A stretch of DNA of 63,708 nt from an uncultured Lachnospiraceae bacterium (lineage in GTDB: Bacteria; Bacillota; Clostridia; Lachnospirales; Lachnospiraceae): NCBI GenBank assembly GCA_902768735.1, contig CACXMK010000006.1:1-63708 (forward strand), in the 5' to 3' direction. Each line of letters begins with the position of its first letter. Position 1 is the first letter of the stretch. This document shows, in pieces, positions 1-63,708 of the stretch. Made by a program: the position numbers and the translations under genes. A model generated the notes under the pieces. It was not told the DNA's origin. It saw only the letters and a program-made list of their open reading frames with translations, and did no database searches.

Positions 1-540
1 CGTCTCTCGGAAACCTTGGATTCAAGTTTAATACTGACAGATAAACGTTAACGCTTATTCTGCTCCGTAATTTGCTTGGTTTGGTTCGTTCTGAATTATA
101 TTATTTATTCATCAGTGCTATTCGCAAAATGCCGTCCTGCTGCGCAGTCCGCCGCCGCAAGCGGCTGATTTTGCTCATAACGGGCGTTCCGCCCTATACA
201 GCTTTGTCTGACCCATCGCCGGTGTGCTAGCACCCCGCCGACGGCTCTTCCAAATCTGTGCACTGCTGAATCTTAGGAATATATTCAGGGTTGCATTTCT
301 TTTAAGTTGTCATATATTCGATTGTGATGGTTTATCGGATGCCTGTCTGGCAGGCGATCCGTGCCGCTTGTATTGTCGGCAACTCTGATATCATATCGCA
401 GTTGCAGAGGATTGTCAACAAGTAATTTTGGAAATTTGCAAAAACTTTTTAACTCACGATTACGAGTTTATTAAGTTTTATTGCGCTTTCTTTAGCGGCG
501 TATTTAATCATAACACTTCCATGTACCAATTGCAATACTA
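1..540. other. Non-coding, hairpin-rich stretch at left edge
   Basis: No supportable gene was found in any frame. The first 120 bases are AT-rich. Bases 121-260 are GC-rich and hold several short inverted repeats: GCAAAAT (124-130) with ATTTTGC (168-174) enclosing a GCCGC/GCGGC stem (151-165), a GGGCG-TTC-CGCCC hairpin (182-194), and the palindrome GTGCTAGCAC (224-233). The clustering suggests a structured RNA, the end of a mobile element or stacked terminators, but nothing distinguishes these. A short open stretch at the extreme left could be the C-terminus of a gene outside the window, which is too little to call. Confidence 0.35.
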
Positions 541-573
541 ATATTACCATTTTTGACAAGAAAATAACAGAAA

Positions 574-603
574 GGCAGCGGCCTAAAAAACCCGGCCGCT
601 GCC
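574..603 (-). terminator. Rho-independent terminator after cvpA-like gene
   Basis: A perfect 10-bp GC-rich stem (GGCAGCGGCC with GGCCGCTGCC) around an A/T-rich loop lies 65 bases downstream of the cvpA-like stop. On the minus strand it is followed by a T-rich run. It would end the galM/DUF5711/cvpA transcription unit. Confidence 0.8.
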
Positions 604-667
604 TCTGAATCTACCTCTTAATAAGTCCTTAGATCATAAGCTTTTGGAATCAGTCTCAAGAACCGGT

Positions 668-1057
668 TCAAGCCATTACGAAATACCGCAGGATCGAATC
701 GGCGAGATACAGAATGACCGCGCCTTCGAGGAATCCGCCGAAGACGCCGAGGATGTTGTCAAGAACGCGGATGACCGGCAGCCTTGAGAACAGGTGGATC
801 GATGAAAAGATCAGGTGGAATATGCCGTAAGCACTGACCACCACCACGAGAAGGACAAGGCCGATCAGCGCCGACGAAACGTCGCCGGACGCATAGTTTG
901 CCGCCAGATCCGACGCAAGGTGATAGGAGACCGCGGCGCAGATCAGCGTCAGCACAGTATTCAGTTCCCCGACAAGGCCCCGCTCCGTGCCCTTTTTAAT
1001 ACAGTACGCCCAGACCAGTATTCCTATGATAACAAGGACCCAAAACGCTCGACTCAT
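668..1057 (-). CDS. CvpA-family membrane protein
   Basis: This 129-residue protein is almost entirely hydrophobic, with about four predicted membrane helices. It shows the CvpA pattern: an N-terminal helix, then a Lys-Gly-x-x-Arg-Gly motif (KGTERGLVGE) and a glycine-containing last helix. CvpA-like proteins are inner-membrane proteins linked to colicin V production in E. coli and to envelope homeostasis elsewhere; the molecular activity is unknown. The start has a ribosome site (GGGAG, about 8 bases upstream). It lies 48 bases downstream of the DUF5711-type gene on the same strand and is probably last in that transcription unit. The length is somewhat short for the family (usually 160-200). 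Confidence 0.7.
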   Translation of the reverse strand: MSRAFWVLVIIGILVWAYCIKKGTERGLVGELNTVLTLICAAVSYHLASDLAANYASGDVSSALIGLVLLVVVVSAYGIFHLIFSSIHLFSRLPVIRVLDNILGVFGGFLEGAVILYLADSILRYFVMA

Positions 1058-1105
1058 CTATGTACTCCCTATATACGTTTCCGCCGAATCGCTGCCTGCC
1101 GTTCT

Positions 1106-2767
1106 TTACCGCAGCTCCACTTCATCGATCTCGTTTTCCGTTACAGCCGTGATCCCTCCAAACCAGCGCGAAGGGATGATGACCTTGACAGCCCTGTCAA
1201 ACCCGCCGTTAAAGATCTCTTTTCCGTCCAGCGTGTAGATCTGCATCGACTGCTCGTTGGTGATGTAGATCCTGTTGCCGCAGATCTGCAGATCTTTGTA
1301 GGCCATTGTAAAGCCCAGGCTTCCCTCTTTTTTGCCGCTTCGCCCATAGAGGTCGATCCGGTACAGGTTCTCCCTCGTCAGGTCTGTAAATACGAGAGCG
1401 ATCTTGTCCCCGTTCCCGAAGATCCCCTGCAGGTTCTCGATCAGCATGTTGTTGATGCTGTTCTTGGGCTCCGTTCCGGTCGTGTCAAAAACCACGAACC
1501 GGGAGTCGGACGCCGCACAGCACGCGTTGTTCCCCATGAACCTCACGTACGGGAAGACTTCATTCTTGTATTCGAAGCTCTGAACCAGATGCTGGTCGTA
1601 CTTCTGGCCGGCTTTGCCAAAATTGTAAAAACCAAGGGTCGAGATGACCGCCGCATCCTTGAGCTTCATGCTGGAGACGCACACCGTCGTACCGTCCGGC
1701 GAGACAGCCACGTCCATGGGATATCCGTTCTCTTCCATCGAGCGGATAAAATAGGCGATCTCCTTGCCCTTCGCGGAATAGAGCCTGATCCAGGACGCGC
1801 TCTTGTCGTCGAGGACAGCGGCCACTTCCCCGCACTCCGACGCGGCAACCTTGTGGATGGGAAGGCTGGTATTGATCGTACACAGCTGTTTCTTCGTGTC
1901 CAGTACATAAATGACCCTGCCGCCGTAGTCAGCGATCGCGGCGACATTCCCGCTGATGCTGATGATCGGCTGGTCCATCTCGTAGGTGATGCTCCACTTT
2001 ACGCGGCCTTTCTTATCGGCGCACGTCGCCCCGTTAGGGCCGTACTGCAGGATATAGCCGTCGAAACCCACACAGCCCGAGCTTTCCTCCGCGACAAAAT
2101 CCCGGATCTTAATGATCTCGGCCCGGTTGTAATGCCTCGTCGAGAAAAACAGGGCGACCAGCGCGATCGCCACCACAACCGCGGCTGCGCAGAGGATGCG
2201 GATGTAGCGGATCCTCTCCCGATGCCGCCTGATCCGCTCTTCATAGTCCGATCCGTCCTTACCAACAGGGCGGGGCGTTTCCCCTGCACCCGGAGCTTCC
2301 GCTTTGCCCTCCGCCTTCGCGCGGCCAAAAAAGCCCTTCCATTTCGCTTTCGGCGTTTCTTCCGGTTCGTCGTCCTGTGCAGCAGCCTCTTCCGGCTCGT
2401 CGTCCTGCCCGTCGTCCATTCCCATAAGAAGGCTGTCGTCCACTCTCGTGACCTTACGCGCTGCCGGCCGGGTTTCCTCCGGCGCTTCTGCCGGTGGAGT
2501 CTCAATCGCTTTGCTGTCCGTCCCCATGAGCAGACTGTCGTCGGGGACAAGCGGCTTTTTCCGAACGACCGTATCCCCGGCCAAAGCCCGCCTCTCCTCT
2601 TCTGTTGCGACATCTTTCATCACGGTGTCTTCCACTGCGATGTCTTCCACTGCGGTGTCTTCCACTGCGATGTCTTCCACTGCGATGTCTTCCACTGTGT
2701 TTTTCAATATGTCTTCCGTTCTGATGTTATCTCCGGCCTGATCCGGATGTTGTTCCACTTTTGCCAT
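1106..2767 (-). CDS. DUF5711-like membrane-anchored beta-propeller protein
   Basis: The 553-residue protein has three parts. Residues 1-180 are charged and low-complexity, with five tandem five-residue units of the form VEDIA/VEDTA and two copies of DDSLLMG[T/M]D (near residues 76 and 110). One membrane helix follows near residues 188-208. The remainder is an extracytoplasmic domain with repeated beta-strand patterns of a propeller (for example VYVLDTKKQL, YRIDLYGRSG), as in the DUF5711 proteins of Lachnospiraceae. With no signal peptide it would be a single-pass type II protein with its tail in the cytoplasm. Function is unknown. The start is preceded by GAGGGG at good spacing. The family label rests on recalled similarity and was not searched. 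Confidence 0.65.
   Translation of the reverse strand: MAKVEQHPDQAGDNIRTEDILKNTVEDIAVEDIAVEDTAVEDIAVEDTVMKDVATEEERRALAGDTVVRKKPLVPDDSLLMGTDSKAIETPPAEAPEETRPAARKVTRVDDSLLMGMDDGQDDEPEEAAAQDDEPEETPKAKWKGFFGRAKAEGKAEAPGAGETPRPVGKDGSDYEERIRRHRERIRYIRILCAAAVVVAIALVALFFSTRHYNRAEIIKIRDFVAEESSGCVGFDGYILQYGPNGATCADKKGRVKWSITYEMDQPIISISGNVAAIADYGGRVIYVLDTKKQLCTINTSLPIHKVAASECGEVAAVLDDKSASWIRLYSAKGKEIAYFIRSMEENGYPMDVAVSPDGTTVCVSSMKLKDAAVISTLGFYNFGKAGQKYDQHLVQSFEYKNEVFPYVRFMGNNACCAASDSRFVVFDTTGTEPKNSINNMLIENLQGIFGNGDKIALVFTDLTRENLYRIDLYGRSGKKEGSLGFTMAYKDLQICGNRIYITNEQSMQIYTLDGKEIFNGGFDRAVKVIIPSRWFGGITAVTENEIDEVELR
2630..2705. repeat. 15-bp tandem repeat inside the DUF5711-like gene
   Basis: About five copies of a 15-bp unit (CACTGCGATGTCTTC on the plus strand, with single-base variants) encode VEDIA/VEDTA five-residue repeats. 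The unit is a multiple of three, so gain or loss of copies keeps the frame. Confidence 0.9.
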
Positions 2768-2782
2768 GAGCCCCTCGATCGA

Positions 2783-2808
2783 CCCGGCCTCAGCGGGAAC
2801 GCTGAGGC
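2783..2808. other. Strong hairpin in the galM-DUF5711 gap
   Basis: GGCCTCAGCG pairs with CGCTGAGGCC around a four-base loop, between the galM stop and the ribosome site of the next gene. There is no T-run on the minus strand, so it may be an RNA-processing or stability hairpin and not a terminator. The four T bases on the plus-strand side are weak. Confidence 0.6.
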
Positions 2809-2836
2809 CGAACCTTTTGTGCTGTGAAACGTACGG

Positions 2837-3880
2837 TCACCTGCACTCAGGGAACCGGTAGATCGTTGTAGAATCGTATTCTTTGCCTTCCCCGAAAATG
2901 GAGCCGGGGAAATTGTCGTGATGCACGTTGTCCGGGAAGGACTGCGTCTCCATCGCGAGTCCCGCCCTGGGACCATAAGTATGCCTGCCCTTTCCGCCTT
3001 CGACCGTCATGCCGTTGAATGTGAAGACCTGCATACCGGGCGCTGTAGTGAGCACTTCCATCACGCGTCCGCTCGCGGGATCCCACACTTCCCCCGCAAG
3101 AAGGAGCGATCCGTCTCCGGTGTATCCGTCGATCACGAAATTGTGGTCGTAGCCTCCGACAAGCTGCATCTGTTCCTCTTTGGAGTCGACATCCCTGCCG
3201 ATCGGTTTCCCCTCCGTGAAGTCCAGCGCCGTGCCGGCCACAGGCGTGATCTCTCCCGTGGGGATCGCGCCGGGCAGTATTTTGGTAAAGGAGCTGCAGT
3301 TGAGCTTCATTACCTGATCAAGGACAGTGCCGCTGTCCTCGCCCGCGAGGTTAAAATAGGAATGGTTCGTGAGGTTTATGATCGTCTTCTTGTCCGACTT
3401 CGCGTGATACTCGATCCGGAGTTCCTCGTCCGTGAGCGAATAGCGGATGGAGAAGATCCTGTTGCCGGGGAAACCCGCGTCGCCGTCCGGAAGGCCGAGC
3501 ACAAACGTAACGCTGTCGTCCTCGACGTCTGTGTTGAAAAGCCGCTTGTAGAACAGCTTGTCGGAATGCAGGTTGTTCACACCGTCGTTGACCGGGAGAA
3601 AATACTCCTCGCCGTCGATCACGAAGGAAGCCCCCGAGATCCTATTGGCGTTGGGGCCGACCGTTGCGCCGAAACATGCCGGGTTGTCCAGATAATGCGG
3701 CACGTCGTCGTAACCCAGAACAATATCAGCCATAAAGCCGCCCTTGTCCGGCGTCTCAAGGCTCACAAGGACCGCGCCGAGGTCCGTCACTTTCGCACAG
3801 AGCCTGCCTGTACGGATCGTATAAATAGAAACATCTCTTCCGTCTTCAAGCCTGCCAAAGAATTCCTTTGTTACGCTCAT
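2837..3880 (-). CDS. galM: Aldose 1-epimerase (mutarotase)
   Basis: The 347-residue length is typical for GalM, which interconverts alpha and beta anomers of galactose or glucose in the cytoplasm. Recognisable features are the N-terminal GRDVSIYTIR strand, the FGATVGPNANRI motif near residue 70 with the substrate-binding Asn-Arg, NLTNHSYFNL carrying a catalytic His near residue 170, and GYDHNFVID with the conserved Asp-His. The catalytic Glu is probably in the C-terminal AMETQSFPD segment. It ends 70 bases before the DUF5711-like gene and begins 20 bases after the recR stop, so it may be read with the recR-dnaX cluster. Confidence 0.93.
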   Translation of the reverse strand: MSVTKEFFGRLEDGRDVSIYTIRTGRLCAKVTDLGAVLVSLETPDKGGFMADIVLGYDDVPHYLDNPACFGATVGPNANRISGASFVIDGEEYFLPVNDGVNNLHSDKLFYKRLFNTDVEDDSVTFVLGLPDGDAGFPGNRIFSIRYSLTDEELRIEYHAKSDKKTIINLTNHSYFNLAGEDSGTVLDQVMKLNCSSFTKILPGAIPTGEITPVAGTALDFTEGKPIGRDVDSKEEQMQLVGGYDHNFVIDGYTGDGSLLLAGEVWDPASGRVMEVLTTAPGMQVFTFNGMTVEGGKGRHTYGPRAGLAMETQSFPDNVHHDNFPGSIFGEGKEYDSTTIYRFPECR

Positions 3881-3900
3881 GCTCCTGCCTCCTGTAGATT

Positions 3901-4500
3901 TTACAACTCTGTTCTGCCCTCCAGCGCGCGCAGGAGCGTTACTTCGTCAATATACTCCAAGTCGCCGCCGACCGGGACGCCGCTCGCTATGCGCGTCACC
4001 CTGATCCCTGTCGGTTTGATCAGTTTGCCTATGTACATTGCCGTGGTCTCGCCCTCCAGACTGGAGTTCGTTGCAATGATCACTTCCGAGATGTCTTCCT
4101 TCTGAAGCCTCGTGATCAGTTCTTTGAGCCTGATATCCCCGGGCCCTACGCCGAGCATCGGGGAGATCGCGCCGTGCAGCACATGATAGATCCCCTTGTA
4201 CTTGCCGGTCCTCTCATACGCCGCAAGGTCTCTGGAATTCTCCACCACCATGATCGTGCCGTGATCCCTCTTGGGGTTGCCGCAGATCGGACAGATCTCC
4301 TCGTCTGTCAGATTCTGGCACACCTTACAATACGTCACGTGCTCCTTCGCGTTTACGATCGTATCCGCCAGATGTTTCACGCGTGCCGGAGACATTCCGA
4401 TTATATAAAAAGCGAGGCGCTGTGCAGATTTGTTTCCAATTCCGGGCAGCGCCGCAAGCTCATCGATCAGTTTGTTGATATATCCGCTGTATAGTTCCAC
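3901..4500 (-). CDS. recR: Recombination mediator RecR
   Basis: The 199-residue length matches RecR, which works with RecF and RecO to load RecA onto gapped DNA. The N-terminal helix-hairpin-helix (LAALPGIGNKSAQRLAFYII), the four-cysteine zinc site (CKVCQNLTDEEICPICGNP) and the Toprim domain (IMVVENSRDLAAYERTGKY) appear in order. The C-terminal Walker-B-like segment TRIASGVPVGGDLEYIDEVT is intact. It follows ybaB by 21 bases in the conserved dnaX-ybaB-recR arrangement of Firmicutes. Confidence 0.97.
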   Translation of the reverse strand: MELYSGYINKLIDELAALPGIGNKSAQRLAFYIIGMSPARVKHLADTIVNAKEHVTYCKVCQNLTDEEICPICGNPKRDHGTIMVVENSRDLAAYERTGKYKGIYHVLHGAISPMLGVGPGDIRLKELITRLQKEDISEVIIATNSSLEGETTAMYIGKLIKPTGIRVTRIASGVPVGGDLEYIDEVTLLRALEGRTEL

Positions 4501-4521
4501 TTAAATCAGAATAAGTCTAAA

Positions 4522-4854
4522 TCAAAATCCGCCGAGGCCGCCCATGCCGCCGAAGAGTTTCTCGCTCTCCGCGTCGACCTGCTTCATCGCTTCGTTAACA
4601 GCGACCAGGATCATGTCCTGCAGCATCTCCACGTCATCGGGATCCACCGCGTCAGGGGAGATCGTAATGGATTTGAGGTCCTTCTTGCCGCTCACGACGA
4701 CTTCCACTGCTCCGCCGCCCGCAGATGCCGTGAACTCTTTCTCTTCAAGAGCCTTCTTGTTCTCTTCCATCTGGCGCTGCATTCTCTGCGCCTGCTTCAT
4801 CAGGTTGTTCATATTGCCGGGCATGCCGCCGGGAAAACCGCCTCTACGTGCCAT
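4522..4854 (-). CDS. YbaB/EbfC nucleoid-associated protein
   Basis: The 110-residue protein starts with a Gly/Met/Asn-rich N-terminus typical of Firmicute members, followed by a long amphipathic helix (MNNLMKQAQRMQRQMEENKK) and the conserved ITISPDAVDPDDVEMLQDMI segment. These small dimeric proteins bind DNA. It starts one base after the dnaX stop, which suggests translational coupling with dnaX. Confidence 0.95.
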   Translation of the reverse strand: MARRGGFPGGMPGNMNNLMKQAQRMQRQMEENKKALEEKEFTASAGGGAVEVVVSGKKDLKSITISPDAVDPDDVEMLQDMILVAVNEAMKQVDAESEKLFGGMGGLGGF

Positions 4855-4855
4855 G

Positions 4856-6538
4856 TCATTCCTCCTCTATTTCCATTTTCACCATTTCGGATAAGTCCAC
4901 ATAATTGTCGGTGAATTTCTGACCCTTGTCAAGAGCCTTGTATTCTATTTCAATATCCTTTCCTGAACACTGTCTCAGAAAATAACGCAGTCTGTTCCGG
5001 TATCCCTCGTCGTGCAGGAAATGATCTGCCGTCACATAATTGTTGAATACGATCACAAGCTGGCCTTTCTCGCCGACGCTGTGTTTGGCCTGCAGGAGAG
5101 AGACCCTCGTCATGCCCGGCGGAAGCTGGGAGATATACTTCGTCCAGTTTCGGACGACCTCCTTGACGTCTTCCGGAACAGCCTTGGGATACTGTTTTTT
5201 GACAGGCGGCTTCGCCTGGCTGCCGGGAGTGCGGCTCTGCTGCCCGTTTTCCTGTCCGCCTTGCGGGGCCTCACCTGAGTGCTTCCGGGGCTCATCCGCC
5301 CCGTCCAGGGCAAAACCGGGATTCGCCGGCAGCTCCGCGATCTTCTTCTCGTCCGCGAGGAGTCTCTGCTCCAGCTCCCTGACGCGGTTCCGCAGCGTGT
5401 CAAGCTGGTCTTCCGCGCCGTCTTCCGCACCGCCCATCTTCCCTTTCGCCGCTCTGATGATCGCCATCTCCGTGAGGATCCGCCTGCTCGCGCTGTAACG
5501 GATCTGCTCCACGAGCGACGAGAAGATGCGGATCTCGCGCATGATCTCCGACATCTCGGACTTTCTCGCATCCTCGATCATCTGCGCGAGGTTATCGGCG
5601 GAGATGTCAAGCGAGTCCTTCGTGCTCTCCGACGCGCGAAGGAGCATCAGGTTCCTGAGGTACCACAGAAAATCGGCGACGAACTGCATCATCTCCCGCC
5701 CCTGCATGAGGACGGTCGTGAGGACGCCGAGCGCCTCCGCCACCTGCCCCTCGTGGATGTGCCCGTACAGCTTGCTGAACACCCGGGTATCCACCGCGCC
5801 GAGGATCTCCAGTGTTTTTTCATAAGTGAGGATTTCATTGCCGTAATTGAACGCGTTGCACTGGTCGAGGAGGCTGAGTCCGTCGCGCATCGAGCCGTCC
5901 GCCGCGCTCGCGATGTAGCGGAGCGCCTTGTCCTCGACGTTAAGCCCTTCCGCGTCCGCGACTTCGCGCAGCCGCCCTTCGATCGTCTCCGTGGACAACC
6001 TTCCGAAGTCGTACCGCTGGCACCTTGACAAAATAGTGACCGGCAGCTTGTTCGGCTCCGTCGTCGCAAGGATGAAGATCGCGTAGGAGGGCGGCTCCTC
6101 CAGGGTCTTAAGCAGCGCATTGAACGCCGCGGTCGACAGCATGTGGACCTCGTCGATGATATAGACGCGGTATTTCCCCTGCGTCGGGGAATACGCCACC
6201 TGGTCGATGATCCCTCTGATGTCGTCGACGCCGTTGTTGGAGGCAGCGTCCATTTCGACGACGTTCAGGCTCGCGTCCGCGCCGATCGACCTGCAGGAAG
6301 GGCACTCGCAGCAGGGGCTTCCGTCCTTAGGATTCTCGCAGTTCACCGCCTTTGCGAAGATCTTCGCGATCGTGGTCTTGCCCGTGCCTCTCGTCCCGCA
6401 GAAGAGATAGCTGTGCGCGATCCTCTCCGAGAGGATCTGGTTCTTCAGCGTGCGGACAATGACATCCCTGCCCCTGACGTCCTCAAAGGTGCGGGGCCTG
6501 TATTTTCTGTATAGCGCGAGATAGTGCTGCTCTGCCAT
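4856..6538 (-). CDS. dnaX: DNA polymerase III subunit gamma/tau
   Basis: DnaX is the clamp-loader ATPase that links the replicative polymerase to the helicase. The 560-residue protein has the ATP-binding loop GTRGTGKTT (near residue 50), a four-cysteine zinc module (CENPKDGSPCCECPSC), the DEVHML Walker B and the SRC sensor motif (ILSRCQRYDF). A variable, Pro/Gln-rich linker near residues 395-445 leads to a C-terminal domain that would contact the polymerase. No convincing -1 frameshift site for a shorter gamma form was seen. It is first in the dnaX-ybaB-recR unit. Confidence 0.97.
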   Translation of the reverse strand: MAEQHYLALYRKYRPRTFEDVRGRDVIVRTLKNQILSERIAHSYLFCGTRGTGKTTIAKIFAKAVNCENPKDGSPCCECPSCRSIGADASLNVVEMDAASNNGVDDIRGIIDQVAYSPTQGKYRVYIIDEVHMLSTAAFNALLKTLEEPPSYAIFILATTEPNKLPVTILSRCQRYDFGRLSTETIEGRLREVADAEGLNVEDKALRYIASAADGSMRDGLSLLDQCNAFNYGNEILTYEKTLEILGAVDTRVFSKLYGHIHEGQVAEALGVLTTVLMQGREMMQFVADFLWYLRNLMLLRASESTKDSLDISADNLAQMIEDARKSEMSEIMREIRIFSSLVEQIRYSASRRILTEMAIIRAAKGKMGGAEDGAEDQLDTLRNRVRELEQRLLADEKKIAELPANPGFALDGADEPRKHSGEAPQGGQENGQQSRTPGSQAKPPVKKQYPKAVPEDVKEVVRNWTKYISQLPPGMTRVSLLQAKHSVGEKGQLVIVFNNYVTADHFLHDEGYRNRLRYFLRQCSGKDIEIEYKALDKGQKFTDNYVDLSEMVKMEIEEE

Positions 6539-6579
6539 GGATCGACCTTCCTCGTTTGCTGTTTTGCCACATCAACTAC

Positions 6580-6585
6580 ATTATA
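6580..6585 (-). promoter_or_regulatory. Probable -10 box for dnaX
   Basis: TATAAT on the minus strand lies about 40 bases upstream of the dnaX start, just after the tRNA terminator. No good -35 hexamer is visible at 16-18 bases, so this is a moderate call. Confidence 0.4.
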
Positions 6586-6598
6586 TAGGAAATAACAA

Positions 6599-6629
6599 GA
6601 AGGTGCACCGCAAATTGCGGCACACCTTC
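6599..6629 (-). terminator. Terminator downstream of tRNA-Ser
   Basis: GAAGGTG pairs with CACCTTC and an inner CCGCAA pairs with TTGCGG. The hairpin lies 13 bases past the tRNA 3' end and is followed by a T-containing run on the minus strand. Confidence 0.75.
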
Positions 6630-6641
6630 CGTTCTGCTGCG

Positions 6642-6730
6642 CGGAGGACATGGGATTCGAACCCACGCGCCGGTATTAGCGGCCTATCGCATTTCGAGTG
6701 CGACCTCTTCGACCTCTTGAGTAATCCTCC
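6642..6730 (-). tRNA. tRNA-Ser (anticodon CGA)
   Basis: The minus-strand sequence folds as a class II tRNA of 89 bases. The acceptor stem GGAGGAT pairs with GTCCTCC (one G-U), with discriminator G. The anticodon stem TCGCA/TGCGA holds the loop CTCGAAA, giving anticodon CGA, which reads UCG serine codons. A long variable arm and a T-loop TTCGAAT on a GTGGG/CCCAT stem are present. No CCA is encoded. It lies upstream of dnaX; a serine tRNA near dnaX is also seen in Bacillus. Confidence 0.95.
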
Positions 6731-6779
6731 GTATCGCCAAGAAGATTTTGATTTGAGCGTCATTTCTTCATGCCGCTCA

Positions 6780-6788
6780 TGTTATACT
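6780..6788 (+). promoter_or_regulatory. Extended -10 promoter candidate for the ABC exporter
   Basis: TGTTATACT (TG, one base, TATACT) lies about 140 bases upstream of the ATPase start on the plus strand. The -35 region is poor, as is usual for extended -10 promoters. Confidence 0.4.
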
Positions 6789-6827
6789 ACTATATATGCG
6801 TCTGTGGCTCCGATGACGAAAAGTGCA

Positions 6828-6880
6828 ATACAATTCAAAAAGTACCATTCAAAAGCACTATCCCATTCAAAAGCACTATC
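6828..6880. repeat. 18-bp tandem repeat in the exporter leader
   Basis: CATTCAAAAGCACTATC occurs at 6846-6862 and again at 6864-6880 with an 18-base period. A third, degenerate copy precedes them. They sit between the candidate promoter and the ATPase start. No function is assignable. Confidence 0.8.
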
Positions 6881-6927
6881 TCATCCAGAGTCGTTCCGCA
6901 TTTATCCTATTCCCGGAGGCAATCATT

Positions 6928-8268
6928 ATGAAGTTATTTCAGATCAGCTTAAGTGATTTGTTCTATCTGATCACCACGCTCGGCTCCTGCTTCGGCATGT
7001 GGAAATTCTTCGAGAAGTTCAAGATCGAAGGATGGTGGGCCTGTATTCCGGGCGCCCGGCTATACTGGCTCGGCCGCTGCGCGGAGCGCGAAGCCGACGG
7101 AAAAGGCGCCATGGTCGCCGAACTCCTTCTGTTCCCGTGCGCCCTGGCGGCAAACCTCCTGAACCCGGATCTGTCCTTTTATCCGTTCATCGCCCTGATG
7201 GACCTGTTCTTCGCGATCACGGTCCTGGTCTACAAGGCAAGGATCATCATCGATCTGTGCGGAGACCTCAAGGTGTCAAAACACTGGGCGTGGCTGTGGG
7301 TCTTCTTCGAGAGCATTGCCGCTCTGATCTGGGGCTTTAACGACAGATTCAGCCCCAAGAGCGCACTGACAAGGTATAACGGCGACGACCCGCTCCTCCC
7401 CTCGGAGCTCAATAAAGCGTTCTTTGAATACAGCGACGAGACTGACGACGGACTTTCCGTTAAGATCAAGGACCGCACCGTCCGCAATTTCCTCGACAGG
7501 CGCTATCTGCTCCGCGATATCATCATGAATATCGATCCCGGCCACATGGTTCTTCTTCTGGGCGGTTCCGGCGCAGGCAAGACTACTTTTATCAACGCCG
7601 TAACGGGTTATGAAAAGGCTAACGCCGAGATCCTTTTGGGTGGGATGAATGTCTACGATGAATATGACAAGATGAAGTATTCCATCGGCTTCGTTCCCCA
7701 GCTGGACCTCATGCGCGGCAATGACACCGTCTACAGGACGCTCGCGGACGCCGCCCTTCTGCGGCTCCCTTCCACGACGACCCACACGGAGCTCAATGAC
7801 CGCGTCAATACGATCCTTGATCAGTTCGGCCTGCTCAGCGTCAAGCACAGCCTGGTGGAAAAGCTGTCGGGCGGCCAGCGCAAGCGCCTTTCGATCGCCA
7901 TGGAATACATCTCCGACCCGTATCTCTTCGTCCTCGACGAGCCGGATTCCGGTCTCGACGGCGTCATCGCGAGAGACCTGATGCGGAGACTGCGCAAGAT
8001 CGCGGACGAGGGAAAGATCGTCATCGTCATCACACATACCCCCGACCGTGTGGCGGACCTCTTCGACGACCTGATCGTTCTGGCGAAGGATTCCCGAAAG
8101 ACGGGCCGCCTCGCATACTACGGCAGTATAAGCGACGCTAAGGAGTTTTTTGGCCAGGATACCATGGAAGGGATCCTGCGACTGATCAACCAGAAAGACG
8201 AGGGCGGAGAAGGAAAATCCGATGAATACGTCCTCAAGTACGCGGAAAGGAGGGTGGCATCGAGATGA
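6928..8268 (+). CDS. ABCG-like ABC transporter ATPase with N-terminal membrane domain
   Basis: The start at 6928 has GGAGG eight bases upstream; an in-frame longer reading from 6823 runs through the leader repeats and is unlikely. The 446-residue protein begins with about 120 residues containing three membrane helices, resembling DUF5684-type domains (EGWWACIPGARLYWLGRC). The ATPase domain follows: Walker A GGSGAGKTT (near residue 210), signature LSGGQRKRLSIA, Walker B LFVLDEPDSGLDG and the H-loop VITHTP. The motif set resembles ABCG/White-type exporters. Its stop overlaps the start of the permease gene (ATGA), implying one complex. The substrate cannot be told. Confidence 0.85.
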   Translation: MKLFQISLSDLFYLITTLGSCFGMWKFFEKFKIEGWWACIPGARLYWLGRCAEREADGKGAMVAELLLFPCALAANLLNPDLSFYPFIALMDLFFAITVLVYKARIIIDLCGDLKVSKHWAWLWVFFESIAALIWGFNDRFSPKSALTRYNGDDPLLPSELNKAFFEYSDETDDGLSVKIKDRTVRNFLDRRYLLRDIIMNIDPGHMVLLLGGSGAGKTTFINAVTGYEKANAEILLGGMNVYDEYDKMKYSIGFVPQLDLMRGNDTVYRTLADAALLRLPSTTTHTELNDRVNTILDQFGLLSVKHSLVEKLSGGQRKRLSIAMEYISDPYLFVLDEPDSGLDGVIARDLMRRLRKIADEGKIVIVITHTPDRVADLFDDLIVLAKDSRKTGRLAYYGSISDAKEFFGQDTMEGILRLINQKDEGGEGKSDEYVLKYAERRVASR

Positions 8269-9227
8269 GTGAAACAAAAAAAAGATCCCGATTATTCGCG
8301 TTCCTTCGCACGAACCACCGCGGGCGGCTCGCACAGATCCCGATCTACCTCGGGAAAGACTTCCGCATGTTCATCTTCCAGACAGACTGGAAGGTCCTTC
8401 CCATGGCGGCACTGATCGCGGGACTCATTGCTTTTGTCGTAGGTGAGAACATGTATGTCACGATGGAGGGCCAGTTCCAGTGCTCCCTCGCGCTGACCTG
8501 CATCTGCATCTGGAACGGCTTCTTTAATTCGATCCAGTCCGTCTGCCGCGAGAGGCCGATCATCAAGCGCGAGCACCGGTCCGGCATGCACATTTCTTCC
8601 TATGTGACAGCACACCTGATCTACCAGATGTTCCTGTGCGCTATGCAGGCTTTCCTCACGGTATTCGTCTGCAAGATCGCCGGCATCAAGTTCCCGGAGG
8701 AAGGATTCATCACAAAATGGTTCCTTCTCGACACCTGGATCACCATGTTCCTGATCACCTACGCCGCTGACATTACTTCCCTGTTCATCTCCTGCCTCGT
8801 TCACAACACGACGACGGCGATGACGGTCATGCCTTTTATGCTGATCTTCCAGCTCGTGTTTTCGGGCGGCGCGTTCACGCTGTCAGGACCCGCCGAGGTG
8901 CTGACAAACGTCACGATCAGCAAATACGGGCTTGTGGCGCTGTGCGCGCAAGGCAACTACAACTCGCTGAAATCCGTTACGCTGTGGAATACCATTTTCA
9001 AACTTCGAGACAGCAGTTCGGAGATCAAGGATGTAATTTGGATGATCGAAAAAGAAGGCAAGCTCGAAGAGATCCTTCAGCAGAGCGGCGAATCCATGCA
9101 GGAAGCCGCCTATGCAATGACAAAGGCGAACATCTTCAGCTGTTGGGGACATCTCCTGGCGTTCGTCGTGCTCTTCGCCCTTCTTTCGATCGTTGTGCTG
9201 GAGTTCATCGACAACGACAGACGCTGA
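8265..9227 (+). CDS. ABC-2 type permease of the ABCG-like exporter
   Basis: The 320-residue protein has about six membrane helices in the ABC-2 arrangement. After a basic N-terminus come helices near residues 45-60 and 70-85, a run of helices through residues 110-220, a soluble loop near 230-285 and a final helix (LLAFVVLFALLSIVVLEFI). The first helix pair is followed by RERPIIKREHRSGM, the E-loop/coupling-helix pattern of ABCG transporters, which supports the ABCG assignment of its partner. The ATGA overlap with the ATPase gene suggests fixed stoichiometry. The direction is probably export. Confidence 0.85.
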   Translation: MSETKKRSRLFAFLRTNHRGRLAQIPIYLGKDFRMFIFQTDWKVLPMAALIAGLIAFVVGENMYVTMEGQFQCSLALTCICIWNGFFNSIQSVCRERPIIKREHRSGMHISSYVTAHLIYQMFLCAMQAFLTVFVCKIAGIKFPEEGFITKWFLLDTWITMFLITYAADITSLFISCLVHNTTTAMTVMPFMLIFQLVFSGGAFTLSGPAEVLTNVTISKYGLVALCAQGNYNSLKSVTLWNTIFKLRDSSSEIKDVIWMIEKEGKLEEILQQSGESMQEAAYAMTKANIFSCWGHLLAFVVLFALLSIVVLEFIDNDRR

Positions 9228-9244
9228 CTAAAAGCATAAAGAAG

Positions 9245-9273
9245 GGGCAGGCTCTTACGAGCCTGCCCTTTTT
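9245..9273. terminator. Bidirectional terminator between exporter and pckA
   Basis: GGGCAGGCTC pairs perfectly with GAGCCTGCCC around TTAC. The plus strand carries a T5 run directly after it, and the minus strand reads CTTCTTTATG. It serves the convergent permease and pckA genes. Confidence 0.9.
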
Positions 9274-9296
9274 GTAATTCACTTATTCCGGTCAGA

Positions 9297-10910
9297 TCAG
9301 AGCTGAGGGCCTGCTGCCACGAGCTCTTTGCCCTTCTTGTTGTAGGTGTACTTCTCGAAGTTCTTGATGAAGCGGCTTGCCAGATCCTTCGCCTTGACTT
9401 CCCACTCCTCAGGAGTTGCATAGGTGTCGCGAGGATCCAGGATTCCGGGATCTACGCCGGGAAGCGCTGTGGGAACTTCGAAGTTGAAGTAAGGGATCAT
9501 CTTGGTGGGAGCCTTCAGCACGTCGCCGTTCAGGATCGCGTCGATGATGCCGCGGGTATCCTTGATGGAGATACGCTTGCCGGTTCCGTTCCAGCCTGTG
9601 TTCACGAGGTAAGCCTTCGCGCCGCTCTGCTCCATTCTCTTGACGAGCTCTTCGCCGTACTTCGTGGGATGCAGCTCAAGGAACGCCTGGCCGAAGCATG
9701 CGGAGAAGGTGGGAGTGGGCTCTGTGATGCCGCGCTCTGTGCCTGCCAGCTTAGCTGTGAATCCGGACAGGAAGTAATACTGGGTCTGCTCAGGTGTCAA
9801 AATAGAGACCGGAGGCAGAACGCCGAACGCATCCGCGCTCAGGAAGATGACGTTCTCAGCGGCAGGGCCGGCAGAAATCGGATTCACGTTCTTAACGATG
9901 TTCTTAATGTGCTCGATCGGATAAGAAACGCGGGTGTTCTCCGTGACGGACTTGTCCGCGAAGTCGATCTTGCCATCCTTGTCAACCGTGACGTTCTCAA
10001 GCAGAGCGTTTCTGATGATCGCGTTGTAAATGTCGGGCTCAGACTCCTTGTCCAGGTTGATGACCTTCGCGTAGCAGCCTCCCTCGTAGTTGAAGACGCC
10101 CTCGTCGTCCCAGCCGTGCTCGTCATCGCCGATGAGCAGACGCTTGGGATCGGTGGAAAGGGTGGTCTTGCCGGTGCCGGACAGACCGAAGAAGACAGCC
10201 GTGTTCTTGCCTTCCATATCGGTGTTCGCGGAGCAGTGCATGGAAGCAATACCCTTCAGCGGCAGATAGTAGTTCATCATGGAGAAGATACCCTTCTTCA
10301 TCTCGCCGCCGTACCATGTATTGATGATGACCTGCTCGCGGCTCGAGATATTGAAAGCGGAAGCGGTCTCGGAGTTAAGGCCCATTTCCTTGTAGTTCTC
10401 GACCTTCGCCTTGGAAGCATTGAAGCAGACGAAGTCAGGCTCATAGGTCTCGAGTTCTTCCTCTGTGGGCATGATGAACATGTTCTTGATGAAGTGTGCC
10501 TGCCATGCGACTTCCATGATGAAGCGCACTGCCATACGGCTGTCCTTGTTGGCGCCGCAGTAGGAATCCACGACATACAACTTCTTGCCGGACAGTTCCT
10601 TCACAGCGATATCCTTCAGGATGGCCCAGTTTTCCTCAGACAGAGGGTGGTTGTCATTGGGGTACTCGGGTGATGTCCACCAAACGGTATCCTTGGAGTT
10701 CTCATCCATGACAATGTATTTGTCTTTAGGAGAACGGCCGGTGAAGATACCGGTCATAACGTTCACTGCGCCAAGCTCAGTCACTACGCCCTTTTCAAAA
10801 CCTTCAAGAGAGGGATCCATCTCAGCTGCAAACAGTTCTTCAAAGCTGGGGTTGCGGATGATCTCTGTTGTATCCGTAATGCCATATCTTGTTAAATCAA
10901 TTTTCGCCAT
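9297..10910 (-). CDS. pckA: Phosphoenolpyruvate carboxykinase (ATP)
   Basis: This enzyme interconverts oxaloacetate plus ATP and PEP plus CO2 plus ADP; in anaerobes it often runs toward oxaloacetate for succinate formation. The start at 10910 has AGAAAGAGG at proper spacing and gives 537 residues, the usual size; a longer reading adds 14 unsupported residues. The ATP-binding loop [13 protein letters not shown], the upstream [12 protein letters not shown] motif and the metal-binding segment [14 protein letters not shown] are all present. It stands alone between convergent and divergent neighbours. Confidence 0.97.
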
Positions 10911-11207
10911 ACTTGTACCTCTTTCTGTAATGTAAGTAATACTTGAAGCCATTTTTATACTACTTCTTTATAAAACGTAGCACATTCAGCTAAACTTTTC
11001 AATCAGTATATAAGAGCGGAAATCAACAGGCAAAGAATTGTAAAAACCGTGACAACCTGAAAAAAACACTATCTCAGTCTCCCAAAAGCCTGTACCTGCT
11101 CCAATCCGGTGGCGCACCCCATGCAAATATGGTACTCTAGTTATGGAGTTCTCACCATGGAACTGCCAAAACAGCAACCCCGACACGATCGTGAGAAAGG
11201 AGCGACA

Positions 11208-12035
11208 ATGGGCCTTTTTGATAAGAAGTATTGTGATTTCTGCGGAAACAAGATCGGTCTGCTCGGCAACCGCAAATTCGAAGACGGCAATATGTGCAAA
11301 GACTGCGCAGCCAAGCTCTCCCCCTGGTTCGACGGACGACGCCACGCGACCAAGGCGGACCTCACCTCCCAGCTCGAGAGCCGCGAGGCAAACAAACAGG
11401 CTGTAGCTGCGTTCCACACGACCAAGAGCCTCGGCAAATACGTTAAGCTCCTGATCGACGAGGATGCACAAAAATTCATGGTGACCAGCGCAAGCAAGCT
11501 GACAGAGGCGAATCCGGATGTTTTCGACTACTCACAGATCACAGGTTGTGATCTCGACATCGATGAGAGCCGCACCGAACTCAAGACCAAAGACGCAGAG
11601 GGAAAGTCCATCAGCTACAACCCTCCTCGCTACGAGTATTCCTACAACTTCCACGCTACGATCCGCGTCAACCACCCCTACGTGGACGATATGAAGTTCA
11701 GCGTCAGCAACGGATATGTCAAGACCGGCGAGCAGCGCATGAGCGCGCCGTCCGGAAGCTGGAACGTCCACACCACCGGTGCGGGAAGCTTCAGGCTGAA
11801 CGACTACTACAAGGCTATGAACCTCGGCAACGAGATCAAGGAAACCGTTGAAGATATGCGGCGCATCGCCCGCGGCGAGATCAGTGCCATCGGAGGCAGC
11901 GCAGCCGCACCTGTACCCAAGACTCCCGCCGCTCCTGCCGGTCCCATTAAAGTCGTGTGCCCGTTCTGCGGCGCCACTACCGTTCCGGACGCGAACAAAT
12001 GCTGCGAGTACTGCGGAAGCAAGCTTCCTTTGTGA
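11208..12035 (+). CDS. DUF4428-like zinc-ribbon protein
   Basis: The start at 11208 has GAAAGGAG upstream and gives 275 residues. The N-terminus carries two Cys pairs (CDFCGNKIGLLGNRKFEDGN... then CKDC), the pattern of DUF4428. A middle beta-rich domain follows, in which a NPPRYEYSYNF segment resembles phage-tail/PH-like fold proteins of this class. An Ala/Pro linker leads to a C-terminal zinc ribbon (CPFCGATTV and CEYCGSKL). There is no signal peptide or membrane helix, so it is cytoplasmic. The function is unknown; such proteins are common single genes in Clostridia. It is monocistronic, closed by two hairpins. Confidence 0.75.
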   Translation: MGLFDKKYCDFCGNKIGLLGNRKFEDGNMCKDCAAKLSPWFDGRRHATKADLTSQLESREANKQAVAAFHTTKSLGKYVKLLIDEDAQKFMVTSASKLTEANPDVFDYSQITGCDLDIDESRTELKTKDAEGKSISYNPPRYEYSYNFHATIRVNHPYVDDMKFSVSNGYVKTGEQRMSAPSGSWNVHTTGAGSFRLNDYYKAMNLGNEIKETVEDMRRIARGEISAIGGSAAAPVPKTPAAPAGPIKVVCPFCGATTVPDANKCCEYCGSKLPL

Positions 12036-12043
12036 TCTGAAAT

Positions 12044-12070
12044 GAGCCAAAGGGTCTGTCCCTTTGGCTC
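12044..12070 (+). terminator. Hairpin after the DUF4428-like gene
   Basis: GAGCCAAAGG pairs with CCTTTGGCTC just past the stop codon. The following T-run is weak, so it may act together with the next hairpin. Confidence 0.6.
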
Positions 12071-12086
12071 CTATCAGGCAAATAAA

Positions 12087-12130
12087 AACGGCTGCTTTCC
12101 CGCCAGGCGGGGTAGCGGCCGTTCTTTTTT
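12087..12130. terminator. Bidirectional terminator between zinc-ribbon gene and pilus operon
   Basis: An outer stem AACGGC/GCCGTT and an inner CCCGCC/GGCGGG stem form one long hairpin. A T-run follows on the plus strand (CTTTTTT), and on the minus strand it is followed by TTTATTT. It ends the pilus operon 10 bases after the lepB stop. Confidence 0.85.
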
Positions 12131-12132
12131 CT

Positions 12133-12825
12133 TCATTTTACTGCTCCGAACCGCTCAAACGGCCAGACGCGGTACACGATCTTCCCTACGATCTGCTCCT
12201 CGGAAATACAGCCGATCGACAGGTTGCGCGAATCGACAGAGACCGCCCGGTTGTCGCCCATGACAAAAATCTTTCCCTCGGGCACCTGATACGGCAGCTC
12301 GATATTGATCTCGCCGTACGCCTTCTTATCCAGATACGGCTCCGCGAGCTCTTTATGGTTCACCGAGACAGTTCCGTCCGCAGCGATATCCACCCAATCT
12401 CCCGACTTCGCGATCGCCCGCTTTACCAGGACATTGTTGTTGTAATAAAAAGCGACGATATCGCCGGTCTCAAAATCCGACGTCTTTACCGATACCACGA
12501 TGTCGCCGCCATCCAGCGTGCCGCTCATGGACTGTCCGTAGATCCTAAGGATCGGCAAAAACAGCACTGCCACCAGGACCGCAGCAGCAGCCACGACCGT
12601 AAGCGTCATGAGCGTGCTCCGGACAGAAGCCCGGAAACGCCGGTTATAGCTGTTCCTGTTCACAGTCTCCTCGATCTCGGAAGTGCCGGGAAGGACAGAC
12701 TCCTGCCCGGGATCCGCACCCGCCTGCGCGAGCTTCTCTGTGAGGAGATCGATCTCACGGCTCTGTTCGAGCATGATCTCCATGAGCTCGTCGCGCGATA
12801 ATTTCCGCAACTCTTTATCAAGCAT
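12133..12825 (-). CDS. lepB: Signal peptidase I of the pilus operon
   Basis: The start at 12825 follows GGAAGGG and lies one base after the sortase stop, giving 230 residues; a longer reading overlapping the sortase is possible. A cytoplasmic charged helix (about 1-55) leads to one membrane helix (TLTVVAAAAVLVAVLFLPIL), then the S26 domain. The catalytic Ser is in YGQSMSGTLDGGD and the Lys in LVKRAIAKSGDW, with the GDNRAVSVDSRN motif later. The dyad is complete, so an active protease that processes the pilus proteins is likely, unlike pilus-locus homologues (SipA) that lost the dyad. Membrane-bound, active site outside. Confidence 0.9.
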   Translation of the reverse strand: MLDKELRKLSRDELMEIMLEQSREIDLLTEKLAQAGADPGQESVLPGTSEIEETVNRNSYNRRFRASVRSTLMTLTVVAAAAVLVAVLFLPILRIYGQSMSGTLDGGDIVVSVKTSDFETGDIVAFYYNNNVLVKRAIAKSGDWVDIAADGTVSVNHKELAEPYLDKKAYGEINIELPYQVPEGKIFVMGDNRAVSVDSRNLSIGCISEEQIVGKIVYRVWPFERFGAVK

Positions 12826-12826
12826 C

Positions 12827-13753
12827 TTAATCCCTTCCGCGCAGCCTTCTCTGCCGCTCGATCTCACCCGCGATCAAAAGCACGATCAGCATCGGCACAG
12901 CAATGAACGGCGCCACATACACCGGACGGATCTGGATCGCATCCGCTGTGACCATGGCGTCCCCGTTCGCGTTTGCCACACGGTGTCCGCGCACCAGAAG
13001 CCGGTGCGTGTTGATCCCATACGGCGTACATGTGATGAGTGTGCAAAGGTCCTTCCCCTGCACGATCTCCAGCTGCGTCAGGTCATCCGGTTCCACGATC
13101 CGGATCTGGTCCACCTCATACGTCAACGTCTCATTGAGTACATTGATATTGAAGGTATCCCCTTCCACAAGCTTGTCCAGATCCGTAAAAAGCCTTGCCG
13201 AAGGCAGTCCCCGGTGTCCCGAGAGCAGACAATGAGAGCCTTCCCCTCCGACAGGAAGGGAAGACTGTTCCAGGTGTCCAATGGATGTCTGCAGGACTGT
13301 GGTGCTTGTCCCGTGGTAGACCGGGAGCAGAACACTGATCTTTGGGATCCGGATATAGCCCATGACCCCGGTCCCGGCGATGTCGAGCATCTTCTTATAG
13401 GCTTCCTGCTCTTCCTCCGTCAGGTTCCAGTGGATCCCGCTCTCCGCAAGCCGCTCATTATAGCCGCGGGCTTCACCGATGATCTGCCCATACTCCTCCG
13501 CCTGCATATCCGCGACGTTCTCCGCGTACCGCACGACGAGAGTCGTCTGGTGGAAGGAGTTCCAGTAATCGCTGAATGACGGATACAGGAGAAGACAGAT
13601 CCCGACGGCCAAAACACCGACCAGGATCCGGTTGATCACCTTGTCACTCTTTTTCTTCGCATTTCTGGCCTCTCCGCCGGACCGGGCCTCCGTCTCCCGC
13701 CCGGCTGTTTGCCGGGCAGGAAAACCGCTGCCGCTTTTTATAAGATTTTTCAC
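12827..13753 (-). CDS. srtC: Class C sortase (pilus polymerase)
   Basis: The enzyme cleaves the LPXTG-type signal of pilins and joins them through a lysine of the next subunit. The 308-residue protein has an N-terminal membrane helix, the sortase core with its catalytic His in LSGHRGLPSARLF, the catalytic Cys in TLITCTPYGINTHRLLVRG and the Arg at the end of that block; this is the class C signature. A C-terminal membrane helix and basic tail (AGEIERQRRLRGRD) are also class C traits. The lid region lies near residues 120-150 (RIPKISVLLPVY). It starts with GTG overlapping the pilin stop (GTGA), so it is translationally coupled. Confidence 0.94.
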   Translation of the reverse strand: MKNLIKSGSGFPARQTAGRETEARSGGEARNAKKKSDKVINRILVGVLAVGICLLLYPSFSDYWNSFHQTTLVVRYAENVADMQAEEYGQIIGEARGYNERLAESGIHWNLTEEEQEAYKKMLDIAGTGVMGYIRIPKISVLLPVYHGTSTTVLQTSIGHLEQSSLPVGGEGSHCLLSGHRGLPSARLFTDLDKLVEGDTFNINVLNETLTYEVDQIRIVEPDDLTQLEIVQGKDLCTLITCTPYGINTHRLLVRGHRVANANGDAMVTADAIQIRPVYVAPFIAVPMLIVLLIAGEIERQRRLRGRD

Positions 13754-15336
13754 TTCTCAGTTCTTCTTCTCGCGATCAGAAGGACCGCCGCACCGATCAC
13801 AAGGACTGCTCCCAGCATATAGAAGATCGTCGTTCCGATGCCGCCGGTGGAAGGGAGCTCTGTGCCCTTCTGGTTCTTTACGATCGAATCTCCGGCAGGC
13901 ACTGTAGACGCCGCATCTTCATGGTTTGTTTCCATTGTCAATCCTGCCACTGCCTGATCTGCTGCTTTGTTGTAACCGGTCGGCACGACAACTTCGCGGA
14001 GCATGTAAGGAGCATTATCGAGACCGAGAATCACCGCTGACGCATTCTCTCCGGCAGGTACAATATGTGTTACCGTACCATTCGGGTCATACACATAGTT
14101 CCCATCTGCGTCAACCGTAAAAGTCAGCGCCGGCGCACTATCAGATGCCGCGTCGCCATAATACAGCTCGAACTCCGCCCCGGTAAGGGGTTTGTTGTTC
14201 TCATCAACTTTGAGCAGCTCAAACTTGTAAGTGTGTGTAGTGGTTGTGTCGTTACCGATCGAAGTCGTGTCATTATACTTGACCTCGGCATCGTTCACCG
14301 CAGTGCGATACGCCGCCTTATCCGTCACAGTCGCATCATACACGATCTTGACAGGGATCAGCGCGCTTCCCTCTGTCTGTGTCTTATACAGAGAGTTCCC
14401 ATCGCCGTCTACCCAGGGAATCGTGAAAGTCAGAACACCTGTCGCCGCGTCAACCGCAATGTCCGTAATGGTTGAAGTTACCTCTTCCTCAGCATCGGTA
14501 CCAACATTTACATAGACCTTGACAGTCGAAGCAATGATATCGAGCCCCACCGGTGTATCGGTGAAATTCCATTTTTTGACCTGGACCTTTGAATCCCCAC
14601 TTGCTCCTGATCCTGCCTGATTGTTTTCGTCTTGCTGTACCCAGTTTACGGCATTAAATGTAACCGCAAAGCTCTCGACCGATCCGACAGAGGTATCATT
14701 CTCCGTGGCGGAAAGATCTGTCTGATCCAGTGCTTCGTTGATCGCGGAGTCCTCGCCCGTGATCACTTTCTCCGGCGTATCCGGCGTAGACGCGTTCTTA
14801 TCGACGACCTCCGCATCCTTTGCGGCCGTGTCGATCGTCACGAGAGATCCCAGGGACGATGTAATGTAATAGTAACCGTACTGAAGGCCGGAAAACACAT
14901 ATTGGGAATCCGTTGTGTAGGCGCCGGTAATGGCAGACCCCTGTTTCAGATCATCAATGTTATTTTTGATAAAGTCGATCACATCTGAATCACTGACATC
15001 AGATTTCTTTGAGATCGCATAGTTGCCGTCCGCATCTACGAACGTATCAAAGATATCGCTGAATCCCGCTACCGCAACCTGGGCTGCGGTGGCTGTATAG
15101 GAAACGCCCTTCGTGATGTCGGAAGGATCCGACGGGCTTGCCTTAAAGATCAAATACGCCTCATATGTCTGACCGGCTGTCGCGTTCGTGATGGTGATCG
15201 TCCCGTCGTTCTGCGCGCTGCTTCCCGAATCGCCATCTCTGGAGTTCTCGTTACTCGTCGCTGCCGCGCTGATTCCCATTGCCATTACCAAAACCGCAGT
15301 CAGAAGGACTGCAAGAAACCTTTTCATCTTTCTCAT
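13750..15336 (-). CDS. LPXTG-anchored major pilin (SpaH/EbpB-like)
   Basis: The start at 15336 is chosen because AAAGGA precedes it; longer readings exist. The 528-residue protein has a signal peptide (RKMKRFLAVLLTAVLVMAMG), an N-terminal domain, a fimbrial isopeptide D2-type middle domain (near residues 215-365), a SpaA/Cna-B C-terminal domain (FELLKVDENNKPLTGAEF) and the wall signal LPSTGG, a hydrophobic helix and RRRTEK. A lysine in AEVVDKNASTP at the end of the first domain is a candidate for the residue joined by the sortase; this is inferred from position. The pilin is the likely shaft subunit. It follows the adhesin by 36 bases and overlaps srtC. Confidence 0.9.
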   Translation of the reverse strand: MRKMKRFLAVLLTAVLVMAMGISAAATSNENSRDGDSGSSAQNDGTITITNATAGQTYEAYLIFKASPSDPSDITKGVSYTATAAQVAVAGFSDIFDTFVDADGNYAISKKSDVSDSDVIDFIKNNIDDLKQGSAITGAYTTDSQYVFSGLQYGYYYITSSLGSLVTIDTAAKDAEVVDKNASTPDTPEKVITGEDSAINEALDQTDLSATENDTSVGSVESFAVTFNAVNWVQQDENNQAGSGASGDSKVQVKKWNFTDTPVGLDIIASTVKVYVNVGTDAEEEVTSTITDIAVDAATGVLTFTIPWVDGDGNSLYKTQTEGSALIPVKIVYDATVTDKAAYRTAVNDAEVKYNDTTSIGNDTTTTHTYKFELLKVDENNKPLTGAEFELYYGDAASDSAPALTFTVDADGNYVYDPNGTVTHIVPAGENASAVILGLDNAPYMLREVVVPTGYNKAADQAVAGLTMETNHEDAASTVPAGDSIVKNQKGTELPSTGGIGTTIFYMLGAVLVIGAAVLLIARRRTEK

Positions 15337-15372
15337 TGTTTTGATTCCTTTCATACCGGTAACCAAGTTCAG

Positions 15373-18300
15373 TTACCAAAATCTGCCTCTCAGCATGTTA
15401 ACGGTTACATATATCGTAATGAGCAAAATGCCGCCCACTGTATAGGGGAATGTACCGGTTCCTCCCGTAGAGGGAAGCTCGTAACCGGAGTTGTTCCAGA
15501 CGCGGATCTGCCATGTTCCCGGAGGCTGTCCGCTCACCCAGTACCGGTAGTACGGGTTGTCGGGATCGTCCCGCGCCACTTCCGATTCTCCCGTGCCCTG
15601 GAACGCCGTGACACTTGTATCGCTCACGGTAATCCGGATCGCGGAAGTCAGTTGTCTGTAGCCTTCCGGCGCCTGCGTCTCGACGAGCCGGTATTCTCCG
15701 GTCTCCAGCGTGCCGAGTCTCAAAAGTCCGTTCGCGCCGGTCCTCCCGGTCATGATCGGCTCTTTACCGGGATCCACCGGAAATCCCGTCGTGGGATCGC
15801 AGTCCTCCGCGTGATACAGAGCGAATGTCGCCCCGATCGTGATCGCCGTGTGGTCTTCGTTTGTTTTCCAGACGGAGACCTGTTTTTGCTTCACATTCGG
15901 GATTGTCAAAACATATCTGATCGTCCCGTCATCAGCTTCGCCGCTGTCCCCGCCCGTAAGTTCTTCCAGCGTGACATGTTCCGGATATTTTTCCGGGATC
16001 AATATTATTTTGCCGGCGCTGCTGATCTTGAACTGCAGATAGGAGGAGAGCCCCTGATATCCGTCGGGCGTCTCTTTTTCGCGGAGTTCGTATTTTCCTG
16101 CGGGCAGCGTGTTGTCGATCTGCGGGATCAGGCCGTCCTCATCCGTGACCAGATCTTCATAGCCGGGCATCGGATTGAGGTCGATCGTGGTCACGCCGCC
16201 TGTCGTCACTTCGCGATGGAGTGCGAAATGCACGCCTTCCAATGGCTCCCCGGTCGACAGATCCGTCTTGACGGCCTCAAAGGTGTAGGGCCGGTCTTTG
16301 ATGATCAGCGTCGGCATGCCCGACTCTGTTGTCACCTCGTAATAGTCCGGATCCTCGTAGCCGACCGTAAGAGTTCCTTTACTCAGGGTGATCGTCATCG
16401 GCTCCTGCAATCCGTAATACGCCTGCGGTGCCTTGGTCTCAGTCAGCGTATATTCCACATCGTCGCTGAGGAATGCCACTGTGATGAGTCCGTCTTTACC
16501 GGATGTGAATGTTCCGATCGTGATCTCTTCGCCTTCCGTTCCGGTATCCGTCAGCTTGAACCCTGCCCCGGCCAAGGGGCTCGTACCGTCCCATTTCGCT
16601 TTTCGCAAAATGACGCCGGGACGATAGTTCGTTGTTGTATCGACACGGACATTGGAGCCTTCTTCGATTACTCCCTCCTCGTAGAGCACCGTATAGGTAT
16701 ACTCCGAGGTGCTTGGTTCTCCCTTCTGCGTGCCTTCGAGCACCAAATCTCCGCCTTCAGGGATCGGATCCGCCCGGTCAAATCCCGTTACGTTTCCTTC
16801 CTCATCGACGACCGGGCTGCCTCCGACGAGGGTTACCTCTCGGATCACGTAATTCTTAAAGTCCGTTACCAGCCTGGGGAAATACCAGTACAGCGTTTGC
16901 GGCTTCGCGTCAAACACCAGCTGCTTCACCGTACCTTCTACGAGGGTAAGGTCCTCCTCTTCGCCCTCTTCGCTGTGATCGATGAATACTGCAAAGTACG
17001 TCGGTTCGCGGCTTTCCATGAAGTCCGCGTCGGACCACACTTTTTTGACGCGCAGTCCCCAGCCCTTGATGTTGCAGATATCCACATGGGGATCCGGATC
17101 TTCCGGCGTTTCTCTTGCAACGACAGTGTCTACAACACCGTCTCTCTGTTCCGTCGAATAGTCCTCCCCGTTATACTTGTATTTCTGGAACGAGTAGCCG
17201 TCGGGCATTTCACCCGCGCGTTCCTCTATTTTAAACTTCGTGCCCGCCAGCATGTTCCTGAGCTCTACCACATGGTCCGCCGGGACCTTCGCAATCGTAC
17301 CGTAAATGGACGTCGTAAAACTGATAGAATGGATCAGCTCGGGGGGCACCTCATCGTAGTCCTTCACCCCGATGGAGACAAATCTGCTGCTCGCAGCGTC
17401 CCATCTGCAGTAATTCCCATCCGCATCCCTTACATGGTAGGTGTAAATATAAGCCGAATCCAGCTCGTCATATTCCGACGCCAGATACAGTCGGAAGGTG
17501 AACGGCGTCTGGTCCAGTTCATAGGGGATCTCTGTCGTGCCGTCTTCCTTGAATAGCTTCTTGGTGATCGTCACTGTGCGGAGCGCGTCCGGATCGACTT
17601 CGTTGTCATATTTCACCCTTGCGCGCTTATCCGTCGTGTCGTACCCGATGCCAAAATCCCGACGATTGGCGGGATAGGCGGAAGCCGGATGGCCGGCGTC
17701 CGTCGTACCGGCAAGCTGGGATCCGTTGGCCGTCACTGTTTTGAACACGTCCGTGTTTATGCCGCACTCGATGATCCTGTATTCGGCCGCTTCCTCAGGG
17801 AGCTTGATCTCGGCTGTCTCGCCGGCTTTGAGCAGGAACACGTCGTCGTAAGTGATATCGCCTACCACGAATTCTTCAATGTGCGACACATCCTGGGTCG
17901 TGTTCTTGTAGATCACATAGCCCTCAGCGGCATCTTCGCCGGCGTAGGGAACATATTCCATACGCTTCTCTGTTCCGTCCTCTGTCTTATACAGGATCTG
18001 GAACGCGAAGGCGGACAAGACGGATTCCGTGGTATCTACGCCGGAGAGTTCCTTGCTCAGTTCCACTGTTCCGGGTTTGACGGATGCCAGGTTGAACCGC
18101 ATGTGGAGGTTGGACGCGCCGGCGCCTCGCTCCATGTAGAAGATGCGCATCGTGTGCGTAGAGTACTCGGGGAAGATCCACTGTCCGGCGTCGTTCTGTA
18201 TGAACAGATCCGCCACATGGGCCTCGGCTTCTGCCTGTGTGTGGCCTCGCTTTTTGTAGTTTTTGATAAACAGATCTCTGAGCGTCGTATCCGTCCCGTT

Positions 18301-21300
18301 GACATTGACTTCGCCGGTGCTGAAGTTGACTTTGCCCGGAACGGCGCTGTGGATGCCGCCGAGGTCGATGACCAGCTCGCCGTCCACATACAGCCAGAAG
18401 TCGTCGTCTCCGGTGAACTCGAAGATAATGTCATGTCCCCAGTCGTCCTTGCCGTTGGGCGTCTGCGTGAAGGAAGCTTCCAGTTCCATGGCGAAGTAAC
18501 TGTCAACCTTCTGGCCGTCATGCTCAATGGAATACAACTGCTCGTATTTTCTGGGATCTCCGTCGGGGAGGTAGTCATTCTCCGACGAAGCCGTCGTGGC
18601 ATAAAGGTTCTTTTTATTTACTGAGGCAAAATAGCCCGCCTTGATCGTATTGAACGGCAGGAACTGCCCGTGCTGTAGAGTAAATCTGCCGCCGCTGGAG
18701 TCATAAGTGGCCAGCTCTTTGTAGACTGTAAAGTCAGTGCCATTTAGCGTCGCAAAGTTCTGCGCGCTGTCGTATTCAAAGTAGCCGGTGCCGTTGTAGG
18801 TGTCCTGCAGGAACAGGTGGTTGACTTCCGTGGCGCCGCTATACAGTACTTTAAGCGAGCCGCCGGCCGCTGTCGGGTACCCGTTCGCGCCAATGTCTGT
18901 GGAGAGGAGTCCCTGATGAAGGACCGTGCCCATTCCGCCCTGGTCATTGCCAAGGAAATCACTCATCTCTTTTCGGGTGGCGATATCGATCAGCCTCATC
19001 TTGATGCCGTACATGTTGTTGTCCACCGTCGGCACGGTCGTCGGCTCGTCGTCTACGTTGATCTCCACCATCTCGGCAAAATAGAAATCCGACAGTCCGT
19101 CCAGCCTCGAGTGGGACTCGATCTGATCGCCTACAGCTTTCAGTCCGACGTAAGAGTAATACTCTTCGTCCCAGGCCATGATCGTCGTATAGTAGCGCCC
19201 TTCCTTTCTTCCGTTCAGGTTGATACCGATGGTGTCATCAGAGAGGATCTGGGCCCCCGTGACCTGCGGCGCTAAATAACACTCCCCATACTCGTTATAG
19301 AGTTCATAGTAATAGTTCGGGTCGTCAGTGCCTTCCCAGTAGTATTCCACGAAATCCCAGAGCAGCGTATTGACTGCGTCGCCTGTCCACTCGATCCTGT
19401 CGCCGCTCTCAAAGACCCGCTTAAGCTTGCCTTCATGGTCGATCGCGTAGAATTCGTATTTCTTCGTCTCTTCATTCCAGACGCGGGTGTAGACGATGAC
19501 TCTGGAGCCGTTCGTCAGATTCGGATCGGAAACGCTGATCTTTTCCGCCGAATAGGTCCTTATATACTCTGACGTGAGTTCGGAGAGCTCGACCAGATAC
19601 AGCCACTCTCTGCCGACTTCGCCGCCGATCGAATAACCCTGATCCGTACTGCCGGAAAAAGTAAGTGTCCTGTTTCCGGATGCAAGACAGATCTGTGTGC
19701 TGCGGGCACCTGCTCCCGGTATGACCCTGATCTCGCAGGAACTGTCTGTCTCCGATACGAGCGAAGGGCCGTTCTCTCCGATCCGCAGGTATTTGGTGCT
19801 TCCGTCCACAACCGTTGAGAGCAGATACCGGTCCCCGCTGATCCAGCGGAACGTCCACATGGAAATGTCGCTGTCATTGGGCACGAACAGCTGGTCCGAA
19901 TAGTTCGAGGTGGACATGACCGTCATGGACTTGGCTTTTAAGGTGCTGTAGCCCTGCGCGGTGACATCCCCTTCTTCCGCCATCAGCCCTCTTCCTGCGA
20001 CGCCGCCTTCCCAGTTCATGAAGCCGTAGGTCTTTCCATCCAGTTCGTACGGATCCTTGTCGGCGTCAGCGTAGTACCAGATGTACATATTATTGTTGAC
20101 ATCGCTTGAAGAATTGTAACTGCAGAAACGGGTTCCGTTCGCACCGCCCTGCATGTTGATATACCATACTCCGTTGTTGAACGTAAATCTTTCGCTGTCG
20201 ACCTTTACCGTAAAAGCCGTCGCGCCTGCTGCAGCCGCATCCGCCCCGTTACGGAGGAGAAGGCTGTTGTTGTTCTCGTTTCTTACGTATTGCCTTGTCG
20301 TGCCGTCATCCGCATAGCAATAGAGATAAAACTGGTTTGACGTCCCGATCCTCTCGAAGTAGTAAAGTGCCGCATTGGCAGCCGGATAGTTCTGTGCGGG
20401 CTTCGTCTTGCCGATTCCCATTCTGGAGCTGTTCCCGTCGCGGGTATTCCTGAAATAATAGCCGTCGACGTGGCCCATATACAGCCCCATGCTGCCGAGC
20501 TCCGCCAGTTCGTCGATCGAAGTGACGTGAAACCAGCCTAAGGGGACGGATTCCGGACCTGCTACGATCGCATAGGCGGAGAAGCCGTCCGTTGTGAAGC
20601 TGATCGCGTCGCCGTCGACGTCAATGCCGATCTGCTCCGGTGTGCCGGCGGCAGCGATGGTGTCGGCGTCTGCCACGGGGGCCCTCTTGGGCGTCGGATC
20701 CTCCGCAAAGTGTACGACTTTCATGTCGTCCGCCTCTGCGTCGCACTCGTCCATGTCTTCCAGCTCGATCTTCACATCTACGCTGCTGCCCCTGGCAGGC
20801 TGGATCCTCTCACCGTCTTTGGCAATACTGATGTCAAAGAACCGCGCATAGCGAAGCACGCACTCATCGATTCCGAGCGCTTCTTTGGTCCTCTGCTCGA
20901 GGATCTCGTATGCAGTGGGCTCATCATACGCCCCTTCTTCCTGCAGGATCTCCGTGACTTCCAGCTCCGCGTCCGCCGGGATCCCGGTGTCGCTTCCGAA
21001 TGTCACGGTTATTTTGTAATTATGGCCGTCGCTTGCAAGGACCTTCTTTTCGATCGTCGTTCCCACGATGCCGTAGACCGAGAACTGCTCCGCGGCGAAT
21101 TCGACCGCTTCTACAGCCTGTTCCGTCACAGTCTTCTCGGACTCCAGGATCTCCGGTTTCTCTTCTCCGCCGTTCTCCTCGTCCTTTGCAAAGTGGATCG
21201 CCTCAATTTCCGCGTTCTCGTCGACTTCGACCGCGGTCTCGTACTCGATCCTGACCTTGACCTCGCCCTGCGGCTCGATCTGCGCGCCCTCATAGATAAA

Positions 21301-22182
21301 GGAGATGTCGTAGAAATTCGCGAACGACATGGTCGTGTACTCGTCGTACTTCTCCTGCACCTGCTCGAGAGCTCTTTCGTAGTACTCTTCGTAGGCTTCC
21401 GGATCACTGTCTTTCGTGATCTCCCTGACCTGAAGTTCCACACCGACGGGCAGTTTCGCTGTTTTGTCAAAATTCACAACGACCTTGTACGTCTCTTCCT
21501 CATCGCTGTAAACCAGCTCTGTCTCTTCGGTGATCAGTTCAGTCTCCGCGGGGACTGCGGTCGCAGCCGTGGAAGCCTCCTCAGCATCCGCTGCCGTTCC
21601 GGCTTCGCCGGATCCTTCAGCGCCGTTCCTATCGTCAGAGTCGCTGTCGGCTTCTTCCGCGTAAGCAGCGGCATTGCCTTCTCCCGCGTCCTCTTCGCTG
21701 TCTTCGTTTCCGCCTTCCGCAGATGCGTCGTCGTACACTTCATCTGAAGCGTCCTCTTGACCGGGATCTGCGGCATCGTTTCCGTTGCCCGCGCCACCGT
21801 CGTCCACATCTTCACTGCTGTTGTCTGTGTCGCCCGCGCCGCTGTTCTCCGCATCGTTCCCGCTATTGCTGTCTCCGGGATCAGCGTTATGATCCGCGGT
21901 CTCATCATCCTCCTCGCCTGTGTCATCGCTCTCTTCCGCAACTGCGGCATTTCCTCCGCCCTTGTCAGGCTCCCCTCTGTCAGTGTTGCTTGCGCTGTAC
22001 ACTGTTTTGAATACGGGGTCCTGCGCCGCGCGGCTTTTGTCAAGCGTGATCGCGGGAAGGATCATGGCGTACGTGGTCACAAAAACGACGATTGCGGATA
22101 GCACAAAGACTACGCGCCGCCATCTTCTTGATCTTCTATTAAATTCGATAAATTGTGCGATCAATCTATCAAATAATCTCAA
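15373..22182 (-). CDS. Giant LPXTG adhesin, probable pilus tip
   Basis: The 2269-residue protein starts with TTG after AGGGG. Domains in order: cytoplasmic basic segment and helix ending in TTYAMILPAITLDKS (residues 20-50), an acidic Asp/Glu/Gly/Ala linker (about 55-215), two tandem related ZU5-like domains (about 220-380 and 380-550), a beta-rich region to about 1190, a fibro-slime/PA14-like domain with FEFTGDDDFWLYVDGELV (about 1240-1330), Cna-B-type domains, three SpaA domains (near 1860, 1970, 2100) with E-box motifs such as LVETQAPEGY, then LPSTGG (about 2240), a helix and RGRFW. The size and first place before the major pilin fit a tip adhesin. The ligand is unknown. Confidence 0.88.
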   Translation of the reverse strand: MRLFDRLIAQFIEFNRRSRRWRRVVFVLSAIVVFVTTYAMILPAITLDKSRAAQDPVFKTVYSASNTDRGEPDKGGGNAAVAEESDDTGEEDDETADHNADPGDSNSGNDAENSGAGDTDNSSEDVDDGGAGNGNDAADPGQEDASDEVYDDASAEGGNEDSEEDAGEGNAAAYAEEADSDSDDRNGAEGSGEAGTAADAEEASTAATAVPAETELITEETELVYSDEEETYKVVVNFDKTAKLPVGVELQVREITKDSDPEAYEEYYERALEQVQEKYDEYTTMSFANFYDISFIYEGAQIEPQGEVKVRIEYETAVEVDENAEIEAIHFAKDEENGGEEKPEILESEKTVTEQAVEAVEFAAEQFSVYGIVGTTIEKKVLASDGHNYKITVTFGSDTGIPADAELEVTEILQEEGAYDEPTAYEILEQRTKEALGIDECVLRYARFFDISIAKDGERIQPARGSSVDVKIELEDMDECDAEADDMKVVHFAEDPTPKRAPVADADTIAAAGTPEQIGIDVDGDAISFTTDGFSAYAIVAGPESVPLGWFHVTSIDELAELGSMGLYMGHVDGYYFRNTRDGNSSRMGIGKTKPAQNYPAANAALYYFERIGTSNQFYLYCYADDGTTRQYVRNENNNSLLLRNGADAAAAGATAFTVKVDSERFTFNNGVWYINMQGGANGTRFCSYNSSSDVNNNMYIWYYADADKDPYELDGKTYGFMNWEGGVAGRGLMAEEGDVTAQGYSTLKAKSMTVMSTSNYSDQLFVPNDSDISMWTFRWISGDRYLLSTVVDGSTKYLRIGENGPSLVSETDSSCEIRVIPGAGARSTQICLASGNRTLTFSGSTDQGYSIGGEVGREWLYLVELSELTSEYIRTYSAEKISVSDPNLTNGSRVIVYTRVWNEETKKYEFYAIDHEGKLKRVFESGDRIEWTGDAVNTLLWDFVEYYWEGTDDPNYYYELYNEYGECYLAPQVTGAQILSDDTIGINLNGRKEGRYYTTIMAWDEEYYSYVGLKAVGDQIESHSRLDGLSDFYFAEMVEINVDDEPTTVPTVDNNMYGIKMRLIDIATRKEMSDFLGNDQGGMGTVLHQGLLSTDIGANGYPTAAGGSLKVLYSGATEVNHLFLQDTYNGTGYFEYDSAQNFATLNGTDFTVYKELATYDSSGGRFTLQHGQFLPFNTIKAGYFASVNKKNLYATTASSENDYLPDGDPRKYEQLYSIEHDGQKVDSYFAMELEASFTQTPNGKDDWGHDIIFEFTGDDDFWLYVDGELVIDLGGIHSAVPGKVNFSTGEVNVNGTDTTLRDLFIKNYKKRGHTQAEAEAHVADLFIQNDAGQWIFPEYSTHTMRIFYMERGAGASNLHMRFNLASVKPGTVELSKELSGVDTTESVLSAFAFQILYKTEDGTEKRMEYVPYAGEDAAEGYVIYKNTTQDVSHIEEFVVGDITYDDVFLLKAGETAEIKLPEEAAEYRIIECGINTDVFKTVTANGSQLAGTTDAGHPASAYPANRRDFGIGYDTTDKRARVKYDNEVDPDALRTVTITKKLFKEDGTTEIPYELDQTPFTFRLYLASEYDELDSAYIYTYHVRDADGNYCRWDAASSRFVSIGVKDYDEVPPELIHSISFTTSIYGTIAKVPADHVVELRNMLAGTKFKIEERAGEMPDGYSFQKYKYNGEDYSTEQRDGVVDTVVARETPEDPDPHVDICNIKGWGLRVKKVWSDADFMESREPTYFAVFIDHSEEGEEEDLTLVEGTVKQLVFDAKPQTLYWYFPRLVTDFKNYVIREVTLVGGSPVVDEEGNVTGFDRADPIPEGGDLVLEGTQKGEPSTSEYTYTVLYEEGVIEEGSNVRVDTTTNYRPGVILRKAKWDGTSPLAGAGFKLTDTGTEGEEITIGTFTSGKDGLITVAFLSDDVEYTLTETKAPQAYYGLQEPMTITLSKGTLTVGYEDPDYYEVTTESGMPTLIIKDRPYTFEAVKTDLSTGEPLEGVHFALHREVTTGGVTTIDLNPMPGYEDLVTDEDGLIPQIDNTLPAGKYELREKETPDGYQGLSSYLQFKISSAGKIILIPEKYPEHVTLEELTGGDSGEADDGTIRYVLTIPNVKQKQVSVWKTNEDHTAITIGATFALYHAEDCDPTTGFPVDPGKEPIMTGRTGANGLLRLGTLETGEYRLVETQAPEGYRQLTSAIRITVSDTSVTAFQGTGESEVARDDPDNPYYRYWVSGQPPGTWQIRVWNNSGYELPSTGGTGTFPYTVGGILLITIYVTVNMLRGRFW

Positions 22183-22257
22183 TGTTTTACCCCTGTATTT
22201 CGACTACCGTTGCCGGCAGATAATGTGTCGTGACTTTTACATTCTTTTACAGGGTAC

Positions 22258-22263
22258 ATTATA
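22258..22263 (-). promoter_or_regulatory. -10 box for the pilus operon
   Basis: TATAAT on the minus strand lies about 75 bases upstream of the adhesin start. The -35 is weak (TTTTGC at 17 bases), which suggests low or activated expression. Confidence 0.5.
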
Positions 22264-22370
22264 AGCGTTACTTTTCCATCGCAAAAGACACTATTGTTAA
22301 TTTTTTATGTCTTTTTTTTACGATGGCTTTCCGAGGGCCAGAGTCTGCCGCAGCGCAGCGGGAAATGCCG

Positions 22371-22403
22371 CAAAAAAAAGGCCGCCGGCATGTGCCGACG
22401 GCT
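22371..22403 (-). terminator. Terminator after rsmI
   Basis: GCCGTCGGCA pairs with TGCCGGCGGC around CA, and a T8 run follows on the minus strand. It ends the gmk-holB-ricT-trmN6-rsmI operon. Confidence 0.93.
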
Positions 22404-22412
22404 CCTTATGAC

Positions 22413-23348
22413 CTATAACAGATCCTTGTAGATCTCCCTTTTTGACACGCCCCGGTCCGCCGCCACCTTCTTCATGGCTTCTTTGCGGCTGAGCCCCTGC
22501 GCGGTATACATTTCCATGTGCTCTTCCAGCGACATCTCCCCAAAGGCCTGCCGCTTCTCCTCCTCCAGCTGCGCCCGGTCTGCGCCTGCGAGCACGAGCA
22601 CATACTCGCCCCGCGGCTCATTTTCCTCATAATACGCGATCGCCCCCAAGAGCGTCATCGGCAGCGCCTCCTCGAACCGCTTCGTGAGCTCTCTGCACAG
22701 CGTGATCCGCCGGTCGCCGAGATTCTCATACAGTTCCTGCAGAGTTCCGCGCAGGTGATGCGGCGCCTCGTACAGGATCGTCGTGCGCTCCTCCCTCTGC
22801 AACCCTGCCAAAACATACCTTCGCTCCTTCTTTTCCGACGGCAGAAAGCCCTCAAAGCAGAACCTTCTCGCAGGCATCCCCGACATCGTCAGTGCGGTGA
22901 TCAGAGCGCACGCGCCGGGCAGCGAAGTCACGCGGATCCCCTGCTCGATACACTTTGCGGCGATCACTTCGCCCGGATCGGAGATCGCGGGCGTTCCCGC
23001 GTCCGTCACCAGCGCGATCGAAGCCCCTCGCCGGAGCTTTGCGATCAGTTCGTCCGCCTTGTCGTACTTGTTGTACTCGTGGTAACTGGTGAGCGGCTTT
23101 TTGATGTCAAAGTGGTTGAGCAGGCGCAGCGTGTTGCGCGTATCCTCCGCGGCGATCAGGTCCACTGCCCGCAGGGTGCGCAGGACGCGCTCTGTGATGT
23201 CGCCCAGATTGCCGATCGGCGTTGCGCAAAGATACAGCGTGCCCGGAATCACATCGCCTGACGGCTCCCCGGATCCCTGTGCCGCCTCACTGATCTCTTC
23301 TATACTATTATCAAAACTATTATCAAAATCAGTATCCGTATACCTCAT
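22413..23348 (-). CDS. rsmI: 16S rRNA 2'-O-ribose C1402 methyltransferase
   Basis: RsmI methylates the ribose of C1402 in the decoding centre using SAM. The start at 23348 has GGAGGAG upstream and overlaps the trmN6 end by 20 bases, giving 311 residues. Conserved blocks are LYLCATPIGNLGDIT, AEDTRNTLRLLNHF, VTDAGTPAISDPG and LPGACALITAL. An extra 35-residue polar segment precedes the core. The last gene of the operon, as in Bacillus yabC. Confidence 0.95.
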   Translation of the reverse strand: MRYTDTDFDNSFDNSIEEISEAAQGSGEPSGDVIPGTLYLCATPIGNLGDITERVLRTLRAVDLIAAEDTRNTLRLLNHFDIKKPLTSYHEYNKYDKADELIAKLRRGASIALVTDAGTPAISDPGEVIAAKCIEQGIRVTSLPGACALITALTMSGMPARRFCFEGFLPSEKKERRYVLAGLQREERTTILYEAPHHLRGTLQELYENLGDRRITLCRELTKRFEEALPMTLLGAIAYYEENEPRGEYVLVLAGADRAQLEEEKRQAFGEMSLEEHMEMYTAQGLSRKEAMKKVAADRGVSKREIYKDLL

Positions 23349-24093
23349 AGATCTCCTCCGTGTACACTCCCGGCTCCTTGTAGACAATCAGCGGCTTCTC
23401 TACCGAGAGCCGCGGACGCCCTCCCCGCACGCAGTCCAAAAGGACCATGTTCGGTTCCCGGTCCACATAAGGATATACGAGCCGCATGCGCTTGGGCTCC
23501 AGCCCGTGATCCCGCAGCGTCGTCATGATCTCCGCGAGCCGGAACGGCCTGTGCACGAGATAAAAGTGTCCTCCCGGCTTCAGCAGCCTTTCCGCAGCGT
23601 GCGCCACATCCTCAAATTCGCACAGAACCTCGTGACGGGCGATCGCTTTCGGGCTCTGAGGGTTTTGAAGCCCATGGCTCTTTATCATGTAGGGCGGATT
23701 GCATGTCACTATGCCAAAAGAAGCAGGCGCAAAGATTGCGTCTGCCTCCCTGATATCGCCTTGCACGATCCGGATCCTGTCTTCCAGCCGGTTCATTTTC
23801 ACGCTCCGAAGCGCCATTTCAGCGCTGTCGGGCTGTATTTCCAGCCCTGTCAGGGTCCTGCAGTCCGATTTCGCAGACATAAGGAGCGGGATGATCCCCG
23901 TTCCGGTCCCCAGGTCCAGCAGGTCTTCACCTGACATCGGCCGGCTGCCGATCCCATCCTGAACGAATCCGGTGAGCAGTACCGCATCCATGCCAAAACA
24001 GAATCTCGCCGGATCCTGGATGATCCTCAGTCCGCTCCGCTGCAGGTCGTCGACTTTCTCCCCCGGCTTAAGAAATTGTGCGTCGTCGTGCAT
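23329..24093 (-). CDS. trmN6: tRNA1(Val) adenine-N6 methyltransferase-like protein
   Basis: The 254-residue protein has a SAM-binding domain with LDLGTGTGIIPLLMS and the NPPYMIKS catalytic motif of N6-adenine methyltransferases, as in YfiC/YabB. It probably modifies A37 of tRNA1(Val). The start at 24093 follows AGAGG at seven bases; a GTG five codons earlier overlaps the ricT stop and is an alternative. The neighbours ricT and rsmI match the Bacillus yaaT-yabB-yabC order. Confidence 0.9.
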   Translation of the reverse strand: MHDDAQFLKPGEKVDDLQRSGLRIIQDPARFCFGMDAVLLTGFVQDGIGSRPMSGEDLLDLGTGTGIIPLLMSAKSDCRTLTGLEIQPDSAEMALRSVKMNRLEDRIRIVQGDIREADAIFAPASFGIVTCNPPYMIKSHGLQNPQSPKAIARHEVLCEFEDVAHAAERLLKPGGHFYLVHRPFRLAEIMTTLRDHGLEPKRMRLVYPYVDREPNMVLLDCVRGGRPRLSVEKPLIVYKEPGVYTEEIYEVYGY

Positions 24094-24104
24094 TACTACC
24101 TCTG

Positions 24105-25694
24105 TCACATTTCGGTCTGATTGTTGTTCCTGCGGCGGTTGTTCCGGTTGCCGCGGTCTTCGCGATTACCGCGGTCCTGTCGGTCTCCTCTTTCTTCACG
24201 GTTACCGCGGTCCTGGCGGTCTCCTCTGTCTTCACGGTTACTGCGGTCTTGGCGGTCTCCCTTATCTTCGCGGTTGCTGCGATTGCCGCGGTCCTTCCGG
24301 TCGCGCGAGGGCTGGCGCTCCTGGTTTTCAAGGCGCTCAAGTTCCTGGACCTCCTTGGGATCCGCACTGTCCTTGCGGCTACGGTTGCCGCCGCGGCGGC
24401 GCCTGCGAAGGATCGTGATATCATCGACGTGATACTCGTGATATTCTTTTTCGTCGTCCACTTCCACGAGGATACGAACTGTCTGGCGAAGAACATTGAC
24501 GCTCTCCACCTGGCCGCTGAGGCCGTCTTTACCCTGGACTTCGTCGCCGACTTTCGGAAGAGTGCGGTTCAGCTCTTCGTAGGTATCCGCCTCGTTTTTG
24601 AGGCAGCACATCAGACGGCCGCAGACGCCGGAGATCTTTCCGGGATTGAGTGAGAGATTCTGCTCTTTTGCCATCTTGATCGAAACCGGAATAAAATCGC
24701 TCATCCAGGTGTGGCAGCAGAGAGGCCTGCCGCAGATTCCGTAGCCACCCAGTATTTTGGTCTCGTCGCGTACGCCGATCTGGCGCAGCTCGATGCGGGT
24801 GCGGAAGACGCTGGCAAGGTCCTTGACCAGATCGCGGAAATCCACACGCCCGTCGGCAGTAAAATAAAACAGCACTTTGCTGTTGTCAAACGTATACTCC
24901 GCGTTGATGAGCTTCATTTCGAGGCCGTGATCGCGGATCTTCTCCTGGCAGATGCGGTAGGCTTCCTTCTCCTTCGCGCGGTTGCGAAGCTCTGTCTCAG
25001 TATCCTCGGGAGTCGCCACGCGGATGACCTCCTTGAGGGGCTGGGGGACCTTGGCGGCGCAGACTTCCATCGGGATACCGACAACAGTACCGTACTCGAT
25101 GCCGCGGACTGTCTCGACGATGACATGGGCGCCATGGTGGATCTCCCACTCGCCGGGATCAAAGAAATAGACCTTTCCTGCCGTACGGAAACGGACGCCG
25201 ATCACGCGGATCTTGGCGTCGGGGCAGACCGGGATCTGCTGTATCTCATCAGGCCTGTCTTCCTCAGCCGGTTTCTCTTCAGCGGCGGGCTGCTCATATG
25301 CAGACGCAGTTTCTTCTACATTAGGGGCTTCCTGTTCTGAGGCCTTCGCTTCGGCGGCAGACTTCGCTGCTGAAGCGGCTTGCAGTTCTGTCAGAGAAGC
25401 CTTGAGCAACTCGTCCTGCTCTGTCAGCGTAGCCTGCGCCGCCAGAATCGCCTGAAGCTCCTCCTCTGTAACAGAAAGCTCACCCTCCTTGGGCACCGGT
25501 GCAGCATTCAAAGCAGCCTCCTGAGCGGCCTCCGATACAGCTTCTGCTTCTTCGTGCTCTGCTACGGCTTTGGCAAGAGCGTTCGCGCCCGCGGCTGCCA
25601 CTGCTTCCGCCCTGCGCGCCTCCTGTCCGGCGACCTCGAGGATCTCGACCTCTTCTGTGCTAACTATGATCTCTGTATGCTTAATGATATCCAT
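24105..25694 (-). CDS. ricT: RicT/YaaT (PSP1 domain) protein with extended ends
   Basis: The core PSP1 domain (about residues 155-430) starts at VIGVRFRTAGKVYFFDPGEW and holds the Cys motifs GICGRPLCCHTW and GVCGRLMCCLKN, known in Bacillus to bind iron-sulfur clusters in the RicAFT complex that directs RNase Y. Two features are unusual: a 150-residue Ala/Glu-rich N-terminal extension, and a C-terminal tail (about 450-529) of Arg/Asp/Gly/Asn repeats encoded by a 36-bp repeat. The start has TAAGGA at good spacing, supporting the long N-terminus. RicA and RicF are not in this window. Confidence 0.9.
   Translation of the reverse strand: MDIIKHTEIIVSTEEVEILEVAGQEARRAEAVAAAGANALAKAVAEHEEAEAVSEAAQEAALNAAPVPKEGELSVTEEELQAILAAQATLTEQDELLKASLTELQAASAAKSAAEAKASEQEAPNVEETASAYEQPAAEEKPAEEDRPDEIQQIPVCPDAKIRVIGVRFRTAGKVYFFDPGEWEIHHGAHVIVETVRGIEYGTVVGIPMEVCAAKVPQPLKEVIRVATPEDTETELRNRAKEKEAYRICQEKIRDHGLEMKLINAEYTFDNSKVLFYFTADGRVDFRDLVKDLASVFRTRIELRQIGVRDETKILGGYGICGRPLCCHTWMSDFIPVSIKMAKEQNLSLNPGKISGVCGRLMCCLKNEADTYEELNRTLPKVGDEVQGKDGLSGQVESVNVLRQTVRILVEVDDEKEYHEYHVDDITILRRRRRGGNRSRKDSADPKEVQELERLENQERQPSRDRKDRGNRSNREDKGDRQDRSNREDRGDRQDRGNREERGDRQDRGNREDRGNRNNRRRNNNQTEM
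24141..24310. repeat. 36-bp degenerate tandem repeat in ricT
   Basis: About four copies of a 36-bp unit encode 12-residue repeats of the form NREDRGDRQDRG. The period is a multiple of three. Copies differ by few bases, so slippage or recombination could change the length of the tail. Confidence 0.9.
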
Positions 25695-25721
25695 TGTATT
25701 TCCTTACCCTGTACTATATGA

Positions 25722-26759
25722 TTACGCCGTCCGCCGGCGGTACTCCTCCCTGATCTTCAAAAGAAGGATCTCAAAGACCGCGTCCGCCGCGACATTGGAC
25801 TTAAGGCGTCTCGCTGCCGCGTCGATCTGATCGAGGATCTCGCCGAGCTGCCCGTATCCGAGCAAACCTGCGGCTTCTATAATATACTGTATATCTTCCT
25901 TAAAAATCAAGTTTTCACTTTCCTGCGCACTCCGATACAGTAATACATCCCTGAACCACATCATGAGGAACGTCAGGAACGCGTCTCTTCTTGCGGGATC
26001 GATACCCGACGAGAACTCGCTGATCTGCTGCGCGTCCACTCTCGCGATGCGGGTCAGAAATCCCACCGTATTATCGCGCAGCTCGAGGAAATCGCGGTCA
26101 TCCACAAGCAGGAGCGCCTGCCCGGGGTTACCGCCCGAGAACCGTGCGAGCACCTTTGCCTGCTCGGAAGACAGGCCTTTTTCCCGCTGCAGATATTCCG
26201 CGATCTGATTCTCTTCCACCGCCCGGGTCTGCAGCACAACGCACCTGCTCAGGATCGTCGGCAAAAAAGTGCTCACCCCGTTTGCGATCAGCAATATGAC
26301 CGCGTATTCCGGCGGTTCTTCCAATGTCTTAAGAAGGGCATTCTGAGCCTGGACAGTGAGTTTCTCCGCATCGGGCACGATATAGATCTTGTGGGCATTG
26401 GCATATGGCCTGATCTGAAGGTCCGCACGCATGCGGCGGATCTCGTCGATGCCTATACTGTTCGGCTTAGCGTGGGTGACGGTGATGATATCCGGCTGGT
26501 TGCCGCTCTCCGCCTGCATGCAGGAAAGACACTTTCCGCAGGGTTCCGGGTTCTCTGCCTGCCGGTTCTTTGTCTGTATATTCTCCGCCTGCAGGTTCTC
26601 GCACTGAAGCGCAGCCGCGAAGATCGAGGCGATTGTCTTCCGTCCTGAGCCTGCGTCTCCGCTCAGAATATAGGCATGCGAAATACTGCCCGTCCGCAGG
26701 GCATTGTAGAGATGTTCGATGATGGCCTTCTGGCCGATAATATCAGAAAATTTCTTCAC
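25722..26759 (-). CDS. holB: DNA polymerase III subunit delta prime
   Basis: The 345-residue clamp-loader subunit has SHAYILSGDAGSGRKTIA, in which the P-loop Lys-Thr is kept, a zinc-type Cys module (CEN... CGKCLSCM) and the SRC motif (ILSRCVVLQ). It forms the clamp loader with DnaX and HolA. It overlaps the upstream gmk-like gene by four bases (ATGA), and ricT begins 27 bases downstream. The region EDIQYIIEAAG lies in the C-terminal collar domain. Confidence 0.93.
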   Translation of the reverse strand: MKKFSDIIGQKAIIEHLYNALRTGSISHAYILSGDAGSGRKTIASIFAAALQCENLQAENIQTKNRQAENPEPCGKCLSCMQAESGNQPDIITVTHAKPNSIGIDEIRRMRADLQIRPYANAHKIYIVPDAEKLTVQAQNALLKTLEEPPEYAVILLIANGVSTFLPTILSRCVVLQTRAVEENQIAEYLQREKGLSSEQAKVLARFSGGNPGQALLLVDDRDFLELRDNTVGFLTRIARVDAQQISEFSSGIDPARRDAFLTFLMMWFRDVLLYRSAQESENLIFKEDIQYIIEAAGLLGYGQLGEILDQIDAAARRLKSNVAADAVFEILLLKIREEYRRRTA

Positions 26760-27358
26760 ATCATCTCCAACAGGTACTCTTTGATCTCCTGTTTACAGCG
26801 CGCAAGGTCGTTGTTCTCAAACCGCCTGGTGATGCCCGCCGCCGCGAGGCGTTCCTCCGAAAAGTCATCGCAATCAGCGAGGAAGCGGCGGCAGAATTCT
26901 TTATATTTTGGCATCTTTTCAGCGCGCTCGCGATTGAGGGCCCTCTGCAGGCGCTCTCCGTCTTCTACCTCGACATAAACCGGCACGACACGGTCAGCCC
27001 CATAATAATCGCGCAGCGCGAGATAGGATTCCAGCGTCCCGATGAGGAGCGTGCTGTGGTCTTCGAGGTCGATCTGTCCGTCGTCCGCAGTAAAATAGTA
27101 CCACGGACCGTGCACCGTCTCGTAGCAGCGCGACTCAATGACGCGGCCGGCCCGCTCCAGCGCACGGAAATCCTCTACCGTATAAAAGTTATACTCACGG
27201 CCATTCTCTTCACCGGCACGGATCGGGCGGGTCGTACAGGGAACGAGGCTCTCAAAGGGGAGATCTCCATCACTGAGCAGCATTTTATACAGCGTATCTT
27301 TGCCGGTTCCGCTCTTCCCCATTATGCAGAAAATTTTGTGCGCCCTGCTCTCTCGCAT
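26756..27358 (-). CDS. Guanylate kinase family protein
   Basis: The 200-residue protein has the P-loop MGKSGTGKDTLYK and the GMP-binding segment VPCTTRPIRAGEENGREYNF of guanylate kinases. It would convert GMP plus ATP to GDP plus ADP. The locus normally holds thymidylate kinase (tmk) in Bacillus, so this may be a second Gmk-like kinase with altered specificity. The segment after residue 100 is shorter and more divergent than in housekeeping Gmk. ATG at 27358 and GTG at 27361 are both possible starts; GGAGG fits both. Confidence 0.8.
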   Translation of the reverse strand: MRESRAHKIFCIMGKSGTGKDTLYKMLLSDGDLPFESLVPCTTRPIRAGEENGREYNFYTVEDFRALERAGRVIESRCYETVHGPWYYFTADDGQIDLEDHSTLLIGTLESYLALRDYYGADRVVPVYVEVEDGERLQRALNRERAEKMPKYKEFCRRFLADCDDFSEERLAAAGITRRFENNDLARCKQEIKEYLLEMM

Positions 27359-27405
27359 CACTCAACACCTCCGCGGTTTTGCGCCGGAACTACCATCCGG
27401 ACTTT

Positions 27406-27433
27406 ATTATAACACAGCCCGGAAATTTGTGAC
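27406..27433 (-). promoter_or_regulatory. Promoter of the gmk-holB-ricT operon
   Basis: On the minus strand GTCACA (-35, 27428-27433) is separated by 16 bases from TATAAT (-10, 27406-27411), about 48 bases upstream of the first start. Confidence 0.65.
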
Positions 27434-27473
27434 CACTATCCGGCACGCCCCGGCGGCTGTTAGGAACGGATAC

Positions 27474-27511
27474 TGAGAAAAGCCCCTGCCGGAGTTTCAT
27501 CCGGCAGGGGC
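27474..27511 (-). terminator. Terminator after pyk
   Basis: GCCCCTGCCGGA pairs perfectly with TCCGGCAGGGGC around a six-base loop, followed by CTTTTCTC on the minus strand. It lies 36 bases past the pyk stop. Confidence 0.93.
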
Positions 27512-27546
27512 AGCTTTACAATTCAGATCTGTCACCCATTATGAAA

Positions 27547-28959
27547 TTACCATACTTCGACCACTCGTGTCATATTGGTGTTACCCGCGACGCCGAGCGG
27601 GACGCCCGCCGTCAGGACAACATTGTCTCCCTTTTTCACGAATCCGGCTTTCTTGGCGGCGTCGACCGCTGCGTCAAAGAGCATCTCTTCCCTGTCTTCC
27701 TGCGGAATGTTAAGCGGATAGACATCAAAAAGAATATTCATCTGGCATGCCACCGACTCGCTGATCGTGCATGCGATGATCGGGCAGCTGGGCTTATATC
27801 TGGACAGCCTGTTCGCTGTAAAGCCCGAGATCGTAACCGTGATGATCGCGGCAGCCTTGATATGGCCGGCCACTGTGCAGGTCGCATGCGAGATCGCAGT
27901 CGTGATATCCGTCATATCGTCGTCGAATTCCTTCATGCGACGCCTGTAGTGGATGTCGGACTCGGCGCGGGTCGCTATTTTGGCCATTGTCTTCACGGCT
28001 TCTTCGGGATACGCGCCTGCGGCTGTCTCGCCGGAGAGCATGATCGCGGTCGTCCCATCGTAAATCGCGTTCGCGACGTCGGTCGCCTCCGCGCGCGTGG
28101 GGCGGGGATTCTTCATCATGGAATCCAGCATCTGGGTCGCCGTCACAACGATCTTGCCCATCTGGTTAGCCAGTTTGATGATGCGCTTCTGGATGACCGG
28201 GACGTCTTCGAGCGGAACTTCCACGCCGAGGTCGCCGCGCGCCACCATGACGCCGTCCGCCGCTTCAAGAATCTCCTGGATGTTATTGACGCCCTGGACC
28301 GACTCTATTTTGGCAATGATCTTCATGCGGCTGTTATTGGCCGTGAGGATCTCGCGGATCTCCTGCACGTCTTTGGCTGTGCGCGTAAAAGAAGCGGCGA
28401 TGAAATCGTAGCCCATGCGGCATCCGAATTCGATATCTGCGCGGTCCTGTTTGCTGATGAAAGGCATCGACAGGTCAGCACCGGGGAGGTTCACGCCCTT
28501 GTGGTTGGAAACGGGGCCTCCGTTGATGACCGTGCAGGTCACATCGATGTCCGTCTTCGAGTCAACACGCAGGCCGATCAGGCCGTCGTCGATCAGGATC
28601 ATGCCGCCAACCGCGACATCCGACGGAAGATCCTTGTAGGTGACAGACGCTTTGGTCGCGTCGCCCATGATCTCCTCCGTTGTAAGGGTAAACGTCTGGC
28701 CTCTCTCAAGGATGACCTTGCCGCCCTCAAAATCGCGCAGCCGGATCTCGGGACCTTTGGTGTCGAGAAGGGTCGCGACCGGAACCCCAAGTTCGCGGCG
28801 AAGACGAACGACCCTGCGGAACTTCGCTTCGTGCTCCTCATGGGTGCCGTGAGAAAAATTGAATCTCGCCACATTCATGCCGGCGGCAATGAGCTTACGG
28901 AGCATCTCCTCGCTCTCGCTCGCAGGACCTATCGTGCAGATGATCTTTGTCTTACGCAT
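27547..28959 (-). CDS. pyk: Pyruvate kinase
   Basis: Pyruvate kinase converts PEP and ADP to pyruvate and ATP. Conserved blocks are TKIICTIGPAS at the N-terminus, MNVARFNFSHG, the metal site KIESVQGVNN, MVARGDLGVE and the signature TATQMLDSMMKNPRPTRAE. The 470-residue length means that it lacks the extra C-terminal PEP-utilising domain of Bacillus Pyk. The start has GGAGG. It has its own promoter and terminator. Confidence 0.97.
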   Translation of the reverse strand: MRKTKIICTIGPASESEEMLRKLIAAGMNVARFNFSHGTHEEHEAKFRRVVRLRRELGVPVATLLDTKGPEIRLRDFEGGKVILERGQTFTLTTEEIMGDATKASVTYKDLPSDVAVGGMILIDDGLIGLRVDSKTDIDVTCTVINGGPVSNHKGVNLPGADLSMPFISKQDRADIEFGCRMGYDFIAASFTRTAKDVQEIREILTANNSRMKIIAKIESVQGVNNIQEILEAADGVMVARGDLGVEVPLEDVPVIQKRIIKLANQMGKIVVTATQMLDSMMKNPRPTRAEATDVANAIYDGTTAIMLSGETAAGAYPEEAVKTMAKIATRAESDIHYRRRMKEFDDDMTDITTAISHATCTVAGHIKAAAIITVTISGFTANRLSRYKPSCPIIACTISESVACQMNILFDVYPLNIPQEDREEMLFDAAVDAAKKAGFVKKGDNVVLTAGVPLGVAGNTNMTRVVEVW

Positions 28960-29038
28960 CTTGTATTATTCCTCCTTCCGGATCGGCAAAAACAAACACT
29001 GTGGAAAGCATCGGCTTATAAGTTGTCCGTACTGTAAT

Positions 29039-29067
29039 AGTATAGCACTGCGCAGGAAAATTGTGGA
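29039..29067 (-). promoter_or_regulatory. Promoter of pyk
   Basis: On the minus strand TCCACA (-35, 29062-29067), a 17-base spacer and TGCTATACT (extended -10; TATACT at 29039-29044) lie about 80 bases upstream of the start. Confidence 0.65.
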
Positions 29068-29131
29068 TGGGGAGTTGCGGGGGATCCTGTATTTGATGGG
29101 CTAAGTGAACGGATCCTGTATAGAAAGGAGC

Positions 29132-29149
29132 GGCCGCCTCACGGCGGCC
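29132..29149 (-). terminator. Terminator after murG
   Basis: GGCCGCC pairs with GGCGGCC around GTGA on the minus strand, followed by a modest T-run. It lies just past the murG stop. Confidence 0.7.
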
Positions 29150-29164
29150 ACCCCATACATTGCT

Positions 29165-30271
29165 TCACTTCTGCACTTCCTCGATAAGGCTCATGATGAT
29201 CGGAATCGCGTCAGTCTGATGACTGGCTTTCATGGCCTTCTGATATTTCGCGCGGTTGTTATAGAGATCCACCGCTTTCCCGACAATGAGTTCCGGCGCC
29301 TTCTCGTCCTCAAGGACCTCGCTGAAGCCCTGCTCGGCAAAAGAATTCGCGTTCAGGATCTGGTCGCCGCGGCTTCCTTTGGTCGGCAACGGAATAAGAA
29401 GGCTCGGTATGCCCAGCGCAAGGATCTCACAGATCGCGTTAGCGCCTGCACGAGAGACCATAATGTCGGCAGCCGCGAAGAGGTGCCGCAGGTCTTCTTT
29501 GACATACTCGAACTGGCGGTATCCCTCGACACCTTCAAGCGATGTGTCGAGATTTCCCTTTCCGCAAAGATGAACGATCTGGAACGTCTTTAAAAGCTCG
29601 TCCAGGTTTCCGCGCACCGCGTTGTTGACCGAGACTGCGCCCTGACTTCCCCCCATTACCATCATCACAGGTTTCCCGTCGCTGAACCCGCATAGCAGGA
29701 GGCCCTTCTCGCGCTCGCCCGTGAACAGCTCGCCGCGGATCGGCGTTCCTGTGAGCACCGCCTTATCTGCCGGCAGCATCGCCAGCGTCTCCGGAAAATT
29801 GCAGCAGATCTTGCTGGCCGACGTGAAACACAGCTTGTTCGCAAGTCCGGGCGTCATGTCGGATTCGTGAATGACGCATGGTATTCTGAGTGAGGCGGCT
29901 GCGTGTACAACGGGCACGCTGACAAAACCGCCCTTTGAGAAGACGACGTCCGGTCTGTTTTTCTTGAGAAATCTGCGGGCTTCGCGGAATCCGTGGAGTA
30001 CGCGGAACGGGTCCGTGAAATTCTTAACGTCAAAATACCTCCTGAGCTTCCCTGTTGAGATTCCCACATAAGGCAGTCCGAAATCGGCGATGAGGCTCTT
30101 CTCGATCCCATTCTTGGAGCCGATGTAAGAGATCTCGTAGCCGGCTTCACGAAGATACGGAAGGAGCGCGATGTTCGGCGAGACGTGTCCGGCGGTACCT
30201 CCGCCGGTCAGGACGATTTTTTTGGGGACGTTTTTTTGGGGAACGTTTTTTTCATTAAGTGAGTTTTCCAT
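29165..30271 (-). CDS. murG: UDP-GlcNAc:lipid I N-acetylglucosaminyltransferase
   Basis: MurG adds GlcNAc to lipid I on the inner membrane face to make lipid II. The start at 30271 has GGGAGG, giving 368 residues. Family blocks are VLTGGGTAGHVSPNIAL, SKGGFVSVPVVHAA, HESDMTPGLANK, MVMGGSQGAVSVN and SRAGANAICEI. The N-terminus carries a repeat NVPQKNVPKK encoded by three A7 tracts. It is not in a dcw cluster here; the TSCPD gene lies 23 bases upstream. Confidence 0.96.
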   Translation of the reverse strand: MENSLNEKNVPQKNVPKKIVLTGGGTAGHVSPNIALLPYLREAGYEISYIGSKNGIEKSLIADFGLPYVGISTGKLRRYFDVKNFTDPFRVLHGFREARRFLKKNRPDVVFSKGGFVSVPVVHAAASLRIPCVIHESDMTPGLANKLCFTSASKICCNFPETLAMLPADKAVLTGTPIRGELFTGEREKGLLLCGFSDGKPVMMVMGGSQGAVSVNNAVRGNLDELLKTFQIVHLCGKGNLDTSLEGVEGYRQFEYVKEDLRHLFAAADIMVSRAGANAICEILALGIPSLLIPLPTKGSRGDQILNANSFAEQGFSEVLEDEKAPELIVGKAVDLYNNRAKYQKAMKASHQTDAIPIIMSLIEEVQK

Positions 30272-30294
30272 GGAGCCTCCCATACAGGTAGTAC

Positions 30295-30540
30295 TTACTG
30301 TCCGATCGCTTTCTTGAGCGCCTTGGCCAGCTGGTCAGGGCAGGATGTCCTCTTGAATCCGCAGCGGATCCCCTCGATCTTCGGTATCACATCTTCCGCG
30401 CGGCAACCGGTAACGAGCTTGCTGATTCCCTGCAGGTTGCCGTTGCATCCGCCTGTAAAGCTTACTTTCTGAATGACATGGTTCTCGTCCATTGCGATAT
30501 CGATCATCGAGGAACAGGTTCCGGTAGTTTTATACTTCAT
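30295..30540 (-). CDS. TSCPD domain protein (TIGR03905-like)
   Basis: The 81-residue protein ends in FKRTSCPDQLAKAL, the TSCPD motif that also occurs at the C-terminus of some ribonucleotide reductases. Cysteines at CSS, GGCNGN, TGC, RCG and SCPD are conserved in this family of stand-alone proteins. The role is unknown; a metal-binding or nucleotide-related role is a guess. It lies 23 bases before murG and is probably co-transcribed. Confidence 0.85.
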   Translation of the reverse strand: MKYKTTGTCSSMIDIAMDENHVIQKVSFTGGCNGNLQGISKLVTGCRAEDVIPKIEGIRCGFKRTSCPDQLAKALKKAIGQ

Positions 30541-30654
30541 TCTGAATATTTCCTTTCTTTGTGAATCATACTCTTCTCATCCTGCTCCGCCGGGTGAAAG
30601 AGAAGTTTAGATTATTCTAGCAGAAACCTGCGGGTTTTTCCACTGAGGGAATGA

Positions 30655-30697
30655 ACAGCAAAATCCCCCGAACGCCAAACAGCGCGCGGGGGATTTC
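30655..30697 (-). terminator. Terminator after ptsI
   Basis: AAATCCCCCG pairs with CGGGGGATTT, followed by TTTTGCTG on the minus strand. Confidence 0.85.
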
Positions 30698-30751
30698 TCA
30701 CTTCCAATAAACGAATTCACCCCGCTCTTTAGAGCGAAGCGGCTCGTCTTA

Positions 30752-32377
30752 TTACTTGCTCAGATCCACACTGCGGATGATCTTACGCAGCGGCAGGACG
30801 GACTTCGGATTGACGGACAGCTCGTCTACGCCGGCGCGCAGGAACCACTCAGTCAGGGTCGGGTCTGCGCCGAGCTCGCCGCAGATACCTACCCAGATGC
30901 CGTGCCTGTGACCTGCCTCGACGGTCATCTGGATCGCCTTGAGGACTGCCGGATGATGCGTGTCGGAGAATCTCTCCAGCTTCGCGTTCTGGCGGTCGAT
31001 CGCGCAGAGATACTGTGTCAGGTCGTTGGTGCCCAGTGAGAAGAAATCAACTTCTTCAGCCAGGTCGTCCGCAACGAGAACTGATGCGGGAGTCTCGATC
31101 ATGATACCGAGCTCATACTTGCCAATCTTGTAACCTTCCTTGATCAGCTCTGCCTTGCACTCCTCGAGGATCGCCTTCGCCTCAACAAGCTCCCACTTGC
31201 TGATGATCATCGGGAACATGATTCCCAGATTGCCGTATGCGGATGCGCGAAGAAGCGCTCTGAGCTGTTTCTTGAAGAACGGCTTCCTGGTAAGGCAGAT
31301 ACGGATCGCTCTGAAGCCAAGCGCGGGGTTCTCTTCCTTGTCAAGGTTCATATAGTCGATCGTCTTGTCCGCGCCGATATCGCAGGTACGGATAACGACC
31401 AGCCTGGGAGCCAGAGTCTCAACAACGCGCTTGTAAGCCATGAACTGCTGCTCTTCTGTCGGCTCCTCTTTGCTGTTGAGGTAGACGAACTCGGAGCGGA
31501 ACAGGCCTACGCCTTCTGCGTCATTTTCATTGACAGCGCCCAGATCGGAAGGACCGCCGATGTTCGCATAGACGCGTACGCTCCTGCCGTCGATCGTCGC
31601 GCTGGGTTTGCCCTTGAGTTCCTGAAGAAGCGCCCACTTCTTGACGTCTTCGTCGTGCTTCTTTGTCAGAGTCTCGAGCAGATCCGCCGTAGGCTCAATA
31701 TAGACGCAGCTGTTATAACCATCAAGGATCGCCATCTTGCCATCCCAGCTGTCATCGATCTCTTTGCACTGGATCAGTGAAGGCAGGTTCATGGAGCGGG
31801 CAAGGATCGCGGTGTGGCTGTTGGAAGAGCCTTCTCTCGTGATCATGCCCAGAAGAAGGGACTTGTCAAGCTTGACTGTCTCCGAGGGAGCGAGGTCCTC
31901 AGCAACGAGGATCGAGGGCTCAGTGCCCTGCATGCTGCTCGCGTCATTGCCCATCAGGAAGTCGAGAACGTCAGTCTCAACATCGAGAAGGTCCGCGCTT
32001 CTGGCTCTCATGTAAGGGTCGTCCATCTCTGCGAACATCTGCGCATACTCGTCAAAAGCGGTCTTTGTCGCATATTCCGCACTTCTCTTCTGGCTTGTGA
32101 TGATCTCCTTAGCTGCATCCTGAAGATCCTCGTCCTCGAGCATCAGCTGGTGTGCCTCAAAGATGCCTGCACTCTCTTCGCCGGCGTCTCTCTTTGCCTT
32201 CTCGTACAGAACGCCCTGCTGATCGATCGCCTTCTGGACCGCTTCTTCGAAGCGCGCAAGTTCCTTATCGACATCCTCAACAAGACCCATATTGATGTCA
32301 TAGGTAGGAGCTTTGTAGATCTTGATCTTTCCGATACCGATGCCGTTCAGAATACTTTTACCTGTTGCAACTATCAT
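30752..32377 (-). CDS. ptsI: PTS enzyme I
   Basis: Enzyme I takes phosphate from PEP and passes it to HPr. The 541-residue protein has the phosphorylated His in GMITREGSSNSHTAILARS (near residue 190), the FRSEFVY and DIGADKTIDYMNLDKEENPA segments of the PEP-binding barrel, and the catalytic Cys in GICGELGADP. GGAGG precedes the start. It follows ptsH by 78 bases as one operon. Length is slightly under the usual 570. Confidence 0.97.
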   Translation of the reverse strand: MIVATGKSILNGIGIGKIKIYKAPTYDINMGLVEDVDKELARFEEAVQKAIDQQGVLYEKAKRDAGEESAGIFEAHQLMLEDEDLQDAAKEIITSQKRSAEYATKTAFDEYAQMFAEMDDPYMRARSADLLDVETDVLDFLMGNDASSMQGTEPSILVAEDLAPSETVKLDKSLLLGMITREGSSNSHTAILARSMNLPSLIQCKEIDDSWDGKMAILDGYNSCVYIEPTADLLETLTKKHDEDVKKWALLQELKGKPSATIDGRSVRVYANIGGPSDLGAVNENDAEGVGLFRSEFVYLNSKEEPTEEQQFMAYKRVVETLAPRLVVIRTCDIGADKTIDYMNLDKEENPALGFRAIRICLTRKPFFKKQLRALLRASAYGNLGIMFPMIISKWELVEAKAILEECKAELIKEGYKIGKYELGIMIETPASVLVADDLAEEVDFFSLGTNDLTQYLCAIDRQNAKLERFSDTHHPAVLKAIQMTVEAGHRHGIWVGICGELGADPTLTEWFLRAGVDELSVNPKSVLPLRKIIRSVDLSK

Positions 32378-32455
32378 TCTTTATTACCCTCCTTGTCAAA
32401 ATAAAGAGCGGCTGTCCGGTATTCCCGAACAGCCACACTCATCAATTCGGCAGAA

Positions 32456-32713
32456 TTAGAAGTTCTCTTTCAGGAATTTCTCGATTGCTGCTGCGCAGGC
32501 TTCTTCATCATCGCCATCGACCTGAACAATGATCTCGTCGTTCTGCTTGACGGCCATGCCCATAAGAGCAAGGAGCTTCCTCATATCGCAGCTCTTGTCA
32601 CCCTTCCAAACAGTGATCTTGGAGGTATATTTCTTAGCCTCTTTTACAAGGACACCAGCGGGACGAGCGTGGATTCCAAGGGGATCTGTAACTGTGAATT
32701 TGATTTCTTTCAT
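32456..32713 (-). CDS. ptsH: HPr phosphocarrier protein
   Basis: The start at 32713 has AAAGGAG upstream and gives 85 residues, the standard length. His15 sits in DPLGIHARPAG with Arg17. At position 46, where most Firmicute and E. coli HPr proteins have the regulatory Ser (KSIMGVM pattern), this protein has Lys in MRKLLALMGM, and no Ser lies between 42 and 54. Phosphorylation by HPr kinase at that site would be lost. This is the normal transport form in an operon with ptsI. Confidence 0.95.
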   Translation of the reverse strand: MKEIKFTVTDPLGIHARPAGVLVKEAKKYTSKITVWKGDKSCDMRKLLALMGMAVKQNDEIIVQVDGDDEEACAAAIEKFLKENF

Positions 32714-32786
32714 GGCGTTTCTCCTTTTAACATTTATATGTGTTTTTTTCCGAAATCCGCCTCGCAGACCCCGGATGACTACCATT

Positions 32787-32792
32787 ATTATA
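32787..32792 (-). promoter_or_regulatory. -10 box for ptsH-ptsI
   Basis: A perfect TATAAT lies about 75 bases upstream of ptsH on the minus strand, just after the EIIBCA terminator. The -35 is not clear. Confidence 0.55.
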
Positions 32793-32806
32793 CTACAAAA
32801 ACTGTG

Positions 32807-32857
32807 ATAAAAAAGAGTCCCAAATTAGATTTTATACAAATTTAACCTGAGACTCTT
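32807..32857 (-). terminator. Terminator after the PTS EIIBCA gene
   Basis: A stem of about 14 pairs (AAGAGTCTCAGGTT with AATTTGGGACTCTT, including wobble pairs) is followed by TTTTTTATC on the minus strand, separating the sugar permease from ptsHI. Confidence 0.88.
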
Positions 32858-32947
32858 AACCTATTTAACATTTTTGTCAAAACACTGTTCGCCCCCGTAT
32901 CTGTGTCAGAAAAGGGCTCTTCACTGTCTTGTCAGTTTCGCTCCGGA

Positions 32948-34816
32948 TCACTCAGCGTCAGCGCCAAGCTTGACATCCGAGAAGTCGTCGGAGTTGGTCA
33001 GAAGGACAACGACACAATCCGGGTGGTTGGCCTTCTTGATGGCCTCGCGGTCGAATGTCATGATGAGCTGGCCTGCCTTGACCTTGTCGCCCTCAGCGAC
33101 CAGATCCTCGAAGCCTTCACCGTTCATCGCGACTGTGTCGACACCGACGTGGATCAGGACTTCCATGCCCGCCTCGTTCGCAATGCCGATCGCATGCTTG
33201 GAATCAGCAACGGATGTGATCTCGCCATCGAAAGGAGCAAAGACAACGCCCTCAGTGGGATTGATGCCTACGCCTTCGCCGAGAACGCCGGAAGCAAACG
33301 TGTCATCCGGAATGGCTGCCTGCTCAACAATAGAGCCGACTGCGGGAGCGATGACCTTGCCTGCGTTGCAGCTGATGACTGCATTGGTGGGAGCTGTCAC
33401 CTGAGGAGCAGGAGCTGCTGCTTTCTTCTTGGGCTCTTCTTCCTTCCAGATCACGTTCGTGATCGCGAATGCAAGGCCGCCGGAGATAGCCAGAACGATC
33501 GTGTAAAGCAGAGCGTTGTTGATGGTCAGATAGCCGGGGATACCGGTCACGCCGTAAGCGGAAGCGCCGATTCCCATGAATGCCGCTACGAGTGCGCCTG
33601 CCGCGCCGCCGATCATACCTGCGACGAAGGGCTTGAAGAAGCGCATGTTCACACCGAAGATCGCGGGCTCAGTGATACCGAGTGCTGCGGACATGGAGGA
33701 AGGGATAGCAACAGCCTTGGTCTTCTGGTTCTTGCACTTGATACCTACTGCAAGGCAGGCGCCGAACTGTGCGAAGTTCGCCGCAGATGCGATAGGCATC
33801 CAGGTGTTGAGGCCCTTGGAAGCAAGCATGCCGGCCTCGATGACGTTGTACATGTGGTGCAGACCCATGACAACGGTCGCGGGATAGATAGCGCCCATGA
33901 CGCAGGAGCCGATCGGGTTGGAAACGAGCTTCTCCGCGCCGGAGAGAACGAGTGTCTCAAGACCGGAGAAGATGGGGCCGATAATGGTGAAGGTCACCAG
34001 TGCGGTAACCAGGACCGTGGTCAGAGGAGTCACGAACAGGTCGATCATTTCCGGTACTACCTTGTGCAGCTTGGCTTCAAGCTTGGACATAAACAGTACC
34101 GCCAGCATGACCGGAATAACGTGTCCTTGGTAACCCAGCTGGTTGATCTGGCCGAGCGTGTAGTTCTCGGTGATCTTGATGTGGCCGAACAGATACCATA
34201 CATCGTAGCCGTTCGCGGCGTTCCAGCCGTTGGTCAGAGCGGAGTGGATCATCATCAGACCGATAACGGCGCCGAGGAAGATATTTCCGCCGAAAACTCT
34301 CGCCGCGGAGATCGCAACGATAACAGGCAGATACGCAAATGCGGTGTTCGCAGCCATATCCAGGAATGCGAACCAGTCGGTGTCGCCAAAGCCGAGGCCC
34401 GGGATCTTCGCCAGCGCTTCGACCAGACCCATCATAAGACCGGATGCAACGATCGCAGGCAGGATCGGAACGAATACGTCGCCGATGGGCTTGAGCAGAC
34501 GGATGTACCAGGGCTGCTTTGCAGCAGCTGCCGCCTTGACGTCTTCCTTGGAAGCAGCGGACGCGCCTGTGATTGCCAGGAACTCGTCATAGACCTTGTT
34601 GACGGTGCCGGTGCCAATGATCAGCTGCAGCTGTCCGTTGGATTCGAACATGCCCTTGACGCCGTCGACGTTCTCGAGTGCTTCCTTGTTGACCTTGCCG
34701 TTGTCAGCGATGACAAGGCGCAGTCTGGTAGCGCAGTGTGCTGCTGATACAACGTTGGAGCCGCCTCCGATATTATCGGAGATCTCTTGGGCACACTTAT
34801 GATAATCTAATGCCAT
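32948..34816 (-). CDS. Sucrose-class PTS permease EIIBCA
   Basis: The 622-residue protein is a fused permease. EIIB (about 1-80) carries the phosphorylated Cys28 in SAAHCATRLRL. EIIC (about 100-460) has about ten membrane helices and ends in GITEPAIFGVNMRF, the conserved substrate loop of the glucose superfamily. EIIA (about 485-620) has VLIHVGVDTVAMNG with the active His. The EIIB and EIIC segments most resemble ScrA sucrose permeases, though trehalose or beta-glucoside are possible. A cre/LacI-type operator overlies its start of transcription. There is no sucrose-6-phosphate hydrolase in the window. Confidence 0.9.
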   Translation of the reverse strand: MALDYHKCAQEISDNIGGGSNVVSAAHCATRLRLVIADNGKVNKEALENVDGVKGMFESNGQLQLIIGTGTVNKVYDEFLAITGASAASKEDVKAAAAAKQPWYIRLLKPIGDVFVPILPAIVASGLMMGLVEALAKIPGLGFGDTDWFAFLDMAANTAFAYLPVIVAISAARVFGGNIFLGAVIGLMMIHSALTNGWNAANGYDVWYLFGHIKITENYTLGQINQLGYQGHVIPVMLAVLFMSKLEAKLHKVVPEMIDLFVTPLTTVLVTALVTFTIIGPIFSGLETLVLSGAEKLVSNPIGSCVMGAIYPATVVMGLHHMYNVIEAGMLASKGLNTWMPIASAANFAQFGACLAVGIKCKNQKTKAVAIPSSMSAALGITEPAIFGVNMRFFKPFVAGMIGGAAGALVAAFMGIGASAYGVTGIPGYLTINNALLYTIVLAISGGLAFAITNVIWKEEEPKKKAAAPAPQVTAPTNAVISCNAGKVIAPAVGSIVEQAAIPDDTFASGVLGEGVGINPTEGVVFAPFDGEITSVADSKHAIGIANEAGMEVLIHVGVDTVAMNGEGFEDLVAEGDKVKAGQLIMTFDREAIKKANHPDCVVVLLTNSDDFSDVKLGADAE

Positions 34817-34860
34817 AATGTTTCCTCCCTTTCAGATTACTTGTGAATGGCAGTCAATAC

Positions 34861-34874
34861 TGAAAACGATTACA
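34861..34874. promoter_or_regulatory. LacI/CcpA-type operator at the PTS promoter
   Basis: TGAAAACGATTACA matches every position of the cre consensus TGWNANCGNTNWCA. It lies about 14 bases past the -10 box, near the expected transcript start. The reverse complement is identical to the site at 38967-38980. Confidence 0.85.
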
Positions 34875-34888
34875 GTACTAACCATTTT

Positions 34889-34917
34889 ATTTTAATTTAA
34901 TATTTATTGTATGTAAA
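34889..34917 (-). promoter_or_regulatory. Promoter of the PTS EIIBCA gene
   Basis: On the minus strand TTTACA (-35, 34912-34917), a 17-base AT-rich spacer and TAAAAT (-10, 34889-34894) precede the operator. Confidence 0.75.
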
Positions 34918-34974
34918 TCGTGTTTTCTATTGAACTTACCACCGTCAATTTGTGCAATATGCTACAAGAGATCT

Positions 34975-35817
34975 CTATACGAGTCCCAGCTGCGCAAATG
35001 CCTTAGCCATTCCGTCTTCCTGGACAGAGGGACATACGATGTCGCTGATCTTCTTGAGCGCCTCGGCACCGTTTGCCATGCATACGCTTGTGCCGACCGT
35101 CTCTATCATCTCCAGGTCGTTCATGCTGTCGCCGAAACCGATCGTATCTTCCACCGGCACGCCGAGATATTCGCAGACCCTGAGGATCCCGCGCCCCTTG
35201 TCGTACTTGCGGTTGATCAGTTCTCCGTTGATGCATCTGTGGGCCGGATCCGTGATCTCCTGCACGACAAAGTTGTATCTGTCCTCCAGAACCTCTTTCG
35301 CCGGGTCCAGCTGTTCGGGATGCAGGCACATGATGACGACTTTGTAGGCCGGCGTGCCGTCGTACTCGCTCATCGGGCGGATGTGGAGGCTGCTGGCCAG
35401 CGCCTTTCGCCACCGCTCGATCTCGCTGTTTCCCTTGCCTTCCGGACCCGCGTTGCTCTCCAGGAAAGCCCCGAGGTTTTCATCGCCGAAAGCTCCGTCC
35501 CTGCATTCAACCGTGCAGAAAACTCCTGTCTCGTGGAGTTTTTGCACTGCCAGTTCCGACTCCTCCTTTGTCATCGGCATATCATAGATGACCTCATCTC
35601 CGACTGTGATATAACCGCCGGCACAGGCGACCACGCCATCGAATCCGTATTGCAGCAGCGGTGACAGCATTCCCGGATTTCTTCCCGAGCAGAGAAATAC
35701 CTTATGTCCCTTCTTCTGCGCTGCAGCGATCGCCTTCAGCGCACTTTCCGGCGGCTCGTTGGAGCCCGGCATTGTGAGTGTTCCGTCGATATCTAAAAAT
35801 ACCAGTTTTTTATCCAT
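34975..35817 (-). CDS. Cof-type HAD-IIB sugar phosphatase
   Basis: The start at 35817 has AAAGGAG and gives 280 residues; a 46-residue longer reading is unsupported. HAD motif I is FLDIDGTLT, motif II FLCSGRN, motif III a Lys region, and motif IV GFGDSMNDLEM. Cof-type members dephosphorylate sugar phosphates or FMN-like compounds; the substrate is not evident. It is the third gene of the amylosucrase-like, lacI, HAD operon, 49 bases after lacI, which suggests a sugar-phosphate substrate. Confidence 0.9.
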   Translation of the reverse strand: MDKKLVFLDIDGTLTMPGSNEPPESALKAIAAAQKKGHKVFLCSGRNPGMLSPLLQYGFDGVVACAGGYITVGDEVIYDMPMTKEESELAVQKLHETGVFCTVECRDGAFGDENLGAFLESNAGPEGKGNSEIERWRKALASSLHIRPMSEYDGTPAYKVVIMCLHPEQLDPAKEVLEDRYNFVVQEITDPAHRCINGELINRKYDKGRGILRVCEYLGVPVEDTIGFGDSMNDLEMIETVGTSVCMANGAEALKKISDIVCPSVQEDGMAKAFAQLGLV

Positions 35818-35866
35818 GTGACTCCTTTCTGCCAGAATTCTGTCAAAACAGCGCCTCCGCCCCGTC

Positions 35867-36913
35867 TCAGATCGATCCCCTCTCAATGATCCTGTAACCC
35901 AGCATGAGGTGCTCTGCGAAGCGATCTTGGGAAAGAACCTGCCGGATACCGACACGAAGATCGGCCCCGTCGCCGGAAGTCCCCTCAGGTTCCTCCTCTC
36001 CGATGAGCCGCAGCAGCATACGCGCCGCCTCCGTTCCGCATCGCCTCTGGTACAGCCGCACCGTCGAAAGTTCCGGCTCGGATACCAGGTCTGCCCAGTT
36101 GTCGCCGACTCCCGCGATACTGACGTCCTCCGGGATCCGGCGCCCCTTCCTCTTGAGGGCTTTCATGGCGCCGTGTGCGATCACATCCGTGGCGCACATG
36201 ACAGCGTCGATGTCAGGGTGCTCTGCAAGAAGTTCCAGCATCGCCTCGTACCCGCTCTCCGAATTGAAATCGGCGATCCGCCGCGGCACGTTGTCCGCAT
36301 CAAGGCCCGCTTCCCTCAGCGCTTCCTGCATTCCCTCCCGGCGCAGCATCCCTGCCGCCTTATCTTCCTCAAAGACGCCGATATAGGCGATGCGCCTCCT
36401 GCCCTTTCTGATCATCAGCGACGTCATCTCCTTAACCCCGTTCTTGTCGTCGTGATAGACACAGGGCAATCCGTCAAACTTTTGGCCGGTGACCACGAGG
36501 GGCACTCCGCAATTTTCAAGAGAGAGCTTCTTGATGTCGCTCAGCGTCGTCGCCATGAGGATGATGCCCGCGACGCGGTTGCTCACCATCATTTCCAGAT
36601 ACTGGAGCTCTCTGTCCTTGCGCGCGTCGGAATAGCCGAGCAGCGTCAGATAATCCTTCTCCAGCAGTTCCTCCGCGATCCCGTCCATCAGCTGGTTGAC
36701 AGACTCCGAAAAGATCCGGGGCACGATGATGCCGATCTGGCGCACTTTACCGGTGCGCATGGTCTTAGCCATCATGTTCGGGCGGTATCCCGTCTCTTCG
36801 ATCGCGCGGGCGATCTTTTCTTTTTTCTCTTTGCTAAGCGGACCTCCGTTGAGGTACCGGCTGACAGCGGCGGGTGAAACTCCCGCCAGCTGCGCCACTT
36901 CCTTGATCGTCAT
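35867..36913 (-). CDS. LacI-family regulator (ScrR-like)
   Basis: The 348-residue protein has the N-terminal helix-turn-helix and hinge (TIKEVAQLAGVSPAAVSRYL, then NGGPLSKEKKEKI and RPNMMAKTMRTG), typical of sucrose regulators, and a periplasmic-binding-protein-like effector domain. Such proteins usually repress by binding cre-like palindromes. It lies 41 bases after the GH13_4 gene and before the HAD gene in one operon. The two identical operators in this locus are its likely targets, with autoregulation through the shared promoter. Confidence 0.93.
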   Translation of the reverse strand: MTIKEVAQLAGVSPAAVSRYLNGGPLSKEKKEKIARAIEETGYRPNMMAKTMRTGKVRQIGIIVPRIFSESVNQLMDGIAEELLEKDYLTLLGYSDARKDRELQYLEMMVSNRVAGIILMATTLSDIKKLSLENCGVPLVVTGQKFDGLPCVYHDDKNGVKEMTSLMIRKGRRRIAYIGVFEEDKAAGMLRREGMQEALREAGLDADNVPRRIADFNSESGYEAMLELLAEHPDIDAVMCATDVIAHGAMKALKRKGRRIPEDVSIAGVGDNWADLVSEPELSTVRLYQRRCGTEAARMLLRLIGEEEPEGTSGDGADLRVGIRQVLSQDRFAEHLMLGYRIIERGSI

Positions 36914-36954
36914 GAGGGACCCTTCCTTACATCAGAATACGTCAAAACTTTATC

Positions 36955-38916
36955 TTACTCTTTTGCAGTCTCCTGCGCAGGCTCTTTTTTGGTCCTTTTT
37001 CTGGTCACTTTTTTGACCTCTTTTTTTGACTCGACCTTGGGATGTTTCTTCTTGGTCGTGGGTCTTGCAAAGGTCGCCATGATCCACACGAAGCCGTAGC
37101 CCGGAACGGTGACCGCTCTTGCGGACTTGCGCTCGCCGGTGATCAGGTCGTAGTAATCCTCTCTCTCGTTGACCCATGCGATCTGCTCATTCTCGCTGAA
37201 ATTGAAGAAAGCGAGGAGCTTCTCGCCGTTGTGATACCGGCCAATGCCCAGAATGTGGTCGTTCCAGGGCTCGATGATCCAGGTCTCCGCATCGTTCTCG
37301 AAGACGCTGTGGTCGGCGCGGATCTCCTCCAGCTGCCGGAGCGCGTGGAAAATGATGTTCTGCCTGGTGCCCTCAACATTGCGGAGCTCCGCATCGTCCC
37401 AGTTCATATCGCCCCTGTGCAGATAACGGCTGTCTTCCGCCTTGATCGGGTCGTCATGGTAGGTGTAGTCGTTGAGCTGGCCGATCTCGTCGCCTGCGTA
37501 CAGCACCGGAATGCCGCTCTGTGTCAGGAGGAAGGCGTGCAGCATGATGTCAAGGCTGATGCCCTTCTTGATCTTCTGCTCATCCCCCTCGTACTCGCCC
37601 GCCTCAATACCGCAGAGCGAGGCTGTCGTGCCACAGAGTCTCGCATCGCCCAGGCGCGGATCGTCGTTGTAGAGCTCGCCGCGCGCGTCGCTGTTAAATC
37701 CAAGGCCCCTGAGATAGTCGTTGAGGTACTTCTTGTGGGGCACCTCGGAGACACCGAACTGCTTGAGGAACTCGTAGTCGAGGCCCCATCCGATGTCATC
37801 GTGGCAGCGCAGGTAGTTCAGGAACGTGTACTCGTGAGGCAGCTCAAAGACCGCTTCCATCTGGTGGCGGAGCAGGCGCACGTCATGTGTCGCTACAGTG
37901 TGCCATGTGCTTGCCATAGTCGTGACATTGTACAGCATGTGGCACTCCGGCTTCTCCACTGTGCCAAAATACGGAACGACCTTGCTCGGTTCCATGACAA
38001 CTTCGCCAAGGAGCAGCGTTCCGGGGCAGACGACCTCGGAAGCCATGTGCATCAGGCGCACCAGCGTATGGACCTGAGGAAGGTTGCGGCAGGAAGTGCC
38101 GATCTCCTTCCAGATATAGGGCGTCGCGTCAAGACGGATGATGTCCACGCCGTGGTTGCAGAGGTTGAGCATGTCTGCCGTCATGTCGTTGAAGACGACG
38201 GGGTTGGCGTAGTTGAGATCCCACTGATAAGGCCAGAACGTGGTCATAACGACCTTGCCCGCTTCCTCGCACCAGGAGAAATTGCCGGGTGCGGTCTGCG
38301 GGAACACCTGGGGAACCGTCTTCTCAAACTCGTTCGGAATGGTCCAGTCGTCATAGAAGAAGTAGCGGTCCTGGTACTCTTTCTCACCGGCCCTCGCGCG
38401 CTTCGCCCACTCGTGGTCCTCGCTCGTGTGGTTCATAACGAAGTCCAGACAGACGCACATGCCGCGGGTGTGGCAATCGTCAGCCAGATCGGCAAGGTCT
38501 TCCATCGTGCCAAGCTCAGGCTGGACCTTGCGGAAATCGGAGACCGCGTAACCGCCGTCGCTGCGGTCCTTGGGGCTCTCAAGGAGAGGCATCAGGTGAA
38601 GGTAGTTGACGCCGCACTCCTGAATGTAGTCGAGGTGGCTGCGGACACCCTTGAGGTTGCCGGCAAAGCAGTTCGTGTACATGAGCATGCCGAGCATGTC
38701 ATTGCCCTTGTACCAGTCGGGCGCCGCCTCACGCGCCATGTCCCACTCCTTGAGGAGAGGGCTTCTCTTCTCGTAGTACTCGAACATCATGTCGCAGAAG
38801 TAGTCAAAAGCCTGCTGGTCGTTGTGATAGAGCTCGCTGTACAACCACTTCAGCTCGTCATAGTGCCTGGCCAGGCGCTTTTTAAAGACCTGGTCCCATT
38901 TCTTGTTTTCAAACAT
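36955..38916 (-). CDS. GH13_4 amylosucrase-like enzyme
   Basis: The start at 38916 has AGGAGG upstream and gives 653 residues. The sequence follows Neisseria amylosucrase block by block (SDGGYAVS, DFVMNHTSEDHEWAKR, YQWDLNYANP, IIRLDATPYIWKEIGTSC). The catalytic set is Asp263, Glu305 and Asp373. The Asp of SDGGYAVS and the Arg of EDSRYLHR match the pair closing the glucose pocket. The residue matching Neisseria Arg226 (a polymerisation determinant) is Pro202, so glucan synthesis may be weaker. There is no signal peptide. It ends in a Lys-rich tail of about 35 residues. Amylosucrase or sucrose hydrolase are both possible. Confidence 0.88.
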   Translation of the reverse strand: MFENKKWDQVFKKRLARHYDELKWLYSELYHNDQQAFDYFCDMMFEYYEKRSPLLKEWDMAREAAPDWYKGNDMLGMLMYTNCFAGNLKGVRSHLDYIQECGVNYLHLMPLLESPKDRSDGGYAVSDFRKVQPELGTMEDLADLADDCHTRGMCVCLDFVMNHTSEDHEWAKRARAGEKEYQDRYFFYDDWTIPNEFEKTVPQVFPQTAPGNFSWCEEAGKVVMTTFWPYQWDLNYANPVVFNDMTADMLNLCNHGVDIIRLDATPYIWKEIGTSCRNLPQVHTLVRLMHMASEVVCPGTLLLGEVVMEPSKVVPYFGTVEKPECHMLYNVTTMASTWHTVATHDVRLLRHQMEAVFELPHEYTFLNYLRCHDDIGWGLDYEFLKQFGVSEVPHKKYLNDYLRGLGFNSDARGELYNDDPRLGDARLCGTTASLCGIEAGEYEGDEQKIKKGISLDIMLHAFLLTQSGIPVLYAGDEIGQLNDYTYHDDPIKAEDSRYLHRGDMNWDDAELRNVEGTRQNIIFHALRQLEEIRADHSVFENDAETWIIEPWNDHILGIGRYHNGEKLLAFFNFSENEQIAWVNEREDYYDLITGERKSARAVTVPGYGFVWIMATFARPTTKKKHPKVESKKEVKKVTRKRTKKEPAQETAKE

Positions 38917-38966
38917 GGCATACCCTCCTGTTGGTATAGTTCTTGTATGCTTCGTTTTTTGTGAAT

Positions 38967-38980
38967 TGTAATCGTTTTCA
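38967..38980. promoter_or_regulatory. LacI/CcpA-type operator at the GH13_4 promoter
   Basis: TGTAATCGTTTTCA (TGAAAACGATTACA on the minus strand) is identical to the PTS operator in inverse orientation and matches the cre consensus. It abuts the -10 box, so binding would block initiation. Confidence 0.88.
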
Positions 38981-38985
38981 TTATA
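38980..38985 (-). promoter_or_regulatory. -10 box of the GH13_4-lacI-HAD operon
   Basis: TATAAT on the minus strand overlaps the operator by one base. A TTGCAC -35 lies 18 bases upstream; it is weak. Confidence 0.7.
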
Positions 38986-39117
38986 CTTTACGGGGATAGT
39001 TTTGTGCAATTCTGTTAACGCCGAATATAGTTCCCTCTTTTTGTGCACTTTTTTACCGGCCTGACGCCGGGGGCGATTTTCTCTGTCAACCTCCGCGGCA
39101 TCGCAATATCACGCCAT

Positions 39118-39147
39118 AAAAAGAGCCCGGATCTGTATCCGGGCTTC
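39118..39147 (-). terminator. Terminator after the second GH13 gene
   Basis: AGCCCGGAT pairs with ATCCGGGCT around a four-base loop, followed by CTTTTTATG on the minus strand. It separates this gene from the GH13_4 operon. Confidence 0.88.
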
Positions 39148-39207
39148 TCGCTTGCCAATATTCTTCAGATTCCAATATTCTTCAGATGCCGCTATTTCTG
39201 AGGCCTC

Positions 39208-41304
39208 TCACCGCACAAGAACAGCGGCAGATTCAGGCTCCATTTCGATTTCAAGGATGCCGTCCACTACTTTATAGACCGTGCGGGGATACGCGAGGAA
39301 TCCGCTGCGGCCGGTGTGAAAACGCAGTTTCATGCGCGCGTCCTCCGGAACGCCCGCGTAGATGACCGGGATCCGCACTTTCATGGGTTCCTCGCGATTG
39401 TTGAGGACAATCACCGCGGAGGTCTCGCCGTTGAATCTTCCGTAACAGAGCATGTTCCTTGCGTCCGTCAGGCGGATGACCGAACCGTCCTTAAAGCACC
39501 CGACCTCCTTATGCATCTTGATGAGCTCTTTGTGGAAGCGGATCATCTCCTTGTCTTCCCTGCCCCAGGGGTACGTGCGCCGGTTGTCGGGATCCGTAAA
39601 GCCGCAGACCCCCGCTTCGTCCCCGTAGTAAAGGGTCGGCGCACCGGGCCATGTCATCTGCACGACGGCCGCTTCCCGATAGACGCTCTCGCGGACACCT
39701 TCTGACGCGGCTTCCGTCCCGAGATCCGCAAGACGCCCCACGCGGCGCGCCGTTCTTGTCAGAAAGCGCGAGTGGTCATGGTTGGACAGCTGGTTCATGC
39801 TGCACATGAGCGGGTCCTGCGGCATATCATTTTGCCCTTTCCAGAGCATCGTCTCCCAGAATCTCCCGGCGTCACCGAGCCTCTCAGGCCTGAAGTCGTC
39901 TCCATGCTTCTCCATCCCGGTCAAAAACCAGGTGAGCGGTTCCATGAACCCCTCGTAGTTCATGATCGTATCCCACTCGCCGCCCCGCAGCCAGTCCGCC
40001 GAGTCCAGGTAGTTCTCGGCGAGGATGATCGCCTCGGGATTCGCTCCCTTGACCGCATGGCGGAAGCTCTGCCAGAACCTGTGGTTGAACGCCTCCGAAT
40101 GCCCAAGGTCCGACGCCACATCGAGGCGCCAGCCATCCACGTTATATGGGGGCGATACCCACTTTACCGCGACGCGCAGGATCTCCTCGCAAAGCTCCTT
40201 CGACTTTTCGTAATTGAGCTTGGGCAGAGTCTCCATCCCCCACCAGCTGTCATAGGTGTCATTGTCCGGCCACCGGTCCTTTTGGAATGCAAAATAATCT
40301 TTGTACGGTGAATCTTTTCTGCCGAAGGCCCCCGGCGGATAGTTCCCGGTGTTAAGGTATATCTTCTCCCTGTCCAACCACCGGTGAAATGAGCCGCAGT
40401 GGTTGAAAACGCCGTCCAGGATCACGCGGATCCCGCGCATGTGCGCCTCTCGGACCAGGTTCGCGAACAGCCTGTCGCTCGCCTCAAGATTTGCGGAATC
40501 CGTCACACGTATCTTGTATTTGCCGGCTTCAGTGTTCTGCAGCGATCCTTCCGGAAGGAGTGTCGGCGCGTCGCGCACTATTTTGCCAAAATGCGGATCG
40601 ATATGGCTGTAGTCCTGCGTGTCGTACTTGTGGTTCGATGGCGATACGAAGATCGGGTTCAGGTAGATCGCGTCGATCCCCAGTTCTTCCAGGTAGTCCA
40701 GTTTGTCGATGATACCCTGCAGGTCTCCGCCGTAGTGCTCGCGCGTATCATCAGGCGCAGGCGGGCAGTACCAGTCATCCATGTGTTTGACCTGTCCGTT
40801 ATTATAGGCGTACTCGCCGGTCACGACATCGTTGCCGGGATCTCCGTTATAAAAACGGTCCGTAAAGATCTGGTACATCACTGCGCCTTTGGCCCACTCC
40901 GGCACTCTGAAATCCGGGGCAAAATACCACCAGCCCTCGGTATTCGGTGACTTTCCGCTTTTATCTCCCTCCGCCCACTCGATACCGGTGCGCTTATAGA
41001 TCACTTCTCTGCCGTTGTCCGCGACCCTCAGGCGGAACGCGTACCGAAGCGGGTCCCATCCCGTCTCCACTTCTACTGTGAAGTAGATGAACCACCTGTC
41101 CTCGCGCTCCACGCTCATCGCGATCTCTCCGCCGTCGGTCAGAAGAACAGCGCGGTCGATCTCTCCCGCCGCCGTGCGCAGCCGGATCCGGATCGCATAC
41201 CGCTTTCTTCCCCTCCTCGATGGCGACCTGATCGCGAACATTTTCAGGAACCCTTCCGTCTGGTCCGTAAATAACGCCTTTGTGTTTATACACTCCTGAG
41301 GCAT
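39208..41304 (-). CDS. GH13 alpha-glucan hydrolase (neopullulanase/cyclomaltodextrinase-like)
   Basis: The 698-residue protein has an N-terminal beta domain (about 1-130, CBM34-like position), then the GH13 barrel. Typical segments are VMYQIFTDRFYNGD, DAIYLNPIFVSPSNHKYDT and VILDGVFNHCG; the nucleophile Asp is in DGWRLDVASD (about residue 396), the acid Glu in AIILAEN (about 425) and the Asp in SNHDHSRF (about 510). The C-terminal beta domain ends near EPESAAVLVR. There is no signal peptide, so it would act on internal alpha-glucans or maltodextrins. GAAAGAGG precedes the start at long spacing. A terminator-like hairpin lies only 40 bases upstream of the start. Confidence 0.88.
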   Translation of the reverse strand: MPQECINTKALFTDQTEGFLKMFAIRSPSRRGRKRYAIRIRLRTAAGEIDRAVLLTDGGEIAMSVEREDRWFIYFTVEVETGWDPLRYAFRLRVADNGREVIYKRTGIEWAEGDKSGKSPNTEGWWYFAPDFRVPEWAKGAVMYQIFTDRFYNGDPGNDVVTGEYAYNNGQVKHMDDWYCPPAPDDTREHYGGDLQGIIDKLDYLEELGIDAIYLNPIFVSPSNHKYDTQDYSHIDPHFGKIVRDAPTLLPEGSLQNTEAGKYKIRVTDSANLEASDRLFANLVREAHMRGIRVILDGVFNHCGSFHRWLDREKIYLNTGNYPPGAFGRKDSPYKDYFAFQKDRWPDNDTYDSWWGMETLPKLNYEKSKELCEEILRVAVKWVSPPYNVDGWRLDVASDLGHSEAFNHRFWQSFRHAVKGANPEAIILAENYLDSADWLRGGEWDTIMNYEGFMEPLTWFLTGMEKHGDDFRPERLGDAGRFWETMLWKGQNDMPQDPLMCSMNQLSNHDHSRFLTRTARRVGRLADLGTEAASEGVRESVYREAAVVQMTWPGAPTLYYGDEAGVCGFTDPDNRRTYPWGREDKEMIRFHKELIKMHKEVGCFKDGSVIRLTDARNMLCYGRFNGETSAVIVLNNREEPMKVRIPVIYAGVPEDARMKLRFHTGRSGFLAYPRTVYKVVDGILEIEMEPESAAVLVR

Positions 41305-41343
41305 AGCGTATTACCTCTTTCCCTGAAAGTTTTCAATAACAAA

Positions 41344-41396
41344 AGCCCTGTCGGCTCCACGGCGCGATCCGTCCGTTCCGGGAGCTGACAGGGCTT
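41344..41396 (-). terminator. Terminator or attenuator just upstream of GH13
   Basis: AGCCCTGTC(A)GCTCC pairs with GGAGC(C)GACAGGGCT around a GC-rich loop, followed by TTTTGTTATT on the minus strand. Confidence 0.7.
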
Positions 41397-41412
41397 ACTG
41401 TCTTTACAACGT

Positions 41413-41445
41413 AAAAAAGACAGCGCTTGGGGGACTGTCTTTTTT
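41413..41445. terminator. Terminator downstream of ftsH
   Basis: AAAAAAGACAG pairs perfectly with CTGTCTTTTTT, so A and T runs flank the stem on both strands. It would end ftsH transcription about 230 bases past the stop. Confidence 0.85.
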
Positions 41446-41677
41446 AGAGAAGGTATTCTTCTAAATGGGGTATAGCAAAAACTTGTAATGTATTGGGGGT
41501 TACAATTGTATAGTATCAAATTGCCCCCCAAAGTTAAATCCGCAGAATTCACAAAGTTCACAAAATCACATTGTGTGAATTGTGCAGTATTTACACCCTA
41601 TATCTTCCCCAAAGCAGCCTACAGCTCAGTTTTCGTCCGTCCCGCGGCTCTCGCCGCTCCATCCGTTCTTTTTTTGT

Positions 41678-43525
<1,848 letters not shown>

Positions 43526-43583
43526 CGTATTACCTCATTACCTGTTGTTCCGGCACAGCTGCAGCGCTGTCCCGGGAGCCACT

Positions 43584-44114
43584 TCACTCTCCGCTGAACT
43601 CGACCACGCCGATGAAGGGCAGGTCCCTGTATTTCTGGTCGTAATCCATACCGTATCCCACGACAAACTGATCCGGGATCACAAATCCCGTGTAATCCAC
43701 ATCGAGGTCGACCACGCGGCGCTCGGGCTTATCCAGCAGCGTACATGTGCGCACGCTCGCGCAGCCCCTTTCCCTGAAGACCTCTTCGAGATAGTAGAGG
43801 GTGCGCCCGGAATCGACGATATCCTCTACGATCAGAACATCGAGCCCCTTGATCGGGTCATCAAGGTCCTTGCGGATCCTTACGATCCCGCTGGATTTTG
43901 TCCCGCTTCCGTAGCTGGACACAGTCATAAAGTCCATGGATACCGGCGCGCTGATCCTCTTGGCCAGCTCGCACATGAAAAAGCACGCACCTTTCAAAAT
44001 ACAGACCAGGTGGACCGTCTTTCCCTCGTAGTCTTTGGAGATCTTCTCCGCCATCTCCCTGATCCTCTCGTTTACCTTTTCCTCGCTGATTAGCTCTCTG
44101 ATCGTCTCGCGCAT
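43584..44114 (-). CDS. hpt: Hypoxanthine phosphoribosyltransferase
   Basis: This purine salvage enzyme joins hypoxanthine or guanine to PRPP. The 176-residue protein has the PRPP motif VLIVEDIVDSGRTL and LVCILKGACFFMCEL near residue 40. The catalytic flexible loop is SSYGSGTKSSG. It lies between tilS and ftsH, as in Bacillus, and starts 81 bases after tilS. Confidence 0.96.
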   Translation of the reverse strand: MRETIRELISEEKVNERIREMAEKISKDYEGKTVHLVCILKGACFFMCELAKRISAPVSMDFMTVSSYGSGTKSSGIVRIRKDLDDPIKGLDVLIVEDIVDSGRTLYYLEEVFRERGCASVRTCTLLDKPERRVVDLDVDYTGFVIPDQFVVGYGMDYDQKYRDLPFIGVVEFSGE

Positions 44115-44195
44115 GGCATTCCTCGCTTTATCAATCGTTTGTTTACAGGCAACTCTTTTTCGTTTTTAATAGTATCTCTGTTATTAGTATCTCTT

Positions 44196-45821
44196 TTATT
44201 TTTCTTTTCCGGCTGTTTCCTGCCGCTCTCCGCCCTCCGGCTCCCAGCGGATCTCCAGGACCCTTCGCGTTCCGGGGGTCACCTTGTAAGCGGCACTGAT
44301 ACGGCCAAGGTTGTCCGCGCCATTTAGCCGGTCCGCAGCGCCTGTCTGCAGCCCGCAGGTATACGGCGCCGGCACCCAGAGTATCTCGCTCCCCAGGGCG
44401 GGCATCACGATCCTCTCACGCAGTTCCCTCGGGATCTTTTCGTCGATCATATACCTCGCGATCGTCTTGGATCGCCCGCTCTCATCGAGCGTGATGCGGT
44501 CTCCCTCGCGCCTGTTCCTGAAATCCGGAAACGTTCTCATTTTATCATAATCGAACCATTTCGTACACTGGTTTCGTGGCACTGCTGACAGGTCTCCATG
44601 AAACGAGATCACCCGGCAGGTATAGTCGCCCGCGCCGGTCGGCCACCGGCAGAAATCGTCCCTCAAAGCAGCCTTAGCCGCATCCTGTTGCCCGTATTCC
44701 TGCGGCGCGGATCCCTTCGTTACGCCGGACAGGGCCGGCGCCCCGTATACGTACAGCAGTTCATAGACTTTCTTTACATGCACACGGTTTACGAGATCCA
44801 GTTCTCCGTTGCCCTGCTTTTGCATCAGGCGAAGGACCGCCTGCACATGCGCGTCCTGCACGTCTTTCTTCCCGCCGGCGGCGTCGGAGATCACTTCATA
44901 AACAGCCCGGCGCCGGAGAAGCTCCGGCTCCCGTGCCAGCACCGGGATCCGCAGGCTTGCGATCGCCTGTCCCGTCTCCTGTGCGCTCCCGCGGCACGCC
45001 TTCAGGACCCTCTCCGTCTCGCCGCGGAGGAAATCCTCTGTCTGCGCCGCTTCCTCAGCCGCTCTTGCGATGTGCTCCCGCGCGCCCGCGTTGACCTGCA
45101 TGAGAAGAGGCATCACTTCTTTTCGCAGCAGATTCCTGGAATAGCGGATATCTTCGTTCGTTTCATCTTCACGCCAGGAACAACCGCGCTCCCTCAAAAA
45201 TGTCTCGATCTCCCCTCTGCTCACTTCCAGCATCGGCCGGATGATCCTTCCGTTGACCGGCAGCATCCCGCGAAGGCCTGTCAGCCTGCTCCCTCGCACC
45301 AGGTTGAAGAGCACTGTCTCCGCCTGGTCCTCGATGTGGTGTGCCACCGCGATGCGGCATGCACCGGCAGTTGCGCCACATGCCTGCTCCGCAGCGGATG
45401 TCCCGGAATTTCCGGCCTGTTCCGCCGCTTTGCGCCCTTCGCTCTGTTCCGGCGCACTGCACTCTTTATCCCATTCCGCCGCGGCATGCTCCAGCGCCCT
45501 GTATCTGAGGATCCTGGCCGCCTCCTCCACGCTCATTCCGTTCTTCGACGCATACCCGCCGGCATCGATCAAGACCGCTTTCATAGGCACGCCGGCCAGG
45601 CTGCAGTATTTTGACACAAAAGCGAGGTCATCATCCGCATTCTCACGCAGGCCGTGATGGACATGCAGGACCCTCAGGTCAAATCCCGCGCGGGGCTGCA
45701 GCTCTATGAGTACCTTAAGAAGGCACATCGAATCAGCGCCTCCGGACACCGCCGCGAGAACGCGGCTGCCGGGGACGGTCATGGAATACCGGATCATATA
45801 TTCATATACTCGGTCGACCAT
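44196..45821 (-). CDS. tilS: tRNA(Ile) lysidine synthase
   Basis: TilS turns C34 of the minor tRNA-Ile(CAU) into lysidine so that it reads AUA. The start at 45821 follows AAGG at good spacing, giving 541 residues. The PP-loop motif is AAVSGGADSMCLL, with a His-rich VLHVHHGLRENADDDLAF motif and HHIEDQAETVL. Between these motifs (about residues 95-145) lies an Ala/Glu/Cys/Gly-rich insertion of roughly 40 residues, unlike typical TilS. The C-terminal domain is present. Confidence 0.94.
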   Translation of the reverse strand: MVDRVYEYMIRYSMTVPGSRVLAAVSGGADSMCLLKVLIELQPRAGFDLRVLHVHHGLRENADDDLAFVSKYCSLAGVPMKAVLIDAGGYASKNGMSVEEAARILRYRALEHAAAEWDKECSAPEQSEGRKAAEQAGNSGTSAAEQACGATAGACRIAVAHHIEDQAETVLFNLVRGSRLTGLRGMLPVNGRIIRPMLEVSRGEIETFLRERGCSWREDETNEDIRYSRNLLRKEVMPLLMQVNAGAREHIARAAEEAAQTEDFLRGETERVLKACRGSAQETGQAIASLRIPVLAREPELLRRRAVYEVISDAAGGKKDVQDAHVQAVLRLMQKQGNGELDLVNRVHVKKVYELLYVYGAPALSGVTKGSAPQEYGQQDAAKAALRDDFCRWPTGAGDYTCRVISFHGDLSAVPRNQCTKWFDYDKMRTFPDFRNRREGDRITLDESGRSKTIARYMIDEKIPRELRERIVMPALGSEILWVPAPYTCGLQTGAADRLNGADNLGRISAAYKVTPGTRRVLEIRWEPEGGERQETAGKEK

Positions 45822-45926
45822 CTGCGCACCTTCTGTCTGCCGCGCGCCTTGGGCTCGCAGCACCATTCACTCAGAAAGAGCCGCCGCCAGCCGGCGACAG
45901 CTCCCTTGCGTCACATCTATTTCGTT

Positions 45927-46238
45927 TCAGTCCGAGGACCCTTCCTTGAAGATCACTTCTCCCTCGTAGACCAGCCCGAGTTTCTCTCTCGCGACCTCCT
46001 CGATGTATTCCCTGGTCTGCGTGTAGAGCCGGTACTCCTCAATGTCCTCTGCTCTCTGCTCTTCCTTGACGATCTCGGCTTCGAGCTCCACGATCCGCTC
46101 GTTGTTCCTGTTCAGTCTCCTGAAAAGCCCCGCACAGGCCACCATGATCACTATGATCAAAACACCGACGATCACTGCGGCAAGTCCCATGCTCAGCTTA
46201 TTCTGCTCGTTGGTCTTTGCAGATTTTTCCAGCGCCAT
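45927..46238 (-). CDS. divIC: DivIC/FtsB-family septum formation protein
   Basis: The start at 46238 has GGAGGAG and gives 103 residues; a 31-residue longer reading is unsupported. One membrane helix (LAAVIVGVLIIVIMVACAGLF) is followed by a coiled coil (RRLNRNNERIVELEAEIVKE) and the C-terminal block EYIEEVAREKLGLVYEGEVIF of the family. DivIC forms a complex with DivIB and FtsL at the division site. It lies 163 bases from rqcP. Confidence 0.92.
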   Translation of the reverse strand: MALEKSAKTNEQNKLSMGLAAVIVGVLIIVIMVACAGLFRRLNRNNERIVELEAEIVKEEQRAEDIEEYRLYTQTREYIEEVAREKLGLVYEGEVIFKEGSSD

Positions 46239-46401
46239 CGGCTCCTCCTTCCTGCTGCGTCTTTCGTCGTCACTGCACAGGTCCCACATACACTTATCCA
46301 GTCCCGGATCTGCACTGTCTTTCCTGTGCATCCATCTTACCCCTCATTTTTCGCATCCGTCAATGCGGTGCGCAAAGAGTTTAGAAAGAGTTTAGGAATC
46401 G

Positions 46402-46722
46402 TTATTCAGGCTGCCCTGCGCTCTCTGTTTCGTTCTCTGTATTGTCCCGGGGTCCTGCCGCTTCCGCAGCGGTCTCAGGCGCCGGAAGATAGCGGAACAT
46501 ATCTGCCGCCGCTTCCTTGCGGACGTTTTCCTGTACGGCGATGACTTCCACCCTTGTCTCCCTGTTGCCGAAGGAGATGCCGATGATGTCTCCAGGCTTC
46601 ACTTCCGCCGAAGCCCTTGCCACCCTGCCGTTCAGCGTCACTCTTCCGTTGTCACAGGCTTCGTTTGCGACCGTGCGCCGCTTGATCAGCCGCGAGATCT
46701 TCAGGTATTTGTCAAGTCTCAT
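46402..46722 (-). CDS. rqcP: RqcP-like S4-domain RNA-binding protein
   Basis: The N-terminal S4 domain (MRLDKYLKISRLIKRRTVAN, NGRVTLNGRVARAS, PGDIIGISFG) fills the first 80 of 106 residues. In Bacillus RqcP (YabO) helps ribosome-quality control by aiding Ala-tailing of stalled chains. An acidic, low-complexity tail of about 30 residues follows. The start has GGGAGG. It lies just downstream of hup, as expected. Confidence 0.92.
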   Translation of the reverse strand: MRLDKYLKISRLIKRRTVANEACDNGRVTLNGRVARASAEVKPGDIIGISFGNRETRVEVIAVQENVRKEAAADMFRYLPAPETAAEAAGPRDNTENETESAGQPE

Positions 46723-46748
46723 GATTATCCTCCCGCAGGAAATGGTAA

Positions 46749-46771
46749 AGCCCGGAGGGTTCCTCCGGGCT
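46749..46771 (-). terminator. Hairpin after hup
   Basis: AGCCCGGAGG pairs with CCTCCGGGCT around AAC, followed by a short TTTACC run. It may be a partial terminator, since rqcP starts 27 bases later. Confidence 0.65.
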
Positions 46772-46806
46772 GTCCGTTACAGTGCCGTTTTTCTGATCAG
46801 CGCGTC

Positions 46807-47079
46807 TTAGTTGATCGCATCCTTCAGAGCCTTGCCGGCTTTGAACTTGGGAGACTTGGAAGCCTCGATGTTGAGGGGCTTGCGGGTATGAGGGTTGATC
46901 CCGATCCTTGCCGCTCTCTCACTGACTTCGAAGGTGCCGAAGCCGACCAACTGGACCTTGCCGCCCTTTGCGAGCTCGTCCGCAACAGTATCTGTGAAAG
47001 CCTTGAGAGCCTTCTCTGCTTCTTTCTTTGTAAGTCCTGCCTTATCAGCGATTGCTGCGATCATATCTGCCTTATTCAT
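46807..47079 (-). CDS. hup: HU-family DNA-binding protein
   Basis: The start at 47079 follows AGGAGG and gives 90 residues, the HU length. The blocks NKADMIAAIADKAGLTKKEA, VGFGTFEVSERAAR, GINPHTRKPLNI and KSPKFKAGKALKDAIN are fully conserved, including the DNA-bending Pro in the arm. HU is an abundant nucleoid protein. A strong consensus promoter lies just upstream. Confidence 0.98.
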   Translation of the reverse strand: MNKADMIAAIADKAGLTKKEAEKALKAFTDTVADELAKGGKVQLVGFGTFEVSERAARIGINPHTRKPLNIEASKSPKFKAGKALKDAIN

Positions 47080-47134
47080 TATCTTTCCTCCTGCTTGGAT
47101 CCGAGTCGCCTCGTTCTTAGAATTACCTAATAAA

Positions 47135-47163
47135 TTTATAATAGGTTTCCCTATGTTTGTCAA
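47135..47163 (-). promoter_or_regulatory. Strong promoter of hup
   Basis: On the minus strand TTGACA (-35, 47158-47163), a 17-base spacer and TATAAA (-10, 47135-47140) match the consensus at 11 of 12 positions, about 56 bases upstream of the start. Confidence 0.9.
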
Positions 47164-47276
47164 CCTGTGAAACCCTCGTTTTTATACGCTTTTTCGGGCT
47201 TTGTCCCTCTTTCGGCGCAGTATGTTCTGGTCGCTTTTTCGCCTCTTTTTTCACAGAGTGCCAACTGGTTGCCCCG

Positions 47277-48611
47277 TTATTTTTCTACATATCGCGTCAG
47301 CAGATAGTCCCTGTTATTGTGCGACGGAACGTCGAGCACGTCTTCCAGCATGCGGGCCAAAATAGCGCCCATCTCCCTGCCCGGCCTGACACCCGCTTCG
47401 ATGAGATCCGTCCCGTTGACCGCCAGATCTTTAAGGCTCAGGCAGTCCCCCCGCTGTACGATCCCCTTGTAGAGCTTTTTGATCCGGTCGAGCATCTCCT
47501 GCTTCTCCTCCCGGAGGAACATGCTCTGCGCCAGAAGGTCCGCCTGCTTCACTTCCAGGATCAGCGGGAAAAGGTCCTCGCCGATCTTTCCGACGGCTTT
47601 TCGCACCGACGGCTCCGTTGACCGGATCGGTCTGTCGTGCCACTTGACGAGCGTGACCACTTTGCGCAATGTATCGTTGTCATATTTGAGCCTTTTCAGG
47701 ATCTCCCTGGCCATTTCACTGCCCGCCTCGGCGTGTCCGCGGAAATGGTCGATCCCGGCTCCGTCCGTCGTGCGGTATGCGGGCTTGGCAAAATCGTGCA
47801 GGAACATCGTAAGCCGGAGTACCTTATCTTTTCTCACAAGACTCACAGACTTCAGGATGTGCTCCCCCACCGAATAGCAGTGGTGCGGATTGTTCTGCGG
47901 CGTTTCCATACACCTGTCGAATTCCGGCAGGAACTGCTTCGTGATGCCGGCTTCATACGCTGTTCTTAAGAGGTCAGGCCTGTCGGAGAGCAGTGTCTTC
48001 TCCAGTTCCTCCCTGATCCTCTCCCTGCTGATCAGCGCGAGATTCGGAGCGAGCTCCGAGGCCGCTTCCAGCGTCGACGGGGCGATCGTATATCCGAGCT
48101 GCGCGCTGAAACGCACCGCCCGCATGATCCGGAGGGCATCTTCCGAAAAGCGCTGTACCGGATCGCCCACCGCGCGGATGATCCCGTTCATAAGATCGCT
48201 TTGTCCGCCGAAAAGGTCTACCAGCCCTGTCGCGCTGTTGTATGCCATCGCGTTGATCGTGAAATCCCGCCGCTTAAGATCTTCTTCGAGGCTCGGAGTA
48301 AACGTCACTTCTTTGGGGTGGCGGCCGTCTTCGTAGACGCCGTCCAGACGGAACGTCGTAACCTCATACGCCTCTTTACCGATGAGTACAGTCACTGTTC
48401 CGTGTTTGAGCCCGGTATCGACTGTCCTCTGGAAGATCTTCTTTACCTCCTGAGGCAGCGCGGAGGTAGTGATGTCCCAGTCATGGGGCTTTTTGCCGAG
48501 TAATGCGTCGCGGACGCATCCTCCGACCACATAGGCTTCGAAGCCTTTCTGTCCGAGCGCCTCCAGGATCGTATTCACTTGTTCCGGAATCTGAACCTGC
48601 GCCGACAGCAT
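47277..48611 (-). CDS. cca: CCA tRNA nucleotidyltransferase
   Basis: The enzyme adds or repairs the 3' CCA end of tRNAs; the tRNA-Ser here has no encoded CCA. The 444-residue protein has GGCVRDALLGKKPHDWDITT (nucleotidyl-transfer motif with the two Asp), RRDFTINAMAYN and an HD-type domain (FLHDFAKP, FRGHAE). It starts one base after the proS stop, indicating coupling. The C-terminus holds the arm domain. Confidence 0.96.
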   Translation of the reverse strand: MLSAQVQIPEQVNTILEALGQKGFEAYVVGGCVRDALLGKKPHDWDITTSALPQEVKKIFQRTVDTGLKHGTVTVLIGKEAYEVTTFRLDGVYEDGRHPKEVTFTPSLEEDLKRRDFTINAMAYNSATGLVDLFGGQSDLMNGIIRAVGDPVQRFSEDALRIMRAVRFSAQLGYTIAPSTLEAASELAPNLALISRERIREELEKTLLSDRPDLLRTAYEAGITKQFLPEFDRCMETPQNNPHHCYSVGEHILKSVSLVRKDKVLRLTMFLHDFAKPAYRTTDGAGIDHFRGHAEAGSEMAREILKRLKYDNDTLRKVVTLVKWHDRPIRSTEPSVRKAVGKIGEDLFPLILEVKQADLLAQSMFLREEKQEMLDRIKKLYKGIVQRGDCLSLKDLAVNGTDLIEAGVRPGREMGAILARMLEDVLDVPSHNNRDYLLTRYVEK

Positions 48612-48612
48612 T

Positions 48613-50046
48613 TTAATACGCCCTGCCCCAGTAGACCATCTTCGTGGCAGGCTTTCCGCAGCAGACGCAGACGTCGCTCAGCTTCTTCTGCTCGAAGGGG
48701 ATGCAGCGGCTGGTCACGGAATAGTCTTCCTTGATCTTTTCCTCGCACTCCCTGCTGCCGCACCACATCGCCTTTACAAAGCCCCTGGTCTCCTTGAACA
48801 TCTCCTCAAAGGTCTCCTTGTCAGGCGCCTCGAATGTATGCTCCTCCAGATGTTTCTTCGCCCTGTCGTACATATCCTGCTGCATCCGGGGAAGGATCTG
48901 CGCGATCGTCTCAGGCAGAGAAGCGATATCGCAGCTGATCTTCTCGCGGGTGTCACGGCGAACAACAATGCACTTTCCTTCCGCGATGTCCCTGGGTCCG
49001 ATCTCCACGCGGAGCGGGATGCCGCGCATCTCCTGCTCGGCGAACTTGAATCCGGGGCTCTTATCGGTCTCGTCGACCTTGACACGGAAATCGGCGAGCA
49101 TCTCTTTGATCTCTCTGGCTTTTTCCAGGACGCCGGCCTTCCTCTGCTGGATCGGGATGATCATGACCTGCGTAGGCGCGATCTTGGGAGGAAGCACAAG
49201 GCCGGAATTGTCTCCGTGTACCATGATCAGCGCCCCGATGATCCTCGTAGACATTCCCCAGGATGTCTGATGCGCGTATTTGAGCTTGTTGTCCTTATCC
49301 GTGAACTGAATGCCGTAGGCCTGCGCGAAGTCGCTGCCGAAATTGTGGCTGGTACCGGACTGCAGCGCTCTTCCGTCATGCATCAGCGCCTCGATGGTGT
49401 AGGTCGCGATAGCGCCGGCAAATTTCTCTTTCTCTGTCTTTTGGCCCTTTACTACGGGGATCGCAAGGTCTTCCGCGCAGAAATCCGCATAAACGTTCAG
49501 CATCTGCTCGGTCCTCTCCTGCGCTTCTTCCGCAGTCGCGTGTACAGTGTGGCCTTCCTGCCACATAAACTCTCTTGACCGCAGGAACGGCCTGGTCTCC
49601 TTCTCCCAGCGGACAACGCTGCACCACTGGTTGTAAACCATCGGAAGATCCCTGTAGGACTGGATCTCGTCCTTGTAAAAGTCACTGAAAAGGGTCTCGG
49701 AGGTAGGGCGCACGCACATTCTCTCCTGCAGCTCCTCCTGTCCGCCATGGGTGACCCATGCCACTTCCGGCGCGAATCCCTGTACCAGATCGCTCTCCTT
49801 GCTCAGCAGGTTTTCCGGAATGATCAGGGGGAGATAGACGTTCTCGACGCCGACCGCTTTAAAGCGGGCATCCAGGTGCTTCTGGACCGCTTCCCAGATC
49901 GCGTAGCCCGCGGGCTTATAGACCATGAATCCCTTGACGTTGGAATAGGCGATGAGTCCCGCCTTGATCACGACGTCTGTATACCATTGTGTGAAATCCT
50001 CATCCACGGATGTGATCTCTGCTACCAGTTTCTTCTGCTCTGCCAT
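48613..50046 (-). CDS. proS: Prolyl-tRNA synthetase (short type)
   Basis: ProS charges tRNA-Pro. At 477 residues it is the shorter archaeal/eukaryotic-like form without the inserted editing domain. Class II motif 2 is WEKETRPFLRSREFMWQEGH, with motif 3 near GMSTRIIGALIMVHGD, and the C-terminal zinc-type region holds the SRCIPFEQKKL segment and the CVCCGKPATKMVYWGRAY ending. Such ProS forms occur in many Clostridia. There is a good RBS, AGAGGAAG. Confidence 0.95.
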   Translation of the reverse strand: MAEQKKLVAEITSVDEDFTQWYTDVVIKAGLIAYSNVKGFMVYKPAGYAIWEAVQKHLDARFKAVGVENVYLPLIIPENLLSKESDLVQGFAPEVAWVTHGGQEELQERMCVRPTSETLFSDFYKDEIQSYRDLPMVYNQWCSVVRWEKETRPFLRSREFMWQEGHTVHATAEEAQERTEQMLNVYADFCAEDLAIPVVKGQKTEKEKFAGAIATYTIEALMHDGRALQSGTSHNFGSDFAQAYGIQFTDKDNKLKYAHQTSWGMSTRIIGALIMVHGDNSGLVLPPKIAPTQVMIIPIQQRKAGVLEKAREIKEMLADFRVKVDETDKSPGFKFAEQEMRGIPLRVEIGPRDIAEGKCIVVRRDTREKISCDIASLPETIAQILPRMQQDMYDRAKKHLEEHTFEAPDKETFEEMFKETRGFVKAMWCGSRECEEKIKEDYSVTSRCIPFEQKKLSDVCVCCGKPATKMVYWGRAY

Positions 50047-50155
50047 CTGCTCTTCCTCTCTGGTTTCTTATTTCTCTCTGTAAAGTTTTATCTCTGTAAA
50101 GGTACTGCGGACTGCCGTGGGATCAGCCTGATCCGGCAGCTGTCTCCGCGCCCTG

Positions 50156-51859
50156 TCAAAAACTATCTGAGATTCCCTGTCTTCTCTCGCCCATTTCCAG
50201 TCTGTTCAGCGCCGAGAAAATAGCCCGCACTGACGCTCTCGTGATATTGGAACTGACGCCCACGCCGTAGGTGATCCTTCCGGTATCCGCATCCATCAGG
50301 TGGATATAGGCCGCCGCCTGGGAGTCGGATCCCGACTTCAGCGCGTGTTCCTCGTAATCCAGGATCTTGACATTGAAAGCGAATTTCATCTGCAGGCCGC
50401 GGAGGACAGCGTCCAGAGGTCCGTTTCCTACCGCTTCGACCTGTTCCATCTCGCCGTGATCCGTAAAGACGACGCGGATCTTGGTGTCAAAATCTGTCTT
50501 TATATCACTGCTCATATCCGTGACCTGGAGCTTTCTGAAGTGCAGAGGCTCGTTCTTGTACAGATACTCGCTGCGGAAAAGATCCATGATCTGATCCGGC
50601 GGGACCTCTCCGGTCTTCTCGGATACCCTCTGCACGACATCCGCAAACTCCCTGTGCATTCCCTTGGGAAGCTTGAAGCCGTAATACGTGCTCATGATGA
50701 AGGCTACTCCGCCCTTGCCGGACTGGGAATTGATGCGGACTACCGGCTCGTAGACCCTTCCGATATCGGCCGGATTGATCGGCAGGTACGGCACCTCCCA
50801 GATCCTCGCGCCCCTGTCCTTGAGCGCCTGGGTGCCCTTGTTGATAGCATCCTGATGGGAGCCCGAAAACGCTGTGAACACAAGCTTGCCCGCATAGGGA
50901 TGGCGCTCATCGACACTCATCTTGGTGCACTTCTGGCACACTTCCACGATCTCATTGATATCCTCAAGGTTCAGCTCGGGATCGATACCCTGGGAGAACA
51001 TGTTGTAGGCGACTGTCAGGATATCGACATTACCGGTCCTCTCGCCGTTGCCAAGAAGCGTACCCTCGACGCGCTGCGCGCCCGCGAGAAGCGCGAGCTC
51101 CGTCGCCGCGACGCCGCATCCCCTGTCATTGTGCGGGTGTACGCTCAGGATGATGCTGTCCCTGTCTTTGAAATGACGGCTCATCCACTCGATCTGGTCC
51201 GCGTAGACGTTGGGCGTCGTCATTTCCACGGTGGAAGGAAGGTTAAAGATGATCGGATCTTCAGGCGTCGGCTGCCACTCATCCTGGACCGCCGTGCAGA
51301 TCTCCAGGGCAAAATCCAGCTCTGTGCCGGTAAAGCTCTCGGGAGAATACTCAAAATAGATCTTGCCGGGGAATTTCTCCGCTCTCTCTTTGACCCACCT
51401 GGTGCCCTGCACCGCGATGTCGATGATGGACGCCCTGTCCATACCAAACACCACGTCTCTCTGCAGCGTGGAAGTGGAGTTATAGATGTGGACGACCGCC
51501 TGCTTGCAGCCCTTAATAGACTCAAACGTCTTCTCGATCTGCTCTTCCCTGCACTGCGACAGGACCTGCACAACGACGTCGTCCGGGATCATATCCTTCT
51601 CAATGAGTTCCCTGAGGAAGTCATACTCGAGCTGACTGGCTGCCGGGAAGCCGATCTCGATCTGTTTAAAGCCCAGCTTGACCAAAAGACGGAACATCTC
51701 CATCTTCTCGCTGACCACCATCGGCTCGATCAGGGCCTGGTTTCCGTCCCTGAGATCGACGCTGACCCACTGCGGCGCCTTCTCGATCTGCTTATTCGGC
51801 CATTCTCTCTCCGGATAGTCAACAACCGGTGTTCTCTTGTACCTCTCATATCCTCTCAT
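50156..51859 (-). CDS. leuA: 2-isopropylmalate synthase
   Basis: This enzyme, the first step of leucine biosynthesis, condenses acetyl-CoA with 2-oxoisovalerate. The start at 51859 follows AAGGGG, giving 567 residues; an alternative TTG lies seven codons earlier. Landmarks are WVSVDLRDGNQALIEPM, the metal-site SVHPHNDRGCGVA, and ERTGNVDILT. The C-terminal regulatory domain (about 430-560) that binds leucine is present. It is the second LeuA group (short spacing, as in Corynebacterium-type). No T-box or other leader was seen upstream. Confidence 0.95.
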   Translation of the reverse strand: MRGYERYKRTPVVDYPEREWPNKQIEKAPQWVSVDLRDGNQALIEPMVVSEKMEMFRLLVKLGFKQIEIGFPAASQLEYDFLRELIEKDMIPDDVVVQVLSQCREEQIEKTFESIKGCKQAVVHIYNSTSTLQRDVVFGMDRASIIDIAVQGTRWVKERAEKFPGKIYFEYSPESFTGTELDFALEICTAVQDEWQPTPEDPIIFNLPSTVEMTTPNVYADQIEWMSRHFKDRDSIILSVHPHNDRGCGVAATELALLAGAQRVEGTLLGNGERTGNVDILTVAYNMFSQGIDPELNLEDINEIVEVCQKCTKMSVDERHPYAGKLVFTAFSGSHQDAINKGTQALKDRGARIWEVPYLPINPADIGRVYEPVVRINSQSGKGGVAFIMSTYYGFKLPKGMHREFADVVQRVSEKTGEVPPDQIMDLFRSEYLYKNEPLHFRKLQVTDMSSDIKTDFDTKIRVVFTDHGEMEQVEAVGNGPLDAVLRGLQMKFAFNVKILDYEEHALKSGSDSQAAAYIHLMDADTGRITYGVGVSSNITRASVRAIFSALNRLEMGERRQGISDSF

Positions 51860-51942
51860 TGATCTGTTCCCCTTTCTCAAGCCGCGCTTCTTAAATGTGA
51901 GCGCAGCCTTACTCTCTTCAATTATGAACTATTCCCAGGTTT

Positions 51943-52968
51943 TCACTCTTTTTCGTCTTCCATCGGCACGATCTCTACCGTGACTTTCACGTTATCCTCT
52001 TCGCCATCCGCCAACGTGACGCCGCTGCTGAGGTACTTAGAGATCTTGATATTCCTGACGAAGTTCTTGTTCCTTCCGCTCACATTCAGGTCGGAAGAAG
52101 GAATGCTGACGGAACTGACGTTATCCAGCACGGATTTTTTGCCGGCCACCTTGATCCTTCCCGGTTCCACCGACGTCTCCCCGGTCAACCTGTATCCCTC
52201 TGCAGGCGTCCCTGAAACCGCGATCTTGACAGGGATCGTCTTGACCGCCAGGACTTCCACCTTGACCATGGTCTTGTCAATGTTCAGTGTCAGGAGATCA
52301 TCCAGATCCATGTCTCTTCCATCCCCATCGTAGAGATGGATCTCCGCGTTCGTGCTGATGGAACTGTCTGCTCCCGAAACGTCCACAACAACGCCCGCGC
52401 TCTTGATCCTGTCTACGTATGATGCAGGTCCCGTCACGCGCACCTGGTTCTGTTCCATCGTGATCTGCCCGAGCTGGTTGCCGCTCGCGACTTTTCCGTT
52501 TATCGCGGTCTCGATCTGGAAGGTGCCCATTTTCTTGTCCTCGATACTAAGGAGCACGTGTTTAATGGAACCTTCAATAGACTTGATCTGGCCGCCGTAT
52601 TTATTCGTATTCACAGCGATAGGAACCTTGTTGTCCTCCGTCATATCGATCAGGTCCGCCGTCGCCACGACATTATCCGCTGCGAGTGCGTCAACGACGG
52701 ATCTCGGAGCCGTGATCGTCACGACGGGGATCGTGTCGCTTTCATCCAGGACAATGAACATCTTGCCCTCGGCGGTGACGCGTTCCGTATGAAGGAGCTT
52801 GACCGGGACATTATTGAACGTCAGGATGGTCTCAGGGTCTTGATAATTCGTAACGAAAAACCAAAGGACGATGGCAATGCCAAGCGAAATAAGTTTCAGT
52901 CCGCCGTTATGAAAGATCCTTTGGATCGCTTCCTTTATTTTTCCCCATTCTGGAGAGAATTCTCGCAT
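51943..52968 (-). CDS. cdaR: YbbR-domain c-di-AMP synthase regulator
   Basis: The 341-residue protein has one N-terminal membrane helix (KLISLGIAIVLWFFVTN) and four extracytoplasmic YbbR-type repeats of about 75-85 residues. In Firmicutes CdaR binds and tunes CdaA. The start at 52968 has AGGAGG eight bases upstream and lies 62 bases inside cdaA, so this is a long, well-supported overlap. There is no glmM downstream, unlike the usual cdaA-cdaR-glmM order. Confidence 0.93.
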   Translation of the reverse strand: MREFSPEWGKIKEAIQRIFHNGGLKLISLGIAIVLWFFVTNYQDPETILTFNNVPVKLLHTERVTAEGKMFIVLDESDTIPVVTITAPRSVVDALAADNVVATADLIDMTEDNKVPIAVNTNKYGGQIKSIEGSIKHVLLSIEDKKMGTFQIETAINGKVASGNQLGQITMEQNQVRVTGPASYVDRIKSAGVVVDVSGADSSISTNAEIHLYDGDGRDMDLDDLLTLNIDKTMVKVEVLAVKTIPVKIAVSGTPAEGYRLTGETSVEPGRIKVAGKKSVLDNVSSVSIPSSDLNVSGRNKNFVRNIKISKYLSSGVTLADGEEDNVKVTVEIVPMEDEKE

Positions 52969-53797
52969 ATCGGGCCTCCTGTATCTCCTTGTTCTGCAGA
53001 GTCACAAGCCTCTCCCTGAGCAGTTCCTCGTTCACGTTCCTGGTCAGTGACCCGCGATAGGCAAGGCTGATCTCTCCCGTTTCCTCCGAGACGATGATCG
53101 TAAGGGAGTCCGTTACCTCTGAGATCCCCACGGCTGCCCTGTGCCGGGTTCCCAGGTCCTTGTCCATACGGTTCTCTGACAGCGGCAGGTAACAGGTCGC
53201 TGAGATGATCCTGTTGTTTTTAATGATCACCGCCCCGTCATGCAGCGGTGTGTTCTTTTCAAAAATATTGATGAGCAGCTGGCTCGTTACAAGCGCGTCG
53301 ACATCGATCCCCGTTCGCGCGTATTCCTGAAGAGGCGACGTCTGCTCAATTACGATCAGCGCCCCTGTCTTCTTCCTTGCCATCTGGAGGCTGGCCCTTA
53401 CGATCTCCGAGATCGTCTTGTCGGAAAAAAGGCCCTCCGGCGTCTTCGAATTGTCCAAATTAAATAAAGAACTGAGGATGTTGGTCTGCCCCAGTTCTTC
53501 CATCGCACTGCGCAGCTCCGGCTGTAAGAGGATCACGATCGCGGTTACCGCAAGTCCCGTGACATTCTGTACGATCCACAGGATCGTACTCATGTTAAAG
53601 AGCGCCGCCAAAATAACAAATACGACGACGACAAGCAGTCCCTTGAGCAGAGACCACGCACGGGTATTCTTGATCCACAGCAGAATATGGTAGATCAGAT
53701 ACGCGAGGATCAACATCTCGACAATATCTGTCCAGCGCAAGTTCGGCATGTTTATGTGATTCAGATAATTCTGAATAGTGTTTACGATACGCTGCAT
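52907..53797 (-). CDS. cdaA: Diadenylate cyclase CdaA
   Basis: CdaA makes c-di-AMP, the potassium and turgor second messenger, from two ATP. The 296-residue protein has three membrane helices near residues 20-95, then the DAC domain with PLHDGAVII (DGA motif) and GTRHRAAVGISE (RHR motif), both intact. It overlaps cdaR by 62 bases. It is 58 bases downstream of an unknown membrane protein. The RBS is weak. Confidence 0.96.
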   Translation of the reverse strand: MQRIVNTIQNYLNHINMPNLRWTDIVEMLILAYLIYHILLWIKNTRAWSLLKGLLVVVVFVILAALFNMSTILWIVQNVTGLAVTAIVILLQPELRSAMEELGQTNILSSLFNLDNSKTPEGLFSDKTISEIVRASLQMARKKTGALIVIEQTSPLQEYARTGIDVDALVTSQLLINIFEKNTPLHDGAVIIKNNRIISATCYLPLSENRMDKDLGTRHRAAVGISEVTDSLTIIVSEETGEISLAYRGSLTRNVNEELLRERLVTLQNKEIQEARYARILSRMGKNKGSDPKDLS

Positions 53798-53855
53798 TTT
53801 TTAAAATTCCGTCCCGTCTGTAGAGCCCTTACGGCTTCGGCAGGCCTTGCTGCCG

Positions 53856-54860
53856 CTATTCGTTGGACTCCGCGCCAGTCTCTTTTGTTTTCCTGCCAAA
53901 CTGTTCGAGGAAACTGGCGCCGCTCTTCTCGGAGGTACTGATGGTCTTGACTGTGCGCAGGGAATCCGAAACTGTGACCTTCGGAACCGCCTTTACATAA
54001 TAATAGTAATCGTCGTCCTCGAACTGTACGCTCTCGATCCTTGTGTAGTCCACCATGAAACAGAAGAATTCCACCAGAAACTCTATGATCAGAGAGAGCG
54101 CCACTCCCAGAAAGACCTTTGCAAGTTCAAGATTCGTATCATACTGCATGTCGCCGAACAGGAGCACAAACAGCATCATCACATTTCCGGCGATGATCGC
54201 GATCGTCCAGGAATGCGCCGTCTCCAGACGGCGGATAAAGAAGACGACGATCACTGCTGCCGCAAATGCCGCAGCCAGGATCCACATAGCCCTGTTCTGA
54301 AGCAGGGAGTCGATAATGTTTCTGAAATTGTCGACAGTTGCGGGCCCGATCTCACTGTTTCCGAGGACCGCTTTGTTCTGTTCCACAAAAGCCAGATATT
54401 TGACGATGACTACGCCAAAGCCGACGCCTACCGCGCTGCCCGGTGTGCACAGAAGTCCTGCTGCCACAGGGATCGCATACTCCACGTGACAGACAAATGC
54501 CAGCGGGAGCAGCAGGATCATGATCGTATCTTTCGGTGAGAACCTAAAGTACAGAAGGAACATCAGCAGAAAGATCACTGCGCTTACGATCATCGTCTCT
54601 AACGACAGCGTGTACAGATGCGCCAGGACCAGGACTACCATGATCGCCGCCATGAAGTTGACCGGCACCAGCGTGCAGATCAGGGCGATGATGACGTCCA
54701 GCAGCTGGTTGGTCAGCCCCTGATTAAACCCGATGTGTTTGTTGATCGTAAGTATGAGCAGAAACGCCACCGCGAACTTGAACACGGGGACCACGATATA
54801 CTCATACTGTCCGTATCCTTCAATGATCTTTTTTCTAATCTCAAAAACGCTTGTCAACAT
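53856..54860 (-). CDS. Unknown polytopic membrane protein
   Basis: The 334-residue protein has about nine hydrophobic helices followed by a cytoplasmic C-terminal tail of about 70 residues rich in Ser, Thr, Lys and charged residues. I do not recognise a known family motif. Homologues seem to sit next to cdaA in Lachnospiraceae, which hints at a link to c-di-AMP or envelope function, but that is recall and not tested. The start has AAGGAAG and lies 20 bases inside the end of the previous gene. Confidence 0.65.
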   Translation of the reverse strand: MLTSVFEIRKKIIEGYGQYEYIVVPVFKFAVAFLLILTINKHIGFNQGLTNQLLDVIIALICTLVPVNFMAAIMVVLVLAHLYTLSLETMIVSAVIFLLMFLLYFRFSPKDTIMILLLPLAFVCHVEYAIPVAAGLLCTPGSAVGVGFGVVIVKYLAFVEQNKAVLGNSEIGPATVDNFRNIIDSLLQNRAMWILAAAFAAAVIVVFFIRRLETAHSWTIAIIAGNVMMLFVLLFGDMQYDTNLELAKVFLGVALSLIIEFLVEFFCFMVDYTRIESVQFEDDDYYYYVKAVPKVTVSDSLRTVKTISTSEKSGASFLEQFGRKTKETGAESNE

Positions 54861-55254
54861 GTTTGTCTTCCTTCTCGTAACTTTCCTTCAGGTGTTCCAG
54901 CCTTCTGCGGTATCTGTCCAGTCTTCCGCGCGTCGCGTTGTAGCGCCAGCGGTAGACAAAGAAAGAGACCGCCAGGAAGAAGACCATAAACGCGGCGTAA
55001 AGTGTCAGCGCCGTTCTGACAAGGCCCCCGATCTGATTCTCAAAGACCCGGATCATCAGCGTGTCGTAATAGTAACAGCAGTATACGAACACAATTAAAA
55101 GGCAGGCGATCGTACCGCTTACGAAAGATCCCACCATATTTCCCACAATATAATCGTTCTTAAAGTAACCGTTCATCTTGTCGTCCGCGACGCCCTGCCC
55201 CTCCTCGTAAATGGCGAGCCTGGTCATCGTGCGGACCCTGTCTCTGTTGATCAT
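54841..55254 (-). CDS. Unknown small membrane protein
   Basis: The 137-residue protein begins with MINRDRVRTMTRLAIYEEGQ. It has two membrane helices (about 40-65 and 80-100) and then a basic coiled-coil tail (RWRYNATRGRLDRYRRRLEH). I chose the start at 55254 because similar proteins appear to begin at this motif. A GTG 23 codons earlier overlaps the comF stop; the extra segment is very basic and encoded by a short direct repeat. The function is unknown; it overlaps the next gene and is probably translated with it. Confidence 0.6.
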   Translation of the reverse strand: MINRDRVRTMTRLAIYEEGQGVADDKMNGYFKNDYIVGNMVGSFVSGTIACLLIVFVYCCYYYDTLMIRVFENQIGGLVRTALTLYAAFMVFFLAVSFFVYRWRYNATRGRLDRYRRRLEHLKESYEKEDKHVDKRF

Positions 55255-55319
55255 AAGCCTTCTTCTTTTTAACCGTCTTCTTTTACTAACAGTCTTTTTA
55301 ACCGTCTTCTTCCGCCCTC

Positions 55320-56042
55320 TCACAATCCGTTTTCGCCGATCGCAAAAGTCAGGAAACTGACCTCTTTGGCCCCCGCTTCAAGCAGGGCTCCGGCACACGC
55401 GTCGATGGTCGCACCGGTGGTATAGATGTCATCAATGAGCATAATCGACTTTAATCTTACACCATTTCCATATACAAGAAAACCCTTTTTCAAATTATTT
55501 TGGCGCTCGGAAGCGCTCAGAGTGCGCATAACAAGCGTGTCTTTTGCCCTTATAAGAAGGTCTTCCGCCACCGGGATCCCCGTTTTTCGAGACACCTGAC
55601 GCGCCAGAATCGCAGCCTGGTTATACCCTCTTTCCCGGAGCCTTTTCTTCGAACAAGGCACGGGAATGAGCAGGTCCGGCCTGTGTCCGGGGCCTGTCTG
55701 AGCAAAAAAACGCTCCGCCGCACGCGCCATTTCCAGCCCGAAAAAGTCGGCGTACTCCCTTCTCCCGTCGTATTTGAAGCGGTACAGGGAGCCGGACACT
55801 GTCCTGTAGCGGAAGACCGCCGCCCCCCTGTAATAGCGATGCCTGTGCGTCATGCAGTCGGCGCAGTACTCCTCCTCCGGATCGACCGGTTTGCCGCATT
55901 TGCAGCAGACAGAGTCCCCCACAGGGACCGGCACCTGTTCGCATTCCCTGCAGATCAGCGCGCCGTATGGCTTTACCGGCCTGTCACAGACCGGGCATCT
56001 CCTCGGAAAAAAAAGATCCAGGACCGGTGTCGGTGTCTGCAT
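55320..56042 (-). CDS. comF: ComF-family protein
   Basis: The start at 56042 (GGGTGGT upstream) gives 240 residues. Two Cys pairs (CPVCDRPV and CRECE), then CCKCGKPVDPEEEYCADC, form the zinc region. The phosphoribosyltransferase-like domain has LIPVPCSKKRLRERGYNQA and the PRPP motif SIMLIDDIYTTGATIDACA. ComF proteins take part in DNA uptake and recombination in Bacillus. The gene starts 59 bases inside the recD2 end, an overlap that implies coupling. Confidence 0.9.
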   Translation of the reverse strand: MQTPTPVLDLFFPRRCPVCDRPVKPYGALICRECEQVPVPVGDSVCCKCGKPVDPEEEYCADCMTHRHRYYRGAAVFRYRTVSGSLYRFKYDGRREYADFFGLEMARAAERFFAQTGPGHRPDLLIPVPCSKKRLRERGYNQAAILARQVSRKTGIPVAEDLLIRAKDTLVMRTLSASERQNNLKKGFLVYGNGVRLKSIMLIDDIYTTGATIDACAGALLEAGAKEVSFLTFAIGENGL

Positions 56043-58377
56043 ACCACCCGCCCGTGAGCGCGCCCGTATCCGATTCCCCGGAACCTGCGGCAGCATGTGC
56101 CCCTTCCTCTCCTGTGACTCCAAAAATCTCATGGATCCTCTCTTTCAGTCCTGTGTATCTGCGGTTCTCCCGCACATTTGCTGTCATGGAGGCGACCGCC
56201 TGCCTGCTGCCCAGGATCACGACGCAGTCCCTCGCGCGCGTCACCGCCGTGTACAGAAGATTTCTGTTAAAGAGGCCCGCCGGGCCGCTTAAAAGGGGCA
56301 GGATGACCGCCGGATATTCAGAACCCTGGGATTTGTGCACCGTCACGGCGTAAGCAGGCTCAAGATCATCGAGATCGGAAAACGGGTACTCAACGATCTT
56401 CTCTTCGTCAAAACACACAGTGACGATCTCCGCTCTTTGATCAATGCTGAGGATCACTCCGGAGTCCCCGTTGAACACGCCGCTGCCGCTGTCGACTTTG
56501 AGGCCGTAATTGCCCCGGATCTCCCATTCGATCTGATAATTGTTGCGGGTCTGCATGACTTTGTCGCCTTCGCGAAAGATCACGTCCTGCCGCTGCACTT
56601 CACGCTTGCCGTCCGCAGGCGGATTTAAAACGCTTTGAAGCACTTCATTGAGCCGGTTCACGCCGAGCGCCCCCTTGCGCATGGGCGTCAGTACCTGGAT
56701 CTCCCCCCGGTCACAGTGAAGATAGCCCGGCAGCTTATCCCTCATCAGTTCCACGGTATGTTTGTAGATCACCGGGACGTTGTCCCTCTCAAGAAAGAAG
56801 AAGTCGCGGCTTCTGTTTTCCATCACGGGAAGTTCGCCGTTCAGGATCCTGTGGGCGTTTGTGACGATGTCACTTTCCATCGCCTGCCTGAAGATCTTGC
56901 GCAGCATGACCGTCCTGAAGACGCCGGACGCGATCAGGTCCTGCAGGACTCTTCCGGGACCGACGCTGGGAAGCTGGTTCACATCACCCACAAGGATCAG
57001 CCTTGTTCCCGGCATGACCGCCTTAAGGAGGTAGCAGAACAGGTGCATGTCCACCATGGACATCTCGTCGATAATGACGGCGTCCGCTTCGAGAGGGTTG
57101 TCCCTTCCCTTTTCAAAATAGGAATACGCGAAGTCCCCGTCTCCTGCGACTGCTCCTGTATCGAACGCCCCTTCCGCATCCCTCCTGACCGGGTGGACCC
57201 CGAGAAGACGGTGGATCGTCATCGCCTCGCAGCCCGTGGCTTCCGTCATCCTCTTGGCCGCCCTTCCTGTGGGCGCCGCAAGGAGAACCTCCAGATTCTC
57301 TCTCTTAAAATACCGTATGATCGTATTGATCGTTGTCGTCTTGCCCGTGCCCGGACCTCCCGAGAGGATCAGCACCGCGTGTTTCGCCGCCATGAGAACA
57401 GCCTCGCGCTGGAGGGGATCCAGCGAAAGGTTCTCCTCTTTCTCCAGCTCCGCGAGCACCTCTTCCGGGCCGCGTCCTCCGAGACGGACGGGTTCCGCCT
57501 CCAGTTCCGCCAGCATCCTGGCGATCTGCTGTTCCTCTCTCCAGGCCATATTCGAATAGACCTGGATCTCCCCGCCTTTTCTTCGGATCTTCAGCCTTCT
57601 CTCGACCGCAAGGTTGTCCAGCTGGATCTCGACCAGTTCCGCCGGTACGCGCAGCAGTTCCGCCGCCTTTAAAAGAAGATCTTCCCTGGGCAGATAGCTG
57701 TTGCCCTCCGAGAGCGACATGGATAGCGTATAGAGCAGGCCGCTGCGGATCCGGAACTCGGACTGCGCGCTTATGCCTGCTTTTTCGGCGATCTCGTCCG
57801 CCGTAGCGAATCCGATCCCGTAAATGTCTTCCGCCAGCTGGTAGGGATTCTCCTTAAGGACAGCGTACATCTGCTCGCCGTAAGTCTTGAAGATCTTGAG
57901 CGCGACGCGGTTCGTGACACCGTACTGCTGCAAAAACAGCATTGCGTCCCTCATCTCCCGCTTCTCCGCAACGATTGCGGCGATCTCTCTGGCCTTGCGG
58001 TCGCTGATCCCCTTGATCTCGGCGAGCCTCTCCGGCTCCTCGTCCATGATCCGGAGCGTGTCGTCGCCGAATTTCCTGACGATCCTGGCGGCCAGCGCCT
58101 GTCCGATTCCCTTGATCGCACCGGAAGAGAGATAGCGGAGCATTGCCTGCGCGTTTTCCGGAGGGATCGCACGGTACGTCTGTACCTTGAACTGATCGCC
58201 GTAGACGGCATGCTGCACGGACTCCCCCTCTACAAGGCAGCTCTCCCCCTCGCTGATCGCGGGCGGAAAACCCGTACAGGTCAGGAGGCCCTCCTCGCAG
58301 TTCACCTCGAATACGGTATATGTATTTTCCTCGTTCCTGTAGATGATGTGCTCTACATATCCCTTATATTCCTTCAT
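55984..58377 (-). CDS. recD2: RecD2-type DNA helicase
   Basis: The 797-residue protein is a superfamily 1B 5'-3' helicase that acts without RecBC in replication-fork repair. After an N-terminal domain with helix-hairpin-helix repeats (SGAIKGIGQALAARIV, LAEIKGISDRKAREI), the helicase has Walker A GGPGTGKTTTINTI (near residue 345), motif II VIIDEMSMVD, and motif VI YTAVTRARD. The start has AGGAG. The C-terminus overlaps comF. The last 50 residues are a disordered tail. Confidence 0.95.
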   Translation of the reverse strand: MKEYKGYVEHIIYRNEENTYTVFEVNCEEGLLTCTGFPPAISEGESCLVEGESVQHAVYGDQFKVQTYRAIPPENAQAMLRYLSSGAIKGIGQALAARIVRKFGDDTLRIMDEEPERLAEIKGISDRKAREIAAIVAEKREMRDAMLFLQQYGVTNRVALKIFKTYGEQMYAVLKENPYQLAEDIYGIGFATADEIAEKAGISAQSEFRIRSGLLYTLSMSLSEGNSYLPREDLLLKAAELLRVPAELVEIQLDNLAVERRLKIRRKGGEIQVYSNMAWREEQQIARMLAELEAEPVRLGGRGPEEVLAELEKEENLSLDPLQREAVLMAAKHAVLILSGGPGTGKTTTINTIIRYFKRENLEVLLAAPTGRAAKRMTEATGCEAMTIHRLLGVHPVRRDAEGAFDTGAVAGDGDFAYSYFEKGRDNPLEADAVIIDEMSMVDMHLFCYLLKAVMPGTRLILVGDVNQLPSVGPGRVLQDLIASGVFRTVMLRKIFRQAMESDIVTNAHRILNGELPVMENRSRDFFFLERDNVPVIYKHTVELMRDKLPGYLHCDRGEIQVLTPMRKGALGVNRLNEVLQSVLNPPADGKREVQRQDVIFREGDKVMQTRNNYQIEWEIRGNYGLKVDSGSGVFNGDSGVILSIDQRAEIVTVCFDEEKIVEYPFSDLDDLEPAYAVTVHKSQGSEYPAVILPLLSGPAGLFNRNLLYTAVTRARDCVVILGSRQAVASMTANVRENRRYTGLKERIHEIFGVTGEEGAHAAAGSGESDTGALTGGWYADTDTGPGSFFSEEMPGL

Positions 58378-58434
58378 CCTGCTCCTGCAAATCTCATTGC
58401 GCCGGCTGCCGGCACATCCGGACGGCTGCGCCGG

Positions 58435-61392
58435 CTATTCCTTCCGGTTCCTGCGCGCCTTGTCGCGCTCCAGCATCTTGTTGATGTAATACCCCGTATA
58501 GGAGGAGTGGATCTTCGCCACTTCTTCCGGCGTTCCCGTCGCGACCACTGTTCCGCCGCCGTCTCCTCCCTCCGGACCCATGTCGATGATGTAGTCCGCA
58601 GTCTTTATGACATCCAGGTTGTGCTCGATGACGACGACCGTATTGCCGCCCTCCACAAGCTGTCGGAGGATCGCGTTGAGCTTCGACACGTCCTCGAAGT
58701 GAAGGCCCGTCGTCGGTTCGTCCAAAATATAGATCGTCCTTCCCGTGCTCTTTCTGGACAATTCCGTCGCCAGCTTGATCCTCTGCGCTTCACCGCCGGA
58801 CAGCTCCGTCGAGGGCTGCCCCAGCTTCACATAACCCAGTCCGACATCGTAGAGCGTCTGGATCTTTCGTCTTACAGAAGGCACATTCTCAAAGAATGTG
58901 ACCGCCTCCTCGACAGTCATATCCAGCACGTCGTAAATGCTCTTTCCCTTGTAGCGGACTTCCAGCGTCTCGCGGTTGTATCGCTTTCCGTGGCAGACTT
59001 CGCACGGCACGTAAACGTCGGGGAGAAAGTGCATCTCGATCTTGATGATCCCGTCTCCGCTGCACGCCTCGCACCGGCCGCCTTTGATATTGAAGGAAAA
59101 CCTGCCCTTGCTGTATCCCTTCGCCTTGGCGTCAGGCGTTCCCGCAAACAGCGTACGGATCAGGTCAAAAACGCCTGTATACGTAGCCGGGTTGGAACGC
59201 GGCGTCCTCCCGATCGGCGACTGGTCGATCGCGATGACCTTGTCGAGCTGCTCGAGCCCGTCGATCCCGTCGTGGTCTCCCGCAATGATCCTCGCGCGGT
59301 TCAGGCTTTTGGCAAGGTGCTTGTAGAGGATCTCGTTTACGAGAGAGCTCTTTCCCGATCCGGAAACGCCCGTGACCGCCGTCATGATCCCGAGAGGGAT
59401 CTCCACATCGATATTCTTGAGGTTGTTGACACGTGCGCCGCGCACCTTGATCCAGCCGGTGGGCGTACGCCGCTCGTCGGGCACCGGGATCGCCTTGGCT
59501 CCGCTCAGGTACTGTCCCGTGATGGAATCGGGGTTCGCCATGATCTCCTCGGCCGTTCCCTGCGCTACCACTGTACCGCCGTGGGATCCTGCGCCCGGCC
59601 CTATGTCGACGATATAATCCGCCGCAAGCATCGTGTCCTCGTCGTGTTCCACCACAATGACAGTGTTCCACAGGTCCCGAAGGTTCTTAAGGGTCCGCAG
59701 GAGCTTGTCGTTGTCCCGCTGGTGCAGGCCGATGCTCGGTTCATCCAAAATATAGCACACCCCGACCAGTCCCGACCCGATCTGGGTCGCCAGACGGATC
59801 CTCTGGGCTTCGCCGCCGGACAGCGTCGCCGTCGCGCGGGCAAGCGTCAGGTAGTCCAGGCCCACATCGATGAGGAACCCGACCCTGGCCCTGATCTCTT
59901 TGAGCACCTGCGAGCCGATCTTCTGCTGTGTCGCAGTAAGCTGCAGGTTCTCCATGAACGCTGCGAGCTCCCGGATCGAGAGGCACGTCAGATCGTAGAT
60001 ATCAGTGTCGCCGACGGTGACAGCGAGTGACTCCTTGCGCAGTCTTTTGCCGCCGCAGGTCTTGCACGGCGTGATGTGCATGAATTCTTCGTACTCGGCC
60101 TTCATATAATCGGAACCGGTCTCGCGGTAGCGGCGCTCCGTATTGCTGATCAGGCCTTCGAATGTGACCGGATACACGCCTTTTCCGCGCTGTCCCTCGT
60201 AGTAGACGTCGACGCTCTTGTCAGTCCCGTACATCAGCATCTTCTTCACTTCGGGCTTCAGATCCCTGTAAGGGGTATCCATGCTGAACTTGTAAGCCTT
60301 TGTCAGCGCGACCAGGATCGCGTTGGCAAAGCTTCCGCTGTTCATGCAGGACTGCCACCCTGTGACCGCGATCGCGCCCTCGTTGATGGACAGGTCCTCA
60401 TCCGGGACGATCAGTTCCGGAGCGAACTCCATCCGGTAGCCGAGGCCCGCACAGTCGGGGCAGGCGCCGAACGGGTTGTTGAACGAAAAGCTCCTGGGCT
60501 CGATCTCCTGCACGCTGATCCCGCAGTCCGGGCACGCAAAGCTCTGGGAGAACTGCAGCAGCTCTTCCCCGCCCACATCTACCTGCAGAAGGCCATCCGC
60601 CAGCTGAAGCGCGTTCTCCACAGAATCCGTGAGTCGGCGCTGGATGCCGTCCTTGACGACCAGTCGGTCGATGACCACCTCGATGTTATGCTTGATATTC
60701 TTATCCAGTTTGATCTCCTCGGAGACGTCGTAAAGGCTTCCGTCGACGCGCAGGCGGACGTAACCGGCCCTCCTCGCCCGGTCGAACACCTTCTGGTGCT
60801 CGCCCTTCCTGCCCCTTACGACGGGTGCGAGGATCTGGATCCTCGTCTTCTCCGGAAGCTCCATGATGCGGTCCACCATCTGGTCCACCGTCTGCCGCGC
60901 GATCTCCCTGCCGCAGTTCGGGCAGTGCGGAATGCCGATCCTCGCGTAGAGAAGCCTGAAATAGTCGTAGATCTCCGTCACGGTTCCCACCGTCGACCGG
61001 GGATTCCGGTTCGTGGACTTCTGGTCGATCGAGATGGCAGGAGAAAGCCCCTCGATCTTCTCAACATCCGGTTTTTCCATCTGTCCGAGGAACTGCCTCG
61101 CGTAGGAGGAGAGCGATTCCATGTATCTCCTCTGTCCCTCCGCGTAGATCGTGTCAAAAGCCAGCGAAGACTTGCCGGACCCGGACAGTCCTGTCAGCAC
61201 GACGAGCTCATTCCTTGGGATCTCCAGCGTCAGGTTCTTTAAATTGTGCTCGTTGGCGCCCCTGATGCGGATGCAGTCCTCCTTGTTGATGATGCTCCTT
61301 CTCTTCGCATCCTGTTCTCTCTGGGTCCCGGCCAGCTTCTCACCCTCTGTAAGGGCGGGCCAGTAGTCGGGTTTCTGTATTTTGACAGCCAT
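58435..61392 (-). CDS. uvrA: Excinuclease ABC subunit A
   Basis: UvrA finds damaged DNA for nucleotide excision repair. The start at 61392 has AAAGGAAG upstream and gives 985 residues, about 40 more than usual at the N-terminus before the core begins at [16 protein letters not shown]. Both ATP sites ([14 protein letters not shown] and [13 protein letters not shown]), the two ABC signatures ([12 protein letters not shown] and [12 protein letters not shown]) and the zinc fingers ([16 protein letters not shown] with CEVCHGKR) are present. It lies 54 bases after uvrB. Confidence 0.97.
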
Positions 61393-61445
61393 AACTTCCT
61401 TTCTGTATCGGTTGACACTGAGAACCGTCCCCTCTGTCAACCCGC

Positions 61446-63440
61446 TTATTTCCCTCCGCTCAGCTCGAGCTCGTGCTTCTTGAGCTCCATCATCCGGTCG
61501 CGAAGCTCTGCCGCCGCTTCAAAATTGAGGTCCGCCGCGGCCCTGCGCATTTTCTTTTCCACATCCGCGATCAGCTTCCGCAGCTCGCCGAGGTTCATGG
61601 ACTCCGGATCCTTTTCAAAGGCCGCCTGCTCCTTCGTGATCTCCTTCGTGATCGAGATCAGGTCGCGCACTGCCTTGCGGATCGTCTGCGGCGTAATGCC
61701 GTGTTCTTCGTTATATTGGTTCTGGATCTTTCTGCGGCGTTCTGTCTCGCCGATGGCCTTCCGCATGGAATCTGTCATTGTGTCGGCATACATGACGACA
61801 TGTCCGTCCGCGTTCCTCGCCGCCCGGCCGACCGTCTGCACGAGCGAAGTCTCAGACCGCAGGAACCCTTCCTTGTCTGCGTCCAGGATCGCGACCAGCG
61901 CGATCTCCGGGATGTCCAGGCCTTCGCGCAGAAGGTTGATGCCCACCAGCACGTCAAAGACGTCCAGCCGCATGTCCCTAATGATCTGCGACCGCTCCAG
62001 CGTGTCGATATCCGAGTGCAGGTACCTGACGCGGATGCCCGCACCTGCGAGGTAATCCGTCAGATCCTCCGCCATCTTCTTGGTCAAAGTAGTGACGAGC
62101 ACCTTGTTCCCGTCTTTCACCGTCTTTCTGATCTCGCCGATCAGATCGTCGATCTGTCCCTGCACTGGCCGTACGTCGATCTTCGGGTCCAAAAGTCCCG
62201 TAGGACGGATGATCTGCTCCGCCCGCAGCAGTTCGTGCGCCTCCTCGTAAGGTCCCGGCGTCGCGCTCACAAATAGCATCTGGTCGATATGCCCCTCGAA
62301 CTCCTCAAAATTCAGCGGCCTGTTATCCAGTGCCGACGGGAGACGGAACCCGTACTCCACAAGAGTCTCCTTCCTCGACCTGTCTCCGTGGTACATCGCG
62401 CCAATCTGCGGGATCGTCATGTGGGACTCGTCCACGATGATGAGGAGGTCTTCCGGGAAGAAATCCATAAGCGTCAAAGGCGGTTCCCCGGGCTCGGTGA
62501 AGTTCAGATGCCGCGAGTAGTTCTCGATCCCGCTGCAAAATCCCGTCTCACGCATCATCTCCACGTCGAAATTCGTCCTCTCGGAGATCCTCTGTGCCTC
62601 CAGGAGCTTGTCCTGCGACTTAAAGAACTTTACCCGCTCCCGCATCTCCGCCTCGATGTTATCGCAGGCCTTATTGATCTTCTCCTGCGGAACGACGTAG
62701 TGGGAAGCCGGCCAGATCATCACATGGCTCAGGGTCTTAAGCACCCTTCCTGTCAGTTGATCCACCTCGCAGATCCTGTCGATCTCATCCCCGAACCACT
62801 CGATCCGGAGAAGATACTCGCTGCCCTGCGCGGGATACACCTCGACGGTATCTCCCCGCACACGGAAGTTGCAGCGGTCCAGTGAGAGGTCGTTCCTCGT
62901 ATACTGGATGGCGATCAGTTCCTTGATCACCTCATCCCTGTCCTTCTCCATCCCGGGACGGAGCGAGATAGACATCCCCTTGAACTCGTCCGGACTTCCC
63001 AGACCGTAAATGCAGGACACGCTGGCGACGACGACAACGTCCCGTCTCTCCGACAGCGAGGCTGTCGCGGAGAGCCGCAGCTTGTCGATCTCGTCGTTGA
63101 TCATCGAATCCTTGGCAATATAAGTATCGCTCGAAGGAATATACGCCTCCGGCTGATAGTAATCATAGTAACTCACAAAGTATTCCACCGCGTTCTCCGG
63201 AAAGAACTCCTTCATCTCTCCGTAGAGCTGCCCCGCCAGCGTCTTGTTGTGCGAGATGATCAGCGTCGGCCGGTTCAGGGCCTGTATGATATTGGCCATC
63301 GTAAAGGTCTTTCCGGAACCGGTCACGCCCAGAAGCGTCTGGAACTGGTTTCCCTCCTGAAATCCCTTAACCAGTTCCGCAATTGCCTGCGGCTGGTCTC
63401 CGGTGGGCTGATATTCAGAATGCAGTACAAAGTGGTCCAT
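61446..63440 (-). CDS. uvrB: Excinuclease ABC subunit B
   Basis: UvrB is the helicase that verifies damage and recruits UvrC. The 664-residue protein has [17 protein letters not shown], Walker [13 protein letters not shown], the beta-hairpin region [20 protein letters not shown], the DESH box ([10 protein letters not shown]), and the C-terminal UVR motif ([20 protein letters not shown]). It leads the uvrB-uvrA transcript, with a LexA-type box upstream. Confidence 0.98.
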
Positions 63441-63497
63441 GACCCGTCCCCTCCTTTCCGGCGGCGAATGCTTCTGCTTCTCCGAGGTTATCTATTG

Positions 63498-63527
63498 AGT
63501 ATATCACAGGATTTTTAATAAGAACAG
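63498..63527 (-). promoter_or_regulatory. Promoter of uvrB
   Basis: On the minus strand CTGTTC (-35, 63522-63527), an 18-base spacer and TATACT (-10, 63498-63503) lie about 60 bases upstream of the start. Confidence 0.6.
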
Positions 63528-63537
63528 AGTGTTTTCA

Positions 63538-63549
63538 GAACAAACGTTC
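63538..63549. promoter_or_regulatory. LexA/DinR-type SOS box
   Basis: GAACAAACGTTC is GAAC, four bases (RNRY pattern) and GTTC, matching the core of the Firmicute SOS box. It lies just upstream of the candidate -35 of uvrB. Confidence 0.75.
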
Positions 63550-63563
63550 TTAACCAGGTGCGA

Positions 63564-63592
63564 TGCAAAAACGACCCCAGAGGTCATTTTGC
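63564..63592. other. Hairpin near the right edge
   Basis: GCAAAAACGACC pairs imperfectly with GGTCATTTTGC. It lies between the uvrB promoter and the insertion-sequence end and may be a terminator for the minus-strand gene to its right. Confidence 0.6.
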
Positions 63593-63609
63593 TATCCGCC
63601 GGACAAAAA

Positions 63610-63708
63610 GGGGCTGTCGCATTAAGCAGGAAGTTGAAACCTACGCTTGTGCGGCATGCCTCTTCTTTATTACATTGAATTCGCGGGGATTCACACTGAT
63701 CCTTCCTA
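63610..63708 (-). mobile_element. Likely terminal end of an insertion sequence
   Basis: The sequence GGGGCTGTCGCATTAAGC resembles the ends of common clostridial insertion sequences (IS1182-like). Just inside, the minus strand encodes a short C-terminus. The element continues beyond the window, so its family and completeness are unknown. Confidence 0.4.
63641..63708 (-). CDS. Partial ORF, possible transposase C-terminus
   Basis: An open reading frame entering from beyond the right edge codes GRISVNPREFNVIKKRHAAQ and one more Ala before a TAG stop at 63641. A basic tail ending about 30 bases inside a possible IS terminus fits a transposase, but 21 residues do not identify a family. Confidence 0.35.
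   Translation of the reverse strand, partial: GRISVNPREFNVIKKRHAAQA

Follow-up and report, generated by a model that had tools for sequence, protein, structure and literature searches.

In Enterococcus faecalis, MapP is said to be a maltose 6'-phosphate phosphatase, acting in a route where the phosphotransferase system (PTS) imports the sugar, the phosphatase acts on it and an enzyme for the plain disaccharide takes over. The unit described here would follow the same logic with a different sugar. We take the MapP phosphatase to belong to another family than the HAD phosphatase of our locus, and the enzyme that it serves to be a phosphorylase, not a transglucosylase.

The amylosucrase of Neisseria polysaccharea (NpAS; GH13_4, PDB 1g5a) has its catalytic residues and its D144/R509 pocket in common with the GH13_4 enzyme of our locus, which nonetheless differs from it at eight positions of the +1 side and sits with a PTS unit. 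In Synechococcus PCC7002, the operon spsA-sppA-frkA-amsA brings together sucrose-phosphate phosphatase, fructokinase and amylosucrase (PMC11046441, in excerpt). As this excerpt has it, that phosphatase is of the SPP family and serves sucrose synthesis, whereas our HAD protein falls outside SPP and lies beside an importing PTS. A fructan/sucrose cluster of Faecalibacterium prausnitzii combines a cytoplasmic amylosucrase, LacI and fructokinase, fed by an ABC transporter, and the lysate of a recombinant strain degraded sucrose (PMC8894670, in excerpt). Compared by description only, it shares amylosucrase and LacI with our locus, but it is ABC-fed and the excerpt names neither HAD nor a sucrose PTS. 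The sucrose locus of another gut Firmicute, Ruminococcus gnavus, likewise holds a GH13 enzyme, a sucrose 6F-phosphate phosphorylase strict for fructose-phosphorylated sucrose according to an excerpt of PMC6521584; its subfamily is GH13_18 and not GH13_4. Finally, E. coli YigL is a HAD phosphatase tied to PTS sugar phosphates that relieves stress by efflux; unlike for our HAD protein, no amylosucrase partner is named in the excerpt (PMC4021124). In the open-licence PMC literature, as far as its excerpts go, we found no description of PTS, HAD and an amylosucrase-type enzyme combined.

Here we analyse a contig of an uncultured Lachnospiraceae bacterium; the window, meaning the whole stretch of DNA analysed, is 63,708 nucleotides long. 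From its sequence, we give about an even chance to a LacI-controlled sucrose regulon in which PTS import would be followed by dephosphorylation by HAD and by conversion to alpha-glucan and fructose by GH13_4.

Organization and conservation of the unit

The features of the locus are as follows.

30752–32377, minus strand: PTS Enzyme I (EI), by profile matches
32456–32713, minus strand: HPr, by profile matches, with His15 present and Lys at the Ser46 position
32948–34816, minus strand: PTS EIIBCA permease, sucrose-type, by profile matches
34861–34874, no strand assigned: LacI-type operator ahead of the PTS gene, identical to TGWAANCGNTTWCA
34889–34917, minus strand: sigma-70-like promoter before the PTS gene, consensus match alone (10/12)
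34975–35817, minus strand: HAD-IIB (Cof-type) phosphatase, proposed sucrose-6-phosphate phosphatase, by profile matches, orthologue motifs and fold
35867–36913, minus strand: LacI-family regulator, by profile matches; co-occurs with the operator in relatives
36955–38916, minus strand: GH13_4 amylosucrase-like enzyme of 653 aa, its C-terminal tail short and Lys-rich
38967–38980, no strand assigned: LacI-type operator ahead of GH13_4, identical to TGWAANCGNTTWCA
38980–39008, minus strand: sigma-70-like promoter before GH13_4, consensus match alone (10/12)
39208–41304, minus strand: second GH13, cyclomaltodextrinase/maltodextrin glucosidase-like, a neighbour and not a conserved partner

Sigma-70-like matches of this quality number 12 in the region, against 6.4 expected.

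The original prediction had paired a PTS permease with GH13_4 and HAD. All three genes are present and syntenic in relatives, the permease gene lying outside the interval 34975–38916 to which the prediction was attached. GH13_4 was matched in 53 of 99 genomes, and a first set of 40 loci was taken around such matches; PTS stands near GH13_4 in 33 of them and HAD in 27, so the grouping is not a matter of chance. Among 80 loci of the named collection, 4 of which duplicate loci of the first set, PTS lies near GH13_4 in 26. The combination thus recurs in related rumen and gut bacteria, and GH13_4, LacI, HAD, EIIBCA, HPr and EI form a conserved and apparently co-regulated unit. The named collection also includes Clostridium vitabionis strain YH-T4B42, whose locus L105 has the unit. 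The congener G015 (99% complete) has all six along with a fructokinase-like gene. In 10 of the 26 named-collection loci, such genes are found no more than 8 kb from the PTS-type unit; against our preferred reading, the 33 PTS loci of the first set show none in its vicinity.

A LacI-type operator precedes the permease and GH13_4 genes

Two exact LacI-type operators exist in the whole window, one before GH13_4 and the other before the PTS gene. With at most one mismatch, the operator is found upstream of PTS in 34 of 55 relatives' loci, compared with 53 of 4000 random 250-bp pieces. Where LacI is present, 34 of 39 loci have it there; where LacI is absent, 0 of 16 do (Fisher 7e-10, shared ancestry ignored). 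Upstream of GH13_4, the exact operator is present in 31 of 45 loci with LacI and in 1 of 68 without, shared ancestry again ignored. The other genes have it rarely or never: 0/43 for HPr, 0/46 for EI, 0/52 for HAD, 0/14 for the second GH13, 0/5 for GH32 and 1/42 for LacI itself. It is also missing upstream of all 13 fructokinase-like genes (>45% identical), which counts against our preferred reading.

The operator pattern agrees with the cre consensus, and a glucose-type PTS gene carries the operator as well. A role as cre site for CcpA and P-Ser-HPr is disfavoured, as the operator tracks the LacI gene and position 46 of HPr is Lys in 38 of 45 rows.

The GH13_4 enzyme keeps the glucose pocket of amylosucrases

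The closest solved structures to GH13_4 are amylosucrases (7esh, E 1e-139). We compared 116 GH13_4 proteins, including 57 from a PTS context and 20 from other contexts, that is, with ABC permease, fructokinase-like or GH32 genes nearby and PTS absent nearby; an ABC-permease-like ORF, recognized by motif, lies within 8 kb in 11 of these 20 loci. The glucose-pocket Asp/Arg pair (NpAS D144/R509), which the original prediction held to be conserved, is indeed present in all 116. The NpAS-equivalent residues D144, Y147, H187, F250, Q254, R284, D286, E328, H392, D394, R446 and R509 are invariant throughout; D393 is kept in 115, and replaced by Glu in one protein that is not that of the window. The window protein thus carries the catalytic Asp/Glu/Asp and the pocket by which a GH13_4 amylosucrase is recognized, the roles of these residues being, we presume, those of their NpAS equivalents.

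Across the 57 PTS-context and 20 other-context proteins, 19 of 23 active-site and nearby positions show a single residue, and 2 further positions deviate in one row. This identity inside and outside PTS loci makes plain sucrose the most likely substrate of GH13_4. On the +1 side, the window protein is unlike NpAS at eight compared positions: A289P, F290Y, I330V, V331M, H332E, F399L, Q437N and N439D, where some NpAS letters are what we take to be wild type, the aligned chains being variants. These differences count against our preferred reading, in that the reaction may, judging from sequence, be other than amylosucrase-like glucan synthesis.

The altered +1 side would also suit an enzyme that uses the phosphorylated PTS product directly, as the original prediction had allowed. 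The tight linkage of GH13_4 to PTS points the same way, as does the retention of both without HAD in four congeners (G019, G020, G047 and G057). Against this, the −1 glucose pocket is intact, and it is this glucose that bears the phosphate in the classical PTS product. In addition, proteins from PTS-free loci have identical residues at the active-site positions checked, and just two positions, neither among the 23, are basic in more than 80% of the PTS group and less than 50% of the other group. We therefore disfavour direct use of the phosphorylated sugar and consider it very improbable.

The HAD phosphatase accompanies the permease

HAD scores 140.6 bits with TIGR00099 (cut-off 137), which places it among Cof-type HAD-IIB proteins, and its HAD motifs and cap motif GNSExxRWR are kept in 54 orthologue rows, two of them duplicates. 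It stays below the cut-off of the SPP model TIGR01482 (69.8 against 107.15 bits). PF05116 gives 26.5 bits (gathering 20.3), with no single stretch passing alone (best 203–254). An alignment-based structural model (pLDDT 91, against 42 for a single-sequence model) superposes on the SPP structure 1s2o with a TM of 0.47. Its fold neighbours are general Cof-type phosphatases and not SPP, which counts against our preferred reading.

Beside GH13_4, HAD and PTS occur together in 50 rows, PTS only in 7, neither in 46 and HAD only in 0. These 103 context-visible rows are the 116 less 13 with under 2500 bp visible downstream and no PTS seen; in 3 of these 13, HAD stands at a contig end. Over 61 genus genomes, 36 have both, 3 HAD only, 8 PTS only and 14 neither (p 6e-6, ancestry ignored). 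As regards a MapP-type route, what the sequences show is this association of HAD with PTS. In a strict phylogenetic test, 4 of 5 supported independent pairs follow it and 0 oppose it, which is not significant (p 0.125).

The exceptions weigh against our preferred reading. The four congeners named above keep GH13_4, LacI, PTS, HPr and EI with HAD missing from the unit; three of them have a 33–36% identical HAD elsewhere, and G057 has none genome-wide at 1e-25. They hold 9–13 GH32 match rows per genome. HAD is also absent from G049, where PTS and GH13_4 are present and GH32 adjoins PTS, from G018, with a short PTS piece only, and from locus L111.

A phosphorylating importer, a sugar phosphatase and a glucan enzyme for plain sucrose, taken together, suggest that dephosphorylation precedes storage. 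Of the three answers that the original prediction had offered, removal of the phosphate by HAD is the best supported, through the HAD-PTS association, an active site that stays unchanged where no PTS is nearby, and the shared operator.

The imported sugar

The third answer was a different PTS sugar. In its favour, EIIBCA scores 492.5 bits with the sucrose model TIGR01996, below the cut-off of 559.3, as do all 10 orthologues scanned (493–547 bits). The beta-glucoside IIABC model TIGR01995, a longer one, comes slightly higher on the window protein, at 500.3 bits. Moreover, this operator recurs about 60 bp ahead of a glucose-type PTS gene on contig C13 of the genome. LacI might then link general uptake of sugars, be it a beta-glucoside, glucose or another alpha-glucoside, to storage. 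Against this, 7 of the 10 orthologues score best with the sucrose model, and for the remaining 3 its score is no more than 13 bits from that of TIGR01995. Some relatives have fructokinase-like and GH32 genes close to the unit, and distinct trehalose-type (in congeners) and glucose-type PTS genes exist. We regard a sugar other than sucrose as improbable.

Congeners carry a separate PTS/TreC pair (e.g. on G024:C32 and G056:C140) whose permease is about 35% identical to EIIBCA. Trehalose was set aside for this reason, the window PTS being unlikely to be the trehalose system.

GH32 enzymes elsewhere in the genome

GH32 is absent from the window, as originally noted; the draft genome (85.5% complete) nevertheless has PF00251 matches on five contigs. 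Four proteins were scanned, the fifth (C133) being a fragment that runs off its contig end. Two score above the scrB_fam cut-off of 356.4 bits (C48, 400.3; C109, 364.9), the other two below it (C117, 340.3; C72, 272.0). GH4 and GH1 matches occur in the genome too, as do TreC-like ones under the TreC cut-off, and GH13_4 can no longer be called its sole disaccharide enzyme. With C48 and C109, it holds the GH32 component of a classical PTS sucrose pathway, and PTS sucrose could bypass HAD here, which counts against our preferred reading.

It is possible, though rather unlikely, that these GH32 enzymes use the PTS sucrose-6-phosphate while GH13_4 stores sucrose imported otherwise and shares the regulon only. 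HAD would then act as a YigL-like safety valve against sugar-phosphate overload, YigL being a HAD phosphatase that eases PTS sugar-phosphate stress in the excerpt of PMC4021124. A C48-type GH32 gene lies near the PTS unit in five relatives' loci (L099, L107, L110, L112 and L120). The loss of HAD alone in four congeners fits as well, and GH32 match rows are commoner in HAD-less PTS genomes than in others (Mann-Whitney p 0.023, for rows, not genes, and uncorrected for ancestry). Two results argue the other way. The operator, with at most one mismatch, was not found on the five GH32 contigs, whereas the PTS and GH13_4 genes have one each. G015 and G031 (87% complete), for their part, hold the unit with no match to GH32, GH4, GH1 or TreC-like (1e-60) enzymes. 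The original prediction had named a GH32 hydrolase elsewhere that handles PTS sucrose among the findings that would overturn it: this genome has two candidates, but G015, G031 and G056, each with PTS, HAD and GH13_4, have no GH32 match.

A proposed route from PTS sucrose to alpha-glucan

Returning to the LacI-controlled sucrose regulon, EI, HPr and EIIBCA would bring in sucrose as sucrose-6-phosphate and HAD would release free sucrose. GH13_4, going by its family, would transfer the glucosyl unit to alpha-glucan and set fructose free, and a PfkB fructokinase could pass the latter into glycolysis. The search for a fructokinase that the original prediction had suggested led to a fructokinase-like PfkB gene elsewhere in the genome, at C1:12912-13895. 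The GH32 sucrose-6-phosphate hydrolases elsewhere probably constitute a parallel catabolic branch in this genome, and PTS sucrose could be shared between energy (GH32) and storage (HAD and GH13_4).

More tentatively, a dephosphorylating PTS route to a glycogen-like glucan, with a dedicated HAD, may extend across most of the genus and be, in G015-like lineages, the chief or even the sole use made of the PTS sugar. If true, rumen and gut Lachnospiraceae would make glycogen from sucrose by a PTS-fed route, a sucrose counterpart to the maltose phosphatase route. A conserved HAD phosphatase would gain a function, and a sucrose PTS with GH32 missing should not be equated with sucrose non-use.

Trimming of the glucan by the second GH13, as originally imagined, finds little echo in its distribution (18 of 40 relatives' loci). 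A terminator-like hairpin separates this gene from GH13_4; the region has 12 such hairpins in total, against 11.7 in shuffled sequences.

Gene organization and settings of the GH13_4 locus

The sucrose-type PTS permease, the Cof-type HAD phosphatase and the amylosucrase-like GH13_4 enzyme form a conserved unit with shared operators. In the window, one of the 157 contigs of a draft genome (85.5% complete), the genes of the locus and its neighbour, the second GH13, are found in the following transcription order:

39208-41304, minus strand, GH13 cyclomaltodextrinase-like gene (second GH13)
36955-38916, minus strand, GH13_4
35867-36913, minus strand, LacI regulator
34975-35817, minus strand, HAD phosphatase
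32948-34816, minus strand, PTS EIIBCA
32456-32713, minus strand, HPr
30752-32377, minus strand, Enzyme I (EI)

GH13_4 is matched in 49 of 61 genus genomes, the window's own included. We compared 40 neighbourhoods of GH13_4 matches (38 from the genus, with loci L101 and L102 outside it), drawn from a search in which 53 of 99 genomes had a match: the PTS lies near GH13_4 in 33, HAD in 27 and the second GH13 in 18. In a second set, the best 80 of 584 confirmed matches from the named collection (four duplicating loci of the first set), PTS is nearby in 26 and HAD in 27; these closest records come mostly from uncultured rumen or gut Lachnospiraceae and other Clostridia. Three HAD loci of this second set (L114, L141 and L152) have no visible PTS, their sequence stopping within 1.4 kb downstream of GH13_4.

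Two settings emerge. In one, GH13_4 is part of a PTS unit with HAD, HPr and EI, often joined by LacI and sometimes by a GH32 or a fructokinase-like gene; in the other, which lacks a PTS, it is accompanied by GH32, fructokinase-like or ABC-permease genes. Some loci of the clade show neither. On the tree of 116 GH13_4 proteins the settings are intermixed: PTS state changes at least 14 times and HAD state at least 17 times.

Several side observations concern the PTS genes. At L083, L158 and L172, EI adjoins GH13_4 (together with HPr in L172), and a sucrose-type PTS gene was not found nearby. The PTS genes of L076, L078, L085, L090 and L092 are 88-90% identical to that of the window, against only about 70-76% for the linked GH13_4 proteins, a contrast hinting that the PTS gene was transferred or recombined. 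Across the 45 HPr rows of the window and its relatives, His15 is invariant; the regulatory Ser46 position, Lys in the window's own HPr, is Lys in 38 rows, Ser in 5 and Gln in 2, which suggests that HPr-kinase control over this HPr has been lost in most of these bacteria.

Association of the HAD phosphatase with the PTS

Among 103 GH13_4 rows with visible context, 50 have both PTS and HAD, 46 neither, seven PTS only (L075, L078, L085, L090, L092, L099 and L111) and none HAD only. At a threshold of at least 50% identity, both orthologues occur in 36 of the 61 genus genomes, HAD alone in 3, PTS alone in 8 and neither in 14; in two of the three HAD-only genomes, a fragment of the PTS gene is visible where a contig ends (G006 in L094, G022 in L066). 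In genome G028 the LacI-HAD-PTS-HPr-EI block and GH13_4 lie on separate contigs; in G039, where GH13_4 was not found, the contig carrying this block ends just upstream of LacI. As counter-evidence, the unit is complete except for HAD in G019, G020, G047 and G057, and G049 combines PTS and GH13_4 with a GH32. The association is strong by counts; ancestry-corrected statistics do not prove it, since a strict test on the tree yields only five supported independent pairs (four for, none against, p 0.125).

The window HAD belongs to the Cof-type HAD-IIB proteins and carries the HAD motifs; a cap motif, GNSExxRWR, is common to its orthologues (54 rows, two of them duplicates). Its structure model (pLDDT 91) has its nearest neighbours among Cof-type phosphatases, for example 2pq0, 3fzq and BT4131 (1ymq), and not in the sucrose-phosphate phosphatase family. 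Beside the window unit, the same genome holds a second pairing of a sucrose enzyme and a phosphatase: on contig C48, a scrB-type GH32 is directly followed by a different Cof-type HAD (L022:2220-4466).

Active site of the GH13_4 enzymes

Active-site positions were taken from an alignment to the Neisseria polysaccharea amylosucrase (NpAS). All 116 GH13_4 proteins share the same residue at twelve catalytic and glucose-pocket positions, and D393 is kept in 115; eight of the positions compared on the +1 side set the clade apart from NpAS. We checked 23 positions in 57 PTS-context proteins and in 20 from other contexts; these 20 come from loci without a PTS in which an ABC-permease-like ORF, a fructokinase-like gene or a GH32 gene lies no more than 8 kb away. 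Nineteen of the 23 positions are one residue throughout, two deviate in one row, and those at NpAS 226 and 329 show wider variation, in both groups. An ABC-permease-like ORF is recognized by motif in 11 of these 20 loci; one of the 20, L152, has HAD at a contig end. As ABC importers bring in plain sugar, the simplest reading is that the GH13_4 substrate is unphosphorylated in PTS and non-PTS settings. The Faecalibacterium prausnitzii amylosucrase, from an ABC/fructokinase cluster, is described as degrading sucrose (PMC8894670).

A C-terminal tail of 45-195 residues, mostly Lys-, Ala- and Pro-rich and histone H1-like, extends 26 of the 116 proteins (e.g. L063, L073 and L115); the window gene ends in a short version of it.

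Imported sugar and proposed pathway

The window permease scores 492.5 bits on the sucrose model (cut-off 559.3), 500.3 on the beta-glucoside subfamily (614.7) and 360.9 on trehalose (591.95). Ten orthologues reach 493-547 bits on the sucrose model; as neither they nor the window permease attain its cut-off, sucrose is the likely PTS sugar and is not established as such. The other PTS genes found in the genome appear, by eye from sequence and neighbours, fructose-like, mannitol-like and, in two cases, of glucose/GlcNAc type.

The original prediction named a GH32 sucrose-6-phosphate hydrolase elsewhere, handling PTS sucrose, as evidence that would count against it. The window's own genome has candidates for it: GH32 matches lie on five contigs, and two proteins exceed the cut-off of the scrB_fam model. 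GH32 was not found in six of the 61 genus genomes. Three of these (G015, G031 and G056) have PTS, HAD and GH13_4 together; G022 combines HAD and GH13_4 with a PTS fragment, and in G002 and G048 none of the three was found at the thresholds used. G056 and G022 have GH1 and TreC-like matches, and G022 also GH4; G015 (99% complete) and G031 (87%) have no GH4, GH1 or TreC-like match. With all four families unmatched in G015, its gene content indicates that another route for the PTS product is required there, unless GH65 or GH13_18 serves.

In our best reading, about evenly balanced between right and wrong, the PTS would import sucrose as sucrose-6-phosphate, HAD would take off the phosphate to give plain sucrose, and GH13_4 would convert the latter to glucan and fructose. 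Enterococcus faecalis reportedly joins PTS maltose to a phosphatase in its MapP route; the proposed pathway would work alike with different proteins.

Putative LacI operators

The window matches the LacI-type pattern TGWAANCGNTTWCA exactly at two places, one some 50 bp ahead of GH13_4 and the other 44 bp ahead of the PTS gene. Each adjoins a promoter-like site (a consensus match only). Allowing up to two mismatches, the window contains 11 matches against 5.15 expected, a number reached by 2 of 100 shuffles. Among relatives, the operator precedes the PTS in 34 of 55 loci, compared with 53 of 4000 random pieces, and tracks the LacI gene: 34 of 39 loci with LacI have it and 0 of 16 without. Upstream of GH13_4 the figures are 31/45 with LacI and 1/68 without.

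None of 13 fructokinase-like genes (>45% identity to the one in the window's genome) has the operator upstream; L152, L164 and L178 each show one exact operator about 33-42 bp before the match start of a more distant fructokinase-like gene (38-44% identity). Within the window's genome, no operator with at most one mismatch occurs on the GH32 contigs or on the fetched stretches with fructokinase-like genes. On its contig C13, an operator (L026:6264-6277) precedes a 729-residue glucose-type PTS gene by about 60 bp, so the LacI regulon may extend beyond sucrose.
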